Shown piece by piece: positions 1-52,442 of a stretch of DNA of 52,442 nt. Position 1 is the stretch's first letter; the number at the start of each line of letters is the position of its first letter. The notes under the pieces are model-generated. The model made no database searches and had not been told where the DNA came from. It saw nothing but the letters and a program-made list of their open reading frames with translations. The position numbers were made by a program, and so were the translations under genes. This DNA comes from Actinomycetes bacterium (GTDB lineage Bacteria; Actinomycetota; Actinomycetes; Propionibacteriales; Propionibacteriaceae): contig JAJZQV010000011.1 in NCBI GenBank assembly GCA_021803025.1, positions 1 to 52,442 of the forward strand, in the 5' to 3' direction.

Positions 1-52
1 TGGAAAGGGTGACCGACAGGAACGACCAACCGGACCGAGCCCCTGCGCGGGG

Positions 53-1051
53 TCAGGTCGTCGAGTCGCGGAGGACGACCTCGTACTCCTGGGTCGACGA
101 CTCGTCGAGCGACGTCTCGCCGAGGGCTAGAGCCACGGCGTACTCGCCGATGCGCTCCAGCGGCACCCGTACGGTCGTCAGCGACGGGACGATGTCGCGC
201 AGCGTGGGGATGTCGTCGAACCCCGCCACCCGTACGTCGCCGGGCACCGAGACGCCGGCTTCACGCGCAGCGGCCAGCGCGCCGACAGCCATCACGTCGT
301 TGACCGCGAAGACCACATCCGGCCGCACGCCGCTCGCCAGGAGCTCTGCCATCGCCGCGTACCCTCCGTCGCGGGTGAACGCCCCCTCGACCCGCGCCAC
401 GATCTCACCCGAGCTCGCGAGCCCCTCGGTGAAACCTTCCGCACGGTCGCGGGCGGTGAGGTGGTCGGACGGCCCGGTGAGGATCGCGTACGTGCGGTAC
501 CCCTTCGCCACGAGCGCCCTCGCCAGGGCCGCGGACCCCTCGCGGTTCGCCGGCGCGATGGCGGCCACGTCGAGCACCGCCTGGCCGACGATCGCGACGC
601 CCGACCCCGTCGAGCGCCTGTAGTCGTCGATCGAGGACTGCAGCGCCGAGAGCAGCGCGTCGTCGGCCCGGAGGCCGCCGACGATGACGAGGCCCTGCGA
701 CCGGTGGCTGCGCGCCGCCTCCACGAGGCTCATGATCTGGTGCTCCTCGTGCTCGGCGATGCCGAGGATCACCGTCGAGCCGGCCGCACGAGCCGCGCGC
801 GAGACGCCCGTGGCGATCGACGAGAAGTACGGGTCGGTGATGTCGTGGACGATGAGGGACAGCGTCGCGGAACGCCCGCGCGCGATCGCCTGCGCGGCGG
901 CGTTCGGCGCGTACCGCAGCTCTGCGGCCGCCGCGAGAACACGTTCCCGCAGCTTCGCGTTGACCGTACGGTCCTTGCTGCCGTTGATGGCCCGGGATGC
1001 CGTCGACAGGGAGACGCCGGCGGCTTTGGCCACATCGCTGAGCGTCACCAC
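53..1051 (-). CDS. LacI-family transcriptional regulator
   Basis: A sugar-responsive DNA-binding repressor or activator of 332 residues, the usual LacI length. Residues 1-46 form the helix-turn-helix (TLSDVAKAAGVSLSTASRAI), followed by the hinge YAPNAAAQAIARGRSATL and a periplasmic-binding-protein-like ligand domain with late motifs VFAVNDVMAVGAL and GFDDIPTLRDIVPSLTTVR. The GTG start is supported by TACGCT six bases upstream, giving a leaderless transcript. It is divergent from the KDPG aldolase/KDG kinase pair, and a LacI-type half-symmetric site lies in front of that pair, so those genes are the likely targets. The ligand is unknown; a hexonate or KDPG-related compound is an inference from the neighbours. 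Confidence 0.93.
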   Translation of the reverse strand: MVTLSDVAKAAGVSLSTASRAINGSKDRTVNAKLRERVLAAAAELRYAPNAAAQAIARGRSATLSLIVHDITDPYFSSIATGVSRAARAAGSTVILGIAEHEEHQIMSLVEAARSHRSQGLVIVGGLRADDALLSALQSSIDDYRRSTGSGVAIVGQAVLDVAAIAPANREGSAALARALVAKGYRTYAILTGPSDHLTARDRAEGFTEGLASSGEIVARVEGAFTRDGGYAAMAELLASGVRPDVVFAVNDVMAVGALAAAREAGVSVPGDVRVAGFDDIPTLRDIVPSLTTVRVPLERIGEYAVALALGETSLDESSTQEYEVVLRDSTT

Positions 1052-1057
1052 ACCGTG

Positions 1058-1063
1058 AGCGTA
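1058..1063 (-). promoter_or_regulatory. -10 box of leaderless lacI-type gene
   Basis: TACGCT on the minus strand, six bases before the GTG start at 1051. No Shine-Dalgarno sequence is visible in between. Confidence 0.6.
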
Positions 1064-1144
1064 CCGTCAGTCGTGGGCCCCACGTCGCACCTTGCCGCGT
1101 CCTGGCAACTCGGTGCAGCCTCTGGCGGCGTCTGGGTCGTGTCC

Positions 1145-1174
1145 TATGCTGATCGCGCTCGGAAATCGCTTGCC
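1145..1174 (+). promoter_or_regulatory. promoter and LacI-type operator of the KDPG aldolase operon
   Basis: TATGCT at 1145-1150 looks like a -10 box. Just downstream, GGAAATCGCTTGCC at 1161-1174 is a pseudo-palindrome centred on CG (6 of 8 half-site positions match the other half), the form typical of LacI-family operators. It would lie in the early transcript, a position suited to repression. An additional TTGCC-N7-GGCAA repeat lies at about 1092-1108. Confidence 0.45.
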
Positions 1175-1198
1175 GAGCCTGTAACGAGCGGAGTTGCT

Positions 1199-1825
1199 GT
1201 GGCAGACGAGATGTTCTCCGTACGGATCGTGCCCGTGGTCGTCCTCCACGACGCGCACGACGCGGAGCCTCTGGGCAAGGCACTGGTCGCAGGCGGCCTT
1301 CCTGTCGCCGAGATCACCTTCCGGACCGCCGCGGCGGCCGAGTCGATCCGCGCCATGTCGGGCATCGAGGGACTGGTCGTCGGCGCCGGGACCGTCCTCA
1401 ACCCCGACCAGGTCGACGAGGCGGTCGCCGCCGGCGCGACCTTCATCGTGAGCCCCGGGCTGCGCCGCGACGTGGTGCGCGCGGCGCAGGCCGCGGGCGT
1501 GCCGGTCCTGCCGGGTGCGGTGACGCCGTCCGAGATCATGGCCGCCCAGGAGCTGGGGCTCGACACTGTGAAGTTCTTCCCGGCTAACGTGTACGGCGGT
1601 GCGTCCGCGATCAAGGCGCTGTCCGCGCCGTTCGGGGGGATGCGCTTCGTCCCCACCGGCGGCGTGTCGGCGTCGAACCTCTCCGACTACCTGTCGCTCG
1701 GCTGCGTGCCTGCGGTTGGCGGATCCTGGATGGTCCCCGTGGACGCGATCCGCGAGGGCGCGTACGACCGTGTCAGCGAGCTGTGCCGTGACGCCGTGGC
1801 TGCGGCGGCCGCGGTGGGGAAGTGA
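1199..1825 (+). CDS. eda: 2-dehydro-3-deoxy-phosphogluconate (KDPG/KHG) aldolase
   Basis: Class I aldolase that splits KDPG into pyruvate and glyceraldehyde 3-phosphate in the Entner-Doudoroff and hexuronate pathways; cytoplasmic, 208 residues. The Schiff-base lysine is Lys125 in VKFFPAN; the catalytic glutamate is in PVAEITFRT (Glu38), and GAGTVL and PTGGV phosphate-binding segments follow. I chose the GTG at 1199 because GGAG lies five bases before it; the frame is open upstream but has no conserved sequence. The stop overlaps the start region of the sugar kinase, so the two genes form an operon. Control is probably by the divergent LacI regulator. Confidence 0.93.
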   Translation: MADEMFSVRIVPVVVLHDAHDAEPLGKALVAGGLPVAEITFRTAAAAESIRAMSGIEGLVVGAGTVLNPDQVDEAVAAGATFIVSPGLRRDVVRAAQAAGVPVLPGAVTPSEIMAAQELGLDTVKFFPANVYGGASAIKALSAPFGGMRFVPTGGVSASNLSDYLSLGCVPAVGGSWMVPVDAIREGAYDRVSELCRDAVAAAAAVGK

Positions 1826-1833
1826 GGTCGGTC

Positions 1834-2928
1834 ATGGAGCTGCGTGCGAAAGAGGAGTGCACGTACGACGCCGTCGCGCTCGGCGAGGTCATGCTCCGGC
1901 TGGACCCCGGCGAGGGCCGGATCAGGACGGCCCGCCGCTTCCAGGCGTGGGAGGGCGGCGGCGAGTACAACGTGGTCCGCGGCCTGCGTCGTGTGTTCGG
2001 GCTGCGGGGCGCGGTCGTCACCGCCCTCGTAGACAACGAGGTCGGCCGCCTCGTGGAGGACTTCATCCTCACCGGCGGCCTTGACACGCGCCACATCGTG
2101 TGGGTGCCTTCGGACGGAGTCGGCCGTACGGTCCGCAACGGGCTCAACTTCACAGAGCGCGGCTTCGGCGTGCGCGGCGCGGTGGGGGTGTCCGACCGCG
2201 GCAACACGGCCGTCAGCCGGCTCAGGCCGGGCGACATCGACTTCGACCACCTCTTCGGCGAGCTGGGCGTGCGCTGGCTGCACACGGGCGGCATCTTCGC
2301 CGCGCTCTCGGAGTCCACCGCCGAGGTGGCGATCGAGGCGGTGACCGCGGCGCGGAAGTACGGGACCGTCGTCTCGTACGACCTCAACTACCGGCCCAGC
2401 CTGTGGAAGGCGGTCGGCGGCCAGGCGAAGGCGCAGGAGGTCAACAAGGCCATCGCGGGGCACGTCGACGTCATGATCGGCAACGAGGAGGACTTCACCG
2501 CCGCGCTCGGCTTCGAGGTCGAGGGCGTCGATGAGGGGCTCACCCAGCTGCCCGTCGAGCAGTTCGGCGCGATGATCAGCCGCGTCTCGGAGGCGTACCC
2601 CAACTTCCAGGTCATCGCCACCACCATGCGCGCGGTGAAGTCGGCGACCGTGAACGACTGGGGCGCGCTCGCGTGGTCGAAGGAGTCCGGCCTGGTGCAG
2701 GCGACGCAGCGCGACGGCCTCGAGATCCTCGACCGCGTCGGTGGCGGAGACTCGTTCGCGTCCGGGCTCGTGTACGGGCTGCTGACCGGGGAGCCGCTGC
2801 AGCGGGCCGTGAACCTCGGCGCCGCGCACGGCGCCCTCGCCATGACGACTCCGGGCGACACGTCCATGGCGACGAAGGCCGAGGTCCTCAAGCTCGCCGG
2901 CGGCGGTTCCGCACGCGTCGACCGCTAG
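1834..2928 (+). CDS. kdgK: 2-dehydro-3-deoxygluconate (KDG) kinase, PfkB family
   Basis: ATP-dependent sugar kinase of 364 residues that would phosphorylate 2-keto-3-deoxygluconate to KDPG, the substrate of the gene before it. The PfkB fold is shown by the N-terminal ALGEVMLRLDPGEGR, the substrate segment WEGGGEYNVVRGL, and the C-terminal signature RVGGGDSFASGLVYGLL with the catalytic Asp. ATG 1834 is preceded by GAGGT at five bases; a GTG at 1822 that overlaps the aldolase stop is possible. Pairing with eda makes KDG the best substrate guess, but related PfkB members use other keto-sugars. Confidence 0.88.
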   Translation: MELRAKEECTYDAVALGEVMLRLDPGEGRIRTARRFQAWEGGGEYNVVRGLRRVFGLRGAVVTALVDNEVGRLVEDFILTGGLDTRHIVWVPSDGVGRTVRNGLNFTERGFGVRGAVGVSDRGNTAVSRLRPGDIDFDHLFGELGVRWLHTGGIFAALSESTAEVAIEAVTAARKYGTVVSYDLNYRPSLWKAVGGQAKAQEVNKAIAGHVDVMIGNEEDFTAALGFEVEGVDEGLTQLPVEQFGAMISRVSEAYPNFQVIATTMRAVKSATVNDWGALAWSKESGLVQATQRDGLEILDRVGGGDSFASGLVYGLLTGEPLQRAVNLGAAHGALAMTTPGDTSMATKAEVLKLAGGGSARVDR

Positions 2929-2950
2929 CCCGCCTGGCCGGTTGGCGGGC

Positions 2951-3010
2951 GACGAGAGGGCAGTTCGTGTCGAGACGCGCCGTACGGACCGGGCGTGTCG
3001 TGGCCTTTCG
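2951..3010 (+). repeat. dispersed palindromic repeat family A, copy 1
   Basis: A 60-bp element that matches the reverse complement of 17428-17487 at about 51 of 60 positions without gaps. Its ends are imperfect inverted repeats (CGAGAGG at the left, CCTTTCG at the right). It lies between convergent genes. Confidence 0.8.
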
Positions 3011-3023
3011 TTGACTGCCGGCG

Positions 3024-3914
3024 TCAGGCCGGGTGCGGCGGGTGCCACTCGTGGGCGACGACCACGCCCTCGTCGTCGACGTGCACGACGAGCGACATTC
3101 CTGGAGTCATGGGGCGCGGCTCGAGGTCGAGTGCGGAGATCATCGCCGGCAGGACAGGGCGGTGTCCGCACACGGCCGTGCCCGTACCGGTGGCGCCCGC
3201 TTTGACGACGAGCTTGCGGACGTAGCGCTGCACCCCGGCGAGGTGCTCCTCGCCGATCTCCTCACTGAGGAGGCTGACGGGCTTGATGCTCAGCCGGCGC
3301 GTCTTCGCGTACGGCTCCAGCGTCTGCACGCAGCGGGTCGACGTGGAGCTCTTGAGCAGGTCGACGCCGTACGCGTCGAGCAGGTCGACGAGGTTGGACG
3401 CCTGAGCCATGCCCTTCGCGTCGATGGGCCTCTTGCTGTCGTCACCCGACCAGTCCTTGCGCAGCAGCGCCTTCGCGTGGCGCACGACCACGAAGGGCGT
3501 CGTGTCGGGCATCGCGAGCGCCTCCTCGAGGATCGAGGTCTCGTCGGGGTAGGTGAGCTGGTCGCGCGCCTGGACGATCGGGACCCACTGGACCTCGTCG
3601 ACCTCATGGTCAGGACGCCGTGCGGTCTCCCACACCGGGTACCCGACCCAGAAGTGGACGAGCTTGGGGCCCTTGATGACGCGGTACGAGACGTCGGACA
3701 GCGGGGCGCCGAGGCGGATCCGTACGCCCGTCTCCTCCTCGACCTCACGGACCGCCGCCGCGTACGCCGGCTCGCGCTTCTCGAGCTTGCCCTTCGGCAG
3801 CGACCAGTCGTTGTACGCGGGCCGGTGGACCAGCGCGACAGCCCGACGGCTGCCCTGCCCGCGCAGGACGACGGCGCCGGCCGACCGGATCGTCGGCTGT
3901 TCTCCCGCCCTCAT
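3024..3914 (-). CDS. mutT1: MutT1-like Nudix hydrolase fused to a SixA-type histidine phosphatase
   Basis: Predicted nucleotide-pool or dinucleotide-polyphosphate hydrolase of 296 residues with two domains, as in mycobacterial MutT1. The N-terminal half carries a full Nudix box starting at GKLEKRE and ending REVEEETGV. The C-terminal half begins [14 protein letters not shown] (phosphohistidine motif RH) and continues with CVQTLEPYA and CGHRPVL. Its ATG overlaps the ppk stop by four bases, so translation is coupled to ppk. In mycobacteria the same fused gene also sits beside ppk. Substrates such as 8-oxo-dGTP or diadenosine polyphosphates are inferred from the family. Confidence 0.9.
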
Positions 3915-6106
3915 ACCTGTCCGCGGCGCTGGCTCATCACGGAGATGAGGTGAGCCTGCATGTCCAGCAGCGGCCGCCCCTGGGCGTCCGTCGTCTTCTT
4001 CACCCATCCGTCGGGCCCGAGCCACCACGACGCCGTGCCCTCGTCGAACGCCAGGCGGAACAGCTCCTCGATCTGGGCGATGTGCGGCTCGTTGGTGAGC
4101 TGGACCAGCACTTCGACGCGCCGGTCGAGGTTGCGGTGCATGAGGTCGCTCGAGCCGATCCCGACGTGCGCCTTGCCGCCGTTGGCGAACCAGAACAGAC
4201 GGCTGTGCTCGAGGAACCGGCCGAGGATGCTGCGCACCCGGATGTTCTCGCTGAGCCCCGGCACGCCCGCCTTGAGCCCGCAGATGCCACGGACCCACAG
4301 GTCGACCGGCACGCCCGCGTTCGAGGCCCGGTACAGCGCGTCGATGGTCGCCTCGTCGACGATCGAGTTCACCTTGATCCGCACGCCGGCCGGGATGCCC
4401 TTCCGGTGGTTCTCGATCTCGGCGTCGATCATCTCGAGGAGCCCGCGCCGGATCCCGTGGGGCGCGACGAGCAGGCGCCGGTAGTTGATCTCCTGGGTGA
4501 TTCCGGACAGGTGGTTGAACAGCCGGGCCACGTCCTCGGTGATGACGGCGTTCGAGGTGAGCAGGCCCATGTCCTCGTACATGCGGGCCGTCTTGGGGTT
4601 GTAGTTGCCGGTGCCGATGTGGGCGTACCGCCGCAGCGCCTCGCCCTCGTCGCGTACGACGAGCGACAGCTTGCAGTGGGTCTTGAGTCCGACCATCCCG
4701 TACACGACGTGGACGCCGGCCTGCTCCAGCTTGCGGGCCCACGCGATGTTGGCCTGCTCGTCGAAGCGGGCCTTGATCTCGACGAGCGCCAGCACCTGCT
4801 TGCCGGCCTGCGCGGCCTCGATGAGCGCGTCGATGATGGGCGAGTCGCCGGACGTGCGGTACAGGGTCTGCTTGATCGCCAGCACCTTGGGGTCTGCGGC
4901 CGCCTGCTCGATGAAGCGCTGCACAGACGTGGCGAACGAGTCGTACGGGTGGTGGAGCAGCACGTCGCGCCGCTTGAGCGCGCTGAACAGGTCGGCCGCC
5001 TGGGCCGTCTCCACCTCGGCGAGGTGGGGGTTCGTGAGAGGCAGGAACGCGGGGTAGAGGAGCTCCTCGCGGTCGATGTCGGCGATCGAGAACAGGCCGC
5101 GGAGGTCGAGCGGGGCGGGCAGCCGGAAGACCTCCTTGGGGGACACGTCGAGCTCGCGGGTGAGCAGCTCGAGCATGGTCTCGTTGATGTCGTCCTCGAC
5201 CTCGAGCCGTACGGGCGGGCGCCCGACCTTGCTGCGCAGCAGCTCCTTCTCGAGTGCGTACAGGATGTTCTCGGCGTCGTCCTCCTCGACCTCGACGTCC
5301 TCGTTGCGCGTGACGCGGAACGTCGTCCAGGCCACGATCCTCATGCCGGTGAAGAGGTGGTCGAGGTGGCTGGCGATGACGTCCTCGAGAGGGACGAACC
5401 GGTCCTCGGAGAGGCGGAGGAACCGCGACAGGATGTTCGGCACCTTGACCCGGGCGAACGACAGGGCCTCCGTGACGGGGTGACGCAGCTGCACGGCGAG
5501 GTTGATAGACAGTCCAGAGATGTACGGGAACGGGTGCGACGGGTCGACGGCGAGCGGCGTGAGGACGGGCAGGATCCGGTCGTTGAACAGCTGGGTGAGC
5601 GAGTTCTTCTCGTCGTCGTGGAGCTCCGACCAGCGGAGGATCCGGATCCCCTCGGCGGCGAGCTGGGGGCGCACCACGTCGGCGAAGACGCGTGACTGCT
5701 CGTCGACCAGCTCGTGGGTACGGGCCAGGATCGCGTCGTACAGCTCGCGGGGCATCATCCCGGACGCGCTCGGGGTGGCGAGCCCGGCCACGATGCGGCG
5801 CTTGAGACCGGCGACGCGGACCATGAAGAACTCGTCGAGGTTGGACGAGAAGATCGCGAGGAACTTCGCGCGCTCGAGCAGCGGCACGCGGGCCTCGTCC
5901 ATCGCGAGGTCGAGGACGCGCTTGTTGAACGCGAGCCAGCTCAGCTCCCGGTCGGAGTAGCGACCTTCGGGCAGCGCCTCAGAGAACGGCTCGTCGGTCG
6001 GCGTCAGCGGGGACACCTCGCTCTCGGCCTCGACGTCGGGCGAGACGACCCGCTCCGAATCGAGTGCCGTCGGCTCCGCGAAGGACGGCCGCCATACGTT
6101 GCTCAT
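3911..6106 (-). CDS. ppk: polyphosphate kinase 1
   Basis: Makes and uses inorganic polyphosphate from ATP; 731 residues, a normal PPK1 length. The N-terminal domain begins at about residue 46 with [16 protein letters not shown]. The catalytic histidine region is [19 protein letters not shown] and the second conserved region is [19 protein letters not shown]. The first 45 residues are acidic and poorly conserved. The start overlaps the mshD stop by four bases and the stop overlaps the MutT1-like start, giving an mshD-ppk-mutT1 operon. The polyphosphate can feed the polyphosphate glucokinase encoded at 26830. Confidence 0.97.
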
Positions 6107-6981
6107 CGGGATTGCCTCTCTGGTGGTGCGTAGACGACGTCGGATCGGGCGACGACGAACCCATGACGACGATAGAGCCGGAGCGCGGGGTTGTCCGACT
6201 CGACGTACAGGATGACCTGTCGGCAGCCCGCGGCCGCGAGGTGGGCCAGTCCGGCGGTGAGAAGGGCGCCGCCGAGTCCCTTGCCGGAGGCCTGGGGCGA
6301 TGTCGCGATGACGTACACCTCACCGAGCCGGCCTCCATGCTGCTTCGTCCAGTGGAAGCCGAGCATCGTGCCGGCCTCGTCGACGGCGACGAGCAGGCCG
6401 GCCGGCTCGTACCAGGCCTGCTGGGTACGTTCGGTGAAGTTCGCGTGGTCCATCGAGGCCTGCTCGGGGTGGTGGGCGAAGGCGGCCGCGTTGACGGCGA
6501 GGAGTGCCGCCTCGTCCTCGGGCTGGAAGCCACGGATCGTCACACCGGCCGGCACGGGCGCCGCAGCCTCGTCGAGCGTGAGCGGCCGTTCGAGGATGAG
6601 GAGCTCACGCACGTTCACGTAGCCGAGCCTGGTCGCGATCGCCTGGGCGGCGGGAAGGTTCCCGAACGCCCACACCTGCGTACCGGGCGCATCCGTGAGC
6701 AGCGCCGTGCACAGGGCCGTGCCGACGCCCTGGCCGCGCGCGTCCGGGTGGACGCACAGCTGGGCGGTCCCGAGCTCCGGGTCCTGCTGGGCGTATCCGA
6801 TGACCCGGCTGCCCGGGGTGGCCAGGTAGTGGGAGACCGTGTCGTGGTGGAGGCCGAGCTCGGCCGCCTCGTTGAGCGGCGCGATGAGGTCGTACGCCGC
6901 GATCTCGTCGACAAGGGCTTGGACGGCGGCCACCGTCGCCGCATCGAGGGATGCGACCGTCTCGATCACCAGGTCCGCCAC
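6103..6981 (-). CDS. mshD: mycothiol synthase (acetyltransferase)
   Basis: Acetyl-CoA:Cys-GlcN-Ins N-acetyltransferase, last step of mycothiol synthesis; 292 residues with two GNAT domains. The first carries [14 protein letters not shown]; the second, which is the catalytic one in MshD, carries [16 protein letters not shown] followed by [20 protein letters not shown] start with TAGGCT six bases upstream, so leaderless. It lies next to glnR, the arrangement known from mycobacteria. Mycothiol is also implied by the MDMPI-type protein at 34665. Confidence 0.95.
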
Positions 6982-6987
6982 AGAGCG

Positions 6988-6993
6988 AGCCTA
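6988..6993 (-). promoter_or_regulatory. -10 box of leaderless mshD
   Basis: TAGGCT on the minus strand, six bases before the GTG start at 6981. Confidence 0.6.
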
Positions 6994-7014
6994 ACGGGGG
7001 GACGCCGCGTGGCC

Positions 7015-7668
7015 CTACGGGACGGCGGAGAACCTGTACCCGACGTTGCGGACCGTGGAGATGAGGCCCTCGTGCTCGGTGCCGAGCTTGGAGCGCAGCC
7101 GGCGGACGTGGACGTCCACGGTGCGCGTGCCGCCGTAGTAGTCGTAGCCCCACACCTCGGCGAGCAGGTGCTCGCGGGAGAAGACGCGGCCGGGGTGCTG
7201 CACGAGGTACTTGAGGAGCTCGAACTCCGTGTACGTGAGGTCGAGAAGGCGGTCCTCGAGGGTGACGGAGTACGCCGCCTCGTCGATGACGAGGCCCCCG
7301 CCCATGATGGTCTCGGGGCCGGCCGGCGTCGCCGTCGTCATGAGGCGCAGCCGTGCCTCGTACTCGGCGGGTCCGGCGCCGTCCAGGATGAAGTCCGCGC
7401 ACCCCCAGTCGATCGTGATGACAGCGAGGCCTCCGGCGGGCAGGACGGCCATCCGCGGCACGATGATGCCGGCCGTGACGAACATCTGGCACACGGAGCG
7501 CGCGCCGACGAGGTCGTCCCGCGCGTCGATGATGATGACGTCGCTCGACGCCGACTCGGTGAGCATCTGGTCGGCGGGCGCGAGCGTGGTCACGTGGTGG
7601 GCGAGGAGGGAGAGCTCCGGAAGGGGGGTGTGGCCCGGCCGGGGAGTGATGAGCAGCACGTTCGCCAC
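7015..7668 (-). CDS. glnR: GlnR-like OmpR-family response regulator
   Basis: Transcription regulator of 217 residues that in actinobacteria controls nitrogen assimilation. The N-terminal receiver-like domain has the atypical GlnR sequence with VIIIDARDDL, TIDWGCADFILDGAGPAE and no obvious sensor kinase gene nearby. The C-terminal winged helix contains LTYTEFELLKYLVQHPGRVF and WGYDYYGGTRTVDVHVRRLR, close to actinobacterial GlnR. The GTG at 7668 was chosen because GGGAG lies about eight bases upstream and the conserved N-terminus starts there; the open frame continues far upstream without conserved sequence. It is followed closely by mshD, which has its own promoter. Confidence 0.88.
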   Translation of the reverse strand: MANVLLITPRPGHTPLPELSLLAHHVTTLAPADQMLTESASSDVIIIDARDDLVGARSVCQMFVTAGIIVPRMAVLPAGGLAVITIDWGCADFILDGAGPAEYEARLRLMTTATPAGPETIMGGGLVIDEAAYSVTLEDRLLDLTYTEFELLKYLVQHPGRVFSREHLLAEVWGYDYYGGTRTVDVHVRRLRSKLGTEHEGLISTVRNVGYRFSAVP

Positions 7669-7811
7669 GCGCGTCTTCTCCCTTGCTTCCGGCTGAACGA
7701 CGACATCGACACGGTTGGTGCACAGTCGCCGGCGACGACCCGTCCTGCGAGGACTGTAGTCCTTCCGACCCGCGCCGGGGCGTACAGGTCCACAGGGGCG
7801 GGAACGGGCCG

Positions 7812-8237
7812 TCAGGCCTCGAGAACCAGCGTGACAGGCCCGTCGTTGACGAGAGCCACCTGCATGTGGGCCCCGAACCGTCCCGTCTCGACGTGGGCGC
7901 CGCGCTCGCGCAGGGCGTCGGCGAAGGCCGTGACGAGGGGCTCGGCGACCGGCCCGGGGGCGGCGTCGCTCCACGAGGGCCGCCGGCCCTTGCGTGTGTC
8001 CGCGTACAGGGTGAACTGGCTGACCACGAGCAGCGGCGCGTCTGCGTCCGCGCAGGAGGTCTCGCCGTCGAGGATCCTCACGTTCCACACCTTGCCGGCG
8101 AGCTGGGCAGCAGTCGCGACCGAGTCCGTGTGGGTGACGCCGACCAGGACGAGCAGACCCGGGCGGGGCAGCCGTCCGACGACCTCGCCGTCCACCGTGA
8201 CCGACGCCTCGGACGCCCTCTGCACCACGACCCGCAC
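7812..8237 (-). CDS. dtd: D-aminoacyl-tRNA deacylase
   Basis: Removes D-amino acids wrongly attached to tRNA; 141 residues, a typical Dtd length, cytoplasmic homodimer in the family. Both signature elements are present: SQFTLYAD (residues about 75-82) and NDGPVT near the C-terminus. The GTG start at 8237 is supported by TATCGT seven bases upstream (leaderless) and by the N-terminus [13 protein letters not shown], which is where Dtd proteins normally begin. It is divergent from the flavin-reductase-like gene, sharing a 61-base promoter region. Confidence 0.95.
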
Positions 8238-8244
8238 GATGGGG

Positions 8245-8291
8245 ACGATAGAGGATCACCCCGTTGCGATGGCCCGCGACGGGCTTAGTGT
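8245..8291. promoter_or_regulatory. divergent leaderless promoters of dtd and flavin-reductase-like gene
   Basis: TATCGT (8250-8245, minus strand) sits seven bases before the dtd GTG at 8237. TAGTGT (8286-8291, plus strand) sits seven bases before the GTG at 8299. Neither gene has a clear ribosome-binding site. Confidence 0.55.
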
Positions 8292-8298
8292 GTCCGGG

Positions 8299-8823
8299 GT
8301 GACGATCCACCGGGAGCATCCGTTCGCCGACCCGCCCGCGTCGCGTGATGCGCTGCGGCAGTTCCGGGGAAGGCTCCCGTCGCCGGTCACGGTGGTGGCG
8401 ACCGGGAAGGGTCACGCCCGTACCGGCCTGACGGTCTCGTCCCTGCTCGTCGTGCTCGGCGAGGAGGGGCACGTCGTCATGATGCTCGACCCCGACAGTG
8501 ACCTCGGCACGACGCTGGAGGCGGGGACGAGGCTCACGGTGTCGGTCCTGGGACCGGACGACACGTACGTGGCGGAGGCGTTCGCGGGGCTCGCGCCCGC
8601 ACCGGGCGGCCTGTTCCGGCTCGGCCGCTGGACACAGACGGAGTGGGGGCCCGTCCTCACGGGGGCGACCTGGCTGGGGGCCACGGTGTCGGAGGTGCGG
8701 CCGCTCGGCTGGGCCGCTGAGGTGGTCGCACGGGTCGACACCGTCGAGCTCATGCGCCCCGAGGCCGTGGTCCGCCAGCGCGGCCGCTACCTCACCGTGG
8801 AGGAGCACGGCCGCCTGCGGTAG
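8299..8823 (+). CDS. flavin reductase-like domain protein
   Basis: 174 residues with the FMN-binding split-barrel of small flavin reductases: FRGRLPSPVTVVATG at the N-terminus, RTGLTVSSLLVV (the FMN-contacting segment) and TRLTVSVLGPDD. The family reduces FMN or FAD with NAD(P)H for partner oxygenases, or binds flavin alone; no oxygenase is nearby, so the partner is unknown. The GTG at 8299 fits a leaderless start; in-frame alternatives are GTG 8290 and ATG 8269. Confidence 0.75.
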   Translation: MTIHREHPFADPPASRDALRQFRGRLPSPVTVVATGKGHARTGLTVSSLLVVLGEEGHVVMMLDPDSDLGTTLEAGTRLTVSVLGPDDTYVAEAFAGLAPAPGGLFRLGRWTQTEWGPVLTGATWLGATVSEVRPLGWAAEVVARVDTVELMRPEAVVRQRGRYLTVEEHGRLR

Positions 8824-8859
8824 CTGGTCGACGGGTCGGGCCGGCTCGTACCGACCGCA

Positions 8860-8865
8860 TAGAAT
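8860..8865 (+). promoter_or_regulatory. -10 box of leaderless small membrane protein gene
   Basis: TAGAAT six bases before the GTG at 8872. Confidence 0.55.
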
Positions 8866-8871
8866 GCCCGG

Positions 8872-8982
8872 GTGCCGTCGGCGGAACCCTGGGTGCTGAT
8901 CGTCGCGACCATCGTCATCGGCGTGGTCGCGCTCGTCGCGCTCGTGAGGATCGTGCTGGCGGCCCGAACCGACAAGGAGTGA
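8872..8982 (+). CDS. 36-residue single-pass membrane protein, unknown function
   Basis: A short open frame that starts with GTG and encodes a negatively charged short N-terminus (MPSAEP), one hydrophobic helix of about 22 residues (WVLIVATIVIGVVALVALV) and a basic then mixed tail ending RTDKE. TAGAAT six bases before the start supports a leaderless mRNA, and AAGGAG inside its last codons serves as ribosome-binding site for the nitrobindin-like gene that begins two bases after its stop. The tight linkage argues for a real gene. It matches no family I can name. Confidence 0.6.
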   Translation: MPSAEPWVLIVATIVIGVVALVALVRIVLAARTDKE

Positions 8983-8983
8983 C

Positions 8984-9484
8984 ATGGCGTTCGAGATCCC
9001 CGGCGACCTGAGCCCGAGCCTCATGGGCGTGGCGTGGCTCATCGGACGGTGGGAGGGATCCGGCCACGGGCAGTGGCCGGACACGGGCGACTTCACGTAC
9101 GGCTGCCAGATCGACTTCGCGGAAAACGGCGGCACGTACCTCCACTACCTCATGCAGACGTACGAGCTGGGCGAGGACGGCACCGCGGTGCGGCCCCTCA
9201 GCATGGAGACAGGCTTCTGGCGGCCCCAGGCCGACGGTGCGATCGAGGTGTCGCTCGCGCACCCCGACGGCTACGCCGAGCTGTGGGAGGGCAACGTCAC
9301 CGGCGCGAAGATCGAGCTGCGCACCGATGCCGTGGTCCGGCCCGTGAGCTCGCCGGTGGAGTACACGGGAGGGCACCGCCTGTACGGCAACGTCGAGTCC
9401 GACCTGCTCTGGACGTTCGACCGTGCGACCACCGACGTGGACCTCCAGCCGTACCTGTGGGCGCGGCTGAAGCGGGTCTCGTGA
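8984..9484 (+). CDS. nitrobindin-like (FABP/DUF1794) protein
   Basis: 166 residues folding as a ten-stranded beta-barrel of the nitrobindin family, which binds ferric heme and isomerises peroxynitrite. The family motif GxWxGxG is present as GRWEGSG at about residue 21. In well-studied members the proximal heme histidine is near the C-terminus in a QPH-type context; here the equivalent stretch reads LQPYLWARLKRV, with Tyr in that place, so heme binding may differ. ATG 8984 has AAGGAG at a good distance. It is overlapped by ygfZ downstream, an association seen in other actinobacteria. Confidence 0.85.
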   Translation: MAFEIPGDLSPSLMGVAWLIGRWEGSGHGQWPDTGDFTYGCQIDFAENGGTYLHYLMQTYELGEDGTAVRPLSMETGFWRPQADGAIEVSLAHPDGYAELWEGNVTGAKIELRTDAVVRPVSSPVEYTGGHRLYGNVESDLLWTFDRATTDVDLQPYLWARLKRVS

Positions 9485-10428
9485 CCGCCATCCTCGCGAC
9501 GGCCGGCCCCGACGCCGGCGTCGCCTGGCACTACGGCAGCCCGTCGGCCGAGGGCCGCGCGCTCGACGCCGGCGAGGGTGTCGTCGACCTCTCGAACCGT
9601 GACGTGCTGCGCATCTCCGGCTCTGACCGGCTCCGGTGGCTGCACTCGCTGACGAGCCAGGTCTTCGAGGGGCTCGCCCCCGGGGTGGCGAACACGGCGT
9701 ACGTGCTGTCGCCGAACGGCCACGTCGAGCACGCGCTGTACGGAGTGGACGACGGCGAGACGTACTGGGCCTGGACCGAGCCCGGCCGTGGTGCCGCTCT
9801 TGTCGCCTGGCTCGACTCGATGCGCTTCATGATGCGGGTCGAGGTCGTCCTCGACGACGGGTACGGCCTCGTGTGGCGGCCCGGCGCGCCGGCCGGTGAC
9901 GGCCTGCACCGAGCAGGTGAGGACTCGCTCGGAGGGTACGAGACGTTCGCACCGCGCGGCGAGGTGGAAGCCCTTGTCACTGAAGGACGGCCCGTCGGCA
10001 CCTGGGCGTACGAGGCACGGCGGATCGAGGTGGGCGTGCCACGTATCGGCGTCGACACCGACGACCGCACGATCCCCAACGAGCTCGGCGTCCCGTCCGT
10101 GGCTGTGGCGCTCGACAAGGGCTGCTACCGCGGGCAGGAGACGGTGGCCCGAGTCCACAACCTGGGTCGGCCCCCGCGCCGCCTCGTACGGCTGCAGCTC
10201 GACGGGTCCGTCTCCGAGCTGCCCGCGCTGGGAGCCGACCTGCTGGCCGACGGCAAGGTCGTCGGTCGCGTCGGAGCCTCGGCGCGCCACCACGAGCAGG
10301 GGCCGATCGCGCTGGCGCTCGTGAAGCGGGGCGTCGCCGTGGACGTACCGCTCGTCGCCGATGGTGTGGCCGCCGCGCAGGAGCCCCTCGTCGATCCCGA
10401 GGCGGGCGTCCACTTCAGGCTGTCCTGA
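9481..10428 (+). CDS. ygfZ: folate-binding protein YgfZ, iron-sulfur protein maturation
   Basis: GcvT-related tetrahydrofolate-binding protein of 315 residues that helps assemble or repair iron-sulfur enzymes and supports tRNA thiomethylation. The diagnostic KGCYRGQE motif with its conserved cysteine is at about residues 214-221, followed by VARVHNLGRPPRRLVRLQL. The GTG start overlaps the nitrobindin-like stop (GTGA), so translation is coupled. Iron-sulfur maintenance is relevant here because two radical enzymes of the 28-33 kb region need such clusters. Confidence 0.93.
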   Translation: MTAILATAGPDAGVAWHYGSPSAEGRALDAGEGVVDLSNRDVLRISGSDRLRWLHSLTSQVFEGLAPGVANTAYVLSPNGHVEHALYGVDDGETYWAWTEPGRGAALVAWLDSMRFMMRVEVVLDDGYGLVWRPGAPAGDGLHRAGEDSLGGYETFAPRGEVEALVTEGRPVGTWAYEARRIEVGVPRIGVDTDDRTIPNELGVPSVAVALDKGCYRGQETVARVHNLGRPPRRLVRLQLDGSVSELPALGADLLADGKVVGRVGASARHHEQGPIALALVKRGVAVDVPLVADGVAAAQEPLVDPEAGVHFRLS

Positions 10429-10482
10429 CCGTCGTACGCCTTTAGCATCCGGGCGGTCGTCCGGCGCGTACCGACACGCCAG

Positions 10483-10636
10483 ATGAGGTACTCCTCATGT
10501 GTCTGGAACGCGATCCATAACCCTGTTACCGTTCCGCGCACTGGCAGCCAGAGATCTTCCGTCCAGGGGGACGTCGGAGATCGAGACCAATCGGCGTGCC
10601 TGCACCTGTCATCACCGAGCCAAGGGGACGGCTCGG
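10483..10636 (+). promoter_or_regulatory. structured leader before the SipW-dependent-type gene
   Basis: The 234 bases between ygfZ and the next start hold two perfect inverted repeats: ATGAGG-N4-CCTCAT at 10483-10498, suited to an operator, and CCGAGCC-N8-GGCTCGG at 10615-10636, which would fold in the mRNA just before the start. TTACCGT near 10526 may be part of a -10 region. I could not match the leader to a known riboswitch. Confidence 0.4.
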
Positions 10637-10662
10637 CATTCATCTCCCTGGAAGGCATCGCC

Positions 10663-11286
10663 ATGTCCGAAACCACGTCCAAGCGCAGGATCTCGCTTCC
10701 GCTCATCCTGGCAGGAGGCGTCTCGTCGCTCGTCCTTGCGCTCGGGATGTCGCCGACCTTCTCCGCGTTCACCGCCTCGATCCAGAGCGGCGCGAACCTC
10801 GCCAGTGCGGGAACCCTGACGATGGAGGAGACCTCGGGAAGCGTGACCTGCCGGAGCACCGACGGCGCGAATGGGCTGAGCGGGAACTCCGCCACCTGCG
10901 CCACGATCAACAAGTACGGCGGCACGGGCGCCCTCCTCACGCCGGGCGGTGCGGCGAACGTCACGACCGTGACGATCGCGAACACCGGCACCGTGGCGGC
11001 CACCAGCTTCAGCCTGACCCCCGGCGCCTGCGCGCAGAGCGCCCTCGGCACGCCCGTCGGCAACGCGACCGACCTCTGCACCAAGCTCCACGTCAAGATC
11101 ACGACGGGCACCACGACGGTGTACGAAGGCAGCGCCAGCGCCCTCACGACGCCCGTCGCCCTCACGCCGCTCGCCAACGGGGCGTCGGCCAGCTACACCT
11201 TCGCGGTCTCGCTCGACAGCAGCGCCGACAACACGTACCAGGGCCTGCAGGCTTCGCAGCCGCTCACCTGGACGTTCCAGTCCTGA
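10663..11286 (+). CDS. SipW-dependent-type secreted surface protein
   Basis: A 207-residue exported protein. The N-terminus KRRISLPLILAGGVSSLVLAL, then FSAFTASIQSGANLASAGTL, is the long hydrophobic signal of TasA/camelysin-like proteins, which are cut by SipW-type signal peptidases; the mature part is Thr/Ala/Gly rich, predicted beta-sandwich, with several cysteines (SVTCRS, ATCATI, GACAQS, LCTKL). ATG 10663 has GGAAGG about seven bases before it. The next gene is a SipW-like peptidase, which fits as the processing enzyme. A fibre, matrix or surface-layer role is inferred from the family. Confidence 0.8.
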   Translation: MSETTSKRRISLPLILAGGVSSLVLALGMSPTFSAFTASIQSGANLASAGTLTMEETSGSVTCRSTDGANGLSGNSATCATINKYGGTGALLTPGGAANVTTVTIANTGTVAATSFSLTPGACAQSALGTPVGNATDLCTKLHVKITTGTTTVYEGSASALTTPVALTPLANGASASYTFAVSLDSSADNTYQGLQASQPLTWTFQS

Positions 11287-11300
11287 GATCGGGCGCTCTC

Positions 11301-11336
11301 GCCGGGCCTGCGTGACGAACGGTCACGGGGCCCGGC
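11301..11336 (+). terminator. hairpin terminator after the secreted protein gene
   Basis: GCCGGGCC pairs with GGCCCGGC and an inner CGTGAC pairs with GTCACG around a five-base loop. No T-run follows, as is common in high-GC actinobacteria. It may only attenuate, since the signal peptidase gene follows in the same direction. Confidence 0.65.
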
Positions 11337-11446
11337 GGAGACGCTGACCAGTCCGGCCCCGCGCGTGACCTCGGCCGGATGGCTCTGACGCGCCATCGCG
11401 CGTCCTCACCAGTGCGTCAGACCCGACCTCTCTGGGGGTGCTACCT

Positions 11447-13123
11447 GTGACCACGAAGACGTGGAAGATCACTGCCGCGGCGAGCCTCGTGCTCCTCGCC
11501 GGCGCTCTCGTCGCGCTGTTCGGCGCGGGTTTCCACTTCTACATCGTCCAGACCCCGAGCATGGGGACGACAGCTCCGGTCGGAACCCTCGTCGCGGTGC
11601 ATGCGAAGGACTCGTACGCGGTCGGCGACGTCATCTCGTACGCGCGCAACGGTCGTACCTACACGCACCGCATCGTCGCGGCCTCGGCCGCCGGCTTCAC
11701 CACGCAGGGCGACATCAACGGCACCGCGGACGCGCTTCCCGTCAGGGCGGCGGAGATCGTCGGTGCCGTCACCTTCTACGGCAGGCACCTCGGGTTTCTC
11801 GTCGAGGCCCTGCCCTGGCTCGTGATCGGGGGGGTGGCCGTGTACATCCTGTCGCGGCGACCGTGGGTGGGCCGTGCGCTGAGGTGGCCGTTCCGGCTCG
11901 TCGGCTGGTCGCTCGTCGCCAGCCTCGCCGCGCTGTGGATCCGGCCGTGGGTGAACATGACGATGACTGGCTACGTCGCGCAGGCTGACGGCGTACGGAT
12001 GCACCTCGTCAACACCGGGATCCTCCCGCTCAAGGTGATGGGTACGGTGCTCGCCAGCGGGCAGGACGCGGTCGTGACGCAGTCGGCTGAAGACAGCGTC
12101 GGCCACTACAGCGTCACCCCGCACCTCGCGCTGAGCTTCTGGCACTTCGCCCTGCTGCTCATGATCTGCCTCACGCCCTTGCTGGCGGCGCTGATCATCC
12201 GCGGGGACCAGCCGTCGACGGTGTCGGATGCCGCGGCGGCCCCGACGCGCCTCCCGGCTCGCGTTCGCCGCCTCGCACCCGTGGCCCTCATCGTCTCAGC
12301 GAGCATCGTCGCGGCCGCTCTCGTGCTGCAGATGAGCACCAACGCCGCGTTCGCGGCCTCGATCTCGAACAGCACCGACACGGTCAGGGTGCGCACCTGG
12401 GTCACGTGCCAGGCCGCGGAGACGACCACGCCGAACGTCTGGCTCGTCTGGGGCCTGACGACCGCGGGCAGCCAGACGGACCTCACCGGCAACGGCAACT
12501 CCGGCACGATGAGGACCGTCAAGGGCGGCACGTCGGCGACGGTGAACACCAGCTCGCCGTGTCCCCAGGACGCGCAGGGATCGCTCATGTTCAACGGCGC
12601 GACGTGCGTGTTCACGCCGGGAACGGTGGCAGGCTCCGAGACGTACTCGGAGGAGATCTGGTTCCGTACCTCCGGCGCGTCGCTCAACGGCAAGCTCATG
12701 GGCTTCGCCACCGGCACGCCGATAAGGGGCAAGCAGCAGTACGCCGACCGCCATCTCTACCTCGACCCCACAGGACGCGTCCTCTTCGGCGTCGTCGCCG
12801 GCGGCGCACAGACCGTCATCTCGTCGACGGGAAGCTACACCGACGGCGGCTGGCACCACGTCGTCGCCACCTCCGCGCCGGGAACGGTGTCGCTGTACGT
12901 CGACGGCGCTCTCGCCGCGACGCGCTCGAACCTCGCCACCCAGACCCTGTACAAGGGGGACTGGATGGTGGGCTGCGGACTGCTGACCGGATGGCCGACC
13001 GCGTCGGGGGGCACGGCCGCCTTCCCCGCGTACTACACCGGCAACCTCCGCCTCGCCGCCGTGTACAACGCGACGTTGACGCCCGCCCAGGTCGAGGACC
13101 ACTACCGGGCCGGTCAGGCCTGA
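11447..13123 (+). CDS. SipW-like signal peptidase I fused to a LamG-type domain behind an internal signal sequence
   Basis: 558 residues. The N-terminal part is an ER/SipW-type signal peptidase: a membrane anchor (8-29), catalytic Ser38 in VQTPSMG, His74 in TYTHRIV instead of the bacterial lysine, and Asp89 in TQGDING. More membrane segments follow near residues 120-138, 150-167 and 222-242. At about 275-305 there is another hydrophobic segment ending in NAAFAASISNSTDTVRV, which resembles the signal of SipW substrates, and the rest (about 310-555) is a LamG/concanavalin-like domain with FNGATCVFTPG and GWHHVVATSAPGTVSLYVDG. The GTG at 11447 has GGGGG eight bases upstream; GTG 11438 is an alternative. 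The protein may release its own C-terminal domain. Confidence 0.82.
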   Translation: MTTKTWKITAAASLVLLAGALVALFGAGFHFYIVQTPSMGTTAPVGTLVAVHAKDSYAVGDVISYARNGRTYTHRIVAASAAGFTTQGDINGTADALPVRAAEIVGAVTFYGRHLGFLVEALPWLVIGGVAVYILSRRPWVGRALRWPFRLVGWSLVASLAALWIRPWVNMTMTGYVAQADGVRMHLVNTGILPLKVMGTVLASGQDAVVTQSAEDSVGHYSVTPHLALSFWHFALLLMICLTPLLAALIIRGDQPSTVSDAAAAPTRLPARVRRLAPVALIVSASIVAAALVLQMSTNAAFAASISNSTDTVRVRTWVTCQAAETTTPNVWLVWGLTTAGSQTDLTGNGNSGTMRTVKGGTSATVNTSSPCPQDAQGSLMFNGATCVFTPGTVAGSETYSEEIWFRTSGASLNGKLMGFATGTPIRGKQQYADRHLYLDPTGRVLFGVVAGGAQTVISSTGSYTDGGWHHVVATSAPGTVSLYVDGALAATRSNLATQTLYKGDWMVGCGLLTGWPTASGGTAAFPAYYTGNLRLAAVYNATLTPAQVEDHYRAGQA

Positions 13124-13157
13124 GCGGCGCGACAGTGTTGGGCGGCCGGGCCGGGTG

Positions 13158-14117
13158 TCAGCCGATGATGCCGAAGCGGTATCCGCGGTCGCGGAAGAAC
13201 TGGACGAACCGGGGCAGCGTCGCCAGCGTCACGTGGGCGCCGGCCTTGTCGTGGTTCAGCATGACGGCCGCACTGGGGCTCCCGTCCTCGACGAACGTCT
13301 TCGTCAGCCTGGCCATGGCCTCGTCGGGCGAGGCGGGCGGATGCGCGTCGGCGTCGCCGCTCATGCAGTTCCAGTCGATCCAGCTCACGCCGCGTTGTGC
13401 GAGGGCGACGTCGGCGTCCTCGAGGCCGGTCCACGACATGTGGCCGCCCGGGTAGCGGTAGCCGCCGGGTGCGTACGTCGGGCCGAGGACGCGCTTCGCC
13501 ACGGACAGGGCGTGGTCGAAGTCGGTGGCGATGTTCACGACGTTGCCGACGCGCCCGGGATAGAGGTACGCGTAGTCGTGGCTGTAGCTGTGGAGGCAGA
13601 TCGCGTGTCCCTCGGCCATGGCGCGCTGAGCCGGGGCCGGGTTGAGCTCGAGCGACCGGCCGATGGCGAAGAACGTGGCGGGCACGTGGAGCGCCTTGAG
13701 CGCGTCGAGGACCTGGGGCGTGAGGGAGCTCGGGCCGTCGTCGAACGTGAGGAACGCCGTCTTCGTGGCGGGGCCCGTACGGGTCGCGAGCCACGCATGG
13801 ACGATCGCCGCAGGTACGGCATAGGCGTCTGCCGCGGGGATGTGGTTCGAGCCGGAGGTGGGTACGGACGTGGCGTCCGTCCTCGGCTTCTCGGTGGCCG
13901 CAGCGGGGGCTCCCGTGGCGCCCTCCTCGGCGGAGGAACCGGACTGGTCCCCGGTGAGGGGGTCGTGGGAGTCCGGCGACGGGTACGCATCGGACGGGGT
14001 CGCGTCGGCGTCCGGAGCGGTCCTGAGCGAGTACGGGGCGGCGTTGCGCGGAGGCGGCTGGATGGCGCACGCGCTCAGCAGCGCGGCAGCGCCCAGAAGC
14101 ATCGCCCGACGTCCCAT
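13158..14117 (-). CDS. polysaccharide deacetylase lipoprotein (NodB domain)
   Basis: Secreted carbohydrate esterase family 4 protein of 319 residues that would remove acetyl groups from peptidoglycan or another surface glycan. A lipoprotein signal ends at LLSAC with Cys17. A Ser/Pro/Ala-rich linker runs to about residue 90, then the NodB domain shows the metal and catalytic motifs TFDDGPS and HSYSHDY (Asp and the two His), followed by YRYPGGHMSW. ATG 14117 suits the signal peptide; GTG 14123 is possible. It is convergent with the signal peptidase locus, so it may modify the same cell envelope, which is an inference. Confidence 0.9.
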   Translation of the reverse strand: MGRRAMLLGAAALLSACAIQPPPRNAAPYSLRTAPDADATPSDAYPSPDSHDPLTGDQSGSSAEEGATGAPAAATEKPRTDATSVPTSGSNHIPAADAYAVPAAIVHAWLATRTGPATKTAFLTFDDGPSSLTPQVLDALKALHVPATFFAIGRSLELNPAPAQRAMAEGHAICLHSYSHDYAYLYPGRVGNVVNIATDFDHALSVAKRVLGPTYAPGGYRYPGGHMSWTGLEDADVALAQRGVSWIDWNCMSGDADAHPPASPDEAMARLTKTFVEDGSPSAAVMLNHDKAGAHVTLATLPRFVQFFRDRGYRFGIIG

Positions 14118-14142
14118 GACCACCGCGCAACCGTCTCACAAG

Positions 14143-14224
14143 GACACTCGTGCTCCGCGCAGCGCTCACGCGCGTCGGGAGGAGACACTCCTGCTCCGCG
14201 CACCGCCTACGCGTGTCGGGAGGA
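14143..14224 (+). repeat. two tandem copies of a 41-bp unit
   Basis: Units at 14143-14183 and 14184-14224 begin GACACTC and end GTCGGGAGGA; they differ at only a few positions and abut directly. They lie in the divergent gap beside repeat C copy 1. Confidence 0.75.
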
Positions 14225-14304
14225 TCCGCCTTTTCGTACCGCAGGTCGTGCGCATGTGGCGCCAGGGCGCCGAGAGGGCCTGCTGCGGTACGAAAACGCG
14301 GATC
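14223..14304 (+). repeat. dispersed palindromic repeat family C, copy 1
   Basis: Arms of about 22 bases with one mismatch (core TTTTCGTACCGCAG and CTGCGGTACGAAAA) around a 38-base centre. The second copy is at 29262-29346. Confidence 0.85.
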
Positions 14305-14308
14305 GCGC

Positions 14309-14314
14309 TAGCGT
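14309..14314 (+). promoter_or_regulatory. -10 box of leaderless asparaginase gene
   Basis: TAGCGT eight bases before the GTG at 14323, directly after repeat C copy 1. Confidence 0.5.
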
Positions 14315-14322
14315 TTCCCCTC

Positions 14323-15273
14323 GTGACTCAGCAGGATGTGGCGGCCGTCGAGGTCGTACGTGGCGGTGTGGTCGAGTGCGTCCATCGCGCACGCGCCGCG
14401 GTGACGTTCCCGGACGGGTCGAGCTGGACCCTCGGGGACGCGGCGTTCCCCACGTACCCGCGCTCGTCCCTCAAGCCCTTCCAGGCGATCGCGATGTGCC
14501 TCGTGGGCCTCGACGTGACCGGGCCGGAGCTCGCCATCTCGGCGGCGTCGCACCTCGGCGAGGCGTACCACCTCGCGGCCGTACGGTCGATGCTGGCGGG
14601 CGCGGGCCTCACCGAGGCGGACCTCCAGAACACGCCCGACCTGCCGATCGACCAGGCGGCTCGCATCGCGTGGATTCGGGCGGGGCGCGGCCCCGAGCCG
14701 GTCGCACAGAACTGCTCCGGCAAGCATGCGGCGATGCTGCGCACGTGTGTACGGGCGGGCTGGGACCCCGCCACCTACCTCGACGCCGACCACCCGCTGC
14801 AGCTGCTGGTGCGCGAGACGCTCGCCGAGTACACGGCCGAGCCGATGACGGACCCCTCCGTGGACGGCTGCGGTGCTCCCGCGTTCACGACCTCCCTGTT
14901 CGGGCTGGCACGGGGCTTCGGTGCGTTCGCCGCCGCGACGGACGGCCCCGCCAAGGACATCGCCGACGCGTACCGGGCCTACCCCGAGTACGTGTCCGGA
15001 ACCGGCCATGCCGACCTCGCGATCCACCGGGCGGTGCCCGGGCTCGTGTGCAAGGGCGGCGCGGAGGGCGTCTTCGCCGCGGGTCTGCCCGACGGGACGG
15101 GGATCGCGCTGAAGATCGTCGACGGGTCCGACCGCGGCCGCCGCGAGCTCATGGTGGCGATCCTCGGCCACCTCGGCATCCGGAACGACGCCCTCGACGC
15201 GCTGGCCACGTCCCCGGTGCTGGGGCATGGCCGGCCAGTGGGACAGGTACGGGTCGTCGACGGGCTGGTGTAG
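14323..15273 (+). CDS. asparaginase (actinobacterial L-asparaginase II family)
   Basis: 316 residues of the serine-protease-unrelated asparaginase family common in actinobacteria, which hydrolyses L-asparagine to aspartate and ammonia. Conserved segments are SSLKPFQAIAMC, SHLGEAYHLAAVRSML, NCSGKHAAML, VDGCGAPAF and KGGAEGVFAAGLPDG. No signal peptide, so cytoplasmic. GTG 14323 is chosen from the leaderless -10 element and from the conserved start VAAVEVVRGGVVECVHRARAA. The gene stands alone, convergent with typA. Confidence 0.88.
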   Translation: MTQQDVAAVEVVRGGVVECVHRARAAVTFPDGSSWTLGDAAFPTYPRSSLKPFQAIAMCLVGLDVTGPELAISAASHLGEAYHLAAVRSMLAGAGLTEADLQNTPDLPIDQAARIAWIRAGRGPEPVAQNCSGKHAAMLRTCVRAGWDPATYLDADHPLQLLVRETLAEYTAEPMTDPSVDGCGAPAFTTSLFGLARGFGAFAAATDGPAKDIADAYRAYPEYVSGTGHADLAIHRAVPGLVCKGGAEGVFAAGLPDGTGIALKIVDGSDRGRRELMVAILGHLGIRNDALDALATSPVLGHGRPVGQVRVVDGLV

Positions 15274-15300
15274 CCCCCGGGCCCCGGGGGCCCCCCGGGC
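15274..15300. terminator. GC-only palindromic tract after the asparaginase gene
   Basis: Runs of C and G form overlapping palindromes such as CCCCCGGGCCCCGGGGG immediately after the stop. It could end transcription, but the structure is ambiguous. Confidence 0.4.
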
Positions 15301-15304
15301 CACG

Positions 15305-15390
15305 CCTCCGGGAGAGGACCTGTGCGCTCCGGGAGAGGACCTCTGCCGTCGGGGAGAGGACCTGCCGCGTCCGGGGATAGGACCTGTGCG
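15305..15390 (+). repeat. four-unit 21-bp tandem array E1
   Basis: The core GAGAGGACCT (GATAGGACCT in the last unit) starts at 15312, 15333, 15354 and 15376, so spacing is 21, 21 and 22 bases. It lies between convergent genes and matches the array at 32738-32822 in inverted orientation. Confidence 0.85.
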
Positions 15391-15411
15391 CCGACGCTGA
15401 CGCGCTCGCCG

Positions 15412-17277
<1,866 letters not shown>

Positions 17278-17427
17278 GCGGTTCCTTCAGAAGGCTTGTC
17301 GGGAGGCGACTGCCTCACCGCAGCCTCCGGAAGTCTACCTGTGTACGAGTGGAGCCCTGTCCGGGCTCGACCGGGCCGGCCCTTCCCGGCACGGGACCCT
17401 CCGACGGCCGGCTCGGCTCCTCCCCCT

Positions 17428-17487
17428 CGAAAGGCCACGACACGCGCGGTCGGTACGGTGTGTCGCAGCACGAACTGACCTCTCGTT
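17428..17487 (-). repeat. dispersed palindromic repeat family A, copy 2
   Basis: Reverse complement of 2951-3010 with about nine mismatches in 60 bases. It lies in the 295-base gap between typA and the disrupted gene; the rest of that gap shows nothing I can name. Confidence 0.8.
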
Positions 17488-17572
17488 CGGATGCTCAGCT
17501 GCCGATGCTCTGCCGGAACCCCACCAGTACGCCGGCGCACGGATACGCCGAGGACGCTCCCTCCTCTCCACG

Positions 17573-18337
17573 ATGACCGCGGTCGACGAGGCGCAGGCGG
17601 ACTTCGTGTGGCAGCAGGGGAGGCCCCTGACCACCCGGTTCCGCAAGACGTTCACCGAGGTCGAGCCGCCTTCCCGCCTGGCGCACACCTCCTGGATCGA
17701 CTTCGTGCCGGACCACGAGCCGTACGAGCACAGGCGTGCCGGCGTGGGGGCCGGAGCTGCTGCTGCGGACGAGGTGGGGGATCTACGACGCCGACCCCGG
17801 CACGTACCTCGACGGGCTGTTCCAGACGTGGGAGCGCTGGGCTGCCCAGGTGGGGGAGTCGCACACCACGTACGTGGCGCTCGTACGGTTCCGGTCGCCG
17901 CGCCCCCTGTCCCACTGGGTGACGTCGCTCATCGCGGTGATGGACGCGGCGGCGCTGCACCTGGCCGTCGCCCGTCGACGCAGCCGGGCATCTCCGCCCG
18001 GCTCTGCCTGCGGATGGGGTTCACGGCACTGAGCCAGATCGCCGAGACGATGAGGGTGCCGTACGAGAAGGACCCCTCCCCCGAGCAGCCGATCTCCGTG
18101 ACGCGGGAGGAGTTCGGCCAGGCGATGGCGATGCTGCGTGGCGTCGACTATCCCATCGAGCGTTCGGACGACGAGGTCTGGCTCCACTTCCGCGGCTGGC
18201 GGGTCAACTACGACCGGGCCGCCCTCGCGATCGCCTACGCCGTCGACGCGCCGCCGGCTCTGTGGACCGGCGGCCGCCGTTACCCCAGCACACCCATGCC
18301 GCCTGTACGACCGCCCAGCCATACGCCGAAGGCGTGA
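17573..18337 (+). pseudogene. conserved hypothetical gene with two compensating frame changes
   Basis: The frame starting at ATG 17573 gives plausible protein to about 17733 (TRFRKTFTEVEPPSRL), then turns into Arg/Gly/Ala-rich nonsense. The frame one base later is plausible from 17736 to about 17968 (RTRWGIYDADPGTYLDGLF, then VTSLIAVMDAAALHLA), and the first frame becomes plausible again from about 17970 (RLCLRMGFTALSQIAETM) to the stop. So one base seems gained near 17735 and one lost near 17970. No stop codon arises. The restored protein recalls the soluble C-terminal part of actinobacterial membrane or ion-channel-like proteins, but no membrane segment precedes it. Sequencing error is also possible. 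Confidence 0.6.
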
Positions 18338-18351
18338 GGAGGTCGGCTGGG
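18314..18351. terminator. bidirectional hairpin terminator
   Basis: CCCAGCC pairs with GGCTGGG and an inner ACGCC pairs with GGCGT around GAA. It spans the stop at 18337 and ends just before the convergent stop at 18352. Confidence 0.65.
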
Positions 18352-19239
18352 TCAGGACGAACCATGCAGGAACCGGGAGAATCGGGCGGCCAAACGATCC
18401 CGATCAGGCATGTCAGCTCGTCGTGAGGGAACCGTCAGTGTGGTGCCGTGCATCTCTTGGAGGCCGTGCCTCAGCATCGGTCCATCAACCTCATCCAGCA
18501 GCTTGTGAGCAATACGGATTTCGTAGTGAGGCGAGATTCCTAGAAGGTCACTATCGAAAGCCGCATGGTGAATCTTGCAGAGCGACAGACCATTCGAGAC
18601 AAAGGGAAGCCCGTCCTCGTCGCTATCGGGAGTGATGTGCGCGGCATCCAGGAGTTCTCCGTGACGGATTCTACAAACGGCGCACTGGGTCTCGTAGGCG
18701 GAGATCACTCGACCTCGGAAGTCAGCTTGATGGAGCCGCTGCTTGATCAGGCGCTCGGCGTAGCTGCGTTGAGGGAGGGCGTCGACATCATCAGCTAGGA
18801 GGCGAGCATTCTCGTCAAGAGCAAGAAGGAACTCACGCCTCTCGCGAAGATCCGCGACTACGTATACGGGTGCCAGCGGAACAAAGATTCCGTCCCGAAC
18901 CTTGCGAAGCAAGATAATCGGAACGCCGAGCTCCCAGGCTCGCCTCAGTTTTGTGTTGTCGCCAGCATCGGAGCCCGCACGATACGAGTAGTGAAAGAGG
19001 CCGCCCTCCACCTCTCTGTCCGCGTACGGGCCCGACGGCGAGCTTACGACGCTGAGCGTTGCCTCCATCTGGCGGGGATTCCAGATACCGCGCGATGCAT
19101 CGATTGCCCGCAGCCCCTCGCCTGAAGCGAGTCGGACGAAGGTCAGGTCAGCTCGAGTGACGAATCCTCCGTTGGCTGAAGCCCTCGCCATGACCGCAGC
19201 GATGATTTCGTTCCGCATCGGCTCGGCACTCGGGGGCAC
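18352..19239 (-). CDS. HNH endonuclease, putative orphan restriction-type enzyme
   Basis: 295 residues. The C-terminal third is an HNH_2-type nuclease domain: YETQCAVCRIRHGELLDAAH followed by SNGLSLCKIHHAAFD, giving the His and Cys residues of the metal site. The N-terminal part (GVPIILLRKV, YADREVEGGLFHYSY) resembles the DNA-recognition part of modification-dependent HNH enzymes of COG3440 type; this is an inference. Base composition is clearly lower than the surroundings (about 50% GC in 18541-18600), so recent transfer is likely. No methylase gene is adjacent. GTG 19239 is chosen with AGAAG six bases upstream; ATG 19218 is possible. Confidence 0.82.
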   Translation of the reverse strand: MPPSAEPMRNEIIAAVMARASANGGFVTRADLTFVRLASGEGLRAIDASRGIWNPRQMEATLSVVSSPSGPYADREVEGGLFHYSYRAGSDAGDNTKLRRAWELGVPIILLRKVRDGIFVPLAPVYVVADLRERREFLLALDENARLLADDVDALPQRSYAERLIKQRLHQADFRGRVISAYETQCAVCRIRHGELLDAAHITPDSDEDGLPFVSNGLSLCKIHHAAFDSDLLGISPHYEIRIAHKLLDEVDGPMLRHGLQEMHGTTLTVPSRRADMPDRDRLAARFSRFLHGSS

Positions 19240-19334
19240 GGGGTCTTCTTAGCAGCTCATGGGAGGAACTCGCGAGACATTCGTCCGACAAGTCCTTGCG
19301 TCAGTCGCAACTGGACTCGACCGCCCCGCTCGTA

Positions 19335-19340
19335 CAGGCT
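19335..19340 (+). promoter_or_regulatory. -10 box of leaderless EamA-family gene
   Basis: CAGGCT six bases before the GTG at 19347; this supports that start over the TTG at 19296. Confidence 0.4.
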
Positions 19341-19346
19341 TCAGGA

Positions 19347-20282
19347 GTGGGTCCATTCCTGGTGCTGCTGTCGGCGGTGTGCTTCGGCGCGATGGCGATC
19401 TTCGCCAAGTTCGCGTACGAGGCGGGGATCTCGCCGCAGGTGCTGCTGATGCTGAGGTTCGGGCTGGCGGCGGCGATGCTGGGGGTCGTGCTCCTCGTAC
19501 GTCCCGGGCTGCGATCGGGGCCGAAGCTGGTCCAGCCCAGCCAGGGGCGGACAGCCACCCGCGTCGTCCTCATCGCCATCGGGCTCGGCGCAGTCGGGTA
19601 CGCGCTCCAGTCCACGTTCTACTTCTCCGCACTGACGCGGATCGACGCGTCGCTCACGGCCCTCGTGCTCTACACGTACCCGGTTCTCGTGACCCTCGGC
19701 GCCGTCCTCATCGGGCGGGAGAGGCTCACGACGCGCCGCGTCCTCGCCCTCGTCGCCGCAACTGCCGGCACGGTGCTCGTCCTTGTCGGCGTGGGGCGCC
19801 TGCGCTTCGACCTCCTCGGCGTGGGCCTCGCGTTCGGAGGTGCCGTCACGTACACCGTCTACATCCTCGTGTCCGACACCGTCGTCAACCGGCTTCCGCC
19901 CGTCGTGCTCACGACCCTGGTCATGGCCGGCGCGGCCGTCACCCTCGGCGGACGGGTCGCCCTCACGGGCGGCCTCGACCTGCACATCAGCCCCGCCGGC
20001 TGGCTGTGGGTCGGCTGCATCGCCCTCGTCTCCACGGTGATCGCGATGCTCGCGTTCTTCGCCGGCCTCGCCCGTACAGGGCCCTCGACCGCCTCGATCC
20101 TGTCGACCTTCGAGCCGGTCGTCACGACGGCACTCGCCGCGCTCACCCTTCATGAGCTGCTCACCCCCGTACAGCTCGTCGGCGGCGTGCTGGTCCTCGG
20201 TGCGGCCGCCGTCGTACAGCTCCCTCGCCGGTCAACCGGCCAGCCCCGGGCGGAGGTCGCTGTCGGATGCGCTGACACGTGA
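19347..20282 (+). CDS. EamA/DMT-family transporter
   Basis: Integral membrane protein of 311 residues with ten predicted helices in two repeated EamA halves. The first half begins FLVLLSAVCFGAMAIFAKFAYEAG and contains YFSALTRIDASLTALVLYTYP; the second half contains FAGLARTGPSTASILSTFEPV, the typical EamA repeat ending. The family exports amino acids, metabolites or drugs, and the substrate cannot be told. A TTG at 19296 would add 17 polar residues that are not expected before helix 1. Confidence 0.88.
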   Translation: MGPFLVLLSAVCFGAMAIFAKFAYEAGISPQVLLMLRFGLAAAMLGVVLLVRPGLRSGPKLVQPSQGRTATRVVLIAIGLGAVGYALQSTFYFSALTRIDASLTALVLYTYPVLVTLGAVLIGRERLTTRRVLALVAATAGTVLVLVGVGRLRFDLLGVGLAFGGAVTYTVYILVSDTVVNRLPPVVLTTLVMAGAAVTLGGRVALTGGLDLHISPAGWLWVGCIALVSTVIAMLAFFAGLARTGPSTASILSTFEPVVTTALAALTLHELLTPVQLVGGVLVLGAAAVVQLPRRSTGQPRAEVAVGCADT

Positions 20283-20375
20283 GGTAAGCACAGAGGGGCG
20301 GTCCACGTCGGGTCACCACCACGATGCGTCGCTGCGGCAGGTGGGACGCCGTCCCCCGGAAGACATCGAGGGTCC

Positions 20376-20497
20376 TAGACTCCCCGGAGGGTCCCTACCG
20401 CAAAGGAACATCGATGCGACTACGCCCGACGCCTGGCTCGGACCACCTCGGGCCGGTCCACCGCGAGCGGACGGCCAGCCGAGCGCCCGCTCGCTGA
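20376..20497 (+). other. possible promoter and 27-residue leader frame before the HNH gene
   Basis: The 240-base gap before the secreted HNH gene holds TAGACT at 20376-20381 and then AAAGGAA followed by an ATG at 20414 that opens a 27-residue frame (MRLRPTPGSDHLGPVHRERT, then seven more) ending at 20497. The ribosome-binding site is good, but there is no other support for translation. Confidence 0.25.
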
Positions 20498-20522
20498 CGC
20501 CATGCCGGGTCACCGAGGTCAT

Positions 20523-21254
20523 ATGAGAAGAAAGACGAAGGCCGCACTCGTCGTGCTCGCCTGCGTCCTTTTCGTCCTCGCCGGCTTCCTCGCAGGACCC
20601 GCAGTGGGGCGACTGCTCCATCCCCAGCCCACCGCGACCCCGAGCACTCCCGAGGAACGTGCCGGCGCCGCGCGGGCGCTGGGGCTGCTCGACTCGGTGA
20701 CAGTCCGCCCTCGTACCCACGTCGCCGGGTACGACCGGTCGTGCTCACCGGGCCACGCGTGCGTCTTCGGGCCCGCATGGTCGGACGACACGAGCGCGCC
20801 CGGCGGCCACAACGGCTGCGACACCCGCAACGACGTGCTGAGTGCGCAGCTGCGTGATGTCGATAAGGGCACAAGCCGCTGCGTCGTACGGGCCGGGACG
20901 CTCGTCGACCCGTACAGCGGCACGACCGTCACGTTCCGCAAGGCTCAGGCCAGCGAGGTGCAGATCGACCATGTCGTGCCCTTGGCGTACGCCTGGGCCA
21001 TGGGCGCCTCCGCCTGGCCACTCGACAAGCGCATGGCGTTCGCCAACGACGAGGCAGTCAACCTCCTGGCCGTCACCAAGGCCACGAACCAGGCGAAGGG
21101 TGACCAAGGCCCGGCTACATGGACGCCGAGCAACATCTCGTACCGCTGCGACTACGCCATTCGCTGGGTGGACGTCCTCACCACGTACGGGCTCGCCGTG
21201 ACCAGCAGCGACCGCACGGCCCTGCGCGACACGCTCACCGTGTGCGCCCGCTGA
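20523..21254 (+). CDS. membrane-anchored extracellular HNH nuclease (DUF1524)
   Basis: 243 residues with an N-terminal membrane anchor (AALVVLACVLFVLAGFLAG) and an extracellular nuclease domain. The GmrSD/DUF1524-type HNH motif is VQIDHVVPLAYAWAMGA followed by NDEAVNLLAV and KATNQAKGDQGPATW. Four cysteines before the motif could form disulfides. Related actinobacterial proteins are annotated as secreted HNH nucleases that degrade outside DNA; the role here is inferred. ATG 20523 is preceded by GAGGT. Confidence 0.88.
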   Translation: MRRKTKAALVVLACVLFVLAGFLAGPAVGRLLHPQPTATPSTPEERAGAARALGLLDSVTVRPRTHVAGYDRSCSPGHACVFGPAWSDDTSAPGGHNGCDTRNDVLSAQLRDVDKGTSRCVVRAGTLVDPYSGTTVTFRKAQASEVQIDHVVPLAYAWAMGASAWPLDKRMAFANDEAVNLLAVTKATNQAKGDQGPATWTPSNISYRCDYAIRWVDVLTTYGLAVTSSDRTALRDTLTVCAR

Positions 21255-21323
21255 GCGACCCTCGCCCGTCAGGCGCCCTGTCTGCGGACGCCCACGTCGG
21301 TGGCAGGTGTCGGCGTCGCCTGC

Positions 21324-21329
21324 GACCCT
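21324..21329 (+). promoter_or_regulatory. -10-like box of AlkD-like gene
   Basis: GACCCT six bases before the ATG at 21336, consistent with a leaderless start. Confidence 0.35.
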
Positions 21330-21335
21330 GGTCCC

Positions 21336-22064
21336 ATGAACGAGACGCCGGCGTCCCCGCGCCCAGCAGCCACCGTGCCGCAGCTTCTCGTGTCCCGGCT
21401 CCGCGCGGCCCTCGCCGCGGCTGGCGATCCCGACCGTGCCCGGGCGCAGCAGGCCTACATGAAGTCGGCGCTGCCCTACTACGGGGTCACCTCGCCCGAG
21501 CTCAAGGCGCTGCTGCGGCCCCTGCTCACGTCCTTCCGGCCGACGACGCGCGAGAAGTGGGACGAGACCGTACGCAGCCTGTGGGACGGCGCGACGCACC
21601 GCGAGGAGCGGTACGCCGCGGTCGCCTTCGCCCAGCACCCCGGCGCCACGAAGTGGCGCGACCCCGACGCGCTCGCCCTGTACGAGCACCTGATCTCGAC
21701 CGGCGCCTGGTGGGACCTCGTCGACGTCGTGGCCAGCGACCTCGTCGGGCCCGTGCTGCTGAAGTACCGCCGCAAGACCACCCCGCTGATCCGCGACTGG
21801 GCCACCGGCGACGACCTGTGGCTGCGGCGCGCTGCCGTGCTCAGCCAGCTCAAGCACGCGGCGGAGACGGATCTGGACCTGCTCACGTACGTGGTCGAGG
21901 CCAACGTCGACGACACCTCGTTCTGGCTGCGGAAGGCGATCGGCTGGGCGCTGCGGCAGTACGGACGGACGGATCCCGAATGGGTACGCCGGGAGGTCGA
22001 CGTGCTCGGGCCGCGCCTGTCCGGCCTGTCCCGGCGGGAGGCGCTCAAGCACCTCGCGGAGTAG
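21336..22064 (+). CDS. DNA alkylation repair protein (AlkD-like HEAT-repeat family)
   Basis: 242 residues of alpha-helical HEAT-like repeats, as in AlkD, a glycosylase that removes bulky cationic alkyl bases. Conserved features are YMKSALPYYGVTSPELKALL near the N-terminus, TREEKW-like TTREKWDETVRSLW, WWDLVDVVASDLVG and SSFWLRKAIGWALRQY-like DTSFWLRKAIGWALR. The gene stands alone, with no alkyltransferase partner nearby. Confidence 0.9.
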   Translation: MNETPASPRPAATVPQLLVSRLRAALAAAGDPDRARAQQAYMKSALPYYGVTSPELKALLRPLLTSFRPTTREKWDETVRSLWDGATHREERYAAVAFAQHPGATKWRDPDALALYEHLISTGAWWDLVDVVASDLVGPVLLKYRRKTTPLIRDWATGDDLWLRRAAVLSQLKHAAETDLDLLTYVVEANVDDTSFWLRKAIGWALRQYGRTDPEWVRREVDVLGPRLSGLSRREALKHLAE

Positions 22065-22122
22065 GCGGCTCCCGTTGCGGCGCGGGGCACGTTCAGCGGC
22101 GTGCTGCGGATCCGCCCGAGGT

Positions 22123-24369
22123 TCAGGTCGGCGCGTCCGCCACCGCGCGAAGAACCTGGCGCAACGCCAGCCACCACTGCTGTGTGGGACGGTGGAGCCG
22201 CACGTCCATCTCGGCCATCATCTGGTCCATGCCCGCCGCGTTCACCGTGGACTGTACGAGCCCGAGGTAGTAGCTGTTCGAGGTGCCGGCGTCGAGCTCC
22301 GTACCGAGCAGATCCAGCGCCCGGGACACCAGCCGTACGGCCAGCAGCCTGTCGAACGCCGTCGGTGCACCTCCCTGCTGGATGTGGCCGAGGATGTTCT
22401 GCCGCACGTCGTACGTGCCGTGGCTCTCCTGCTCGAGAAGCCGCGCGAGGAAGTCCGTCGTGTAGAGCGGGTTGGCGTTCTCGTTGCGGATCGCGAGGAA
22501 CAGCTTCCGGCCCGAGGCGAAGCTCTGCCGCAGCCACTCCACATCGGCCACGAGCGCCTCGAGGCTGATGCCCTCCTCGTGCAGGTAGACGCGCTCGGCG
22601 CCGGTCGCCATCGCGCCCATGAGCGACAGGTAGCCGCAGTAGCGCCCCATCGTCTCCACCACGAACGCCCGCTTCGCTGCGCTGCCGGACGTCTTGATGC
22701 GGTCGACCGCCTCGGTGATGACGTTGAGCGCGGTGTCCGCCCCGATCGCCAGCTCCGACCCGGGGAGGTTGTTGTCGAGGGACGCGGGGACGCACACGAT
22801 CGGCATCCCGAACGTGGGAAACCGGACGCGCTCACGGTGCAGCAGCTCGGCGGCCTCGTAGCCGCTCCAGCCGCCGATCATGAGCAACCCGTCGATGCGT
22901 GACTCCTCGAGCGAGCGGCTGATCCGGTACAGCTCATCCAGCGACGGCACCGTACGACGTACGCCCAGCTCGGCCCCGCCCTCGGCCAGCCAGCTCTCGA
23001 CGTCGCTCCACCCCAGCTCGCCGATCTCGCCGTCGCGCAGCCCCGGGAACCCGTTGCGGATCCCGAACATCCTCATCCCCCGGCTGATGCCCAGCCGTAC
23101 GGCAGCGCGAGCGGCCGCGTTCATGCCGGGCGCCAGCCCGCCGGCGTGCATGATCCCGATCCGCTTGCTCTGCTCGGGCGCGTCGATGCGGCTCGGCTCG
23201 ACGAGCTCCGCGAGGATCCGGGACGCCTCCTTGAACGAGCCGCCGCGCAGGTCTATCGCGCCCTCGTAGTCGCCGGATGCGATGAGCTGCGGCACCCGCC
23301 GCGTGTCGGCGACCGCCTGGATCAGCGGCACTCGCGTCACCCGGTTGCCCCGGAACCCCAGCACCGGACCCACCGTGCCGGGGACCGCTGTGAGGACCTC
23401 GACCGCCGCCTCGTACCCCAGCCAGGTCGACGCCCAGCGGTCGTACGCGCTCGGCGACCCGCCTCTCTGCACGTGGCCGAGGATCGTGACCCGTGCGTCC
23501 TCGTGGAGGTTGTCCTCGATCACCTGCCGTACGTAGCCCGAGGTGATGGACTCCCCGCGCTGGTCGCACGCCCCTTCGGCGACGACGACCATGGAGTCGC
23601 GGCGCCCCTCCTGCCGGCCACGCCGCAGCGCGGCGCACATCCGTTGCTCCCAGCCGTCCGCGGGTGGCTGCTCGGGGATCAGTACGTAGTCGCAGCCGCC
23701 CGCGATCGCGCTCATGAGCGCGAGGTAGCCGCAGTGGCGGCCCATGACCTCCACCACGAAGCTGCGCTGGTGGCTCGCGGCGGTGCTGGCCAGGGCGTCG
23801 ATCGCGTCGACGATGCGGTGCAGCGCGGTGTCGGCGCCGATCGTCATGTCCGTACCGACGAGGTCGTTGTCGATCGAGCCCACCAGCCCGGCGAACATGA
23901 GCGCCGGATGAGCCTCGGCGGTCTCCTGGGTGACCTCGCCCTCGGCGACGAGCTCGCTCAGCAGCTCGCTCCACTCGGCGCGGAACTCGTCGAGGCCCGA
24001 CAACGACCCGTCGCCACCGATCACGACGAGCCGGTCGATGCCGTACGCGAGCAGGTTCGCGGCCGCCCTCTTGCGCCCCGCCCGCTCGCGGAAGTCCTTC
24101 GAGCGGAAGGTCCCGATCACCGTTCCGCCGCGGTGCAGGATGCTGCCGACGTCCTCCCAGCCGAGCTCCCGGATGCCGTCGCCCCCGTCGACCATGCCCT
24201 GGTAACCCTCGTAGATGGCGTACACCTGAGCGCCGAGCGTCATCGCCGTACGCACCACCGCGCGTACGGCCGCGTTCATCCCCTGCGCGTCCCCGCCGCT
24301 GGTCAGAATCCCGACGCGCTTCCCGGCGCCGACACGGTCAAGCGCGGGGATCCGTTCTGGGTTGGTCAT
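22123..24369 (-). CDS. pfkA: duplicated (eukaryote-type) 6-phosphofructokinase
   Basis: 748 residues, twice the usual bacterial length, made of two PFK domains as in eukaryotic enzymes. The N-terminal half is catalytic: GGDAQGMNAAVRA, GGDGSLSG (Gly after GGD indicates ATP, not PPi) and SIDNDLVGTDMTIGADTA with the catalytic Asp. The C-terminal half has lost key residues: GGLAPGMNAA, IGGWSGYEA instead of GGDG, and SLDNNLPG with Asn in the catalytic Asp position, the pattern of an allosteric half. ATG 24369 follows GAGAAT by six bases; an ATG at 24423 is less likely. The gene is transcribed alone. Confidence 0.92.
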   Translation of the reverse strand: MTNPERIPALDRVGAGKRVGILTSGGDAQGMNAAVRAVVRTAMTLGAQVYAIYEGYQGMVDGGDGIRELGWEDVGSILHRGGTVIGTFRSKDFRERAGRKRAAANLLAYGIDRLVVIGGDGSLSGLDEFRAEWSELLSELVAEGEVTQETAEAHPALMFAGLVGSIDNDLVGTDMTIGADTALHRIVDAIDALASTAASHQRSFVVEVMGRHCGYLALMSAIAGGCDYVLIPEQPPADGWEQRMCAALRRGRQEGRRDSMVVVAEGACDQRGESITSGYVRQVIEDNLHEDARVTILGHVQRGGSPSAYDRWASTWLGYEAAVEVLTAVPGTVGPVLGFRGNRVTRVPLIQAVADTRRVPQLIASGDYEGAIDLRGGSFKEASRILAELVEPSRIDAPEQSKRIGIMHAGGLAPGMNAAARAAVRLGISRGMRMFGIRNGFPGLRDGEIGELGWSDVESWLAEGGAELGVRRTVPSLDELYRISRSLEESRIDGLLMIGGWSGYEAAELLHRERVRFPTFGMPIVCVPASLDNNLPGSELAIGADTALNVITEAVDRIKTSGSAAKRAFVVETMGRYCGYLSLMGAMATGAERVYLHEEGISLEALVADVEWLRQSFASGRKLFLAIRNENANPLYTTDFLARLLEQESHGTYDVRQNILGHIQQGGAPTAFDRLLAVRLVSRALDLLGTELDAGTSNSYYLGLVQSTVNAAGMDQMMAEMDVRLHRPTQQWWLALRQVLRAVADAPT

Positions 24370-24375
24370 GGCGTC

Positions 24376-24381
24376 ATTCTC
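24376..24381 (-). promoter_or_regulatory. -10 box of leaderless pfk gene
   Basis: GAGAAT on the minus strand, six bases before the ATG at 24369. Confidence 0.45.
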
Positions 24382-24653
24382 GCGCTGATCGTGGCGCCCC
24401 GAGCGGGCAGGGCGATGCTGCATCGGGATCGCGCTCTTCCCGGCCGAGGGCGGCGAGGTGAGGCTCGCGCTGGTCGGCGCACGAGACCAAGAATGACACG
24501 CCGAAGGTGAAGGTGAAGCCCTGCGACACCAGCGCGTCCATCGCGGCGAACCACTGGGAGCAGCTCAGCAAGATGCCCGAGGCCGAGCAGTGCGGGTGGT
24601 GGCGGCGATCGGCTGAGGGGGGATCCTGGTTGCGCGGGTCCTAGCGGCGAGTT

Positions 24654-24730
24654 TCGCGGTTTTCGCTGCTCAACGCGTCGGTGAGGACGTGTGCGGGCTC
24701 GGGGACGCTGTTGGGCGGCGAAAACCGCGA
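24654..24730 (+). repeat. dispersed palindromic repeat family B, copy 1
   Basis: 77-bp element with inverted arms TCGCGGTTTTCGCTGC and GCGGCGAAAACCGCGA; the arms continue imperfectly as CTCAACGCG and CGCTGTTGGG. The second copy, also 77 bp, is at 43428-43504, with conserved arms and a diverged centre. Confidence 0.8.
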
Positions 24731-24759
24731 TGCTTCGTGTGCGTCCGTGGCTGGTGTCG

Positions 24760-25599
24760 CTACTGCGTGAGGACCTGGATCTCGCCCATGGTGATGGTGG
24801 TCGCGCTGGTCAGGTCGAGCGCGAGGCGGCCGGACTGGCCGAGGCCGGTCCAGGTGATGTCCCAGTACGAGGTGGCGCGCACCGTGTAGGCGCCCTGGCG
24901 CGTGTAGCGATGGCCGCAGGTGGGAGAGAGGCTCTTCCCGTAGCGGTCCTCGTAGCGCGTCCCGGGTCCGGTGCAGGTGACCGTGCTGCCGTCTCCCATG
25001 GACCACACGATGCGGGTGACGCGGGCGGTGGCGGTGACGCTGTGCCCGCCGGCTGTGGCGGTACGGCTGATTGGTCCCATGGTGGTCTCGGTGGGGTGAT
25101 CGACCCACATCCACGTGGGAAGCCCGATGATGCCGACCCGGCCGGGCAGCGGTTCGGGCACGATCCCGATGCTGATCGCCTGCAGCCCCATCTGCGCGAC
25201 AGCGGTCCGGGCGAGCGCCTGAGCGTCGGGCACCGCGGGAGGCGATGCGAGCCAGATCGACAGCACCGCCGGCACACTGCTCTGCCCGGCCCCGATCGTG
25301 TAGCACCGGTAGATCGCGCCATCCGTGTGGCCCTCCCAAACGGGGGACGTTTTTGCTGGTTGGGGCTGAAAGAGTCGGCCCGGTAGGCAGCGAAAGCCTC
25401 CCACGGTCGTTAGCACTCCACTGGGGAATGAGCCTTCAGCACCGGAGGTATGGCCCGATCCAGGGTCTTCGCCGCTCCACACCATGCAGACCTGGCCGCC
25501 GGCCGCGTATTGGACACACCTGACCCCTGACACAGCTGACGCCGTGGGACAGAACGGGATGAGAACGAGGATCAGCATCCCGAAGAACCTGATCAACAT
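24760..25599 (-). CDS. secreted protein of unknown function, PKD-like C-terminal part
   Basis: 279 residues with a signal peptide (MLIRFFGMLILVLIPFCPTA, cut near ASA). The conserved C-terminal half runs from GIVPEPLPGRVGIIGLPTWM through WSMGDGSTVTCTGPGTRY and CGHRYTRQGAYTVRATSYW, a pattern common in secreted actinobacterial proteins with a PKD-like fold. ATG 25599 is chosen because it starts the signal peptide, has GGGGG just upstream and overlaps the end of the preceding lipoprotein gene, so the two are co-translated. The function is unknown; a role at the cell surface with the lipoprotein is inferred. Confidence 0.8.
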   Translation of the reverse strand: MLIRFFGMLILVLIPFCPTASAVSGVRCVQYAAGGQVCMVWSGEDPGSGHTSGAEGSFPSGVLTTVGGFRCLPGRLFQPQPAKTSPVWEGHTDGAIYRCYTIGAGQSSVPAVLSIWLASPPAVPDAQALARTAVAQMGLQAISIGIVPEPLPGRVGIIGLPTWMWVDHPTETTMGPISRTATAGGHSVTATARVTRIVWSMGDGSTVTCTGPGTRYEDRYGKSLSPTCGHRYTRQGAYTVRATSYWDITWTGLGQSGRLALDLTSATTITMGEIQVLTQ

Positions 25600-26186
25600 G
25601 TTGCCCCCGCAGATTCCTGGTAGCCGACCCGCCACTGCGAGGCGTCAGGGAACTCGTAGTTGACGACGGTCATATCGCTTCTTGACCTGGGAGGCCGCGT
25701 CGCTGGTATCAGCGATTTGCCCGCTTTGTCCACAATTAGGAACTGGGAGACGTCGAGGCAAACGCGATACGTGACGAGTGGGACGGTTGGGGGAGTTTCA
25801 GTGACGTGGTTCGTGAGGTCAACTGCCACGAGTTCCATGGAAATGATGCGGACCTGGCCAGATGCCTTTGACTGGACTTGCTGGGCTGCTCCGAGGGCAT
25901 TCTGCAGGTCCTGAAGTTCGGTCGAAATCGCGACGCTGTCGAAGCAGTTGCTCGGCGTATTCAGGGGATCCCCCAAGCATCGCGGGAGCGTGGCCCAATA
26001 CTTCTCGATCACTGCCTTGGCGGACTGCTTCGCCTGATCCTCGGGGGACGGCGAGCTGACGCTTGCTGCGGGTGTCGGAGTGAGGCTGGGGAGAGCGACG
26101 GGCTGCGCAGCTGAGCTCGTACACGCGGACAGCGTGAGTGCAGCGAGCAGGGTCGCGAGGACGGACTGGCGTCGGGGGCGGGCCAT
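25593..26186 (-). CDS. lipoprotein of unknown function
   Basis: 197 residues. The lipoprotein signal ends LTLSAC with Cys22, followed by a Ser/Pro/Thr linker to about residue 50. The mature domain (KAVIEKYWATLPRCL, MELVAVDLTNHVTETPPTV) has the size and layout of small NTF2-like exported domains, but I cannot assign it. Its last codons overlap the start of the secreted PKD-like gene. Base composition is somewhat lower than in neighbouring genes (about 58% GC at 25681-25740). CAGAAT six bases before the ATG supports a leaderless start. Confidence 0.78.
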   Translation of the reverse strand: MARPRRQSVLATLLAALTLSACTSSAAQPVALPSLTPTPAASVSSPSPEDQAKQSAKAVIEKYWATLPRCLGDPLNTPSNCFDSVAISTELQDLQNALGAAQQVQSKASGQVRIISMELVAVDLTNHVTETPPTVPLVTYRVCLDVSQFLIVDKAGKSLIPATRPPRSRSDMTVVNYEFPDASQWRVGYQESAGATC

Positions 26187-26192
26187 GGCGAC

Positions 26193-26217
26193 ATTCTGGG
26201 CGCGCCACGGGCGCGCC
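26193..26217 (-). promoter_or_regulatory. -10 box and upstream palindromes of the lipoprotein gene
   Basis: CAGAAT (26198-26193) lies six bases before the ATG at 26186. Immediately upstream, GGCGCGCC occurs twice (26199-26206 and 26210-26217) around ACG; the copies can pair as a hairpin or serve as paired binding sites. Confidence 0.45.
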
Positions 26218-26303
26218 GCAACCGAATGTGTGGAAAACCTCCTGTGACAGCAGGAATCTCCACCCAGCGGCGGCGCGAACGGCGACCTCGCCCTCTCCGA
26301 AGC

Positions 26304-26672
26304 TCAGTCTCGGTCCCAGGGAGCCTTGTCGCCCCACTTGCGGTAGTACTTCGCAAGGTGGCTCTTGACCCGGTCACGGTCGCGATCGGGGAGGTCGACA
26401 CCGCCGCGCGACCCCTGCATGACCGCAGCGGCGGCCATCACCCCGCGCGGGACGGCGTACAGCTTGCCGTCGATGACGTCGGCGATGAGCAGCTTGTACG
26501 CGGTGAAGCTGTCCTTCCTGTCGGCGTCGTACCAGACGAACGCGTCCCGGTACTTCTCGTTGGGCTCGTCACCGGCCTTCGCCCAGCGCCGAACCCGTTC
26601 TTCGGCCGCATCCCCGTCCCACTCACGATCCTTGTCCGCCAGCGGCAGGTCCTGGAAGCTGGTCACAGCCAT
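26304..26672 (-). CDS. small protein with a phage prohead-protease-associated domain
   Basis: 122 residues. The whole protein, from DKDREWDGDAAEERVRRWA through DAFVWYDADRKDSFTAYKL to VPRGVMAAAAVMQGSRGGVD, matches the domain I know from the C-terminal side of HK97-type phage prohead proteases and from stand-alone actinobacterial proteins. There is no protease domain and no other phage gene here, so it is either a domesticated domain or a cellular family. ATG 26672 has GAGGAGG five bases upstream, a very strong site. Function unknown. Confidence 0.72.
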   Translation of the reverse strand: MAVTSFQDLPLADKDREWDGDAAEERVRRWAKAGDEPNEKYRDAFVWYDADRKDSFTAYKLLIADVIDGKLYAVPRGVMAAAAVMQGSRGGVDLPDRDRDRVKSHLAKYYRKWGDKAPWDRD

Positions 26673-26829
26673 GAGGTCCTCCTCAACTCGGTGTACGAGG
26701 CAGGCGCCGCGCGTGGCGCGACCCGCCGTCACTCCTCACCTCGTACCCCGGCCGGCGCGTCTCCACACGGTTCGCGCGCGCAGTTCACGCGCGACGGGCG
26801 ACCGCGGGACCGTCTCAGCGCGCGCTCAC

Positions 26830-27630
26830 TCACACGACCTCGAGTGCCTCGCACGCGGCACCGATGACGCCGGCGTCGTTCTCCAGCACCGCCCGTACGA
26901 CGGGAGCATCGAGCTGCAGCAAGGGCAGGAACTGCTCGGCGTCGTGGCTGATGCCGCCGCCGATGATGATGAGGTCGGGCCACATGAGGAACTCGGCGAA
27001 CCCCAGGTAGTCCTGCAGTCGCGAGATCCACTGCGCCCAGGAGAGACCCTCGCGAACGCGCGCCGCCGCCGACGCCCAGGGGCAGCAGTCGATCCCGTTG
27101 ATGCTCAGGTGTCCGAACTCCGTGTTCGGCAGAAGGCGGCCGTCGAGGAAGAGGGCGGAGCCGATGCCGGTGCCCAGGGTGACGACGAGCGTCACGCCCG
27201 CGGCATCGCGTCCCGCGCCCAGGGCCATCTCCGCGAGCCCGGCCGCGTCCGCGTCGTTGAGCACGGCGACCGGACAGCCGAGCGCCTCAGAGAAGAGCTC
27301 TGCCGCGTTCGTGCCGATCCAGCTGGCGTCGATGTTCGTGGCGTTTCGCACGACGCCGTGCCGCACGATCGCCGGGAACGCCACGCCGACAGGGGTGCCG
27401 TGGGGTGCGCCGACGAGGTCGCGCATCTCCCGTACAGCCTCCGCGATCGCCGCCGGCGTCGGGGGCTGCGGCGTCGGGATGTAGCGCCGCTCGCCGACGA
27501 GCGCCCCCGCGGCCACGTCGACCAGCGCACCTTTGATGCCCGTACCACCGATGTCGATGCCGAGCGCGAGGGTCGACGCCATCTGTTCGGGAACCTGAAC
27601 CATCCCCTGGTCAACCGACATCGTCGTCAT
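26830..27630 (-). CDS. ppgK: polyphosphate glucokinase (ROK-type)
   Basis: 266 residues, the normal length. Phosphorylates glucose with polyphosphate or ATP. Motifs: phosphate-binding GIDIGGTGIKGALVD, the polyphosphate-enzyme stretch YIPTPQPPTPAAIAE, VLNDADAAGLAEM (catalytic Asp), TLGTGIGSALF, and WPDLIIIGGGIS near the C-terminus. ATG 27630 follows GGAAGGA. It lies 20 bases after the DeoR gene on the same strand, so one operon. Polyphosphate would come from the ppk at 3911. Given its place in the sugar module, another hexose-like substrate (for example an anhydrohexitol) should be considered; that is inference. Confidence 0.88.
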   Translation of the reverse strand: MTTMSVDQGMVQVPEQMASTLALGIDIGGTGIKGALVDVAAGALVGERRYIPTPQPPTPAAIAEAVREMRDLVGAPHGTPVGVAFPAIVRHGVVRNATNIDASWIGTNAAELFSEALGCPVAVLNDADAAGLAEMALGAGRDAAGVTLVVTLGTGIGSALFLDGRLLPNTEFGHLSINGIDCCPWASAAARVREGLSWAQWISRLQDYLGFAEFLMWPDLIIIGGGISHDAEQFLPLLQLDAPVVRAVLENDAGVIGAACEALEVV

Positions 27631-27650
27631 CGCCGGAGTCCTTCCCGTAC

Positions 27651-28406
27651 CTAGCCCACTGCCACGGTCGAGACCGTGATCCCGGCGTCGGCGAGGTGCT
27701 TCGCCATGGTCGCATCCAGGCGAGAGTCGGTGATCACCCGGGTCACCTGTGACGCGGCGAGGAGCGGTACCGCTCCCCGACGAGGGAACTTGAGCGACTC
27801 TGTGAGCACGACCACCTGGTCCGCACGCTTCGCCATCTGCGCGACGACCGCCGCCCGGAGATGGTTCTTGCCCGTGAACCCGGCCTCCGGCGTGTAACCG
27901 TCGACACCGACGAACAGGTGGTCGACGTGGAAGCCGCCGAGGCACTGCTCGACGAGCGGCCCCACCGTCACCTGCGACTCCGGCTGGTAGTCGCCGCCCA
28001 GGAGGACCACGGCCGCCTGCCCGTCACGCACGTAGTCCGCGATGAAGGCGGAGTTCGTGATGATCGTGACCCCGCGGCGCGTGCGGGACACCTCGTCCGC
28101 GAGCAGCGCGCAGCATGAGCCGGACTCGATCATGACCGTCGCGCCGTGGGGCACGAGGTCGGCGGCTGCCTCGGCGATCCGCCGCTTCGTCTCGTAGTGG
28201 AAGGCGAGCCGGCTGCGGAGGTTGTCGGGCGCGATCGCCACGGCGTACCCGTGCTGCCTCCTCACGAGCCCGTTCCGCTCGAGGTGGTCGAGGTCCTTGC
28301 GTACCGTCACCTGCGACACGCCGAAGCGCTCGGACAGCTCGCTGACGTCGACACGCTCCTGCTCGATGACGTACTCGAGCATCTGGGAGCGCCTGTCCGT
28401 GACCAC
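27651..28406 (-). CDS. DeoR-family transcriptional regulator
   Basis: 251 residues. The winged-helix domain reads VDVSELSERFGVSQVTVRKD, then HLERNGLVRRQHGYAV, as in DeoR/GlpR repressors. The sensor domain (about 75-245) has GATVMIESGSCCALLADEV and FVGVDGYTPEAGFT, the sugar-phosphate pocket of the family. The GTG at 28406 has GGGGAGG six bases upstream. It is divergent from the glycyl-radical activase gene and upstream of ppgK. The motif CTTTCRTWCGTAASTC found before the activase gene and before the glycyl radical enzyme gene is the best operator candidate. Confidence 0.9.
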   Translation of the reverse strand: MVTDRRSQMLEYVIEQERVDVSELSERFGVSQVTVRKDLDHLERNGLVRRQHGYAVAIAPDNLRSRLAFHYETKRRIAEAAADLVPHGATVMIESGSCCALLADEVSRTRRGVTIITNSAFIADYVRDGQAAVVLLGGDYQPESQVTVGPLVEQCLGGFHVDHLFVGVDGYTPEAGFTGKNHLRAAVVAQMAKRADQVVVLTESLKFPRRGAVPLLAASQVTRVITDSRLDATMAKHLADAGITVSTVAVG

Positions 28407-28430
28407 CTGAGCCCTCCCCGCCGCGAGCTG

Positions 28431-28451
28431 TAGAGTTACGTACGAAAGGTT
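28431..28451 (+). promoter_or_regulatory. promoter and DeoR-type operator candidate before the activase gene
   Basis: TAGAGT at 28431-28436 is a -10 candidate. Overlapping its end, GAGTTACGTACGAAAG (28434-28449) is the reverse complement of CTTTCGTACGTAACTC and agrees at 13 of 16 positions with CTTTCATTCGTAAGTC at 30232-30247. Its place just after the -10 box suits repression. Confidence 0.5.
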
Positions 28452-28457
28452 GTGGAC

Positions 28458-29249
28458 ATGGTATCGAAAGTCTCGAGCAACGTCGGCCGCATCTTCGACA
28501 TCCAGAAGTTCTCGCTGCACGACGGACCCGGGATCCGTACGGTCGTGTTCCTCAAGGGCTGCCCCATGGCGTGCGCGTGGTGCTCGAACCCCGGCTCGCA
28601 GAAGCTCCAGGTGGTCCAGGTCGCCGATGGCCTGCACCCCGACCTGCACGGACCGGACAGCCGCGACTACGCGCTCGACGAGGTTGTGGCGACCTGCCTC
28701 CAGGACCTGCCGTTCTACGAGGAGTCCGGTGGGGGCGTGACGCTGTCCGGTGGCGAGGCCATGGTGCAGCACCGCTTCACGAGCAGCCTCCTGGCCGCCC
28801 TGCGCGAGCAGGGCATCCACACCGCCATCGAGACGACGGGGTACGCGGCGCCGGCGATCTTCGAGCGCATCCTCGGCGAGGTCGACCTCCTCATCATCGA
28901 CGTGAAGCACTGGGACCGCGACCAGCACCGCCGTTGGACCGGCGTCGACAACGACCTCCCGTTGCAGAACCTCCGCACCGCACTGGCTGCCGAAGGCCCT
29001 GTGCTCGTACGGATCCCGGTCATCCCCGGCGTCAACGCCTCACTCGACGACGCGACCGCGTTCTGCCGGCTTCTGGCGCCGATGGGAGTGCGGGAGGTCC
29101 AGCTGCTGCCGTTCCACCAGTTCGGCGAACGCAAGTACGAGCTGCTCGGCTGGGACTACGCGATGTCGGGGGTGTCGGCGCTCCACGAGGAGGACCTCGG
29201 CCCGTACATGGCCGTCTTTCGGGAGCACGGGGTACGTGCGTTCGTGTAG
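28458..29249 (+). CDS. glycyl-radical enzyme activase (PflA/YbiY-like radical SAM protein)
   Basis: 263 residues. Uses S-adenosylmethionine and a 4Fe-4S cluster to put the glycyl radical on its partner, presumably the YbiW-like enzyme at 30282. The radical SAM cysteines are in CPMACAWC (CxxxCxxC), preceded by FDIQKFSLHDGPGIRTVVFLK. SGGGVTLSGGEAM and IETTGYAAPAIF are further family motifs. It lacks the extra ferredoxin-like cluster domain that E. coli YbiY and CutD-type activases carry, so it is shorter and closer in layout to PflA. ATG 28458 has AAAGG nine bases upstream; GTG 28452 is possible. Confidence 0.92.
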   Translation: MVSKVSSNVGRIFDIQKFSLHDGPGIRTVVFLKGCPMACAWCSNPGSQKLQVVQVADGLHPDLHGPDSRDYALDEVVATCLQDLPFYEESGGGVTLSGGEAMVQHRFTSSLLAALREQGIHTAIETTGYAAPAIFERILGEVDLLIIDVKHWDRDQHRRWTGVDNDLPLQNLRTALAAEGPVLVRIPVIPGVNASLDDATAFCRLLAPMGVREVQLLPFHQFGERKYELLGWDYAMSGVSALHEEDLGPYMAVFREHGVRAFV

Positions 29250-29261
29250 GAGCGCGGCCAC

Positions 29262-29346
29262 GATCCGCGTTTTCGTACCGCAGATCAGCCGCACCCGCCC
29301 GCCAGGCCGTGTGACTGGCATCTGCGGTATGAAAACGCGGCGGATC
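29262..29346 (+). repeat. dispersed palindromic repeat family C, copy 2
   Basis: 85-bp element with arms CGCGTTTTCGTACCGCAG and CTGCGGTATGAAAACGCG, plus outer GATCCG/CGGATC. It lies between convergent genes; the remaining bases to 29469 show nothing recognisable. Confidence 0.85.
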
Positions 29347-29469
29347 TTGCCGAGACTGACCCTCAGGCTGCGCCGCTCGGCGGGGAGACGCCTCTCAGGA
29401 GGGTCCCACCGCCGCCTGCACCACGCCTCTCTGGGCGCGCCCCGACATCGTCGAGCCGAAAGAGCCCCC

Positions 29470-30141
29470 TCAGGGCAGCGTCGTGGTCCCGAACGTCTCG
29501 TACCAGTCGTTCGCGAACGCCCCGACCGCCTGGTTGACGTCGGGGGTCGAGAGGGCGGCGCGCAGCAGCTGTGGAGGGAGGGTGACGGCCTGGGCGCCGG
29601 CCTCGAACGCGGCCGAGACCTGGGCGACGTTCTTGAAGCTGGCGGCCATGATCTTGCACTCAGAGCCGTGCTTGTCGATGAACTTCGCCAGCGACTTGAT
29701 CGTTGCCACGGTGTCGATGTCGAGTGACTCCATGCGGTTGAAGTACGGGGCGATGTAGTCGGCGCCGGCCGCGATGGCGAGGATGCCCTGCGTCTTGGAG
29801 TAGATCGCGGTCGCGGTGATGCCGATCCCCTGTGCATACAGCGCCCCCATCGCCTTGATGCCCTGCTCGGTGGTTGGGATCTTGACGTACAGCTCGTCGT
29901 CGATCATCTCCCGCAGCCGATGCGCGTCGCGGATGATGCCGTCGGCGTCCTGGGCCAGGACCTGGACGTGGAGCGTACGGTCGGGGCCGATCAGCTCGCG
30001 GATCCGGCGGAAGTGGGGGTAGAAGTCGATGCGCCCCTCGGCCCTGATGATCGTGGGGTTCGTCGTCACCCCCGAGACCGGATAGATCGGCGTCATCGCC
30101 TCGATGTCGGCCAGGTTGGCGGTGTCGAACAGGATCTCCAT
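29470..30141 (-). CDS. fsa: fructose-6-phosphate aldolase-type transaldolase (FSA/TalC family)
   Basis: 223 residues, the short FSA form of transaldolase, a class I aldolase. The Schiff-base lysine is in LYVKIPTTEQGIKA. Other conserved parts are FDTANLADIE, VTTNPTIIRAEG, GITATAIYSKTQGILAIAAGADYIAPYFNRM and KIMAASFKNVAQV. FSA enzymes make or split dihydroxyacetone or hydroxyacetone adducts of glyceraldehyde 3-phosphate. In E. coli fsaA lies beside ybiW and ybiY, and here it is divergent from the ybiW-like gene, so the likely substrate is the YbiW product (1-deoxy-fructose 6-phosphate in E. coli as I recall). GGAGGAG precedes the ATG. Confidence 0.92.
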   Translation of the reverse strand: MEILFDTANLADIEAMTPIYPVSGVTTNPTIIRAEGRIDFYPHFRRIRELIGPDRTLHVQVLAQDADGIIRDAHRLREMIDDELYVKIPTTEQGIKAMGALYAQGIGITATAIYSKTQGILAIAAGADYIAPYFNRMESLDIDTVATIKSLAKFIDKHGSECKIMAASFKNVAQVSAAFEAGAQAVTLPPQLLRAALSTPDVNQAVGAFANDWYETFGTTTLP

Positions 30142-30166
30142 GGGACTCCTCCACGTCTCGGGCGCG

Positions 30167-30172
30167 AGCCTA
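30167..30172 (-). promoter_or_regulatory. -10 candidate for the fsa gene
   Basis: TAGGCT on the minus strand, about 25 bases before the ATG at 30141. The operator-like motif at 30232 would lie about 60-75 bases upstream of this transcription start. Confidence 0.4.
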
Positions 30173-30231
30173 TCGAGTCCCTGCTGTCGCGCGACGTGCG
30201 GACGAGCAGTGAGCGGCAGCCCATGGCTCGA

Positions 30232-30256
30232 CTTTCATTCGTAAGTCATCTAGGAT
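30232..30256 (+). promoter_or_regulatory. promoter and DeoR-type operator candidate before the ybiW-like gene
   Basis: TAGGAT at 30251-30256 is the -10 candidate; CTTTCATTCGTAAGTC at 30232-30247 occupies the spacer, where a bound repressor would block RNA polymerase. The same motif stands before the activase gene. Confidence 0.55.
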
Positions 30257-30281
30257 GCAAATGCAACCCAGAGAGGACGCC

Positions 30282-32720
30282 ATGAGCACGCTGGTCGAGC
30301 CGACCATCACTGTCGGGGAACCCCACTTCGGACGGCTCACACCACGGATGGCGGCCTGGCGCGAAGAGCTCCTCGACACGCCGCAGTCCGTGTGCGTCGA
30401 GCGTGCGATGCTCACCACCGAGACGTACAGGATCCACCAGGACGAGCCGATGGTCCTTCGGCGGGCGCTCATGGTGCAGAACGTCCTCGAGCACATGAGC
30501 ATCTTCATCGAGCCCGCCACACTGATCTGCGGCAACCAGGCCTCGGCCAACCGCGCGGCGCCGATCATGCCCGAGTACGCCATGGACTGGGTCATCGCCG
30601 AGCTCGACGAGTTCGACTCGCGGCCCGGCGACCGCTTCCTCATCACCGAGGACGCGAAGCAGCAGCTGCACGACATCGCCCCGTTCTGGGAGCACAACAC
30701 GCTCAAGGACCGCGGACTGAGCCTCATGCCTCCGGCCAGCCGCACGTTCTACGACCTCGGGATCATCCACCCCGAGGGAAACATCACCTCGGGCGACGCG
30801 CACATCGCCGTCGACTACGGACGCGTCCTGCGAGAGGGCCTCGCCGGCTACCGGGACCGTACGGAAGAGCTTCTCACCCGCCTCGACCTCACCGACGCCG
30901 TACAGCTGAAGAAGTCGTACTTCTACCGCGCCGTCCTCATCACGATCGACGCCGTCGTCACCTTCGCGCACCGGTACGCGGACCTGGCCGCCGACCTCGC
31001 GACGACGGAGCCGGAACCGGGACGCCGCGCCGAGCTCACCGAGATGAGCCGCATCCTCCGCAAGGTGCCCGAGCAGCCCGCCGAGACGTTCCACGAGGCC
31101 GTACAGGCGGTCTGGCTCGTACAGCTCTGCCTGCAGATCGAGTCCAACGGCCACTCCCTCTCGTACGGCCGCTTCGACCAGTACCTCAATCCCTACTACT
31201 CCTCCGACCTCGCCACCGGGCGCACGACACCCGACCAGGCGACCGAGCTGCTCACCAACCTGTGGCTCAAGACGATCACGGTCGCGAAGATCCGCAGCTG
31301 GTCGCACACGAGGTTCAGCGCGGGCGGCCCGCTCTACCAGAACGTCACCGTCGCCGGGCAGACGCCGGACGGGCGCGACGCGGTGAACCCCCTGTCGTAC
31401 CTCGTCCTCCGCTCCGTCGCCCAGACCCGGCTCCCGCAGCCGAACCTCACTGTCCGCTACCACCGAGGGCTGAGCGACGAGTTCATGGCGGAGTGCATCG
31501 AGGTCATGCGTCTGGGGTTCGGGATGCCGGCGCTGAACTCCGACGAGGTCATCATCCCGTCGATGATGAGCAAGGGCGTCGCGGAGGCCGACGCGTACAA
31601 CTACTCGGCGATCGGCTGCGTCGAGGTCGCCGTACCGGGCAAGTGGGGCTACCGCTGTACGGGGATGAGCTTCCTCAACTTCCCCAAGACCCTGCTCGTC
31701 GCGATGAACAACGGCGCCGACCCGAAGACCGGCACCCCGCTCGCGACGCCCGTCAAGCACTTCACCGACATGACGAGCTTCGACGAGCTCATGCAGGCGT
31801 GGGACGTCACCGTGCGCGAGTTCCAGCGTCACTGCGTCATCCTCGACTCCGCGTGCGACATCGCGCTCGAGGAGAGCGTCGCCGACATCCTGTGCTCGAC
31901 CCTCGTCGAGGACTGCCTGGGGCGCGGCAAGCCGATCAAGGAGGGCGGGGCCGTGTACGACTTCGTCTCCGGGCTCCAGGTCGGGATCGCGAACCTCGGC
32001 GACTCGCTCGCGGCGATCAAGAAGTGCGTGTTCGAGGACCGTACGGTGACAGCGGCCGAGCTCTGGGACGCGCTCGCGACGGACTTCGCCGGGGAGCGCG
32101 GTGCCCAGATCCGGCAGCTCCTCGACGCGGCGCCCAAGTTCGGCAACGACGACGACTACGTCGACACCCTGCTCGTCGAGGCGTACGGATCGTGCATCGA
32201 CGAGATCTTCGCGCACACCAACACGCGGTACGGACGCGGGCCGATCGGCGGTCGCTACTACGCGGGTACGAGCTCGATCTCCGCGAACGTGCCCCAGGGC
32301 GCTTCGACGATGGCGACGCCCGACGGCCGGCGCGCCGGCGAGCCGCTGGCCGAGGGGTGCTCCCCGAGCCATGGCGCCGACACCCACGGACCGACCGCGG
32401 TGTTCACGTCGGTGTCGAAGCTCGACACGGAGCGGATCACGGGCGGCGTGCTGCTCAACCAGAAGGTGTCCCCGGCGATGCTGCGCAAGCCTGAGGACCG
32501 CGCGAAGCTCGTCATGCTGCTCCGCACGTTCTTCAACCGGCTCCACGGGTTCCACGTCCAGTACAACGTGGTGGACCGCGCCACGCTGCTCGACGCACAG
32601 GCTCATCCCGAGCGCCATCGCGACCTGATCGTCCGAGTGGCCGGCTACAGCGCGTTCTTCAACGTCCTCTCCGAGGCGACCCAGGACGACATCATCGCCC
32701 GCACGGAGCAGACGCTGTAG
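30282..32720 (+). CDS. ybiW: glycyl radical enzyme, YbiW-like (predicted anhydroglucitol-6-phosphate lyase type)
   Basis: 812 residues, nearly the length of E. coli YbiW. The active-site loop is IGCVEVAVPGKWGYRCTGMS (Cys and Glu of GCVE, the form used by C-O-bond cleaving members rather than formate lyase). The glycyl radical site is RVAGYSAFF near the C-terminus. Long stretches recall YbiW, e.g. QIESNGHSLSYGRFDQYL and YYAGTSSISANVP. YbiW has been reported to open 1,5-anhydroglucitol 6-phosphate, whose product FsaA then splits; the neighbouring FSA and activase fit that. ATG 30282 has GAGAGGA upstream. Enzyme would be oxygen sensitive. The exact substrate is inferred. Confidence 0.93.
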   Translation: MSTLVEPTITVGEPHFGRLTPRMAAWREELLDTPQSVCVERAMLTTETYRIHQDEPMVLRRALMVQNVLEHMSIFIEPATLICGNQASANRAAPIMPEYAMDWVIAELDEFDSRPGDRFLITEDAKQQLHDIAPFWEHNTLKDRGLSLMPPASRTFYDLGIIHPEGNITSGDAHIAVDYGRVLREGLAGYRDRTEELLTRLDLTDAVQLKKSYFYRAVLITIDAVVTFAHRYADLAADLATTEPEPGRRAELTEMSRILRKVPEQPAETFHEAVQAVWLVQLCLQIESNGHSLSYGRFDQYLNPYYSSDLATGRTTPDQATELLTNLWLKTITVAKIRSWSHTRFSAGGPLYQNVTVAGQTPDGRDAVNPLSYLVLRSVAQTRLPQPNLTVRYHRGLSDEFMAECIEVMRLGFGMPALNSDEVIIPSMMSKGVAEADAYNYSAIGCVEVAVPGKWGYRCTGMSFLNFPKTLLVAMNNGADPKTGTPLATPVKHFTDMTSFDELMQAWDVTVREFQRHCVILDSACDIALEESVADILCSTLVEDCLGRGKPIKEGGAVYDFVSGLQVGIANLGDSLAAIKKCVFEDRTVTAAELWDALATDFAGERGAQIRQLLDAAPKFGNDDDYVDTLLVEAYGSCIDEIFAHTNTRYGRGPIGGRYYAGTSSISANVPQGASTMATPDGRRAGEPLAEGCSPSHGADTHGPTAVFTSVSKLDTERITGGVLLNQKVSPAMLRKPEDRAKLVMLLRTFFNRLHGFHVQYNVVDRATLLDAQAHPERHRDLIVRVAGYSAFFNVLSEATQDDIIARTEQTL

Positions 32721-32737
32721 CGGAGGCCTTCCAGGAG

Positions 32738-32822
32738 CAGCGAAGAGGTCCTCTCCTGGAGCGAAGAGGTCCTCTCCTGGAGCGGATAGGTCCTCTCCTG
32801 GAGCGGATAGGTCCTCTCCTCG
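32738..32822 (-). repeat. four-unit 21-bp tandem array E2
   Basis: AGGTCCTCTC starts at 32746, 32767, 32788 and 32809, spacing exactly 21 bases each time. Units carry GAAG or GGAT before the core. The array is the inverted relative of 15305-15390 and again lies between convergent genes. Confidence 0.88.
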
Positions 32823-32826
32823 AGCG

Positions 32827-33546
32827 TCAGGGGGTACGGCGGGGCAGCGTGAGCGATCCCAGCAGCAGCGCGAGGAGCGTCACGCCGACCAGGATCAGCA
32901 GCGGGCGGCCGAGGTCCCAGCCGGTGACGTTCGCGGAGGCGCGCTGGACGGCCTCGATCGAGTACGACAAGGGCAGCCAGTCTGAGATCGCCGAGAGCAC
33001 GTCGGGCATGCCCGAGCGCGGCATGAACACGCCGCCGAGGGCCATCTGCGGGAAGACGAAGACGGGCATGAACTGGACCGCCTGGAACTCCGTACGGGCG
33101 AAGGCGCTCGCGAGGAGACCCAGGGCCGTACCCATGAGCGCGTTGAGCACCGCGGTCCCGCCGACCACCCACAGGCTGCCGTCGATCTTGAGCCCGCACA
33201 CGTACACGGCGAACGACACGACGAGGGTCGCCTGCAGCACCGCGACGAGACCGAACGCGATCTCGTACCCGAACAGGAGCTCCGCCTTGCGCAGCGGCGT
33301 GGTGAGCAGGCGCTCGAGCGTGCCGGACGTCCGTTCGCGCAGCGTCGCGATGCTCGTGACGATGAACATCACCGTGAACGGGAACAAGGCGATGAGCATC
33401 GGCCCGACCTGGTCGAACAACCGCGCGGGCATGATCCACGAGAACAGCCCCACGAGAAGCATGGGGAGCAGCGCCATCATGGCGACGGTACGAGGGTCGT
33501 GGCGGAGCTGGCTGAGAACGCGGCCCGCCGTCGCGAAGAGTCTCAT
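32827..33546 (-). CDS. ABC-2-type transporter permease
   Basis: 239 residues with six predicted membrane helices (for example MMALLPMLLVGLFSWIM, FPFTVMFIVTSIATL, VLQATLVVSFAVYVCG). The ABC-2 signature region RERTSGTLERLLTTPLRKAEL and PQMALGGVFMPRSGMPDVL are typical of drug or antibiotic exporters of the ABC-2 family. Its start overlaps the ATPase stop by four bases, so the two make one exporter. The substrate is unknown. Confidence 0.92.
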   Translation of the reverse strand: MRLFATAGRVLSQLRHDPRTVAMMALLPMLLVGLFSWIMPARLFDQVGPMLIALFPFTVMFIVTSIATLRERTSGTLERLLTTPLRKAELLFGYEIAFGLVAVLQATLVVSFAVYVCGLKIDGSLWVVGGTAVLNALMGTALGLLASAFARTEFQAVQFMPVFVFPQMALGGVFMPRSGMPDVLSAISDWLPLSYSIEAVQRASANVTGWDLGRPLLILVGVTLLALLLGSLTLPRRTP

Positions 33547-34340
33547 CGGACGTCCTCCTGGGCGTGGCGGGGCGCGGTCTCGGGCACGTCGTTAGGGGTG
33601 TCGAGGCTGTGACGCGGGGCGTCGCCATGGCGCCGGATCAGCTCGAGGAACGCCTCGTCCGGGTCGGACTTGCCGGACTCGGTGAGCAGATCCGCGGGCG
33701 TGGTGTGGGCGACGATCTGTCCTTGTCGCATGAGGAGAAGGTCGTCGCAGCGGTTCGCCTCGTCCATGACGTGGCTCGACACGATGAGGGTGATGCCGGA
33801 GTCGGCGAGGCCGCGGAAGATGCCCCAGAGCTCGGCCCGGAGCAGGGGGTCGAGCCCGACCGTCGGCTCGTCCAGGGCCAGGAGCTCGGGGGAGCCGAGC
33901 AGCGCGATCGCGAGGGAGGTGCGGGTGAGCTGGCCGCCCGAGAGGTCGTCGGCACGCTGCTTGCGCTGGTCGTCGAGGCCGACAGCCGAGATCACGCGGT
34001 CGGTCTCGGAGGCGGGGAGCCCGTACAGGCGGGCGAAGTAGCGGATGTTCTCGCTGACGCTCAGGTCGGTGTAGACGGAGGCCTGCTGGGAGGAGTAGGA
34101 GACGCGGCGTCGCAGCGACGGGGTGCCCGCCGGCAGTCCCAGGACGCTGACCGAGCCGCCCTGTACCTTCTGGATGCCCACGATGCAGCGGATCAACGTC
34201 GACTTGCCGCATCCCGACGGGCCCATGAGGCCCGTGATGCGGCCAGGCGCCAGGTCGAGGTCGAGCCCATCGAACACCTGTACCTTGCCGCGCTTGACGC
34301 GGAGCCCCGAGATGGAGACGGCCGGGGAGTCAGTGACCAT
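33543..34340 (-). CDS. ABC transporter ATP-binding protein
   Basis: 265 residues. Walker A GPSGCGKSTLIRC, Q-loop region YSSQQASVYTDLSV, ABC signature LSGGQLTRTSLAIALL, Walker B ELLALDEPTVGLDP and switch His in VSSHVMDEA are all intact. The C-terminal 35 residues are polar and specific to this protein. Partner of the ABC-2 permease encoded after it. TGTAAT seven bases before the ATG may be a leaderless -10 element; GGGAG is too far to be a good ribosome-binding site. Confidence 0.94.
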   Translation of the reverse strand: MVTDSPAVSISGLRVKRGKVQVFDGLDLDLAPGRITGLMGPSGCGKSTLIRCIVGIQKVQGGSVSVLGLPAGTPSLRRRVSYSSQQASVYTDLSVSENIRYFARLYGLPASETDRVISAVGLDDQRKQRADDLSGGQLTRTSLAIALLGSPELLALDEPTVGLDPLLRAELWGIFRGLADSGITLIVSSHVMDEANRCDDLLLMRQGQIVAHTTPADLLTESGKSDPDEAFLELIRRHGDAPRHSLDTPNDVPETAPRHAQEDVR

Positions 34341-34664
34341 GTACGGAATTACACTCCCGCGTCGGCCGGTACGTGCTCGATTCGCGTGCGGCGCGCCAGG
34401 GCGAGGTCTGCGGCCCCGGCTCCGCCCGGGCGGGGCGTAGGGCCAGGTGCGCCGCCAGGGCGGGGCTCCGCCTGCGCCAGGTCGTGGGCTGACTTCCGTG
34501 TTCCGGTGGTTCTGGGGCCTCTATTTCGCTACGCGTGCGGTGACTTCCGTGTTGCGGTGGTTATCAGCCCGCTGGGGCGGCCCATAACCACCCCATCACG
34601 GAAGTCAGCTGACGGAGAGGGTCGACCCAGGCTCATATCCCCGACTTCACGGAAGTCGACCGTG
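34341..34664. other. non-coding stretch with GC-rich repeats and the ACTTCCGTG cluster
   Basis: 324 bases without a gene. 34380-34480 holds imperfect GC-rich repeats built on GCCAGGGCG and GGCTCCGCC. 34490-34660 holds the ACTTCCGTG cluster listed separately. Confidence 0.6.
34491..34658. repeat. four ACTTCCGTG units in ++-- order with a large inverted repeat (family D)
   Basis: ACTTCCGTG occurs at 34492 and 34543 on the plus strand and as CACGGAAGT at 34597 and 34648. The inner pair forms a 67-base inverted repeat (34541-34607) whose arms also share GGTGGTTAT. The last unit is itself a small palindrome, CGACTTC-ACG-GAAGTCG (34642-34658). Confidence 0.8.
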
Positions 34665-35279
34665 TCAGACGAGGGAGTAGCCCGTCGGCAGCGAGCGCCG
34701 GCCCGTGAGCGCCAGCAGGACGTCGGCCGCGTCGTCCCGCGCGAGCACGAGGTCTGTCGCGAGAGCCATGACCGCCCGCAGCGACACCGGCGGCGGGGTC
34801 GGCGTCTGGCCGAGCGCCAGGCAGAGGTCGCATGTGTGCACGACCAGCTCGAACGTCCGCGTGGGCAGGTAGTCGGCCAGCCGCATGCCACCCACGATCG
34901 TGGTGAGGAGCTCCTCGCCCGTACAGCGCTGTACGAGAGGGACCACCCGGGCGGCGATCGCGCCCACGGCCGACACCGGGTCATCGCCCAGGGCCCGGCC
35001 CGCATCCCGTCCGCGCTGGGCCACCGCCGGTCCCGCTGCCATGCTCCGCGTCGTCCGGTAGTAGTCGACCGCAGACTCGAGCTCCACACGCTCCGGGGGT
35101 GAGGCGAGGTACGACTCGACGGTGAGTAGCGCGCGGCTCGTGTGCCCCACGAGAGCCCGCACGTCCCATTCGCCCAGACCCGGCCCGGTCCAGTGGCCGT
35201 CCGCACCCTTCGCGGTGGCCACGAACCACTCGGCCGCGGACGTGAATGCCTCGACCGACTCTGCCCAGGTGAGCTGCAC
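34665..35279 (-). CDS. maleylpyruvate isomerase-like (MDMPI) mycothiol-dependent protein
   Basis: 204 residues with the DinB-like four-helix MDMPI domain: WAESVEAFTSAAEWFVATA, GPGLGEWDVRALVGHTSRAL (the GEWDVRxLVGH motif with metal-binding His) and YLPTRTFELVVHTCDL with the second His. Such proteins use mycothiol as cofactor or act in thiol-dependent isomerisation; the substrate here is unknown. GTG 35279 has TACGCT six bases upstream, a leaderless start. The reading frame remains open further upstream but has no conserved sequence. Confidence 0.82.
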   Translation of the reverse strand: MQLTWAESVEAFTSAAEWFVATAKGADGHWTGPGLGEWDVRALVGHTSRALLTVESYLASPPERVELESAVDYYRTTRSMAAGPAVAQRGRDAGRALGDDPVSAVGAIAARVVPLVQRCTGEELLTTIVGGMRLADYLPTRTFELVVHTCDLCLALGQTPTPPPVSLRAVMALATDLVLARDDAADVLLALTGRRSLPTGYSLV

Positions 35280-35285
35280 AGCGGC

Positions 35286-35291
35286 AGCGTA
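35286..35291 (-). promoter_or_regulatory. -10 box of leaderless MDMPI-like gene
   Basis: TACGCT on the minus strand, six bases before the GTG at 35279. Nearby, 35332-35350 is a short CGACT tandem repeat (three full units plus CGAC). Confidence 0.6.
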
Positions 35292-35412
35292 GGGCTGTCC
35301 GGGCCTCCACGATGAACGTGCGGATGCTCGGCGACTCGACTCGACTCGACGAGGCCGGGGCGCTCTTGTGCTCTGAGGTGGACCGGGAGAGACGGGGTTC
35401 CCAGGTGTGCCG

Positions 35413-36705
35413 CTACGGCACCTCGCCGGCGACCACCCGCAGGCGGGAGAGGATCCAGTACGCGACGATGCCGGCCGCCGCAAGCGCGCCGCCGGCCGCG
35501 CTCAAGCCCGAGTACCCGGTGGCCGCGAGCACGACTCCGGCGAGCGCGCCGCCGCCGGCACCCGCGAGCGACATGAGGGAGTCCGACAGGCCCTGTACGG
35601 CGACGCGCTCCACGCCTGTCACCGTGGCGGCGATGATGCTGGAGCCGGCGACGGTGGCGGCGGACCAGCCGAGGCCCAGCAGGATGAGGCCGACCGTCAC
35701 CGTCGTCGTCGAGTCACCGCCCAGACCGGCCAGCACAGACGCCACGACGATGGTGCCCAGGCCCCCGACCAGGACGGCCGCGGCACCCAGCCGGTCCGCG
35801 AGCAGCCCCATGACGGGCGACAGTGCGTACATGCCGGCGATGTGGAGGCTGACGGTCAGGCCGACGAGCGAGATCGACGCCCCGTACCCGGCCATGTGGA
35901 CGGGTGTCATCGACATCACGGCGACCATGACGGCGTGCGCGACGAGGATGCCGCTCAGTGCCGCAAGGGCGACCGGGTGCCGACGAAGCGTGGTGAACGC
36001 CATCGAGATCGGTACGTGCGTGCGTGGCTCGCCGACGTCGGCGTCGCCCAGCAGCGCACGGCTCGTGAGAAGCGGGTCAGGCCGCAGGCCGAGCCACATG
36101 ACGAGCATGGCCCCGAACATCCCCGCGAGCGGGAACAGGAACACGGCGCCGAGCTCCGGCAGCCCGGTCAGTCGCGACAGGGGAGCACCGAGGCGGATGA
36201 GGTTGGGGCCGGTGACCGCCCCGGCCGTGCTCATCCAGACGACGAGTGCCAGGTCGCGAGCCCTCGTCCGTACCGTCGACAGGTCGGTCGCGGCGAAACG
36301 TGCCTGAAGGTTGACAGCATTGCCCACCCCCATGAACGCGCCCCCGAGGAGCAGCAGGACGAAGCTCGACCACACCGACGACAGGACGACCGACGTGGCG
36401 CCCAAGGATGCGAGGCCGAGCCCCGTGACCAGCGAGATCCGTCGGCCTCGCGACGCGGCCAGGCGCGCGAGGACCAGGGACGACAGGGCGGCGCCCAGCG
36501 TCGACGCCGTCGAGACCGAGCCCGCCCACGCGCTCGAGCCGGTCAGGCTCACGGCCATCAGAGAGCCCACCGAGACCACCGCCCCCGCGGCCAGGCCGCT
36601 GAGGATCTGCGCGGCCGACAACAGCGAGATCGTGCGCCGGTGCAGCGCAGCCACGACAGGTGCGGCGAACGCGTCCTGCACGGTCGGCGTGATGTCGTGG
36701 GCCAC
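35413..36705 (-). CDS. MFS transporter
   Basis: Integral membrane protein of 430 residues with twelve predicted helices; typical loop motifs are ARLAASRGRRISLVTG (loop 2-3, the RxGRR element) and GLLADRLGAAAVLVGG in the second half. The first helix begins after about 25 residues (TISLLSAAQILSGLAAGAVV). The GTG at 36705 is chosen because TACGCT lies six bases upstream; the frame continues upstream through the palindrome at 36725. The -35 region is covered by a CsoR-type palindrome, so export may respond to copper, a persulfide or an aldehyde signal. Substrate unknown. Confidence 0.85.
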   Translation of the reverse strand: MAHDITPTVQDAFAAPVVAALHRRTISLLSAAQILSGLAAGAVVSVGSLMAVSLTGSSAWAGSVSTASTLGAALSSLVLARLAASRGRRISLVTGLGLASLGATSVVLSSVWSSFVLLLLGGAFMGVGNAVNLQARFAATDLSTVRTRARDLALVVWMSTAGAVTGPNLIRLGAPLSRLTGLPELGAVFLFPLAGMFGAMLVMWLGLRPDPLLTSRALLGDADVGEPRTHVPISMAFTTLRRHPVALAALSGILVAHAVMVAVMSMTPVHMAGYGASISLVGLTVSLHIAGMYALSPVMGLLADRLGAAAVLVGGLGTIVVASVLAGLGGDSTTTVTVGLILLGLGWSAATVAGSSIIAATVTGVERVAVQGLSDSLMSLAGAGGGALAGVVLAATGYSGLSAAGGALAAAGIVAYWILSRLRVVAGEVP

Positions 36706-36711
36706 GGCGCC

Positions 36712-36717
36712 AGCGTA
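36712..36717 (-). promoter_or_regulatory. -10 box of leaderless MFS gene
   Basis: TACGCT on the minus strand, six bases before the GTG at 36705. Confidence 0.6.
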
Positions 36718-36724
36718 CAGCACG

Positions 36725-36739
36725 TACCCCATAGGGGTA
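36725..36739. promoter_or_regulatory. CsoR/CstR-like operator candidate
   Basis: TACCCCATAGGGGTA is a perfect 6-3-6 palindrome with the ACCCC-N3-GGGGT form of CsoR-family sites and overlaps the -35 region of the MFS promoter. A similar site lies at 44740. No csoR gene is in the window. Confidence 0.5.
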
Positions 36740-36908
36740 TATGTCGGGTGGGCCTGCGGCCCTTCGGACCTGAGGCTCGCGCGCGGCCGAGACCCCGCCC
36801 ACCGAGGATCTCGATGGGCGCACCCGGACCCCTGTGCGACGTGCGGTCGCTCTAGGCTTGACCCGGCCCGCAGACGCGGGGACTGCGACGACTCCACCGA
36901 GGGGATCC

Positions 36909-38000
36909 ATGGACCACAGGTTCGTCATCATCGGCTACGGCACGATGGGGCTGACACACATCAAGAAGCTCTCGGCCCTCGGGGTCCACATCGCCGGCGT
37001 CGTCGACATCGACCCCGTCGCGCGCGAGGAGGCCGCTGAGGCGGGGCTGCACGTGTACGCAGACCTCGCCCATGCCCTCGCCGACGAGACGGCCACCGCC
37101 GTGTTCATCTGCACGCCGAACGAGGTCCACAAGCCCATCGCGCTCGCAGCGCTCGCCGCCGGCAAGCACGTCATCACCGAGAAGCCGGCCATGCTGAGCA
37201 GCGAGGAGATCGAGGAGGTCGTGGCCGCGGAGGCCGCCTCGGGCAAGGCGTTCATCGTCCACCAGAACCGCCGCTGGGACGAGGACTACCTCGTCATGAA
37301 GCAGATGTACGACGGGATGACGGTCGGCCGGGTCGGCTACATCGAGAGCCGCATCGACGGCTCGCGGGGGATCCCCGGCGACTGGCGCCGTGACCCTGCA
37401 CGCGGCGGCGGCATGATCCTCGACTGGGGAGTCCACCTGGTCGACCGGATCCTCCTCATGGTCCCTGCGCCCGTGAAGACCGTGTACGGGCGGATGAGCT
37501 ACACGATGGGATCCCGTGTCGAGGACGGCTTCATGATCTACATCACGTTCGCCAACGGCGTCGAGTCCCTCATCGCCTGCACGACCGACAACTACGTCCC
37601 GGGCCCGAAGTTCCGCCTCAACGGCGCCCGCGGCACCGCCACCATCGACGACTGGGCGATGAACGGCAAGATCGTGCGCCGCGTCGAGGACAGCGAGCCG
37701 GATGCGGTACCGGTCGTCGCGGGCCAGGGCATGACGAAGACGATGGCGCCCCGCCTCGTCGACTACTCCAAGATGCTCAAGGTCCAGGACAACGTCGAGG
37801 TCCTGCCCATCCCCCGGGTCGAGACCGACGTCAACGACTTCTACCGCAACGCGTTCGCGGTGTTCGAGGGTGCCGAGGAGAAGGCGGTCAGCAACGAGTC
37901 GGTCCTGCGGTGCATGCGGGTGCTCGAGGCGGCCAAGACGTCGTACGAGACGAACAAGGTCGTCGACTTCGGGGACACGGACACGTACGTGGACCACTGA
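36909..38000 (+). CDS. Gfo/Idh/MocA-family oxidoreductase
   Basis: NAD(P)-dependent sugar or inositol dehydrogenase of 363 residues. Rossmann motif VIIGYGTMGLTHIKKL, the EKPAM motif (catalytic lysine) near residue 95, and MILDWGVHLVDRIL with the Asp-His pair. GAGGGG precedes ATG 36909, and TAGGCT at 36853-36858 may be its -10 box. It is convergent with a four-gene operon of related function. The substrate is unknown; the divergent MFS gene may or may not be related. Confidence 0.88.
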   Translation: MDHRFVIIGYGTMGLTHIKKLSALGVHIAGVVDIDPVAREEAAEAGLHVYADLAHALADETATAVFICTPNEVHKPIALAALAAGKHVITEKPAMLSSEEIEEVVAAEAASGKAFIVHQNRRWDEDYLVMKQMYDGMTVGRVGYIESRIDGSRGIPGDWRRDPARGGGMILDWGVHLVDRILLMVPAPVKTVYGRMSYTMGSRVEDGFMIYITFANGVESLIACTTDNYVPGPKFRLNGARGTATIDDWAMNGKIVRRVEDSEPDAVPVVAGQGMTKTMAPRLVDYSKMLKVQDNVEVLPIPRVETDVNDFYRNAFAVFEGAEEKAVSNESVLRCMRVLEAAKTSYETNKVVDFGDTDTYVDH

Positions 38001-38015
38001 GCCGTACAGACGGCT

Positions 38016-38047
38016 GCGGCCCGCAGGGGAGCTTCCCTGCGGGCCGC
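38016..38047. terminator. strong bidirectional hairpin terminator
   Basis: Perfect 13-bp stem GCGGCCCGCAGGG / CCCTGCGGGCCGC with a six-base loop, between two convergent oxidoreductase genes. Confidence 0.85.
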
Positions 38048-38065
38048 GCTGCGTCCGGCGACATC

Positions 38066-39181
38066 TCAGGCCTTGCTGAACACCACCGGCTCCCCGGTCG
38101 CCGCCGAGGTGTAGATGGCGTCGAGGATCTCGGTGACCACCGCTGCCTGGCGGCCGGTCACGAGAGGATCGGTGTCGGTGAGGATCGCGGTGAGCCAGGA
38201 CTCGGCCTCGTCGACGGCCGCACGCTCCATGCCCGACAGCGGTGGGCGTCCGGGGCTGAAGACCCGCGCCCCCACCTCCGGCGACGTCGTCACGAGCTGA
38301 CCGCCCTGGACGTTGTTGAGCGTCACCTTGAGGTCCTGCGATCCCGTCACCTGGACGGTGTCGGCGCCGCCCTCGGTGCCGCACAGGGTCACGCAGGCCT
38401 CGCGGGAGTCCGCGACGTTGAGCGCCCACGACGACTCCACGTAGAGAGAAGCCCCGTTGGTGAACCGGACGAACCCGAACGCCGAGTCCTCGACCGTGTA
38501 CGTGTCCGGGTCCCAGAGGCCCATCATGTTGCCCTCGGGCTTGTCGCCGAGCTTGTGGTTCACCACGCCGGTGACCGACGCGACGTCGTAGTTGTCCATG
38601 TACCACAGCGCCAGGTCGATCGCGTGGCCGCCGAGGTCGATGAGCGGGCCGCCGCCCTGCTTCTCCTTGTCGGTGAACACGCCCCAGGTCGGGACGCCAC
38701 GGCGTCGTACGGCGTGTGCCTGGGCGGCGTAGATCTCACCCAGGCGCCCCTCCTCGACGGCGCGGCGGAGGAACTGGTTCTCGGGACGGAACCGGTTCTG
38801 GAACCCGACAGAGAGCTTCTTGCCCGTACGCTGCGCCGTCTCCACCATGCGTCGTGCGTCGCTGCCCGTGATCGCCATCGGCTTCTCGCACAGGACGTGC
38901 TTGCCCGCCTCGAGCGCCGCGCAGGTGATCTCGGCGTGGCTCACATTCCACGTGCAGACGTGGATGACGTCGATGCTCGGGTCCGCGAGCAGCTCGGTGT
39001 AGTCCGTCGTCGTGTACGCGTCCGCGGACCCGTACTGCTCCTTGGCCTGCTCGGCCTTGTCGATGTCGAAGTCGCAGAAGCCGACGACGTCACACAGGTC
39101 GCTCTGGGCGGCGAGCCCGGGAAGATGCTTGCCGGTCGCGATGAAGCCGAGGCCGACGATGCCGATGCGGAGTCTGGTCAT
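38066..39181 (-). CDS. Gfo/Idh/MocA-family oxidoreductase
   Basis: 371 residues, last gene of the four-gene minus-strand operon. Rossmann motif GIVGLGFIATGKHLPGL, HVLCEKPMAI with the catalytic lysine, and PLIDLGGHAIDLALWYMDN with the Asp-His-Asp pattern. The C-terminal beta-sheet domain carries FVRFTNGASLYVESSWA. GGAAGGA lies nine bases before the ATG, 20 bases after the preceding gene. Pairing with sugar isomerases suggests oxidation of a hexose, inositol or glycoside at one carbon, followed by isomerisation. Confidence 0.9.
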   Translation of the reverse strand: MTRLRIGIVGLGFIATGKHLPGLAAQSDLCDVVGFCDFDIDKAEQAKEQYGSADAYTTTDYTELLADPSIDVIHVCTWNVSHAEITCAALEAGKHVLCEKPMAITGSDARRMVETAQRTGKKLSVGFQNRFRPENQFLRRAVEEGRLGEIYAAQAHAVRRRGVPTWGVFTDKEKQGGGPLIDLGGHAIDLALWYMDNYDVASVTGVVNHKLGDKPEGNMMGLWDPDTYTVEDSAFGFVRFTNGASLYVESSWALNVADSREACVTLCGTEGGADTVQVTGSQDLKVTLNNVQGGQLVTTSPEVGARVFSPGRPPLSGMERAAVDEAESWLTAILTDTDPLVTGRQAAVVTEILDAIYTSAATGEPVVFSKA

Positions 39182-39202
39182 GGGTGCGTGTCCTTCCCGT
39201 GG

Positions 39203-40153
39203 TCAGGCCGTCGCGGCGCTCAGCGGGGCCGGAGCGCCGATGAGCGGTCGGAGCGTCGAGTACGCGATGTCGAGCCCCTCGAGGATCTTCTCGGGGGTGC
39301 CGCCCCAGACCGGGTCCTCGTGCTCCACGGAGAGGGTGCCCGCGAACCCCGCGCCGTCGAGCGCGTCGACCACCTCACGCCAGGCGACCATGCCGTGACC
39401 GGGCACGCGGTAGCGCCACCAGCCCATGTCCCATGGCCTGCCACCCTTGCCGACCATGCCGTAGAAGCCGTACCGGTTGAGCTTCTCCGGGAACAGCTCG
39501 ACGTCCTTCGCCTGCGCATGGACGATGTACGGCGCGAAGTCGCGGATCGTGGTGAGCGGGTCGATGCCGATCCACGTGAGGTGCGACGGGTCCCAGTTGA
39601 GGTACAGCCCGAGCGTGGTCGTCATCCACTCCCAGAGCTCCGGGGAGTACGCGATGTTGCCCGGGTAGCCGTCGGGGTGCCACCCCTCCATGACGCAGTT
39701 CTCGACGATGAGCCGGACGCCGCGCTCGCCCGCGTAGTCGACGAGCTCCGGGAAGATCCGCTCGGCCTCCGCCATGTTCTCGACGACCGACTTCGTCACG
39801 TCGCGTCCGAGGAACGTGCCCACGTACGGGATCTGGAGCGACTCGGCCGCGTCGATGACGTGCTTGAGGTGGGTACGGACCTCTGCGCGTCGCTCGAGGT
39901 CCACGGCGAGGTTGTTGTCGTAGTAGGCGAGCGACGAGATCTCCAGACCCGTGCGCTCGAGAAGCGCCCGCGTGGCGTCGGCGTCAGCCTCCGACCAGGT
40001 CGCCACGGGCAGGTGCGAGGACTGGAAGGGGCGGCCCTCGGCCGCCGGCCAGCAGGCCACCTCGAGGCAGTCGTACCCCTGGCCGGACGCGTACTCCGCG
40101 ATGCGGTCGAGCGAGAGCATTGGCAGCGCAGCCGTGAACATTCCGAGCAACAT
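39203..40153 (-). CDS. sugar phosphate isomerase/epimerase-family TIM-barrel protein
   Basis: 316 residues of the xylose-isomerase-like TIM barrel. Metal ligands are visible in RLIVENCVMEGW (Glu), LYLNWDPSHLTW (Asp and His), VHAQAKDVEL (His, Lys) and LSVEHEDPVW (Glu). Related proteins isomerise or epimerise keto-sugars, inosose or cleave oxidised glycosides. GGGAGA precedes the ATG. It is followed by a Gfo/Idh gene after 20 bases, and preceded by a hairpin that could partly separate it from the first two genes of the operon. Confidence 0.88.
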   Translation of the reverse strand: MLLGMFTAALPMLSLDRIAEYASGQGYDCLEVACWPAAEGRPFQSSHLPVATWSEADADATRALLERTGLEISSLAYYDNNLAVDLERRAEVRTHLKHVIDAAESLQIPYVGTFLGRDVTKSVVENMAEAERIFPELVDYAGERGVRLIVENCVMEGWHPDGYPGNIAYSPELWEWMTTTLGLYLNWDPSHLTWIGIDPLTTIRDFAPYIVHAQAKDVELFPEKLNRYGFYGMVGKGGRPWDMGWWRYRVPGHGMVAWREVVDALDGAGFAGTLSVEHEDPVWGGTPEKILEGLDIAYSTLRPLIGAPAPLSAATA

Positions 40154-40172
40154 GATTCTCCCTGGGCAGACC

Positions 40173-40203
40173 GGTGGCGCCGAGACCAGGCCTCGGCGCC
40201 ACC
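40173..40203. terminator. intra-operon hairpin
   Basis: Perfect 12-bp stem GGTGGCGCCGAG / CTCGGCGCCACC with a seven-base loop in the 66-base gap between the second and third genes of the minus-strand operon. It may attenuate or protect mRNA ends. Confidence 0.7.
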
Positions 40204-40219
40204 GATCGGTATGTGTGTG

Positions 40220-41323
40220 TCAGTCTGCCGTGAGCGGGTTCCAGTCGGCCGGCATGGGCTCGACCTCGGGGACCGTCGACGTCAGGGTAATCGTCTCACC
40301 CGACTCGACCCCCTTCTCGACGGAGAGCATGATTTCCAGAACGTGATACGCGAGGTCGGCCTGCGCGCGGGGACGGATGCCCTGCTTCGCCGAACGGACC
40401 ATGTCCACGAGGCCGATGCCACGACCCATGCCCGCCTCGGGGACCTCGATCTCCTCGACGACCTTGCCGCCCTTGTGCGTGACGACCTTGCCGTGGTGGA
40501 AGTTCGGGTCCGGGGCGACGATGACGCCGTCGGTGCCCTGGAACTCCAGGAAGCCGTGGCGGTTGAGGCCGGAGTCGAACGTGAGCAGTACGAGCGAGGT
40601 CGCGCCGGAGGCGTGACGCAGGAGGGCGCGGACCGTCGTCGGGACCTCCACGTCGAACTTCGTCCCGGCCTTCGGGCCCGACATGACCTCTCGGACCTCG
40701 CGCGCCTTGCCGCCACCCGCGGTGACGCTCACGACCGGTCCCAGGGCCAGCACGAGGGCCGTGAAGTAGTACGGGCCGATGTCGAGGGTCGGGCCGGCGC
40801 CCACCTGGAACAGGAACTCGGGTCCCGGGTGCCACAGGTCGGGGCCGGGCTGCTGCATGATCGCGACGGCGCCCATCGGCGTGCCGATCTCGCCGCCGCG
40901 GATCTTGCGGAGCACGGTCTGGAAGCCGGGGCCGAAGACGGTGTCGGGGGCGCAGCCCACGACCACGCCGTGCTCCTTGGCCTCGTCGAGGATCTGCTTC
41001 GCACCCTCGAGGTTGAGGCCGAGCGGCTTCTCGCTCCACACGTGCTTGCCGGCGCGGATCGCCTTGAGGGAGACGTCGATGTGGTTCTGCGGGTTCGTGA
41101 TGTTGATCACGTACTCGACGTCGGGGTTGTCGTAGATGATGTCCGAGCCGTCCGGGCCCGGGACGCCGTGCTTCGCGATCCCGTACTTCTCGCCCTTCTC
41201 GGTCGCCCGCTCCTCGATGAGGTCGGAGATCGCAACGATCTCCAGGTCGGGATAGGTCGCGATGTGGCTGAGGTACTGGGGCGAGATGTTTCCGGCGCCG
41301 ACGACGCCGACCTTTGCGGTCAC
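40220..41323 (-). CDS. Gfo/Idh/MocA-family oxidoreductase
   Basis: 367 residues. Rossmann motif VGVVGAGNISPQYLSHI and HVWSEKPLGLNLEGAK with the catalytic lysine. Where most relatives have an Asp-x-Gly-x-His motif this one has TLDIGPYYFTALVLALG, with Tyr in the His place; this is usual in a subgroup of the family whose substrates are not well known. Its GTG start overlaps the stop of the preceding isomerase gene (GTGA), so the two are translated together. Confidence 0.9.
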   Translation of the reverse strand: MTAKVGVVGAGNISPQYLSHIATYPDLEIVAISDLIEERATEKGEKYGIAKHGVPGPDGSDIIYDNPDVEYVINITNPQNHIDVSLKAIRAGKHVWSEKPLGLNLEGAKQILDEAKEHGVVVGCAPDTVFGPGFQTVLRKIRGGEIGTPMGAVAIMQQPGPDLWHPGPEFLFQVGAGPTLDIGPYYFTALVLALGPVVSVTAGGGKAREVREVMSGPKAGTKFDVEVPTTVRALLRHASGATSLVLLTFDSGLNRHGFLEFQGTDGVIVAPDPNFHHGKVVTHKGGKVVEEIEVPEAGMGRGIGLVDMVRSAKQGIRPRAQADLAYHVLEIMLSVEKGVESGETITLTSTVPEVEPMPADWNPLTAD

Positions 41324-42051
41324 TTCTTCTCCTTCAGGTAGTCGATGCTGGCAGCCGACTCGGCCACCGCGTCAGAGGCGATGTCGAACTCGAGGACCCA
41401 CGTGCGGTTCGGGCTGGCCTCGAGGATCGGGGGGATGTTCATGGCGCCGGTGCCGAGCACCACGTTGCTGACGCTGTGTCCGCCCTCGATGGGGCCGTCC
41501 TTGACGTGGAGGTGCGTGATCCGGTCGCCGTACTTCTCGAACAGCGAGAGGGGGTCGACGCCGCCCGCAGCGGCCCAGTACGTGTCGAGCTCCAGGACCG
41601 TACGGGGGTCGAGCAGGGAGACGAAGTGGTCGTACGCCAGTTCGCCGTCGATCCTGGGCGCGATGAACTCCCAGTCGTGGTTGTGGAAGCCGATCTTGAT
41701 CCCGGCCGCGTCGAAGGCGTCGACCTGGGCGTTGATCGCTGCGGCGAACGAGGCGAGGTCCTCGGCCGAGCTGAACGCGTCGCGGGGGACAGGCCCGGGC
41801 TGGAAGACGGTGGTGACGCCGAGGGCCTTCGCGGCAGCGAGCACGGCCTCCGGGTTCTCGACGATGTTCGCGTGCGCACTCCCGGCCTTCAGCCCGGCGG
41901 CGGCGAGGGCGTCGGGGAGCCAGTCGAAGTGCTCGATGCCGAACGGCTCAACCTCGTCGACGCCCATGGCGGCTACGGCTGCGAGCGTGCCGTCCCTGTC
42001 GGCTTCGAGGGCGTCACGGAGTGTGTAGAGCTGGATGCTGATCGTGGGCAT
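41320..42051 (-). CDS. sugar phosphate isomerase/epimerase-family TIM-barrel protein
   Basis: 243 residues, first gene of the four-gene operon. TIM-barrel metal ligands appear in KIGFHNHDWEF (His), VLELDTYWAAAGG (Asp), ITHLHVKDGPI (His, Lys) and TWVLEFDI (Glu), as in IolE- and xylose-isomerase-like proteins. The strong ribosome-binding site AAGGAGG lies ten bases before the ATG. Expression is probably controlled by the palindrome in the promoter spacer at 42104-42119. Confidence 0.88.
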   Translation of the reverse strand: MPTISIQLYTLRDALEADRDGTLAAVAAMGVDEVEPFGIEHFDWLPDALAAAGLKAGSAHANIVENPEAVLAAAKALGVTTVFQPGPVPRDAFSSAEDLASFAAAINAQVDAFDAAGIKIGFHNHDWEFIAPRIDGELAYDHFVSLLDPRTVLELDTYWAAAGGVDPLSLFEKYGDRITHLHVKDGPIEGGHSVSNVVLGTGAMNIPPILEASPNRTWVLEFDIASDAVAESAASIDYLKEKK

Positions 42052-42097
42052 CGAAAAAACGCCTCCTTGCGTCGGTTTGTGCTCGAACGTTACCGCC

Positions 42098-42126
42098 GTT
42101 CTACTGACTTACAAGTCAGAAAGCAA
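42098..42126 (-). promoter_or_regulatory. promoter of the isomerase/oxidoreductase operon with palindromic operator in the spacer
   Basis: On the minus strand TTGCTT (42126-42121) and TAGAAC (42103-42098) stand 17 bases apart. The spacer begins with T and is otherwise CTGACTTGTAAGTCAG (42119-42104), a palindrome with perfect 7-bp arms. A regulator bound here would block transcription. Confidence 0.6.
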
Positions 42127-42262
42127 AGACTTGTCCGGGCGCCCGACCGTACAGACCCGTCCAGTGCCGCCCGTGGAGCCCGGAAGGCCGCTCCTCGCCC
42201 CGTGGAGCCTCCTCCGAGGTCTGTCGTGGCGGCGGTTCCGGGGTGCGACGTTGTCCGTTCCG

Positions 42263-42268
42263 TACCCT
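42263..42268 (+). promoter_or_regulatory. -10 box of leaderless GTPase gene
   Basis: TACCCT six bases before the GTG at 42275. Confidence 0.6.
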
Positions 42269-42274
42269 GGACAC

Positions 42275-43393
42275 GTGCCCGACTGGTTCACAGAGTCGTT
42301 CCGCGCCGAGTTCGACCGCCAGGCGGCCGCGATCGGACGGTTCAACCTTGCCGTCTTCGGCAAGACCGGGACGGGGAAGTCAACCCTCATCAACGCGGTC
42401 TTCGGCACCGAGGTCGCCAAGACCGGAATCGGGGAGCCGGTCACCCAGGGCAGCCACCTGTACGTGGACCGTCACGGCACCCTCGGGATCTTCGACACCC
42501 AGGGCCTTGAGATCGGCCGCGACGACGCCGCGCTTCTCCGCGAGCTGCGGGACGTCGTCAACGGCCTCCGCAAGAAGCCGCTCTCGGAGCAGATCCACTG
42601 CGCGTGGTACTGCGTCCGCGGCATGGACCGCCGCTTCGAGGAGTCGGAGGCGAAGTTCGTCCGCGCCCTCGCCGACCTGGACCTCCCTGTGCTCGTCGTG
42701 CTCACTCAGGTCCCTCGGCGCGACAACCAGTTCCACCCCGACGCCGTGGCGCTGGCGAGGCACATCGAGTCCCTCCGCCTGCCGATCCTCGGCGGCCGTC
42801 CGTTCATGACCTACGCGATGAGGGACCAGTTCTCTGGTCAGCCGCCATACGGCTTGAGCGAGCTCGTGCACGCCACGTTTCAGGTTGTTCCCGAAGCCGT
42901 CCAGGCAGCGCTCGTCGCTGCTCAGCGCGTTGACCTCGATGCCAAGGCGCGCGCTGCGCAGGCTTTCATCGGCGCGACGGTGACGGCCTCCGCAGCGGCG
43001 GCCGCGACCCCGATCCCGTTCTCCGACGCCGCCCTCCTCGTCCCGTTGCAGCTCGCGATGATGGCGCGGATCGCGCAGCTGTACGGGATGGGCGTCGACA
43101 GGGCCGGCATCGTCGCCGTCGCCTCCACCGCCGTCGCGACGACCGCGGGCCGTGCCAGCTTCACGTCGCTGCTCAAGCTGATCCCCGGAGCCGGGTCGAT
43201 CGTGGGCGGTGTGATCAGCGCCTCGGTCGCCTCGACGTTCACGTTCGCCATGGGCCAGGCGTGGCTCGCGGTGTGCCAGAAGTCCGCGGGCGGCGCGCTG
43301 CCGAGCCTGGGCGGCGTCGTCGACTCGAAGGCCCTCCACGACCTGTTCATGAGCGAGTTCCGGCGACGCATCCCGGGTGTCCGCCGGGGGTAG
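42275..43393 (+). CDS. Era-like GTPase with C-terminal hydrophobic (DUF697-like) domain
   Basis: 372 residues. G1 motif FGKTGTGKSTLINAVFG, G3 DTQGLE, and VVLTQVPRRDNQ in the place of the G4 motif (Thr-Gln instead of Asn/Thr-Lys-Xaa-Asp), as in other DUF697-linked GTPases. The C-terminal part (about 215-345) is Ala-rich and hydrophobic (FSDAALLVPLQLAMMARIAQ, KLIPGAGSIVGGVISASVAS), likely membrane-associating. The biological role is unknown. GTG 42275 has TACCCT six bases upstream; upstream codons of the open frame are not conserved. Confidence 0.85.
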   Translation: MPDWFTESFRAEFDRQAAAIGRFNLAVFGKTGTGKSTLINAVFGTEVAKTGIGEPVTQGSHLYVDRHGTLGIFDTQGLEIGRDDAALLRELRDVVNGLRKKPLSEQIHCAWYCVRGMDRRFEESEAKFVRALADLDLPVLVVLTQVPRRDNQFHPDAVALARHIESLRLPILGGRPFMTYAMRDQFSGQPPYGLSELVHATFQVVPEAVQAALVAAQRVDLDAKARAAQAFIGATVTASAAAAATPIPFSDAALLVPLQLAMMARIAQLYGMGVDRAGIVAVASTAVATTAGRASFTSLLKLIPGAGSIVGGVISASVASTFTFAMGQAWLAVCQKSAGGALPSLGGVVDSKALHDLFMSEFRRRIPGVRRG

Positions 43394-43427
43394 GAACCCG
43401 CTGCGCGGGCGCCTCTCCGCGTTCGGA

Positions 43428-43504
43428 TCGCGGTTCTCGCTGCTCAACGGGGACGCTGCGCGCCGTACGTGGCGCATCTCGCGTTCTGGGCAGCGAAAAC
43501 CGCG
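43428..43504 (+). repeat. dispersed palindromic repeat family B, copy 2
   Basis: 77-bp element with arms TCGCGGTTCTCGCTGC and GCAGCGAAAACCGCG, matching 24654-24730 at both ends. It fills most of the gap between convergent genes. Confidence 0.8.
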
Positions 43505-43508
43505 CTCG

Positions 43509-44558
43509 TCAGGCCAGCACGGCCCCTGGATCCACCCGTACGGGCTGCCCGGTCTCGGCGGCCTCCGTCATCGCGAGCGCGACGAGCTGGTCGGTACAGG
43601 CATCGAGGAGCGGGTACGGGTCGGGGCCGTCACCGTTCACCCAGGCGGCCATGCGCGTCAGCAGCTCGGCGATCGCGAGCTCGTCGTCGGTCCACCGCTG
43701 CAGCGGCCAGGGGTTGCGCCAGTACACGTTGTCGCCGAGCGCGATGTGGTCCGTCGCGTAGCCGTTCTGGTCCAGGTCGTGACCGGTCTGCCGTCGGCTG
43801 AAGGACGTGCGCGTGATCGTGGTCGCGTCGACGTGGCGCACGACGGTCTCGTCGGAGAGCTCGCCGTGGCTGCCCCGGACAAGGAGGCGCCGCGTCCGGA
43901 GCAGGTTGCGGGTCTGGTTGTCCGTGAAGTCGTACAGCCCGCTGCGCCCGCCGCCGAAGTCGATCGTGGCGAGCGTAGTGGTCGCGTCGTGGGGCTCCAG
44001 GTCGCCGGTCCAGCCGCCCCGGTCCAGCGGGTCGACGAGCGGTGCGACGAACCGCGAGCCGCGCACCACCGCAGCCTCGACGCCCACGCCGAGGAAGCGC
44101 CGGATCAGCGACACCGCGTGGTACAGCTGCGTGCTCGAGACGTGGACCTGGCCGACGCGCCCGACCAGACCGCCACGTACGGCGGCGAGGCGGGCGGCGT
44201 GCAGCGGCATGAGGTGGTACTGCTCGGCCACCTGCACCAGCCCCGTCCCGCCGACCGTGCGCCACAGGACGTCGACCTCGTCCGGAGATCCGGCCGGCGG
44301 CGTCTCGGCGAGCACGGGAACGGCTCGGTCCACGAGGTCGACGACGACTCCGGGCGTCACCGAGATCGGCGTCGAGGTGACGACGAAATCGACGGTACGC
44401 TCCCGCAGCAGTGCGCCGAGGGACTCGAAAGCGGGCACGGGAAGCGCCCTCGGCCGCCGGGTCACGACGCCGACGCAGTCGACTCCCTCGAGGCCGGCGG
44501 CCACGTTCCAGTAGATCGCGGACCTGAACCCGGACCCGATGACGGCGAAGCTGGTCAC
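43509..44558 (-). CDS. Gfo/Idh/MocA-family protein lacking the catalytic EKP motif
   Basis: 349 residues. The Rossmann start FAVIGSGFRSAIYWNVA is intact, but where relatives have EKP this protein has LAETPPAGSPDE, so the usual catalytic lysine is replaced by Thr. The following EQYHLMPLHAARLAA and LEPHDATTTLATIDFGGGRSG are conserved in a subgroup. It may be a divergent dehydrogenase or a non-redox member. GTG 44558 has TAGGTT six bases upstream. It is not part of the 38-42 kb operon, but lies close by. Confidence 0.82.
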   Translation of the reverse strand: MTSFAVIGSGFRSAIYWNVAAGLEGVDCVGVVTRRPRALPVPAFESLGALLRERTVDFVVTSTPISVTPGVVVDLVDRAVPVLAETPPAGSPDEVDVLWRTVGGTGLVQVAEQYHLMPLHAARLAAVRGGLVGRVGQVHVSSTQLYHAVSLIRRFLGVGVEAAVVRGSRFVAPLVDPLDRGGWTGDLEPHDATTTLATIDFGGGRSGLYDFTDNQTRNLLRTRRLLVRGSHGELSDETVVRHVDATTITRTSFSRRQTGHDLDQNGYATDHIALGDNVYWRNPWPLQRWTDDELAIAELLTRMAAWVNGDGPDPYPLLDACTDQLVALAMTEAAETGQPVRVDPGAVLA

Positions 44559-44564
44559 CGGGCC

Positions 44565-44570
44565 AACCTA
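44565..44570 (-). promoter_or_regulatory. -10 box of leaderless Gfo/Idh-like gene
   Basis: TAGGTT on the minus strand, six bases before the GTG at 44558. Confidence 0.55.
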
Positions 44571-44739
44571 GCCGGGCGCGAGGTGACCGGCGAGCGTGGA
44601 CCTCTGCCGGGCGTCTCGCTCGTCGGCGGTCGATCCGTGCGCCGGCCCGGGCGGCGCCTGCACGTATTCACGCTAGTCGCGTCGCAGCAGGCCTCCCGGG
44701 CCGGAACGGACGCCCGAGAGCCCGTACGCGCCCCTCCGT

Positions 44740-44754
44740 AACCCCACTGGGGTA
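44740..44754. promoter_or_regulatory. CsoR/CstR-like palindrome before the transcarboxylase operon
   Basis: AACCCCACTGGGGTA has ACCCC-N3-GGGGT with perfect 5-bp arms, like the site at 36725-36739. It lies about 36 bases before the ATG at 44790. Confidence 0.4.
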
Positions 44755-44789
44755 TGGGCAGCGACAGGGCAGCCTGGTGGGATGGGCCC

Positions 44790-46280
44790 ATGACGCGAAC
44801 GATCGGTGTGACCGAGGTCGTGCTCCGAGACGCCCACCAGAGCCTCATCGCCATCCGCATGGCGATGGAGGACATGGTCGGCGCCTGCGAGGACATCGAC
44901 CAGGCTGGCTACTGGAGTGTGGAGTGCTGGGGCGGTGCGACGTACGACGCCTGCATCCGCTACCTGAACGAGGACCCGTGGGAGCGTCTGAGGACCTTCC
45001 GGAAGCTCATGCCGAACTCGCGGCTGCAGATGCTGCTGCGCGGCCAGAACCTCCTGGGCTACCGCCACTACGAGGACATGGTCGTCGACAAGTTCGTGGA
45101 GAAGTCCGCCGAGAACGGCATGGACGTCTTCCGCGTCTTCGACGCCCTCAACGACCCGCGCAACATGGCGCGCGCCATGGCCGCCGTGAAGAAGACCGGG
45201 AAGCACGCGCAGGGCACCATCTGCTACACGATCAGCCCGCTGCACACGACGGAGGGCTACATCAAGCTCGCCGGCCAGCTCCTGGACATGGGCGCCGATT
45301 CCATCGCACTCAAGGACATGGCCGCGCTGCTGGCGCCGCAGCCCGCGTACGACATCGTCAAGGGCATCAAGGACACGTACGGCGACGTCCAGGTCAACGT
45401 CCACTGCCACGCGACGACCGGCGTCACGCTCGTCAGCCTCATGAAGGCGATCGAGGCGGGTGCCGACGTGGTCGACACCTCGATCTCGTCGATGTCCCTC
45501 GGCCCGGGCCACAACCCGACCGAGTCCCTCGTCGCGATGCTCCAGGGCACGGAGTACACGACGAACCTCGACCCGGAGCGGCTCGTCCGCATCCGTGACC
45601 ACTTCGCGGCCGTGCGCCCCAAGTACAAGGCGTTCGAGTCCGCCACCCTGGTCGACACCGACATCTTCTCCAGCCAGATCCCCGGCGGCATGTTGAGCAA
45701 CATGGAGTCCCAGCTCAAGCAGCAGGGCGCCGGCGACCGGATCAAGGAGGTCATGGAGGAGGTCCCCCTCGTCAAGGCCGACGCCGGGCACCCGCCGCTG
45801 GTCACGCCGTCGAGCCAGATCGTCGGCACCCAGGCCGTCTTCAACGTCCTCATGGGCCGCTACAAGGTCATGACGGGCGAGTTCGCCGACCTCATGCTCG
45901 GCTACTACGGCGAGTGCATCGGCGAGCGCAACCCCGAGGTCGTCGAGATCGCACGCCAGCAGGCGAAGAAGGAGCCGATCACTGTCCGTCCCGCCGACCT
46001 GCTCACCCCCGAGTGGGATGCGCTGGTCGAGGCGACGTCGAAGCTCGAGGGCGCCAACGGCTCCGACGAGGACGTGCTCACGTACGCGATGTTCCCGACC
46101 GTTGCTCCCGGGTTCTTCACGACCCGCGACGAGGGCCCGAAGAACGTCGGCAAGACCCCCGAGCAGATGGCCGCCGAGATGGACGCGGCCAAGGGAGCGT
46201 CCAAGGCGGTCACAGGGCCGATCACCTACAAGGTCTCACTGGGTGGGCGCGACCACAGCGTCACCGTCGAAAGGGCATGA
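44790..46280 (+). CDS. methylmalonyl-CoA carboxyltransferase 5S subunit
   Basis: 496 residues, close to the 505 of the P. freudenreichii 5S subunit. Carboxylates pyruvate to oxaloacetate with the carboxyl group carried by biotin on the 1.3S subunit. Catalytic parts: VLRDAHQSLIAIRMAMEDM (metal-binding Asp), MDVFRVFDALND, DSIALKDMAALL (carbamylated lysine) and VHCHATTGVT (metal His pair). A C-terminal biotin-carrier-contacting tail (VTGPITYKVSLGGRDHSV) is present. ATG 44790 fits the family N-terminus. The stop overlaps the 12S start by four bases. Central to the Wood-Werkman cycle of propionic acid fermentation. Confidence 0.96.
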   Translation: MTRTIGVTEVVLRDAHQSLIAIRMAMEDMVGACEDIDQAGYWSVECWGGATYDACIRYLNEDPWERLRTFRKLMPNSRLQMLLRGQNLLGYRHYEDMVVDKFVEKSAENGMDVFRVFDALNDPRNMARAMAAVKKTGKHAQGTICYTISPLHTTEGYIKLAGQLLDMGADSIALKDMAALLAPQPAYDIVKGIKDTYGDVQVNVHCHATTGVTLVSLMKAIEAGADVVDTSISSMSLGPGHNPTESLVAMLQGTEYTTNLDPERLVRIRDHFAAVRPKYKAFESATLVDTDIFSSQIPGGMLSNMESQLKQQGAGDRIKEVMEEVPLVKADAGHPPLVTPSSQIVGTQAVFNVLMGRYKVMTGEFADLMLGYYGECIGERNPEVVEIARQQAKKEPITVRPADLLTPEWDALVEATSKLEGANGSDEDVLTYAMFPTVAPGFFTTRDEGPKNVGKTPEQMAAEMDAAKGASKAVTGPITYKVSLGGRDHSVTVERA

Positions 46281-47845
46281 GCATGGCCAAGAGCAAGGTC
46301 CCGTCGATGGCGGAGCGCATCGACCAGACGCAGCAGGCGCGCATCCGCATGCGCCTCGGAGGCGGCGAGGACAAGCTGCAGAAGCAGCGCGACAAGGGCA
46401 AGATGACGGCGCGCGAGCGCCTCGACGCCCTGCTCGACGAGGGCACCTTCCAGGAGATCGGGCTGTTCCGCAAGAACCGTACGGTCACCTTCGGGATGGA
46501 CAAGGCCGACATGCCCGCCGACGGTGTCGTCACCGGCGCGGGAGCGGTGCTCGGCCGCCCGATCCACGTCGCCAGCCAGGACTTCACGGTCATGGGCGGC
46601 TCGGCGGGCGAGACCCACTCCAAGAAGGTCGTCGACATGATGGAGTCCGCGCTCAAGTGCGGCACCCCGTTCGTCTTCATCAACGACTCGGGCGGCGCCC
46701 GGGTCCAGGAGGGCATCGACTCCCTGTCCGGGTACGGCCAGGTGTTCTACGCCAACGTCAAGCTGTCGGGCGCCGTGCCGCAGATCTCCATCATCTGCGG
46801 GCCCTGCGCGGGTGGCGCGGCCTACTCGCCGGCCCTCACCGACTTCATCATCCAGACGCGCAAGGCCCACATGTTCATCACGGGCCCGAACGTCATCGAG
46901 CAGGTGACCGGCGAGAAGGTGTCCCAGGACGCGCTCGGCGGTGCGGACACGCACATGGCGATCTCCGGCGTCAACCACTTCGTCGCCGACGACGACGCCC
47001 AGGCGATCCTCATCGCGAAGAAGCTGCTGAGCTTCCTGCCGAGCAACAACACCGAGGATGCCCCGATCGTCGACCCCGACCCCTACGTGGAGCCGGACGA
47101 GACGATGGGGGATCTCATACCCGTCGAGGGCACGAAGGGCTACGACGTCCGCACGGTCATCGCACGGCTCGTCGACCACTCGGACTTCCTCGAGGTACAG
47201 GCCGGCTACGCGATGAACATCGTCGTCGGCTTCGCCCGGATCAACGGCCGGACCATCGGGGTCGTCGCCAGCCAGCCCAACGTCATGGCCGGCGTGCTCG
47301 ACATCAACGCGTCCGACAAGGGCTCGAAGTTCATCCGGTTCTGCAACGCGTTCAACATCCCGATCGTCACGCTCGTCGACGTCCCCGGCTTCCTGCCCGG
47401 TGTCGCCCAGGAGCACGGCGGCATCATCCGCCACGGCGCCAAGATGCTGTACGCGTACGCGGCCGCCACGGTGCCGAAGATCACGGTCGTCCTGCGCAAG
47501 GCGTACGGCGGCGCGTACATCGCCATGGCCTGCAAGGACCTCGGCGCCGACCAGGTGTTCGCCTGGCCGACCGCGGAGATCGCCGTCATGGGCGCGGAGG
47601 GCGCCGCGTCCGTCGTGTTCAAGCGCGAGATCGACGCGGCTGATGACCCCGAGGCACGTCGCCAGGAGCTCGTGGAGGAGTACCGGAACACGTTCTCCAC
47701 GCCGTACGTCGCCGCGTCCCGCGGGCTGGTCGACGACATCATCAACCCGGCGGACACCCGCCGGAAGGTGACGATGGCGCTCGAGCTGCTCGTGAACAAG
47801 CGTGAGCTGCGGCCGGCCAAGAAGCACGGGCTGGGACCGGTGTGA
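46277..47845 (+). CDS. methylmalonyl-CoA carboxyltransferase 12S subunit
   Basis: 522 residues, the size of the known 12S subunit. Takes the carboxyl group from methylmalonyl-CoA to biotin, leaving propionyl-CoA. It is a carboxyltransferase with two crotonase-like halves: the first with FINDSGGARVQEGIDSLSGY and IICGPCAGGAAYSPA, the second with LVDVPGFLPGVAQEHGGI and KAYGGAYIAMACKDL. ATG 46277 overlaps the 5S stop; ATG 46283 is an alternative. Translational coupling fits fixed subunit ratios. Confidence 0.97.
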   Translation: MSMAKSKVPSMAERIDQTQQARIRMRLGGGEDKLQKQRDKGKMTARERLDALLDEGTFQEIGLFRKNRTVTFGMDKADMPADGVVTGAGAVLGRPIHVASQDFTVMGGSAGETHSKKVVDMMESALKCGTPFVFINDSGGARVQEGIDSLSGYGQVFYANVKLSGAVPQISIICGPCAGGAAYSPALTDFIIQTRKAHMFITGPNVIEQVTGEKVSQDALGGADTHMAISGVNHFVADDDAQAILIAKKLLSFLPSNNTEDAPIVDPDPYVEPDETMGDLIPVEGTKGYDVRTVIARLVDHSDFLEVQAGYAMNIVVGFARINGRTIGVVASQPNVMAGVLDINASDKGSKFIRFCNAFNIPIVTLVDVPGFLPGVAQEHGGIIRHGAKMLYAYAAATVPKITVVLRKAYGGAYIAMACKDLGADQVFAWPTAEIAVMGAEGAASVVFKREIDAADDPEARRQELVEEYRNTFSTPYVAASRGLVDDIINPADTRRKVTMALELLVNKRELRPAKKHGLGPV

Positions 47846-47849
47846 TCCG

Positions 47850-48119
47850 ATGAGCACTGACACGAACGCCGAGCTGCTCGAGCTCGTACGCAGCCTCTCC
47901 GAGCGCGTCGAGTCGCTGGAGACCGAGGTCAAGAGCCTCCGGCTGCTGTGCAACGACGAGGTTTCCGAGGACGTCATGGTCGCCATCGCGGCGGCTGTGG
48001 CGGCCTACCTCGGCCACCGCGCGCGCAAGCGCCAGCCCACCTTCACCCGCAAGACGACCGAGTGGCAGACGGTGACCCGGCGCAGCCAGCTCAACCACGC
48101 ACCCATCCACCTGCGATAA
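47850..48119 (+). CDS. small conserved protein of the transcarboxylase operon
   Basis: 89 residues. The N-terminal 35 residues form a predicted coiled coil ([19 protein letters not shown]), then [20 protein letters not shown], a short amphipathic or membrane-like helix, and a basic tail rich in Thr and Arg. Its place between the 12S and 1.3S genes, four bases after the 12S stop and eight before the 1.3S start, suggests a role in assembly or membrane contact, like the small subunits of decarboxylase pumps. That is inference; the function is unknown. Confidence 0.75.
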
Positions 48120-48127
48120 GGACAGAC

Positions 48128-48484
48128 ATGAAGCTCAAGGTGACCGTCAACGGTGTCGCGTACGACATCGAGGTGGAGGTCGAGGAGAACGAGAGGCCTC
48201 AGATCGGACCCATCGTCATCGGAGGAAGCGGGGCGAGCGCGCCGCAGACGGCGTCCGTACCGGCGTCCGTCGTCAACGGTGTCACAGCGCCCCTGTCCGG
48301 GTCGGTGTCGAAGATCCTCGTGGCCGAAGGCGACGAGATCAAGGCCGGGCAGGTGCTCGTCGTGCTCGAGGCCATGAAGATGGAGACCGAGATCACCGCA
48401 CCGGCTGACGGCAAGGTCAAGGCGCTCCTCGTGACGAAGGGCGAGTCCGTCCAGGGCGGTCAGGTGCTGGTCGAGTTCGAGTGA
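48128..48484 (+). CDS. methylmalonyl-CoA carboxyltransferase 1.3S biotin carrier subunit
   Basis: 118 residues. Carries biotin on the lysine of EAMKMETE, about 35 residues from the C-terminus as in all biotinyl domains. The N-terminal [19 protein letters not shown] is the part that contacts the other subunits in the known 1.3S protein, joined by a linker rich in Gly, Ala and Ser. AAGGA precedes the ATG. Last gene of the operon, followed by a terminator. A biotin ligase gene is not in the window. Confidence 0.96.
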
Positions 48485-48496
48485 CCCACTGATCGT

Positions 48497-48528
48497 CGGC
48501 CCGCGTCGGAACCAACCGGCGCGGGCCG
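48497..48528. terminator. terminator of the transcarboxylase operon
   Basis: CGGCCCGCG pairs with CGCGGGCCG (9 bp), extended by an inner CGG/CCG. Located 12 bases after the 1.3S stop and before a convergent stop at 48560. Confidence 0.8.
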
Positions 48529-48559
48529 TTCGCTGCCCGGGAGGCCGGGGACGCGGGTA

Positions 48560-49243
48560 TCAGTTGGTGACGAGGGAGTCCGGCAGGTGCGGGGTCCAGT
48601 TGACCCGCAGCGCGCGGCAGCTCTGGAACTCCGGCGAGTCCTCGTACACGGTCACGCTCGTGTTGTGGATCTCCACCCAGCCCGGCATCTCCCTGATCCC
48701 GAGGAACTCTCGGAACAGGAACTGCGAGAAGTAGCCGTGGCTCACGAGCGCCACCGTCGCGTCCTCGTCGTTGCGTCCGCGGATGTCAGCGACGAGGTTC
48801 CGGGCCCGGTTCGTCGGGCCGTCCGTCTCGTTCTCCACGGGACCCGTCCACCAGCCCCTCGACGAGGCGGTCGGGGGGAGTGCGAGGCGGTCGCAGAGCT
48901 CGAAGAGCTCGTCGGCGGTCGCCCCCGGGTGCGGGATCCGCTGCTCGTCCTCGTCGAGGTCGAACGGGCCGCCGACCTCGAACAGGTCGGTCCGACCGGT
49001 CAGCGGCAGGTCCAGGGCCTCCGCGATGGGGGCGGCCGTCTGTACCGCGCGGGCCATGAGGCTCGTGTAGATGGTGTCGATGTGCCACGGCAGCAGGCTC
49101 TCGATGCTCTCGGCGAGCAGCTTGGCCTGCTGGTGGCCGGTCTCGGTCAGCGGCGTGTCCGGATGACGGCCCGCCTCGCTGCCGGTCTGCTCCCACAGGA
49201 GGTTGTTCCCTGACTGTCCATGACGGATGACGACGAAACGCAC
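48560..49243 (-). CDS. histidine phosphatase-family protein
   Basis: 227 residues of the phosphoglycerate-mutase-like fold. The phosphohistidine motif is VVIRHGQSGNN at the N-terminus, PLTETGHQQAKLLAESI follows, and the second catalytic His is in ALVSHGYFSQFLF. The substrate is unknown; such proteins dephosphorylate sugars, nucleotides or proteins. GTG 49243 has CAGACT six bases upstream. Confidence 0.9.
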   Translation of the reverse strand: MRFVVIRHGQSGNNLLWEQTGSEAGRHPDTPLTETGHQQAKLLAESIESLLPWHIDTIYTSLMARAVQTAAPIAEALDLPLTGRTDLFEVGGPFDLDEDEQRIPHPGATADELFELCDRLALPPTASSRGWWTGPVENETDGPTNRARNLVADIRGRNDEDATVALVSHGYFSQFLFREFLGIREMPGWVEIHNTSVTVYEDSPEFQSCRALRVNWTPHLPDSLVTN

Positions 49244-49249
49244 GGAGCC

Positions 49250-49255
49250 AGTCTG
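49250..49255 (-). promoter_or_regulatory. -10 box of leaderless histidine phosphatase gene
   Basis: CAGACT on the minus strand, six bases before the GTG at 49243. Confidence 0.4.
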
Positions 49256-49294
49256 TCAGGTACGCCCGAGAGGGATCGACCGCGTCCGGGTTGC

Positions 49295-50032
49295 TCAGGA
49301 CACGCGGTGGATCTTGTGCTGTGCGGCCTGGGCCAGGGGCCGGACGACGATCCTGTCGATGTTCACGTGGTGCGGCCGGCTCGCGACCCAGGCGATCGTC
49401 TCGGCGATGTCGTCGGCGACGAGCGGTCCCGGCACGCCGGCGTACACCTTCGCGGCACGTTCGGCATCGCCCCCGAACCGGGTCAGGGAGAACTCCTCCG
49501 TCCGGACCATCCCGGGCACGACCTCACAGATCCGTACGGGCTCGCCGACCATCTCCAGGCGCATGGCGCCGGCGATCATGCGCTCGGCGGCCTTGGCGCC
49601 GCAGTAGCCCGCGCCGCCCTCGTACGGACCGTCGGCGGCGACGCTCGTCACGAAGACGATCGTTCCCTCCGCGGCGCGCAGGGCGGGCAGGAGCGCCTTG
49701 GTCACCCGTACCGTGCCGATGACGTTCTTGTCGTACATCTCGGCCCACGCGTCGATGTCCGCGTCCGCGACCGGCTCCTGCCCGAGCGCGCCACCGGCGT
49801 TGTTCACCAGCAGGTCGAGCCGGTCGCCGACCGCCTCGGCGAGCGCGGCCACCTGGGACGCGTCGGTGATGTCGCACGCCACCGCCCGTCCGCCGATCTC
49901 GTCGGCGAGGGCCCGGATCCGGTCCGTACGGCGGGCGGCGACCACGACGTCGTAGTCCGCGGCGAGCAGACGGGCAGTGGCGGCGCCGATCCCTGAGGAG
50001 GCGCCGGTGACGAGGGCTGTGGGACGGCTCAT
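49295..50032 (-). CDS. short-chain dehydrogenase/reductase (SDR)
   Basis: NAD(P)-dependent oxidoreductase of 245 residues. Cofactor motif VTGASSGIGAATA, NNAGGALG, catalytic Ser in FVTSVAADG and the YxxxK pair in YCGAK. AARRTDR after the second strand suggests preference for NADPH. It resembles YdfG/serine 3-dehydrogenase-like members, but the substrate cannot be assigned. ATG 50032 has CAGAAT seven bases upstream. Confidence 0.92.
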   Translation of the reverse strand: MSRPTALVTGASSGIGAATARLLAADYDVVVAARRTDRIRALADEIGGRAVACDITDASQVAALAEAVGDRLDLLVNNAGGALGQEPVADADIDAWAEMYDKNVIGTVRVTKALLPALRAAEGTIVFVTSVAADGPYEGGAGYCGAKAAERMIAGAMRLEMVGEPVRICEVVPGMVRTEEFSLTRFGGDAERAAKVYAGVPGPLVADDIAETIAWVASRPHHVNIDRIVVRPLAQAAQHKIHRVS

Positions 50033-50039
50033 GAGGCGA

Positions 50040-50045
50040 ATTCTG
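50040..50045 (-). promoter_or_regulatory. -10 box of leaderless SDR gene
   Basis: CAGAAT on the minus strand, seven bases before the ATG at 50032. Confidence 0.45.
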
Positions 50046-50163
50046 CCTCACGACGCAGGGCGTGCATCCCGAGCCACGTGGTCCCGGAACGCCCGGAGGA
50101 ACTCCCGAGTCGTCGGCCGCGGTGCCGCGCTCGGGGAGGATCTCACACCGGAACCTGATCCTG

Positions 50164-51999
50164 TCAGGCCCGGTGGGTGTCCGCCTCGACCTTCGACTCG
50201 TTCGCAGCGTGCTTGTGGCCATCCGCCGACCGCGCGATCCAGTCGGCCGCCTGCACCAGCGCGAGGTGGGTCAGCGCCTGAGGCGTGTTGCCGACGTGAT
50301 GGTGCGACGACGGGTCGTACTCCTCGGACAGCAGGCCGACGTCGTTGCTGAACCCCACCAGCCGGTCCATCAGCCGGCGGGCGTCGTCGAGACGGCCCGA
50401 GCGGGCGTACTGCTCGACCAGCCAGAACGAGCAGGCCAGGAAGGGATGCTCGCCAGGTGGAAGGTGGTCCAGGTCGGGGGAGTGGTCGATCCGGTACCGC
50501 AGCACGAGCCCGTCGTGGATGAGATCCTGCTCGATGGCCGCGACGGTGCCGAGCATCCGGGGGTCGTCCGGCTGGCAGAAGCCCACCTGCGCGAGCTGAA
50601 GCAGCGAGGCGTCGACGTCGTGCGACCCGTACGCCTGGACGTACGTGTTCCGCTTCTCGTCGAAGCCGTGCTGCTCGACCTCGGCACGGATGTGGTCCCG
50701 GAGCCTCTCCCAGCGCTCCACGGGCCCGGGGAGTCCGGACTCGCGCACCCCACGAACCGCACGGTCCAGGGCGGTCCACATCATGACCCTCGAGTGGGTG
50801 AACGCCCGCGGCTCGCCACGGATCTCCCAGATGCCGCGGTCGGGGTCGTCCCAGTGCTTCTCGACGAACCTCATGAGCGCACGCTGCAGCGGCCAGGAGA
50901 AGGCGTCCTCGTCGACCCCGGCGTCTCGGGCCTCCTGCAGCGCCACCATGACCTCTCCGATGACGTCACCCTGGAACTGGGCGACAGCCGCGTTGCCGAC
51001 CCGTACGGGGGAGGCGCCCTGGTAGCCGGGCAGCGAGTGCAGCTCCCGCTCAGGGAGGAACCGCTCGCCCGCGACCCCGTACAGGGTCTGGATGTCGTCG
51101 GGGTCGCCGGCGAGCGCCCGCAGCAACCAGGCACGCCAGTTCTGCGCCTCGCTGACGTACGAGTGGGCGAGGAACGCGCTGAGGGTCAGCGCGGCGTCTC
51201 GAAGCCATACGTAGCGGTAGTCCCAGTTGCGCTGGCCGCCGAACTGCTCGGGCAGGCTGGTGGTCGCCGCCGCGACGATGCCGCCGGTCTCCTCGTCGGT
51301 GAGGGCGCGCAGGACGAGCAGGGACCGCATCACCTCCTCGTAGTACGGGCCCTCGTGGCTGTACGTGGACGCCCACTCGCGCCACCAGCCGATCGTCTCC
51401 GCGTGCGCTGCCTCGACGTCGATCGGCCGGGGAGGCTTCCTGTGCGACTCGAACCACGTCAGGGTGACGTCGACGCTCCGGCCCTCCGTGAGGACGTACG
51501 TCGACCGGTGGTGCCGCTCGCCCGCCTCGATGGACGGGCCCCGGCGAACCAGCGCGTCGGGCCCGGCGACCGCGACGAGCATGTGGTCGTCGCCGTCGTC
51601 GACGCGGCGTACCCAGGGCGTGGCTGTGGCGTATCCGAAGCGCATGCGCAGCTCCTCGACGACCTCCACCTCGCCCCGCACGCAGCGCACCCGACGCACG
51701 ATGTTCGACAGGTGGTCCCCGTGGGGCATGAAGTCGCACACCTCGAGCTCGCCGGTGGGGGTCTTCCAGTGCGTGACGAGCACGAACGTGCCCTCGACGT
51801 ACTTCCTGGTCGCCGTGGCCTTCCCGTCCGACGGAGCCACTCGCCAGTGGCCGTGCTCCTCGTCGCCGAGGAGGGCGCCGAACACGGACGGCGAGTCGTA
51901 CCGCGGCAGGCACAGCCAGTCGATGCTGCCGTCCTTGCCGACCAGCGCCCCGGTCCGACAGTCGCTGATGAGGGCGTAGTCCTCGATGGGAAGACTCAT
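50164..51999 (-). CDS. glycoside hydrolase family 15 protein (trehalase/glucoamylase-like)
   Basis: 611 residues, the usual length for cytoplasmic actinobacterial GH15 proteins. An N-terminal beta-sandwich starts [20 protein letters not shown] and is followed by the (alpha/alpha)6 barrel with [20 protein letters not shown], the hallmark of this group. Acidic catalytic candidates are in the barrel, including [11 protein letters not shown] near the end. No signal peptide. Substrate is probably trehalose or another alpha-glucan made in the cell; this is inferred from the family. ATG 51999 has CAAGAT six bases upstream. It is divergent from gpmA. Confidence 0.92.
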
Positions 52000-52005
52000 G
52001 GGGAC

Positions 52006-52061
52006 ATCTTGCGCGGCACCTCCAACCCTCGCGAGCGTCCCCCGGCCACCCCCGATAGGCT
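52006..52061. promoter_or_regulatory. divergent leaderless promoters of the GH15 gene and gpmA
   Basis: CAAGAT (52011-52006, minus strand) lies six bases before the ATG at 51999; TAGGCT (52056-52061, plus strand) lies seven bases before the ATG at 52069. Confidence 0.55.
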
Positions 52062-52068
52062 GCGGCCC

Positions 52069-52442
52069 ATGACCTCCACGCTGATCCTGCTCCGTCACGG
52101 CGAGAGCGAATGGAACGCCAAGAACCTGTTCACCGGATGGGTCGACGTCGACATCAACTCCAAGGGCGTCGGCGAGGCGAAGCGCGGCGCCGAGCTCCTC
52201 AAGGCGGAGAACCTGCTCCCGGACGTCGTGCACACGTCCGTGCTGCGGCGGGCCATCCACACCGCCTACCTGGCGCTCGACGGCTGCGACCGCCACTGGA
52301 TCCCCGTGAAGCGGTCGTGGCGCCTCAACGAGCGCCACTACGGCGACCTCCAGGGCAAGAACAAGGCGCAGACCCTCGAGCAGTACGGCGAGGAGCAGTT
52401 CATGCTGTGGCGTCGTTCGTACGACACCCCGCCGCCCCCCAT
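52069..52442 (+). CDS. gpmA: 2,3-bisphosphoglycerate-dependent phosphoglycerate mutase, start of gene only
   Basis: Glycolytic enzyme converting 3- to 2-phosphoglycerate. The 124 codons in the window start [20 protein letters not shown], with the phosphohistidine motif RHGES, and go on with [13 protein letters not shown] and [17 protein letters not shown], all typical of GpmA. The gene runs off the end of the window. The start is fixed by the family N-terminus and by the leaderless -10 box. Confidence 0.96.

What the first reader, a model, noticed from the sequence alone, without database searches (positions are those of the whole stretch)
11447..13123. Signal peptidase fused to a substrate-like LamG domain behind an internal signal sequence
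The N-terminal part has the Ser38/His74/Asp89 set of a SipW-type peptidase. After four membrane segments a second hydrophobic stretch ends in NAAFAASISNSTDTVRV, which is like the signal of SipW substrates such as the protein encoded just upstream (FSAFTASIQSGANLASAG), followed by a LamG-like domain. The enzyme could cleave its own chain and release the LamG domain outside the cell. I do not know of a described self-processing case of this kind.
Basis: partly seen in the sequence, partly recalled or inferred. Interest (0 to 1): 0.72.

Follow-up and report, generated by a model that had tools for sequence, protein, structure and literature searches.

The report
Signal peptidase fused to its substrate
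This gene joins a secretion-cutting enzyme to a protein that still carries that kind of enzyme's cut site, so the enzyme probably cuts its own kind to release a lectin-like piece of a surface fibre; this has not been tested at the bench.

Summary
ORF 11447-13123 encodes a 558-aa protein: a SipW/ER-type signal peptidase (S38, H74, D89), four membrane helices, a cytosolic loop, a fifth hydrophobic helix ending in a SipW-type cleavage site, and a LamG domain. Twenty-four such fusions (window plus 23 proteins in 20 named loci) occur in Propionibacteriaceae and allies, Microbacterium and Saccharibacteria; all 24 keep the triad. In Clavibacter, Subtercola, Frondihabitans, Amnibacterium and another genus of the window's family the halves are adjacent genes; in 13 of 15 such loci the LamG gene starts inside the peptidase stop codon (ATGA/GTGA) with its own SipW-type signal peptide. 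So the fusion probably joined an enzyme to its neighbouring substrate. The fusions trace to essentially one old event, yet P3/P1 stay small in 24 of 24 and P1', P2', P4' are kept in 22-23, while the hydrophobic core drifts: the mark of a signal still being cut. The predicted cut is A300|A301. The upstream protein models as a TasA-like fibre subunit and shares its N-terminal strand with the LamG part. Best reading: a peptidase that carries and releases its fibre's minor, TapA-like subunit. Cutting itself, cis versus trans, and the fibre role are inferred, not shown.

The parts
10663..11286 (+). Stand-alone TasA-like fibre subunit (207 aa) with SipW-type signal; predicted cut S34|A35 (T-F-S|A-F)
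   Evidence: AlphaFold pLDDT 77; best match by VIA-align TasA fibre 8aur, Z 9.3, rmsd 2.6, 132 aligned; only clear copy in the genome, next hit E 0.23
11292..11345 (+). Long G+C hairpin between substrate and fusion genes, possible attenuator that lowers expression of the downstream gene (inference)
   Evidence: MFE -57.9 kcal/mol for 11284-11380, z -3.12, 1 of 200 shuffles as good; long hairpins also in L055, L057, L058, L060, L061
11447..13123 (+). SipW-type signal peptidase-LamG fusion gene, 558 aa
11534..11785 (+). Extracytoplasmic catalytic domain, residues 30-113; S38 (11558-11560), H74 (11666-11668), D89 (11711-11713)
   Evidence: profile match to SEC11A/SEC11C
11957..12082 (+). Second extracytoplasmic beta module, residues 171-212, between helices 3 and 4
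   Evidence: the peptidase profile covering it also matches split and peptidase-only relatives end to end
12257..12340 (+). Fifth hydrophobic helix (residues 271-298), the internal signal peptide core
   Evidence: least conserved of the five helices, TM1 close to it
12338..12358 (+). SipW-type cleavage site, residues 298-304 (T-N-A|A-F-A-A), predicted cut A300|A301
   Evidence: compared with the TasA site described in PMC10269814
12347..12382 (+). Donor-strand-like N-terminus of the released part, residues 301-312 (AFAASISNSTDT)
   Evidence: Alternating conservation at P2', P4', P6', P8'; pattern shared with the substrates
12407..13114 (+). LamG (concanavalin A-like) domain, residues 321-556, four invariant cysteines (321, 372, 387, 510)

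Best explanation
The gene encodes a dedicated ER/SipW-type signal peptidase whose C-terminus is one of its own substrates. The chain is inserted in the membrane. The catalytic domain and the LamG part both lie outside, and the fifth helix serves as an internal signal peptide. A SipW-type active site, its own or that of a neighbouring copy, cuts between A300 and A301. This releases a LamG protein that begins AFAASISNSTDT and leaves a working peptidase in the membrane. The same enzyme removes the signal of the TasA-like fibre subunit encoded upstream. The freed LamG protein uses its N-terminal strand, which resembles that of the major subunit, to cap, start or anchor the fibre, as TapA does for TasA. 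Supported by computation: architecture, catalytic residues, conserved site, split relatives with coupled genes, TasA-like fold. Inferred: the cutting itself, its cis or trans character, and the role in the fibre.
For: (1) Catalytic S, H, D in 24 of 24 fusions. (2) Junction of the 24: P3 T/S/A 24, P1 A/S/G 24, P1' A 22, P2' F/L/Y 23, P4' A 23, P6' I/V 24, P8' N 20. The TasA site has the same shape, with W at P2 and F at P2' (PMC10269814). (3) Mean pairwise column identity: hydrophobic core 0.23 (TM1 0.26, TM2-4 0.37-0.46), P1 0.76, P1' 0.84, P4' 0.92, P2 0.08. (4) In 13 of 15 split loci the LamG ORF begins at an ATG/GTG that overlaps the peptidase stop by 4 bases and has its own SipW-type signal. 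(5) The fused LamG domains form one clade (SH-aLRT 99); the fused peptidases form one clade apart from one long-branch row inside it, so the site has been kept since an old fusion. (6) In the window's genome the fusion is the only SipW-type hit; the other hit (19.9 bits) reads as a P-type Lep. In 6 of 9 fusion genomes no further TIGR02228 hit above 25 bits was found. (7) The upstream protein's model matches TasA fibre best in VIA-align, Z 9.3. (8) A TasA-like gene was detected upstream of the fusion in 19 of 20 named fused loci. (9) TapA and TasA share their first residues, and tapA and sipW overlap at stop/start (PMC10151520).
Against: No cleavage data exist. The site also obeys the general -3/-1 rule, so Lep could cut it; 7 of 24 have Leu, not an aromatic, at P2'. 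Three of 24 miss the post hoc motif (L060, L063, L070); L063 has Asn at P1', and L060's junction ranks only sixth by the substrate matrix. Three of 9 fusion genomes have another SipW-type hit (G050, G064, G121). No TasA-like gene was found beside the fusion of L073. The model (pTM 0.48) gave no information that places helix 5 next to the active site. By Foldseek E-value the substrate's first match is a FimA pilus subunit (7.5e-4), TasA second (1.7e-3), and no sequence match to TasA was found in the PDB. LamG is not the Ig fold of TapA. Several genomes are incomplete.
Confidence: 0.62

Rival explanations
1. The fusion is not cut. LamG stays tethered through helix 5 as a surface-display or fibre-anchoring domain of the peptidase, and the signal-like motif is a relic or is kept only for strand pairing.
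For: The protein would still place LamG outside. The P2'-P8' pattern alone could be kept for strand pairing without cutting.
Against: P3 and P1 are small in 24 of 24 although strand pairing would not need this; the hydrophobic core drifts more than helices 2-4, as a signal peptide would. TM1 drifts almost as much.
Confidence: 0.18
2. The internal signal is cut by the housekeeping P-type signal peptidase (Lep), and the fused peptidase acts only on other substrates.
For: The site fits the general -3/-1 rule; a Lep gene is present in the genome; 7 of 24 have Leu at P2'.
Against: E. coli LepB handles aromatic P2' poorly and cleaves the TasA site very inefficiently (PMC10269814); 16 of 24 have F or Y at P2'. 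The catalytic triad and the SipW-type site are kept together in the fusions.
Confidence: 0.12
3. A sub-case of the best reading, listed apart because cis is the bolder claim: cutting is by SipW-type enzymes but strictly in trans, between copies or by a SipW-type paralogue. The fusion only secures equal amounts of enzyme and minor subunit.
For: Split relatives have separate enzyme and substrate. Three of 9 fusion genomes have another SipW-type hit. The peptidase must in any case act in trans on the upstream substrate.
Against: Nothing found excludes it; six genomes show no second enzyme, but another copy of the fusion would do.
Confidence: 0.35
4. Gene-model artefact: two genes joined by a sequencing error, or a decaying peptidase.
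For: The split form exists in relatives with the two ORFs in different frames.
Against: 24 fusions in the window and 20 other named contigs, named Microbacterium isolates among them, with an invariant triad and clustered on both trees.
Confidence: 0.01

Closest known systems
Bacillus subtilis tapA-sipW-tasA system
   Same: Dedicated ER-type peptidase, fibre subunit of TasA fold, cleavage site with aromatic P2', minor subunit whose gene overlaps sipW at stop/start and whose N-terminus resembles that of the major subunit (PMC9674648 and PMC10151520: passages seen; PMC10269814: abstract and introduction read)
   Different: Here the peptidase and the presumed minor subunit are one polypeptide with an internal signal; the passenger is LamG, not Ig; the peptidase has an additional two-helix module with an ectodomain (size of B. 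subtilis SipW recalled); gene order is subunit, then peptidase-LamG
Clostridium perfringens sipW-bsaA
   Same: SipW-dependent secreted fibre protein with accessory secreted proteins in the operon (PMC7395162, passages seen); 3 of 31 substrate homologues touch TIGR04090 at best E 0.017
   Different: SipW is a separate protein there
Self-cleavage of bacterial type I signal peptidases (E. coli Lep, B. subtilis SipS, S. pneumoniae Lep; recalled, from no call)
   Same: A signal peptidase cuts its own kind
   Different: Recalled as loss or regulation of the enzyme, not productive release of a fused passenger at a genuine signal-peptide site
TafC family fimbrial protein NF052521 (NCBIfam)
   Same: Weak match of the LamG end: 7 of 24 fusions at E<=1e-3
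   Different: Far below its cut-off (14.9 against 410 bits for the window, E 0.011); no paper found

Membership tests
ER/SipW-type signal peptidase I | Ser-His-Asp active site in the right order with conserved blocks | tested here: met
   S38, H74, D89 in 24 of 24; profile match to SEC11A/C E 2.3e-4 and 2.9e-4
ER/SipW-type signal peptidase I | TIGR02228 curated cut-off (51.85 bits) | tested here: inconclusive
   Window 40 bits as a protein, below; all 24 fused proteins match at E<=1e-3; fusion copies over the cut-off in 5 of 9 fusion genomes (G006, G030, G048, G121, G131)
ER/SipW-type signal peptidase I | Peptidase activity on a signal peptide | not testable with these tools
   Needs expression and an assay
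SipW-dependent substrate (internal LamG part) | Signal peptide with small P3/P1 and bulky or aromatic P2' | tested here: met
   P3 and P1 24 of 24, P2' F/L/Y 23 of 24; split relatives carry it as an N-terminal signal
LamG / Laminin_G_3 | Pfam gathering score and concanavalin A-like fold | tested here: met
   59.2 against 27.6 bits; 24 of 24 match at E<=1e-3; fold matches
TasA-like fibre subunit (upstream protein) | TasA jelly-roll fold | tested here: met
   VIA-align Z 9.3 to 8aur, next 7.4 to archaeal bundling pilus 7ueg; Foldseek ranks FimA 6erj first (7.5e-4) and 8aur second (1.7e-3)
TasA-like fibre subunit (upstream protein) | Sequence similarity to TasA | tested here: inconclusive
   Profile search of PDB sequences listed no TasA up to E 10
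TasA-like fibre subunit (upstream protein) | Assembly by donor-strand exchange | not testable with these tools
   Needs fibres
TapA (minor subunit) | Mature N-terminus like that of the major subunit | tested here: met
   Shared A-F-x-A-x-I-x-N pattern
TapA (minor subunit) | Ig-fold body | tested here: not met
   Body is LamG; so not a TapA member, at most works like it

The most novel reading that the evidence does not exclude
A cis-acting, self-processing signal peptidase: each enzyme molecule carries its fibre-initiating subunit behind an internal signal peptide, cuts it free once both halves are outside, and so couples one peptidase to one fibre start. This arrangement arose from one translationally coupled gene pair and spread among Actinomycetota and episymbiotic Saccharibacteria.
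Probability: 0.35. Interest if true: 0.82.

Novelty: new variant of a known kind. Interest (0 to 1): 0.64.

Why it matters
If true, a signal peptidase that carries and releases one of its own substrates would be a new way to couple enzyme, minor subunit and fibre start. It would also give a compact experimental system for cis versus trans processing by ER-type peptidases, and would extend the TasA/TapA logic to Actinomycetota and Saccharibacteria. Pfam's S26 model (PF10502) finds the peptidase half in only 2 of 24 fusions at E<=1e-3, so domain tables would tend to list them as LamG proteins only.

Tried and rejected
Cleavage by the AxA rule at A301-F302-A303|A304 was considered and rejected: the would-be P1 (residue 303) is T or V in 13 of 24, S in 3 and A in 8. 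My first reading placed the cut at A301|F302 (column -1/+1). It was corrected to A300|A301 after PMC10269814 showed TasA's W at P2 and F at P2'. My note called G121 a split form; it is one ORF. The 'second place' of L060 was not the junction; recomputed it ranks sixth.

Internal translation start as the source of free LamG: considered from the sequence; the in-frame GTG before helix 5 would leave no positive n-region, so it was not pursued.

Structure matches of LamG to many concanavalin A-like proteins, botulinum binding domains among them, were rejected as a shared common fold with no functional meaning; the first-ranked entries are an arabinanase and its domain 4 (5ho2, 5hon). Phylum-wide scan with the peptidase half: 44 of 396 genomes match at E<=1e-15; besides the window's own genome only G495 matches nearly the whole profile (12-248 of 251, 118.9 bits, 432-aa frame); the other listed places match only its first 120-170 positions; neither was followed up. 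Promoter/terminator scan found nothing. Literature: the listings of ten searches showed no paper on a SipW-LamG or signal peptidase-substrate fusion; the library holds only open-licence papers.

Rows dropped or not counted: 7 of 63 substrate signals (1 too short, 6 scoring too low) were left out of the matrix. L071 and L088 are cut by contig ends. L082, L083, L084, L086, L087 and L089 have a peptidase with no LamG gene found directly downstream (L083, L084, L086 have one upstream). Among 15 split loci, L033 (LamG remnant) and L076 (no overlap) are exceptions. No TasA-like gene was found beside the fusion of L073. The junction motif was written after seeing the sequences. The matrix null was residue shuffling only.

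Full report
What is there. ORF 11447-13123 (+) encodes 558 residues. Residues 24-117 match the archaeal/ER-type signal peptidase family TIGR02228 (E 3.4e-10, below its naming cut-off) and residues 28-109 SipW (3.6e-6); residues 390-549 match Laminin_G_3 (6.8e-16). A profile of the fusions also finds SEC11A and SEC11C of the signal peptidase complex (E 2.3e-4, 2.9e-4). AlphaFold on a 24-sequence alignment (pLDDT 82, pTM 0.48) gives helices 3-26, 115-136, 143-165, 231-250, 271-298, a catalytic domain after helix 1, a small beta module between helices 3 and 4, a low-confidence junction 298-315, and LamG 321-556. With an N-in start, both the active site and LamG are outside; arginines in the loops near 137-145 and 251-275 agree with this (sequence). 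Four cysteines of the LamG part (321, 372, 387, 510) are invariant in 24 of 24, as expected for an exported domain.

Relatives. A search of 147 genomes of the window's family and a scan of named genomes (37 loci) led to fused copies in 20 named loci (23 proteins) plus the window: Propionibacteriaceae and allied Propionibacteriales, Propionicimonas, Microbacterium and Saccharibacteria/TM7. Nine named loci and six loci of another genus of the window's family (five genomes) have the halves as two genes. In 13 of these 15 the LamG start codon overlaps the peptidase stop by four bases, in another frame, and the LamG protein starts with its own signal, for example VPGTWSA|FTAKV or APGTSGA|YSAAI (bar at the alignment anchor; the predicted cut is one residue earlier). 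So the internal helix 5 of the fusion corresponds to a true N-terminal signal peptide.

One old fusion, site kept. On the peptidase tree the fused rows form a supported clade (96/91) broken only by one very long branch inside it, L086; split rows lie outside. On the LamG tree all 24 fused domains are one clade (SH-aLRT 99; quick method). Over this depth P3 is T/S/A and P1 is A/S/G in 24 of 24, P1' Ala in 22, P2' F/L/Y in 23, P4' Ala in 23; three (L060, L063, L070) miss the full motif. The motif, written post hoc, occurs at the junction in 21 of 24 and elsewhere 19 times in 13,573 positions. The hydrophobic core is about as free as TM1 (0.23 and 0.26 mean identity) and freer than TM2-4 (0.43, 0.46, 0.37), while P1, P1' and P4' stand at 0.76, 0.84 and 0.92. 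A matrix made from stand-alone substrates alone ranks the junction first in 22 of 24 fusions, second in L063, sixth in L060; 9 of 24 scores exceed all 960 shuffled proteins. This is what a signal peptide still under selection for cutting would look like.

Which enzyme. TasA of B. subtilis is cut by the ER-type SipW at a site with Trp at P2 and Phe at P2', and E. coli LepB cleaves it very inefficiently (PMC10269814: abstract and introduction read). The window site T-N-A|A-F, the upstream substrate site T-F-S|A-F and the site S-W-A|A-Y in L059 have this shape. The window's genome has this one SipW-type gene and a P-type Lep (the Lep identity is read from its Ser-Lys sequence and a neighbouring ORF that I recognise as ribosomal protein L19). 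Among 9 fusion genomes, 6 show no further hit above 25 bits and 3 do (G050, G064, G121); completeness of four of the nine is only 77-86%. Whether a molecule cuts itself or its neighbour cannot be told from sequence.

What it is for. A TasA-like gene was detected upstream in 19 of 20 named fused loci (a fragment at the contig start in L054; none found in L073) and in the window; in most the gap is under 200 bases. The model of the window's copy matches TasA in its fibre form best by VIA-align (8aur, Z 9.3, rmsd 2.6, 132 residues), then an archaeal bundling pilus (Z 7.4); by Foldseek E-value a FimA subunit comes first and TasA second. In TasA the mature N-terminus (residues 28-38) is the donor strand, and TapA, a minor subunit with a nearly identical N-terminus (AFHDI against AFNDI), is proposed to start the fibre; tapA and sipW overlap at stop/start (PMC9674648 and PMC10151520: passages seen). 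Here the fibre subunit and the LamG part share A-F-x-A-x-I-x-N at the same place, and in the fusions conservation alternates along it (P2' 0.46, P4' 0.92, P6' 0.54, P8' 0.69 against P3' 0.32, P5' 0.20, P7' 0.17, P9' 0.30), as for one face of a strand. I therefore propose that LamG is the TapA-like starter or anchor of the fibre. This step is inference. LamG is not an Ig domain, so it is not a TapA family member.

Novelty. The parts are known; the joining of a signal peptidase to its own substrate behind an internal, still constrained signal did not appear in the listings of the paper searches I made. Self-cleavage of other signal peptidases is known to me from recall only. I rate it a new variant of a known kind.

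Limits. No cleavage data; cis and trans unresolved; the fibre role rests on a fold match and a short shared strand; the null for the matrix was residue shuffling; related sequences are not independent.

Noticed in passing
L035, L040, L049, L050, L051, L019 (for example L040:7097-8545, minus strand): A second peptidase-LamG fusion type in the same family: a short SipW-type peptidase joined to a SipW-type signal (A-x-A-[AG]-[FY], read by eye) and LamG; in five of the six loci small ORFs with YSAYS/YSAFS/FSAK-like signals lie nearby. Its LamG domains do not group with the first type, so probably an independent fusion. The triad motif was found by pattern in 4 of 6; four tested match TIGR02228 just below its cut-off.
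   Followed up: partly
L064, L068, L072, L073: The fusion occurs in Saccharibacteria (TM7), episymbionts of actinobacteria (recalled), as a supported clade inside the fused group, with the TasA-like neighbour found in three of the four: possible transfer between phyla.
   Followed up: partly
L055:5001-8529, L056:4989-8582, L057:5001-8530: Two tandem fusion copies. In L055 and L056 the second copy's peptidase is closest to the window's pair while its LamG groups with copies of other genera (L058-L061, L070): the passenger seems to have been swapped near the junction.
   Followed up: partly
window 11292-11345: Strong hairpin between fibre subunit and fusion genes in the window, L055, L057, L058, L060 and L061, 6 of 9 Propionibacteriales loci folded (not in L059, L065, L070); absent in the Microbacterium and Saccharibacteria loci folded, where the gap is 7-49 bases: possible attenuator setting the major/minor ratio.
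   Followed up: partly
residues 137-250 of the fusion (window 11855-12196): Extra two-helix module with an external beta domain that B. subtilis SipW (recalled, about 190 aa) lacks; present also in peptidases without LamG. Function unknown; may hold the substrate.
   Followed up: no
L058:6819-7463, L060:6798-7433, L061:6958-7563: A second subunit-like gene downstream of the fusion whose signal lacks the usual AFTAS motif.
   Followed up: no
L033, L076: Odd copies: L033 keeps only a LamG remnant behind the peptidase; in L076 the peptidase frame runs on past the usual stop. Described only.
   Followed up: no
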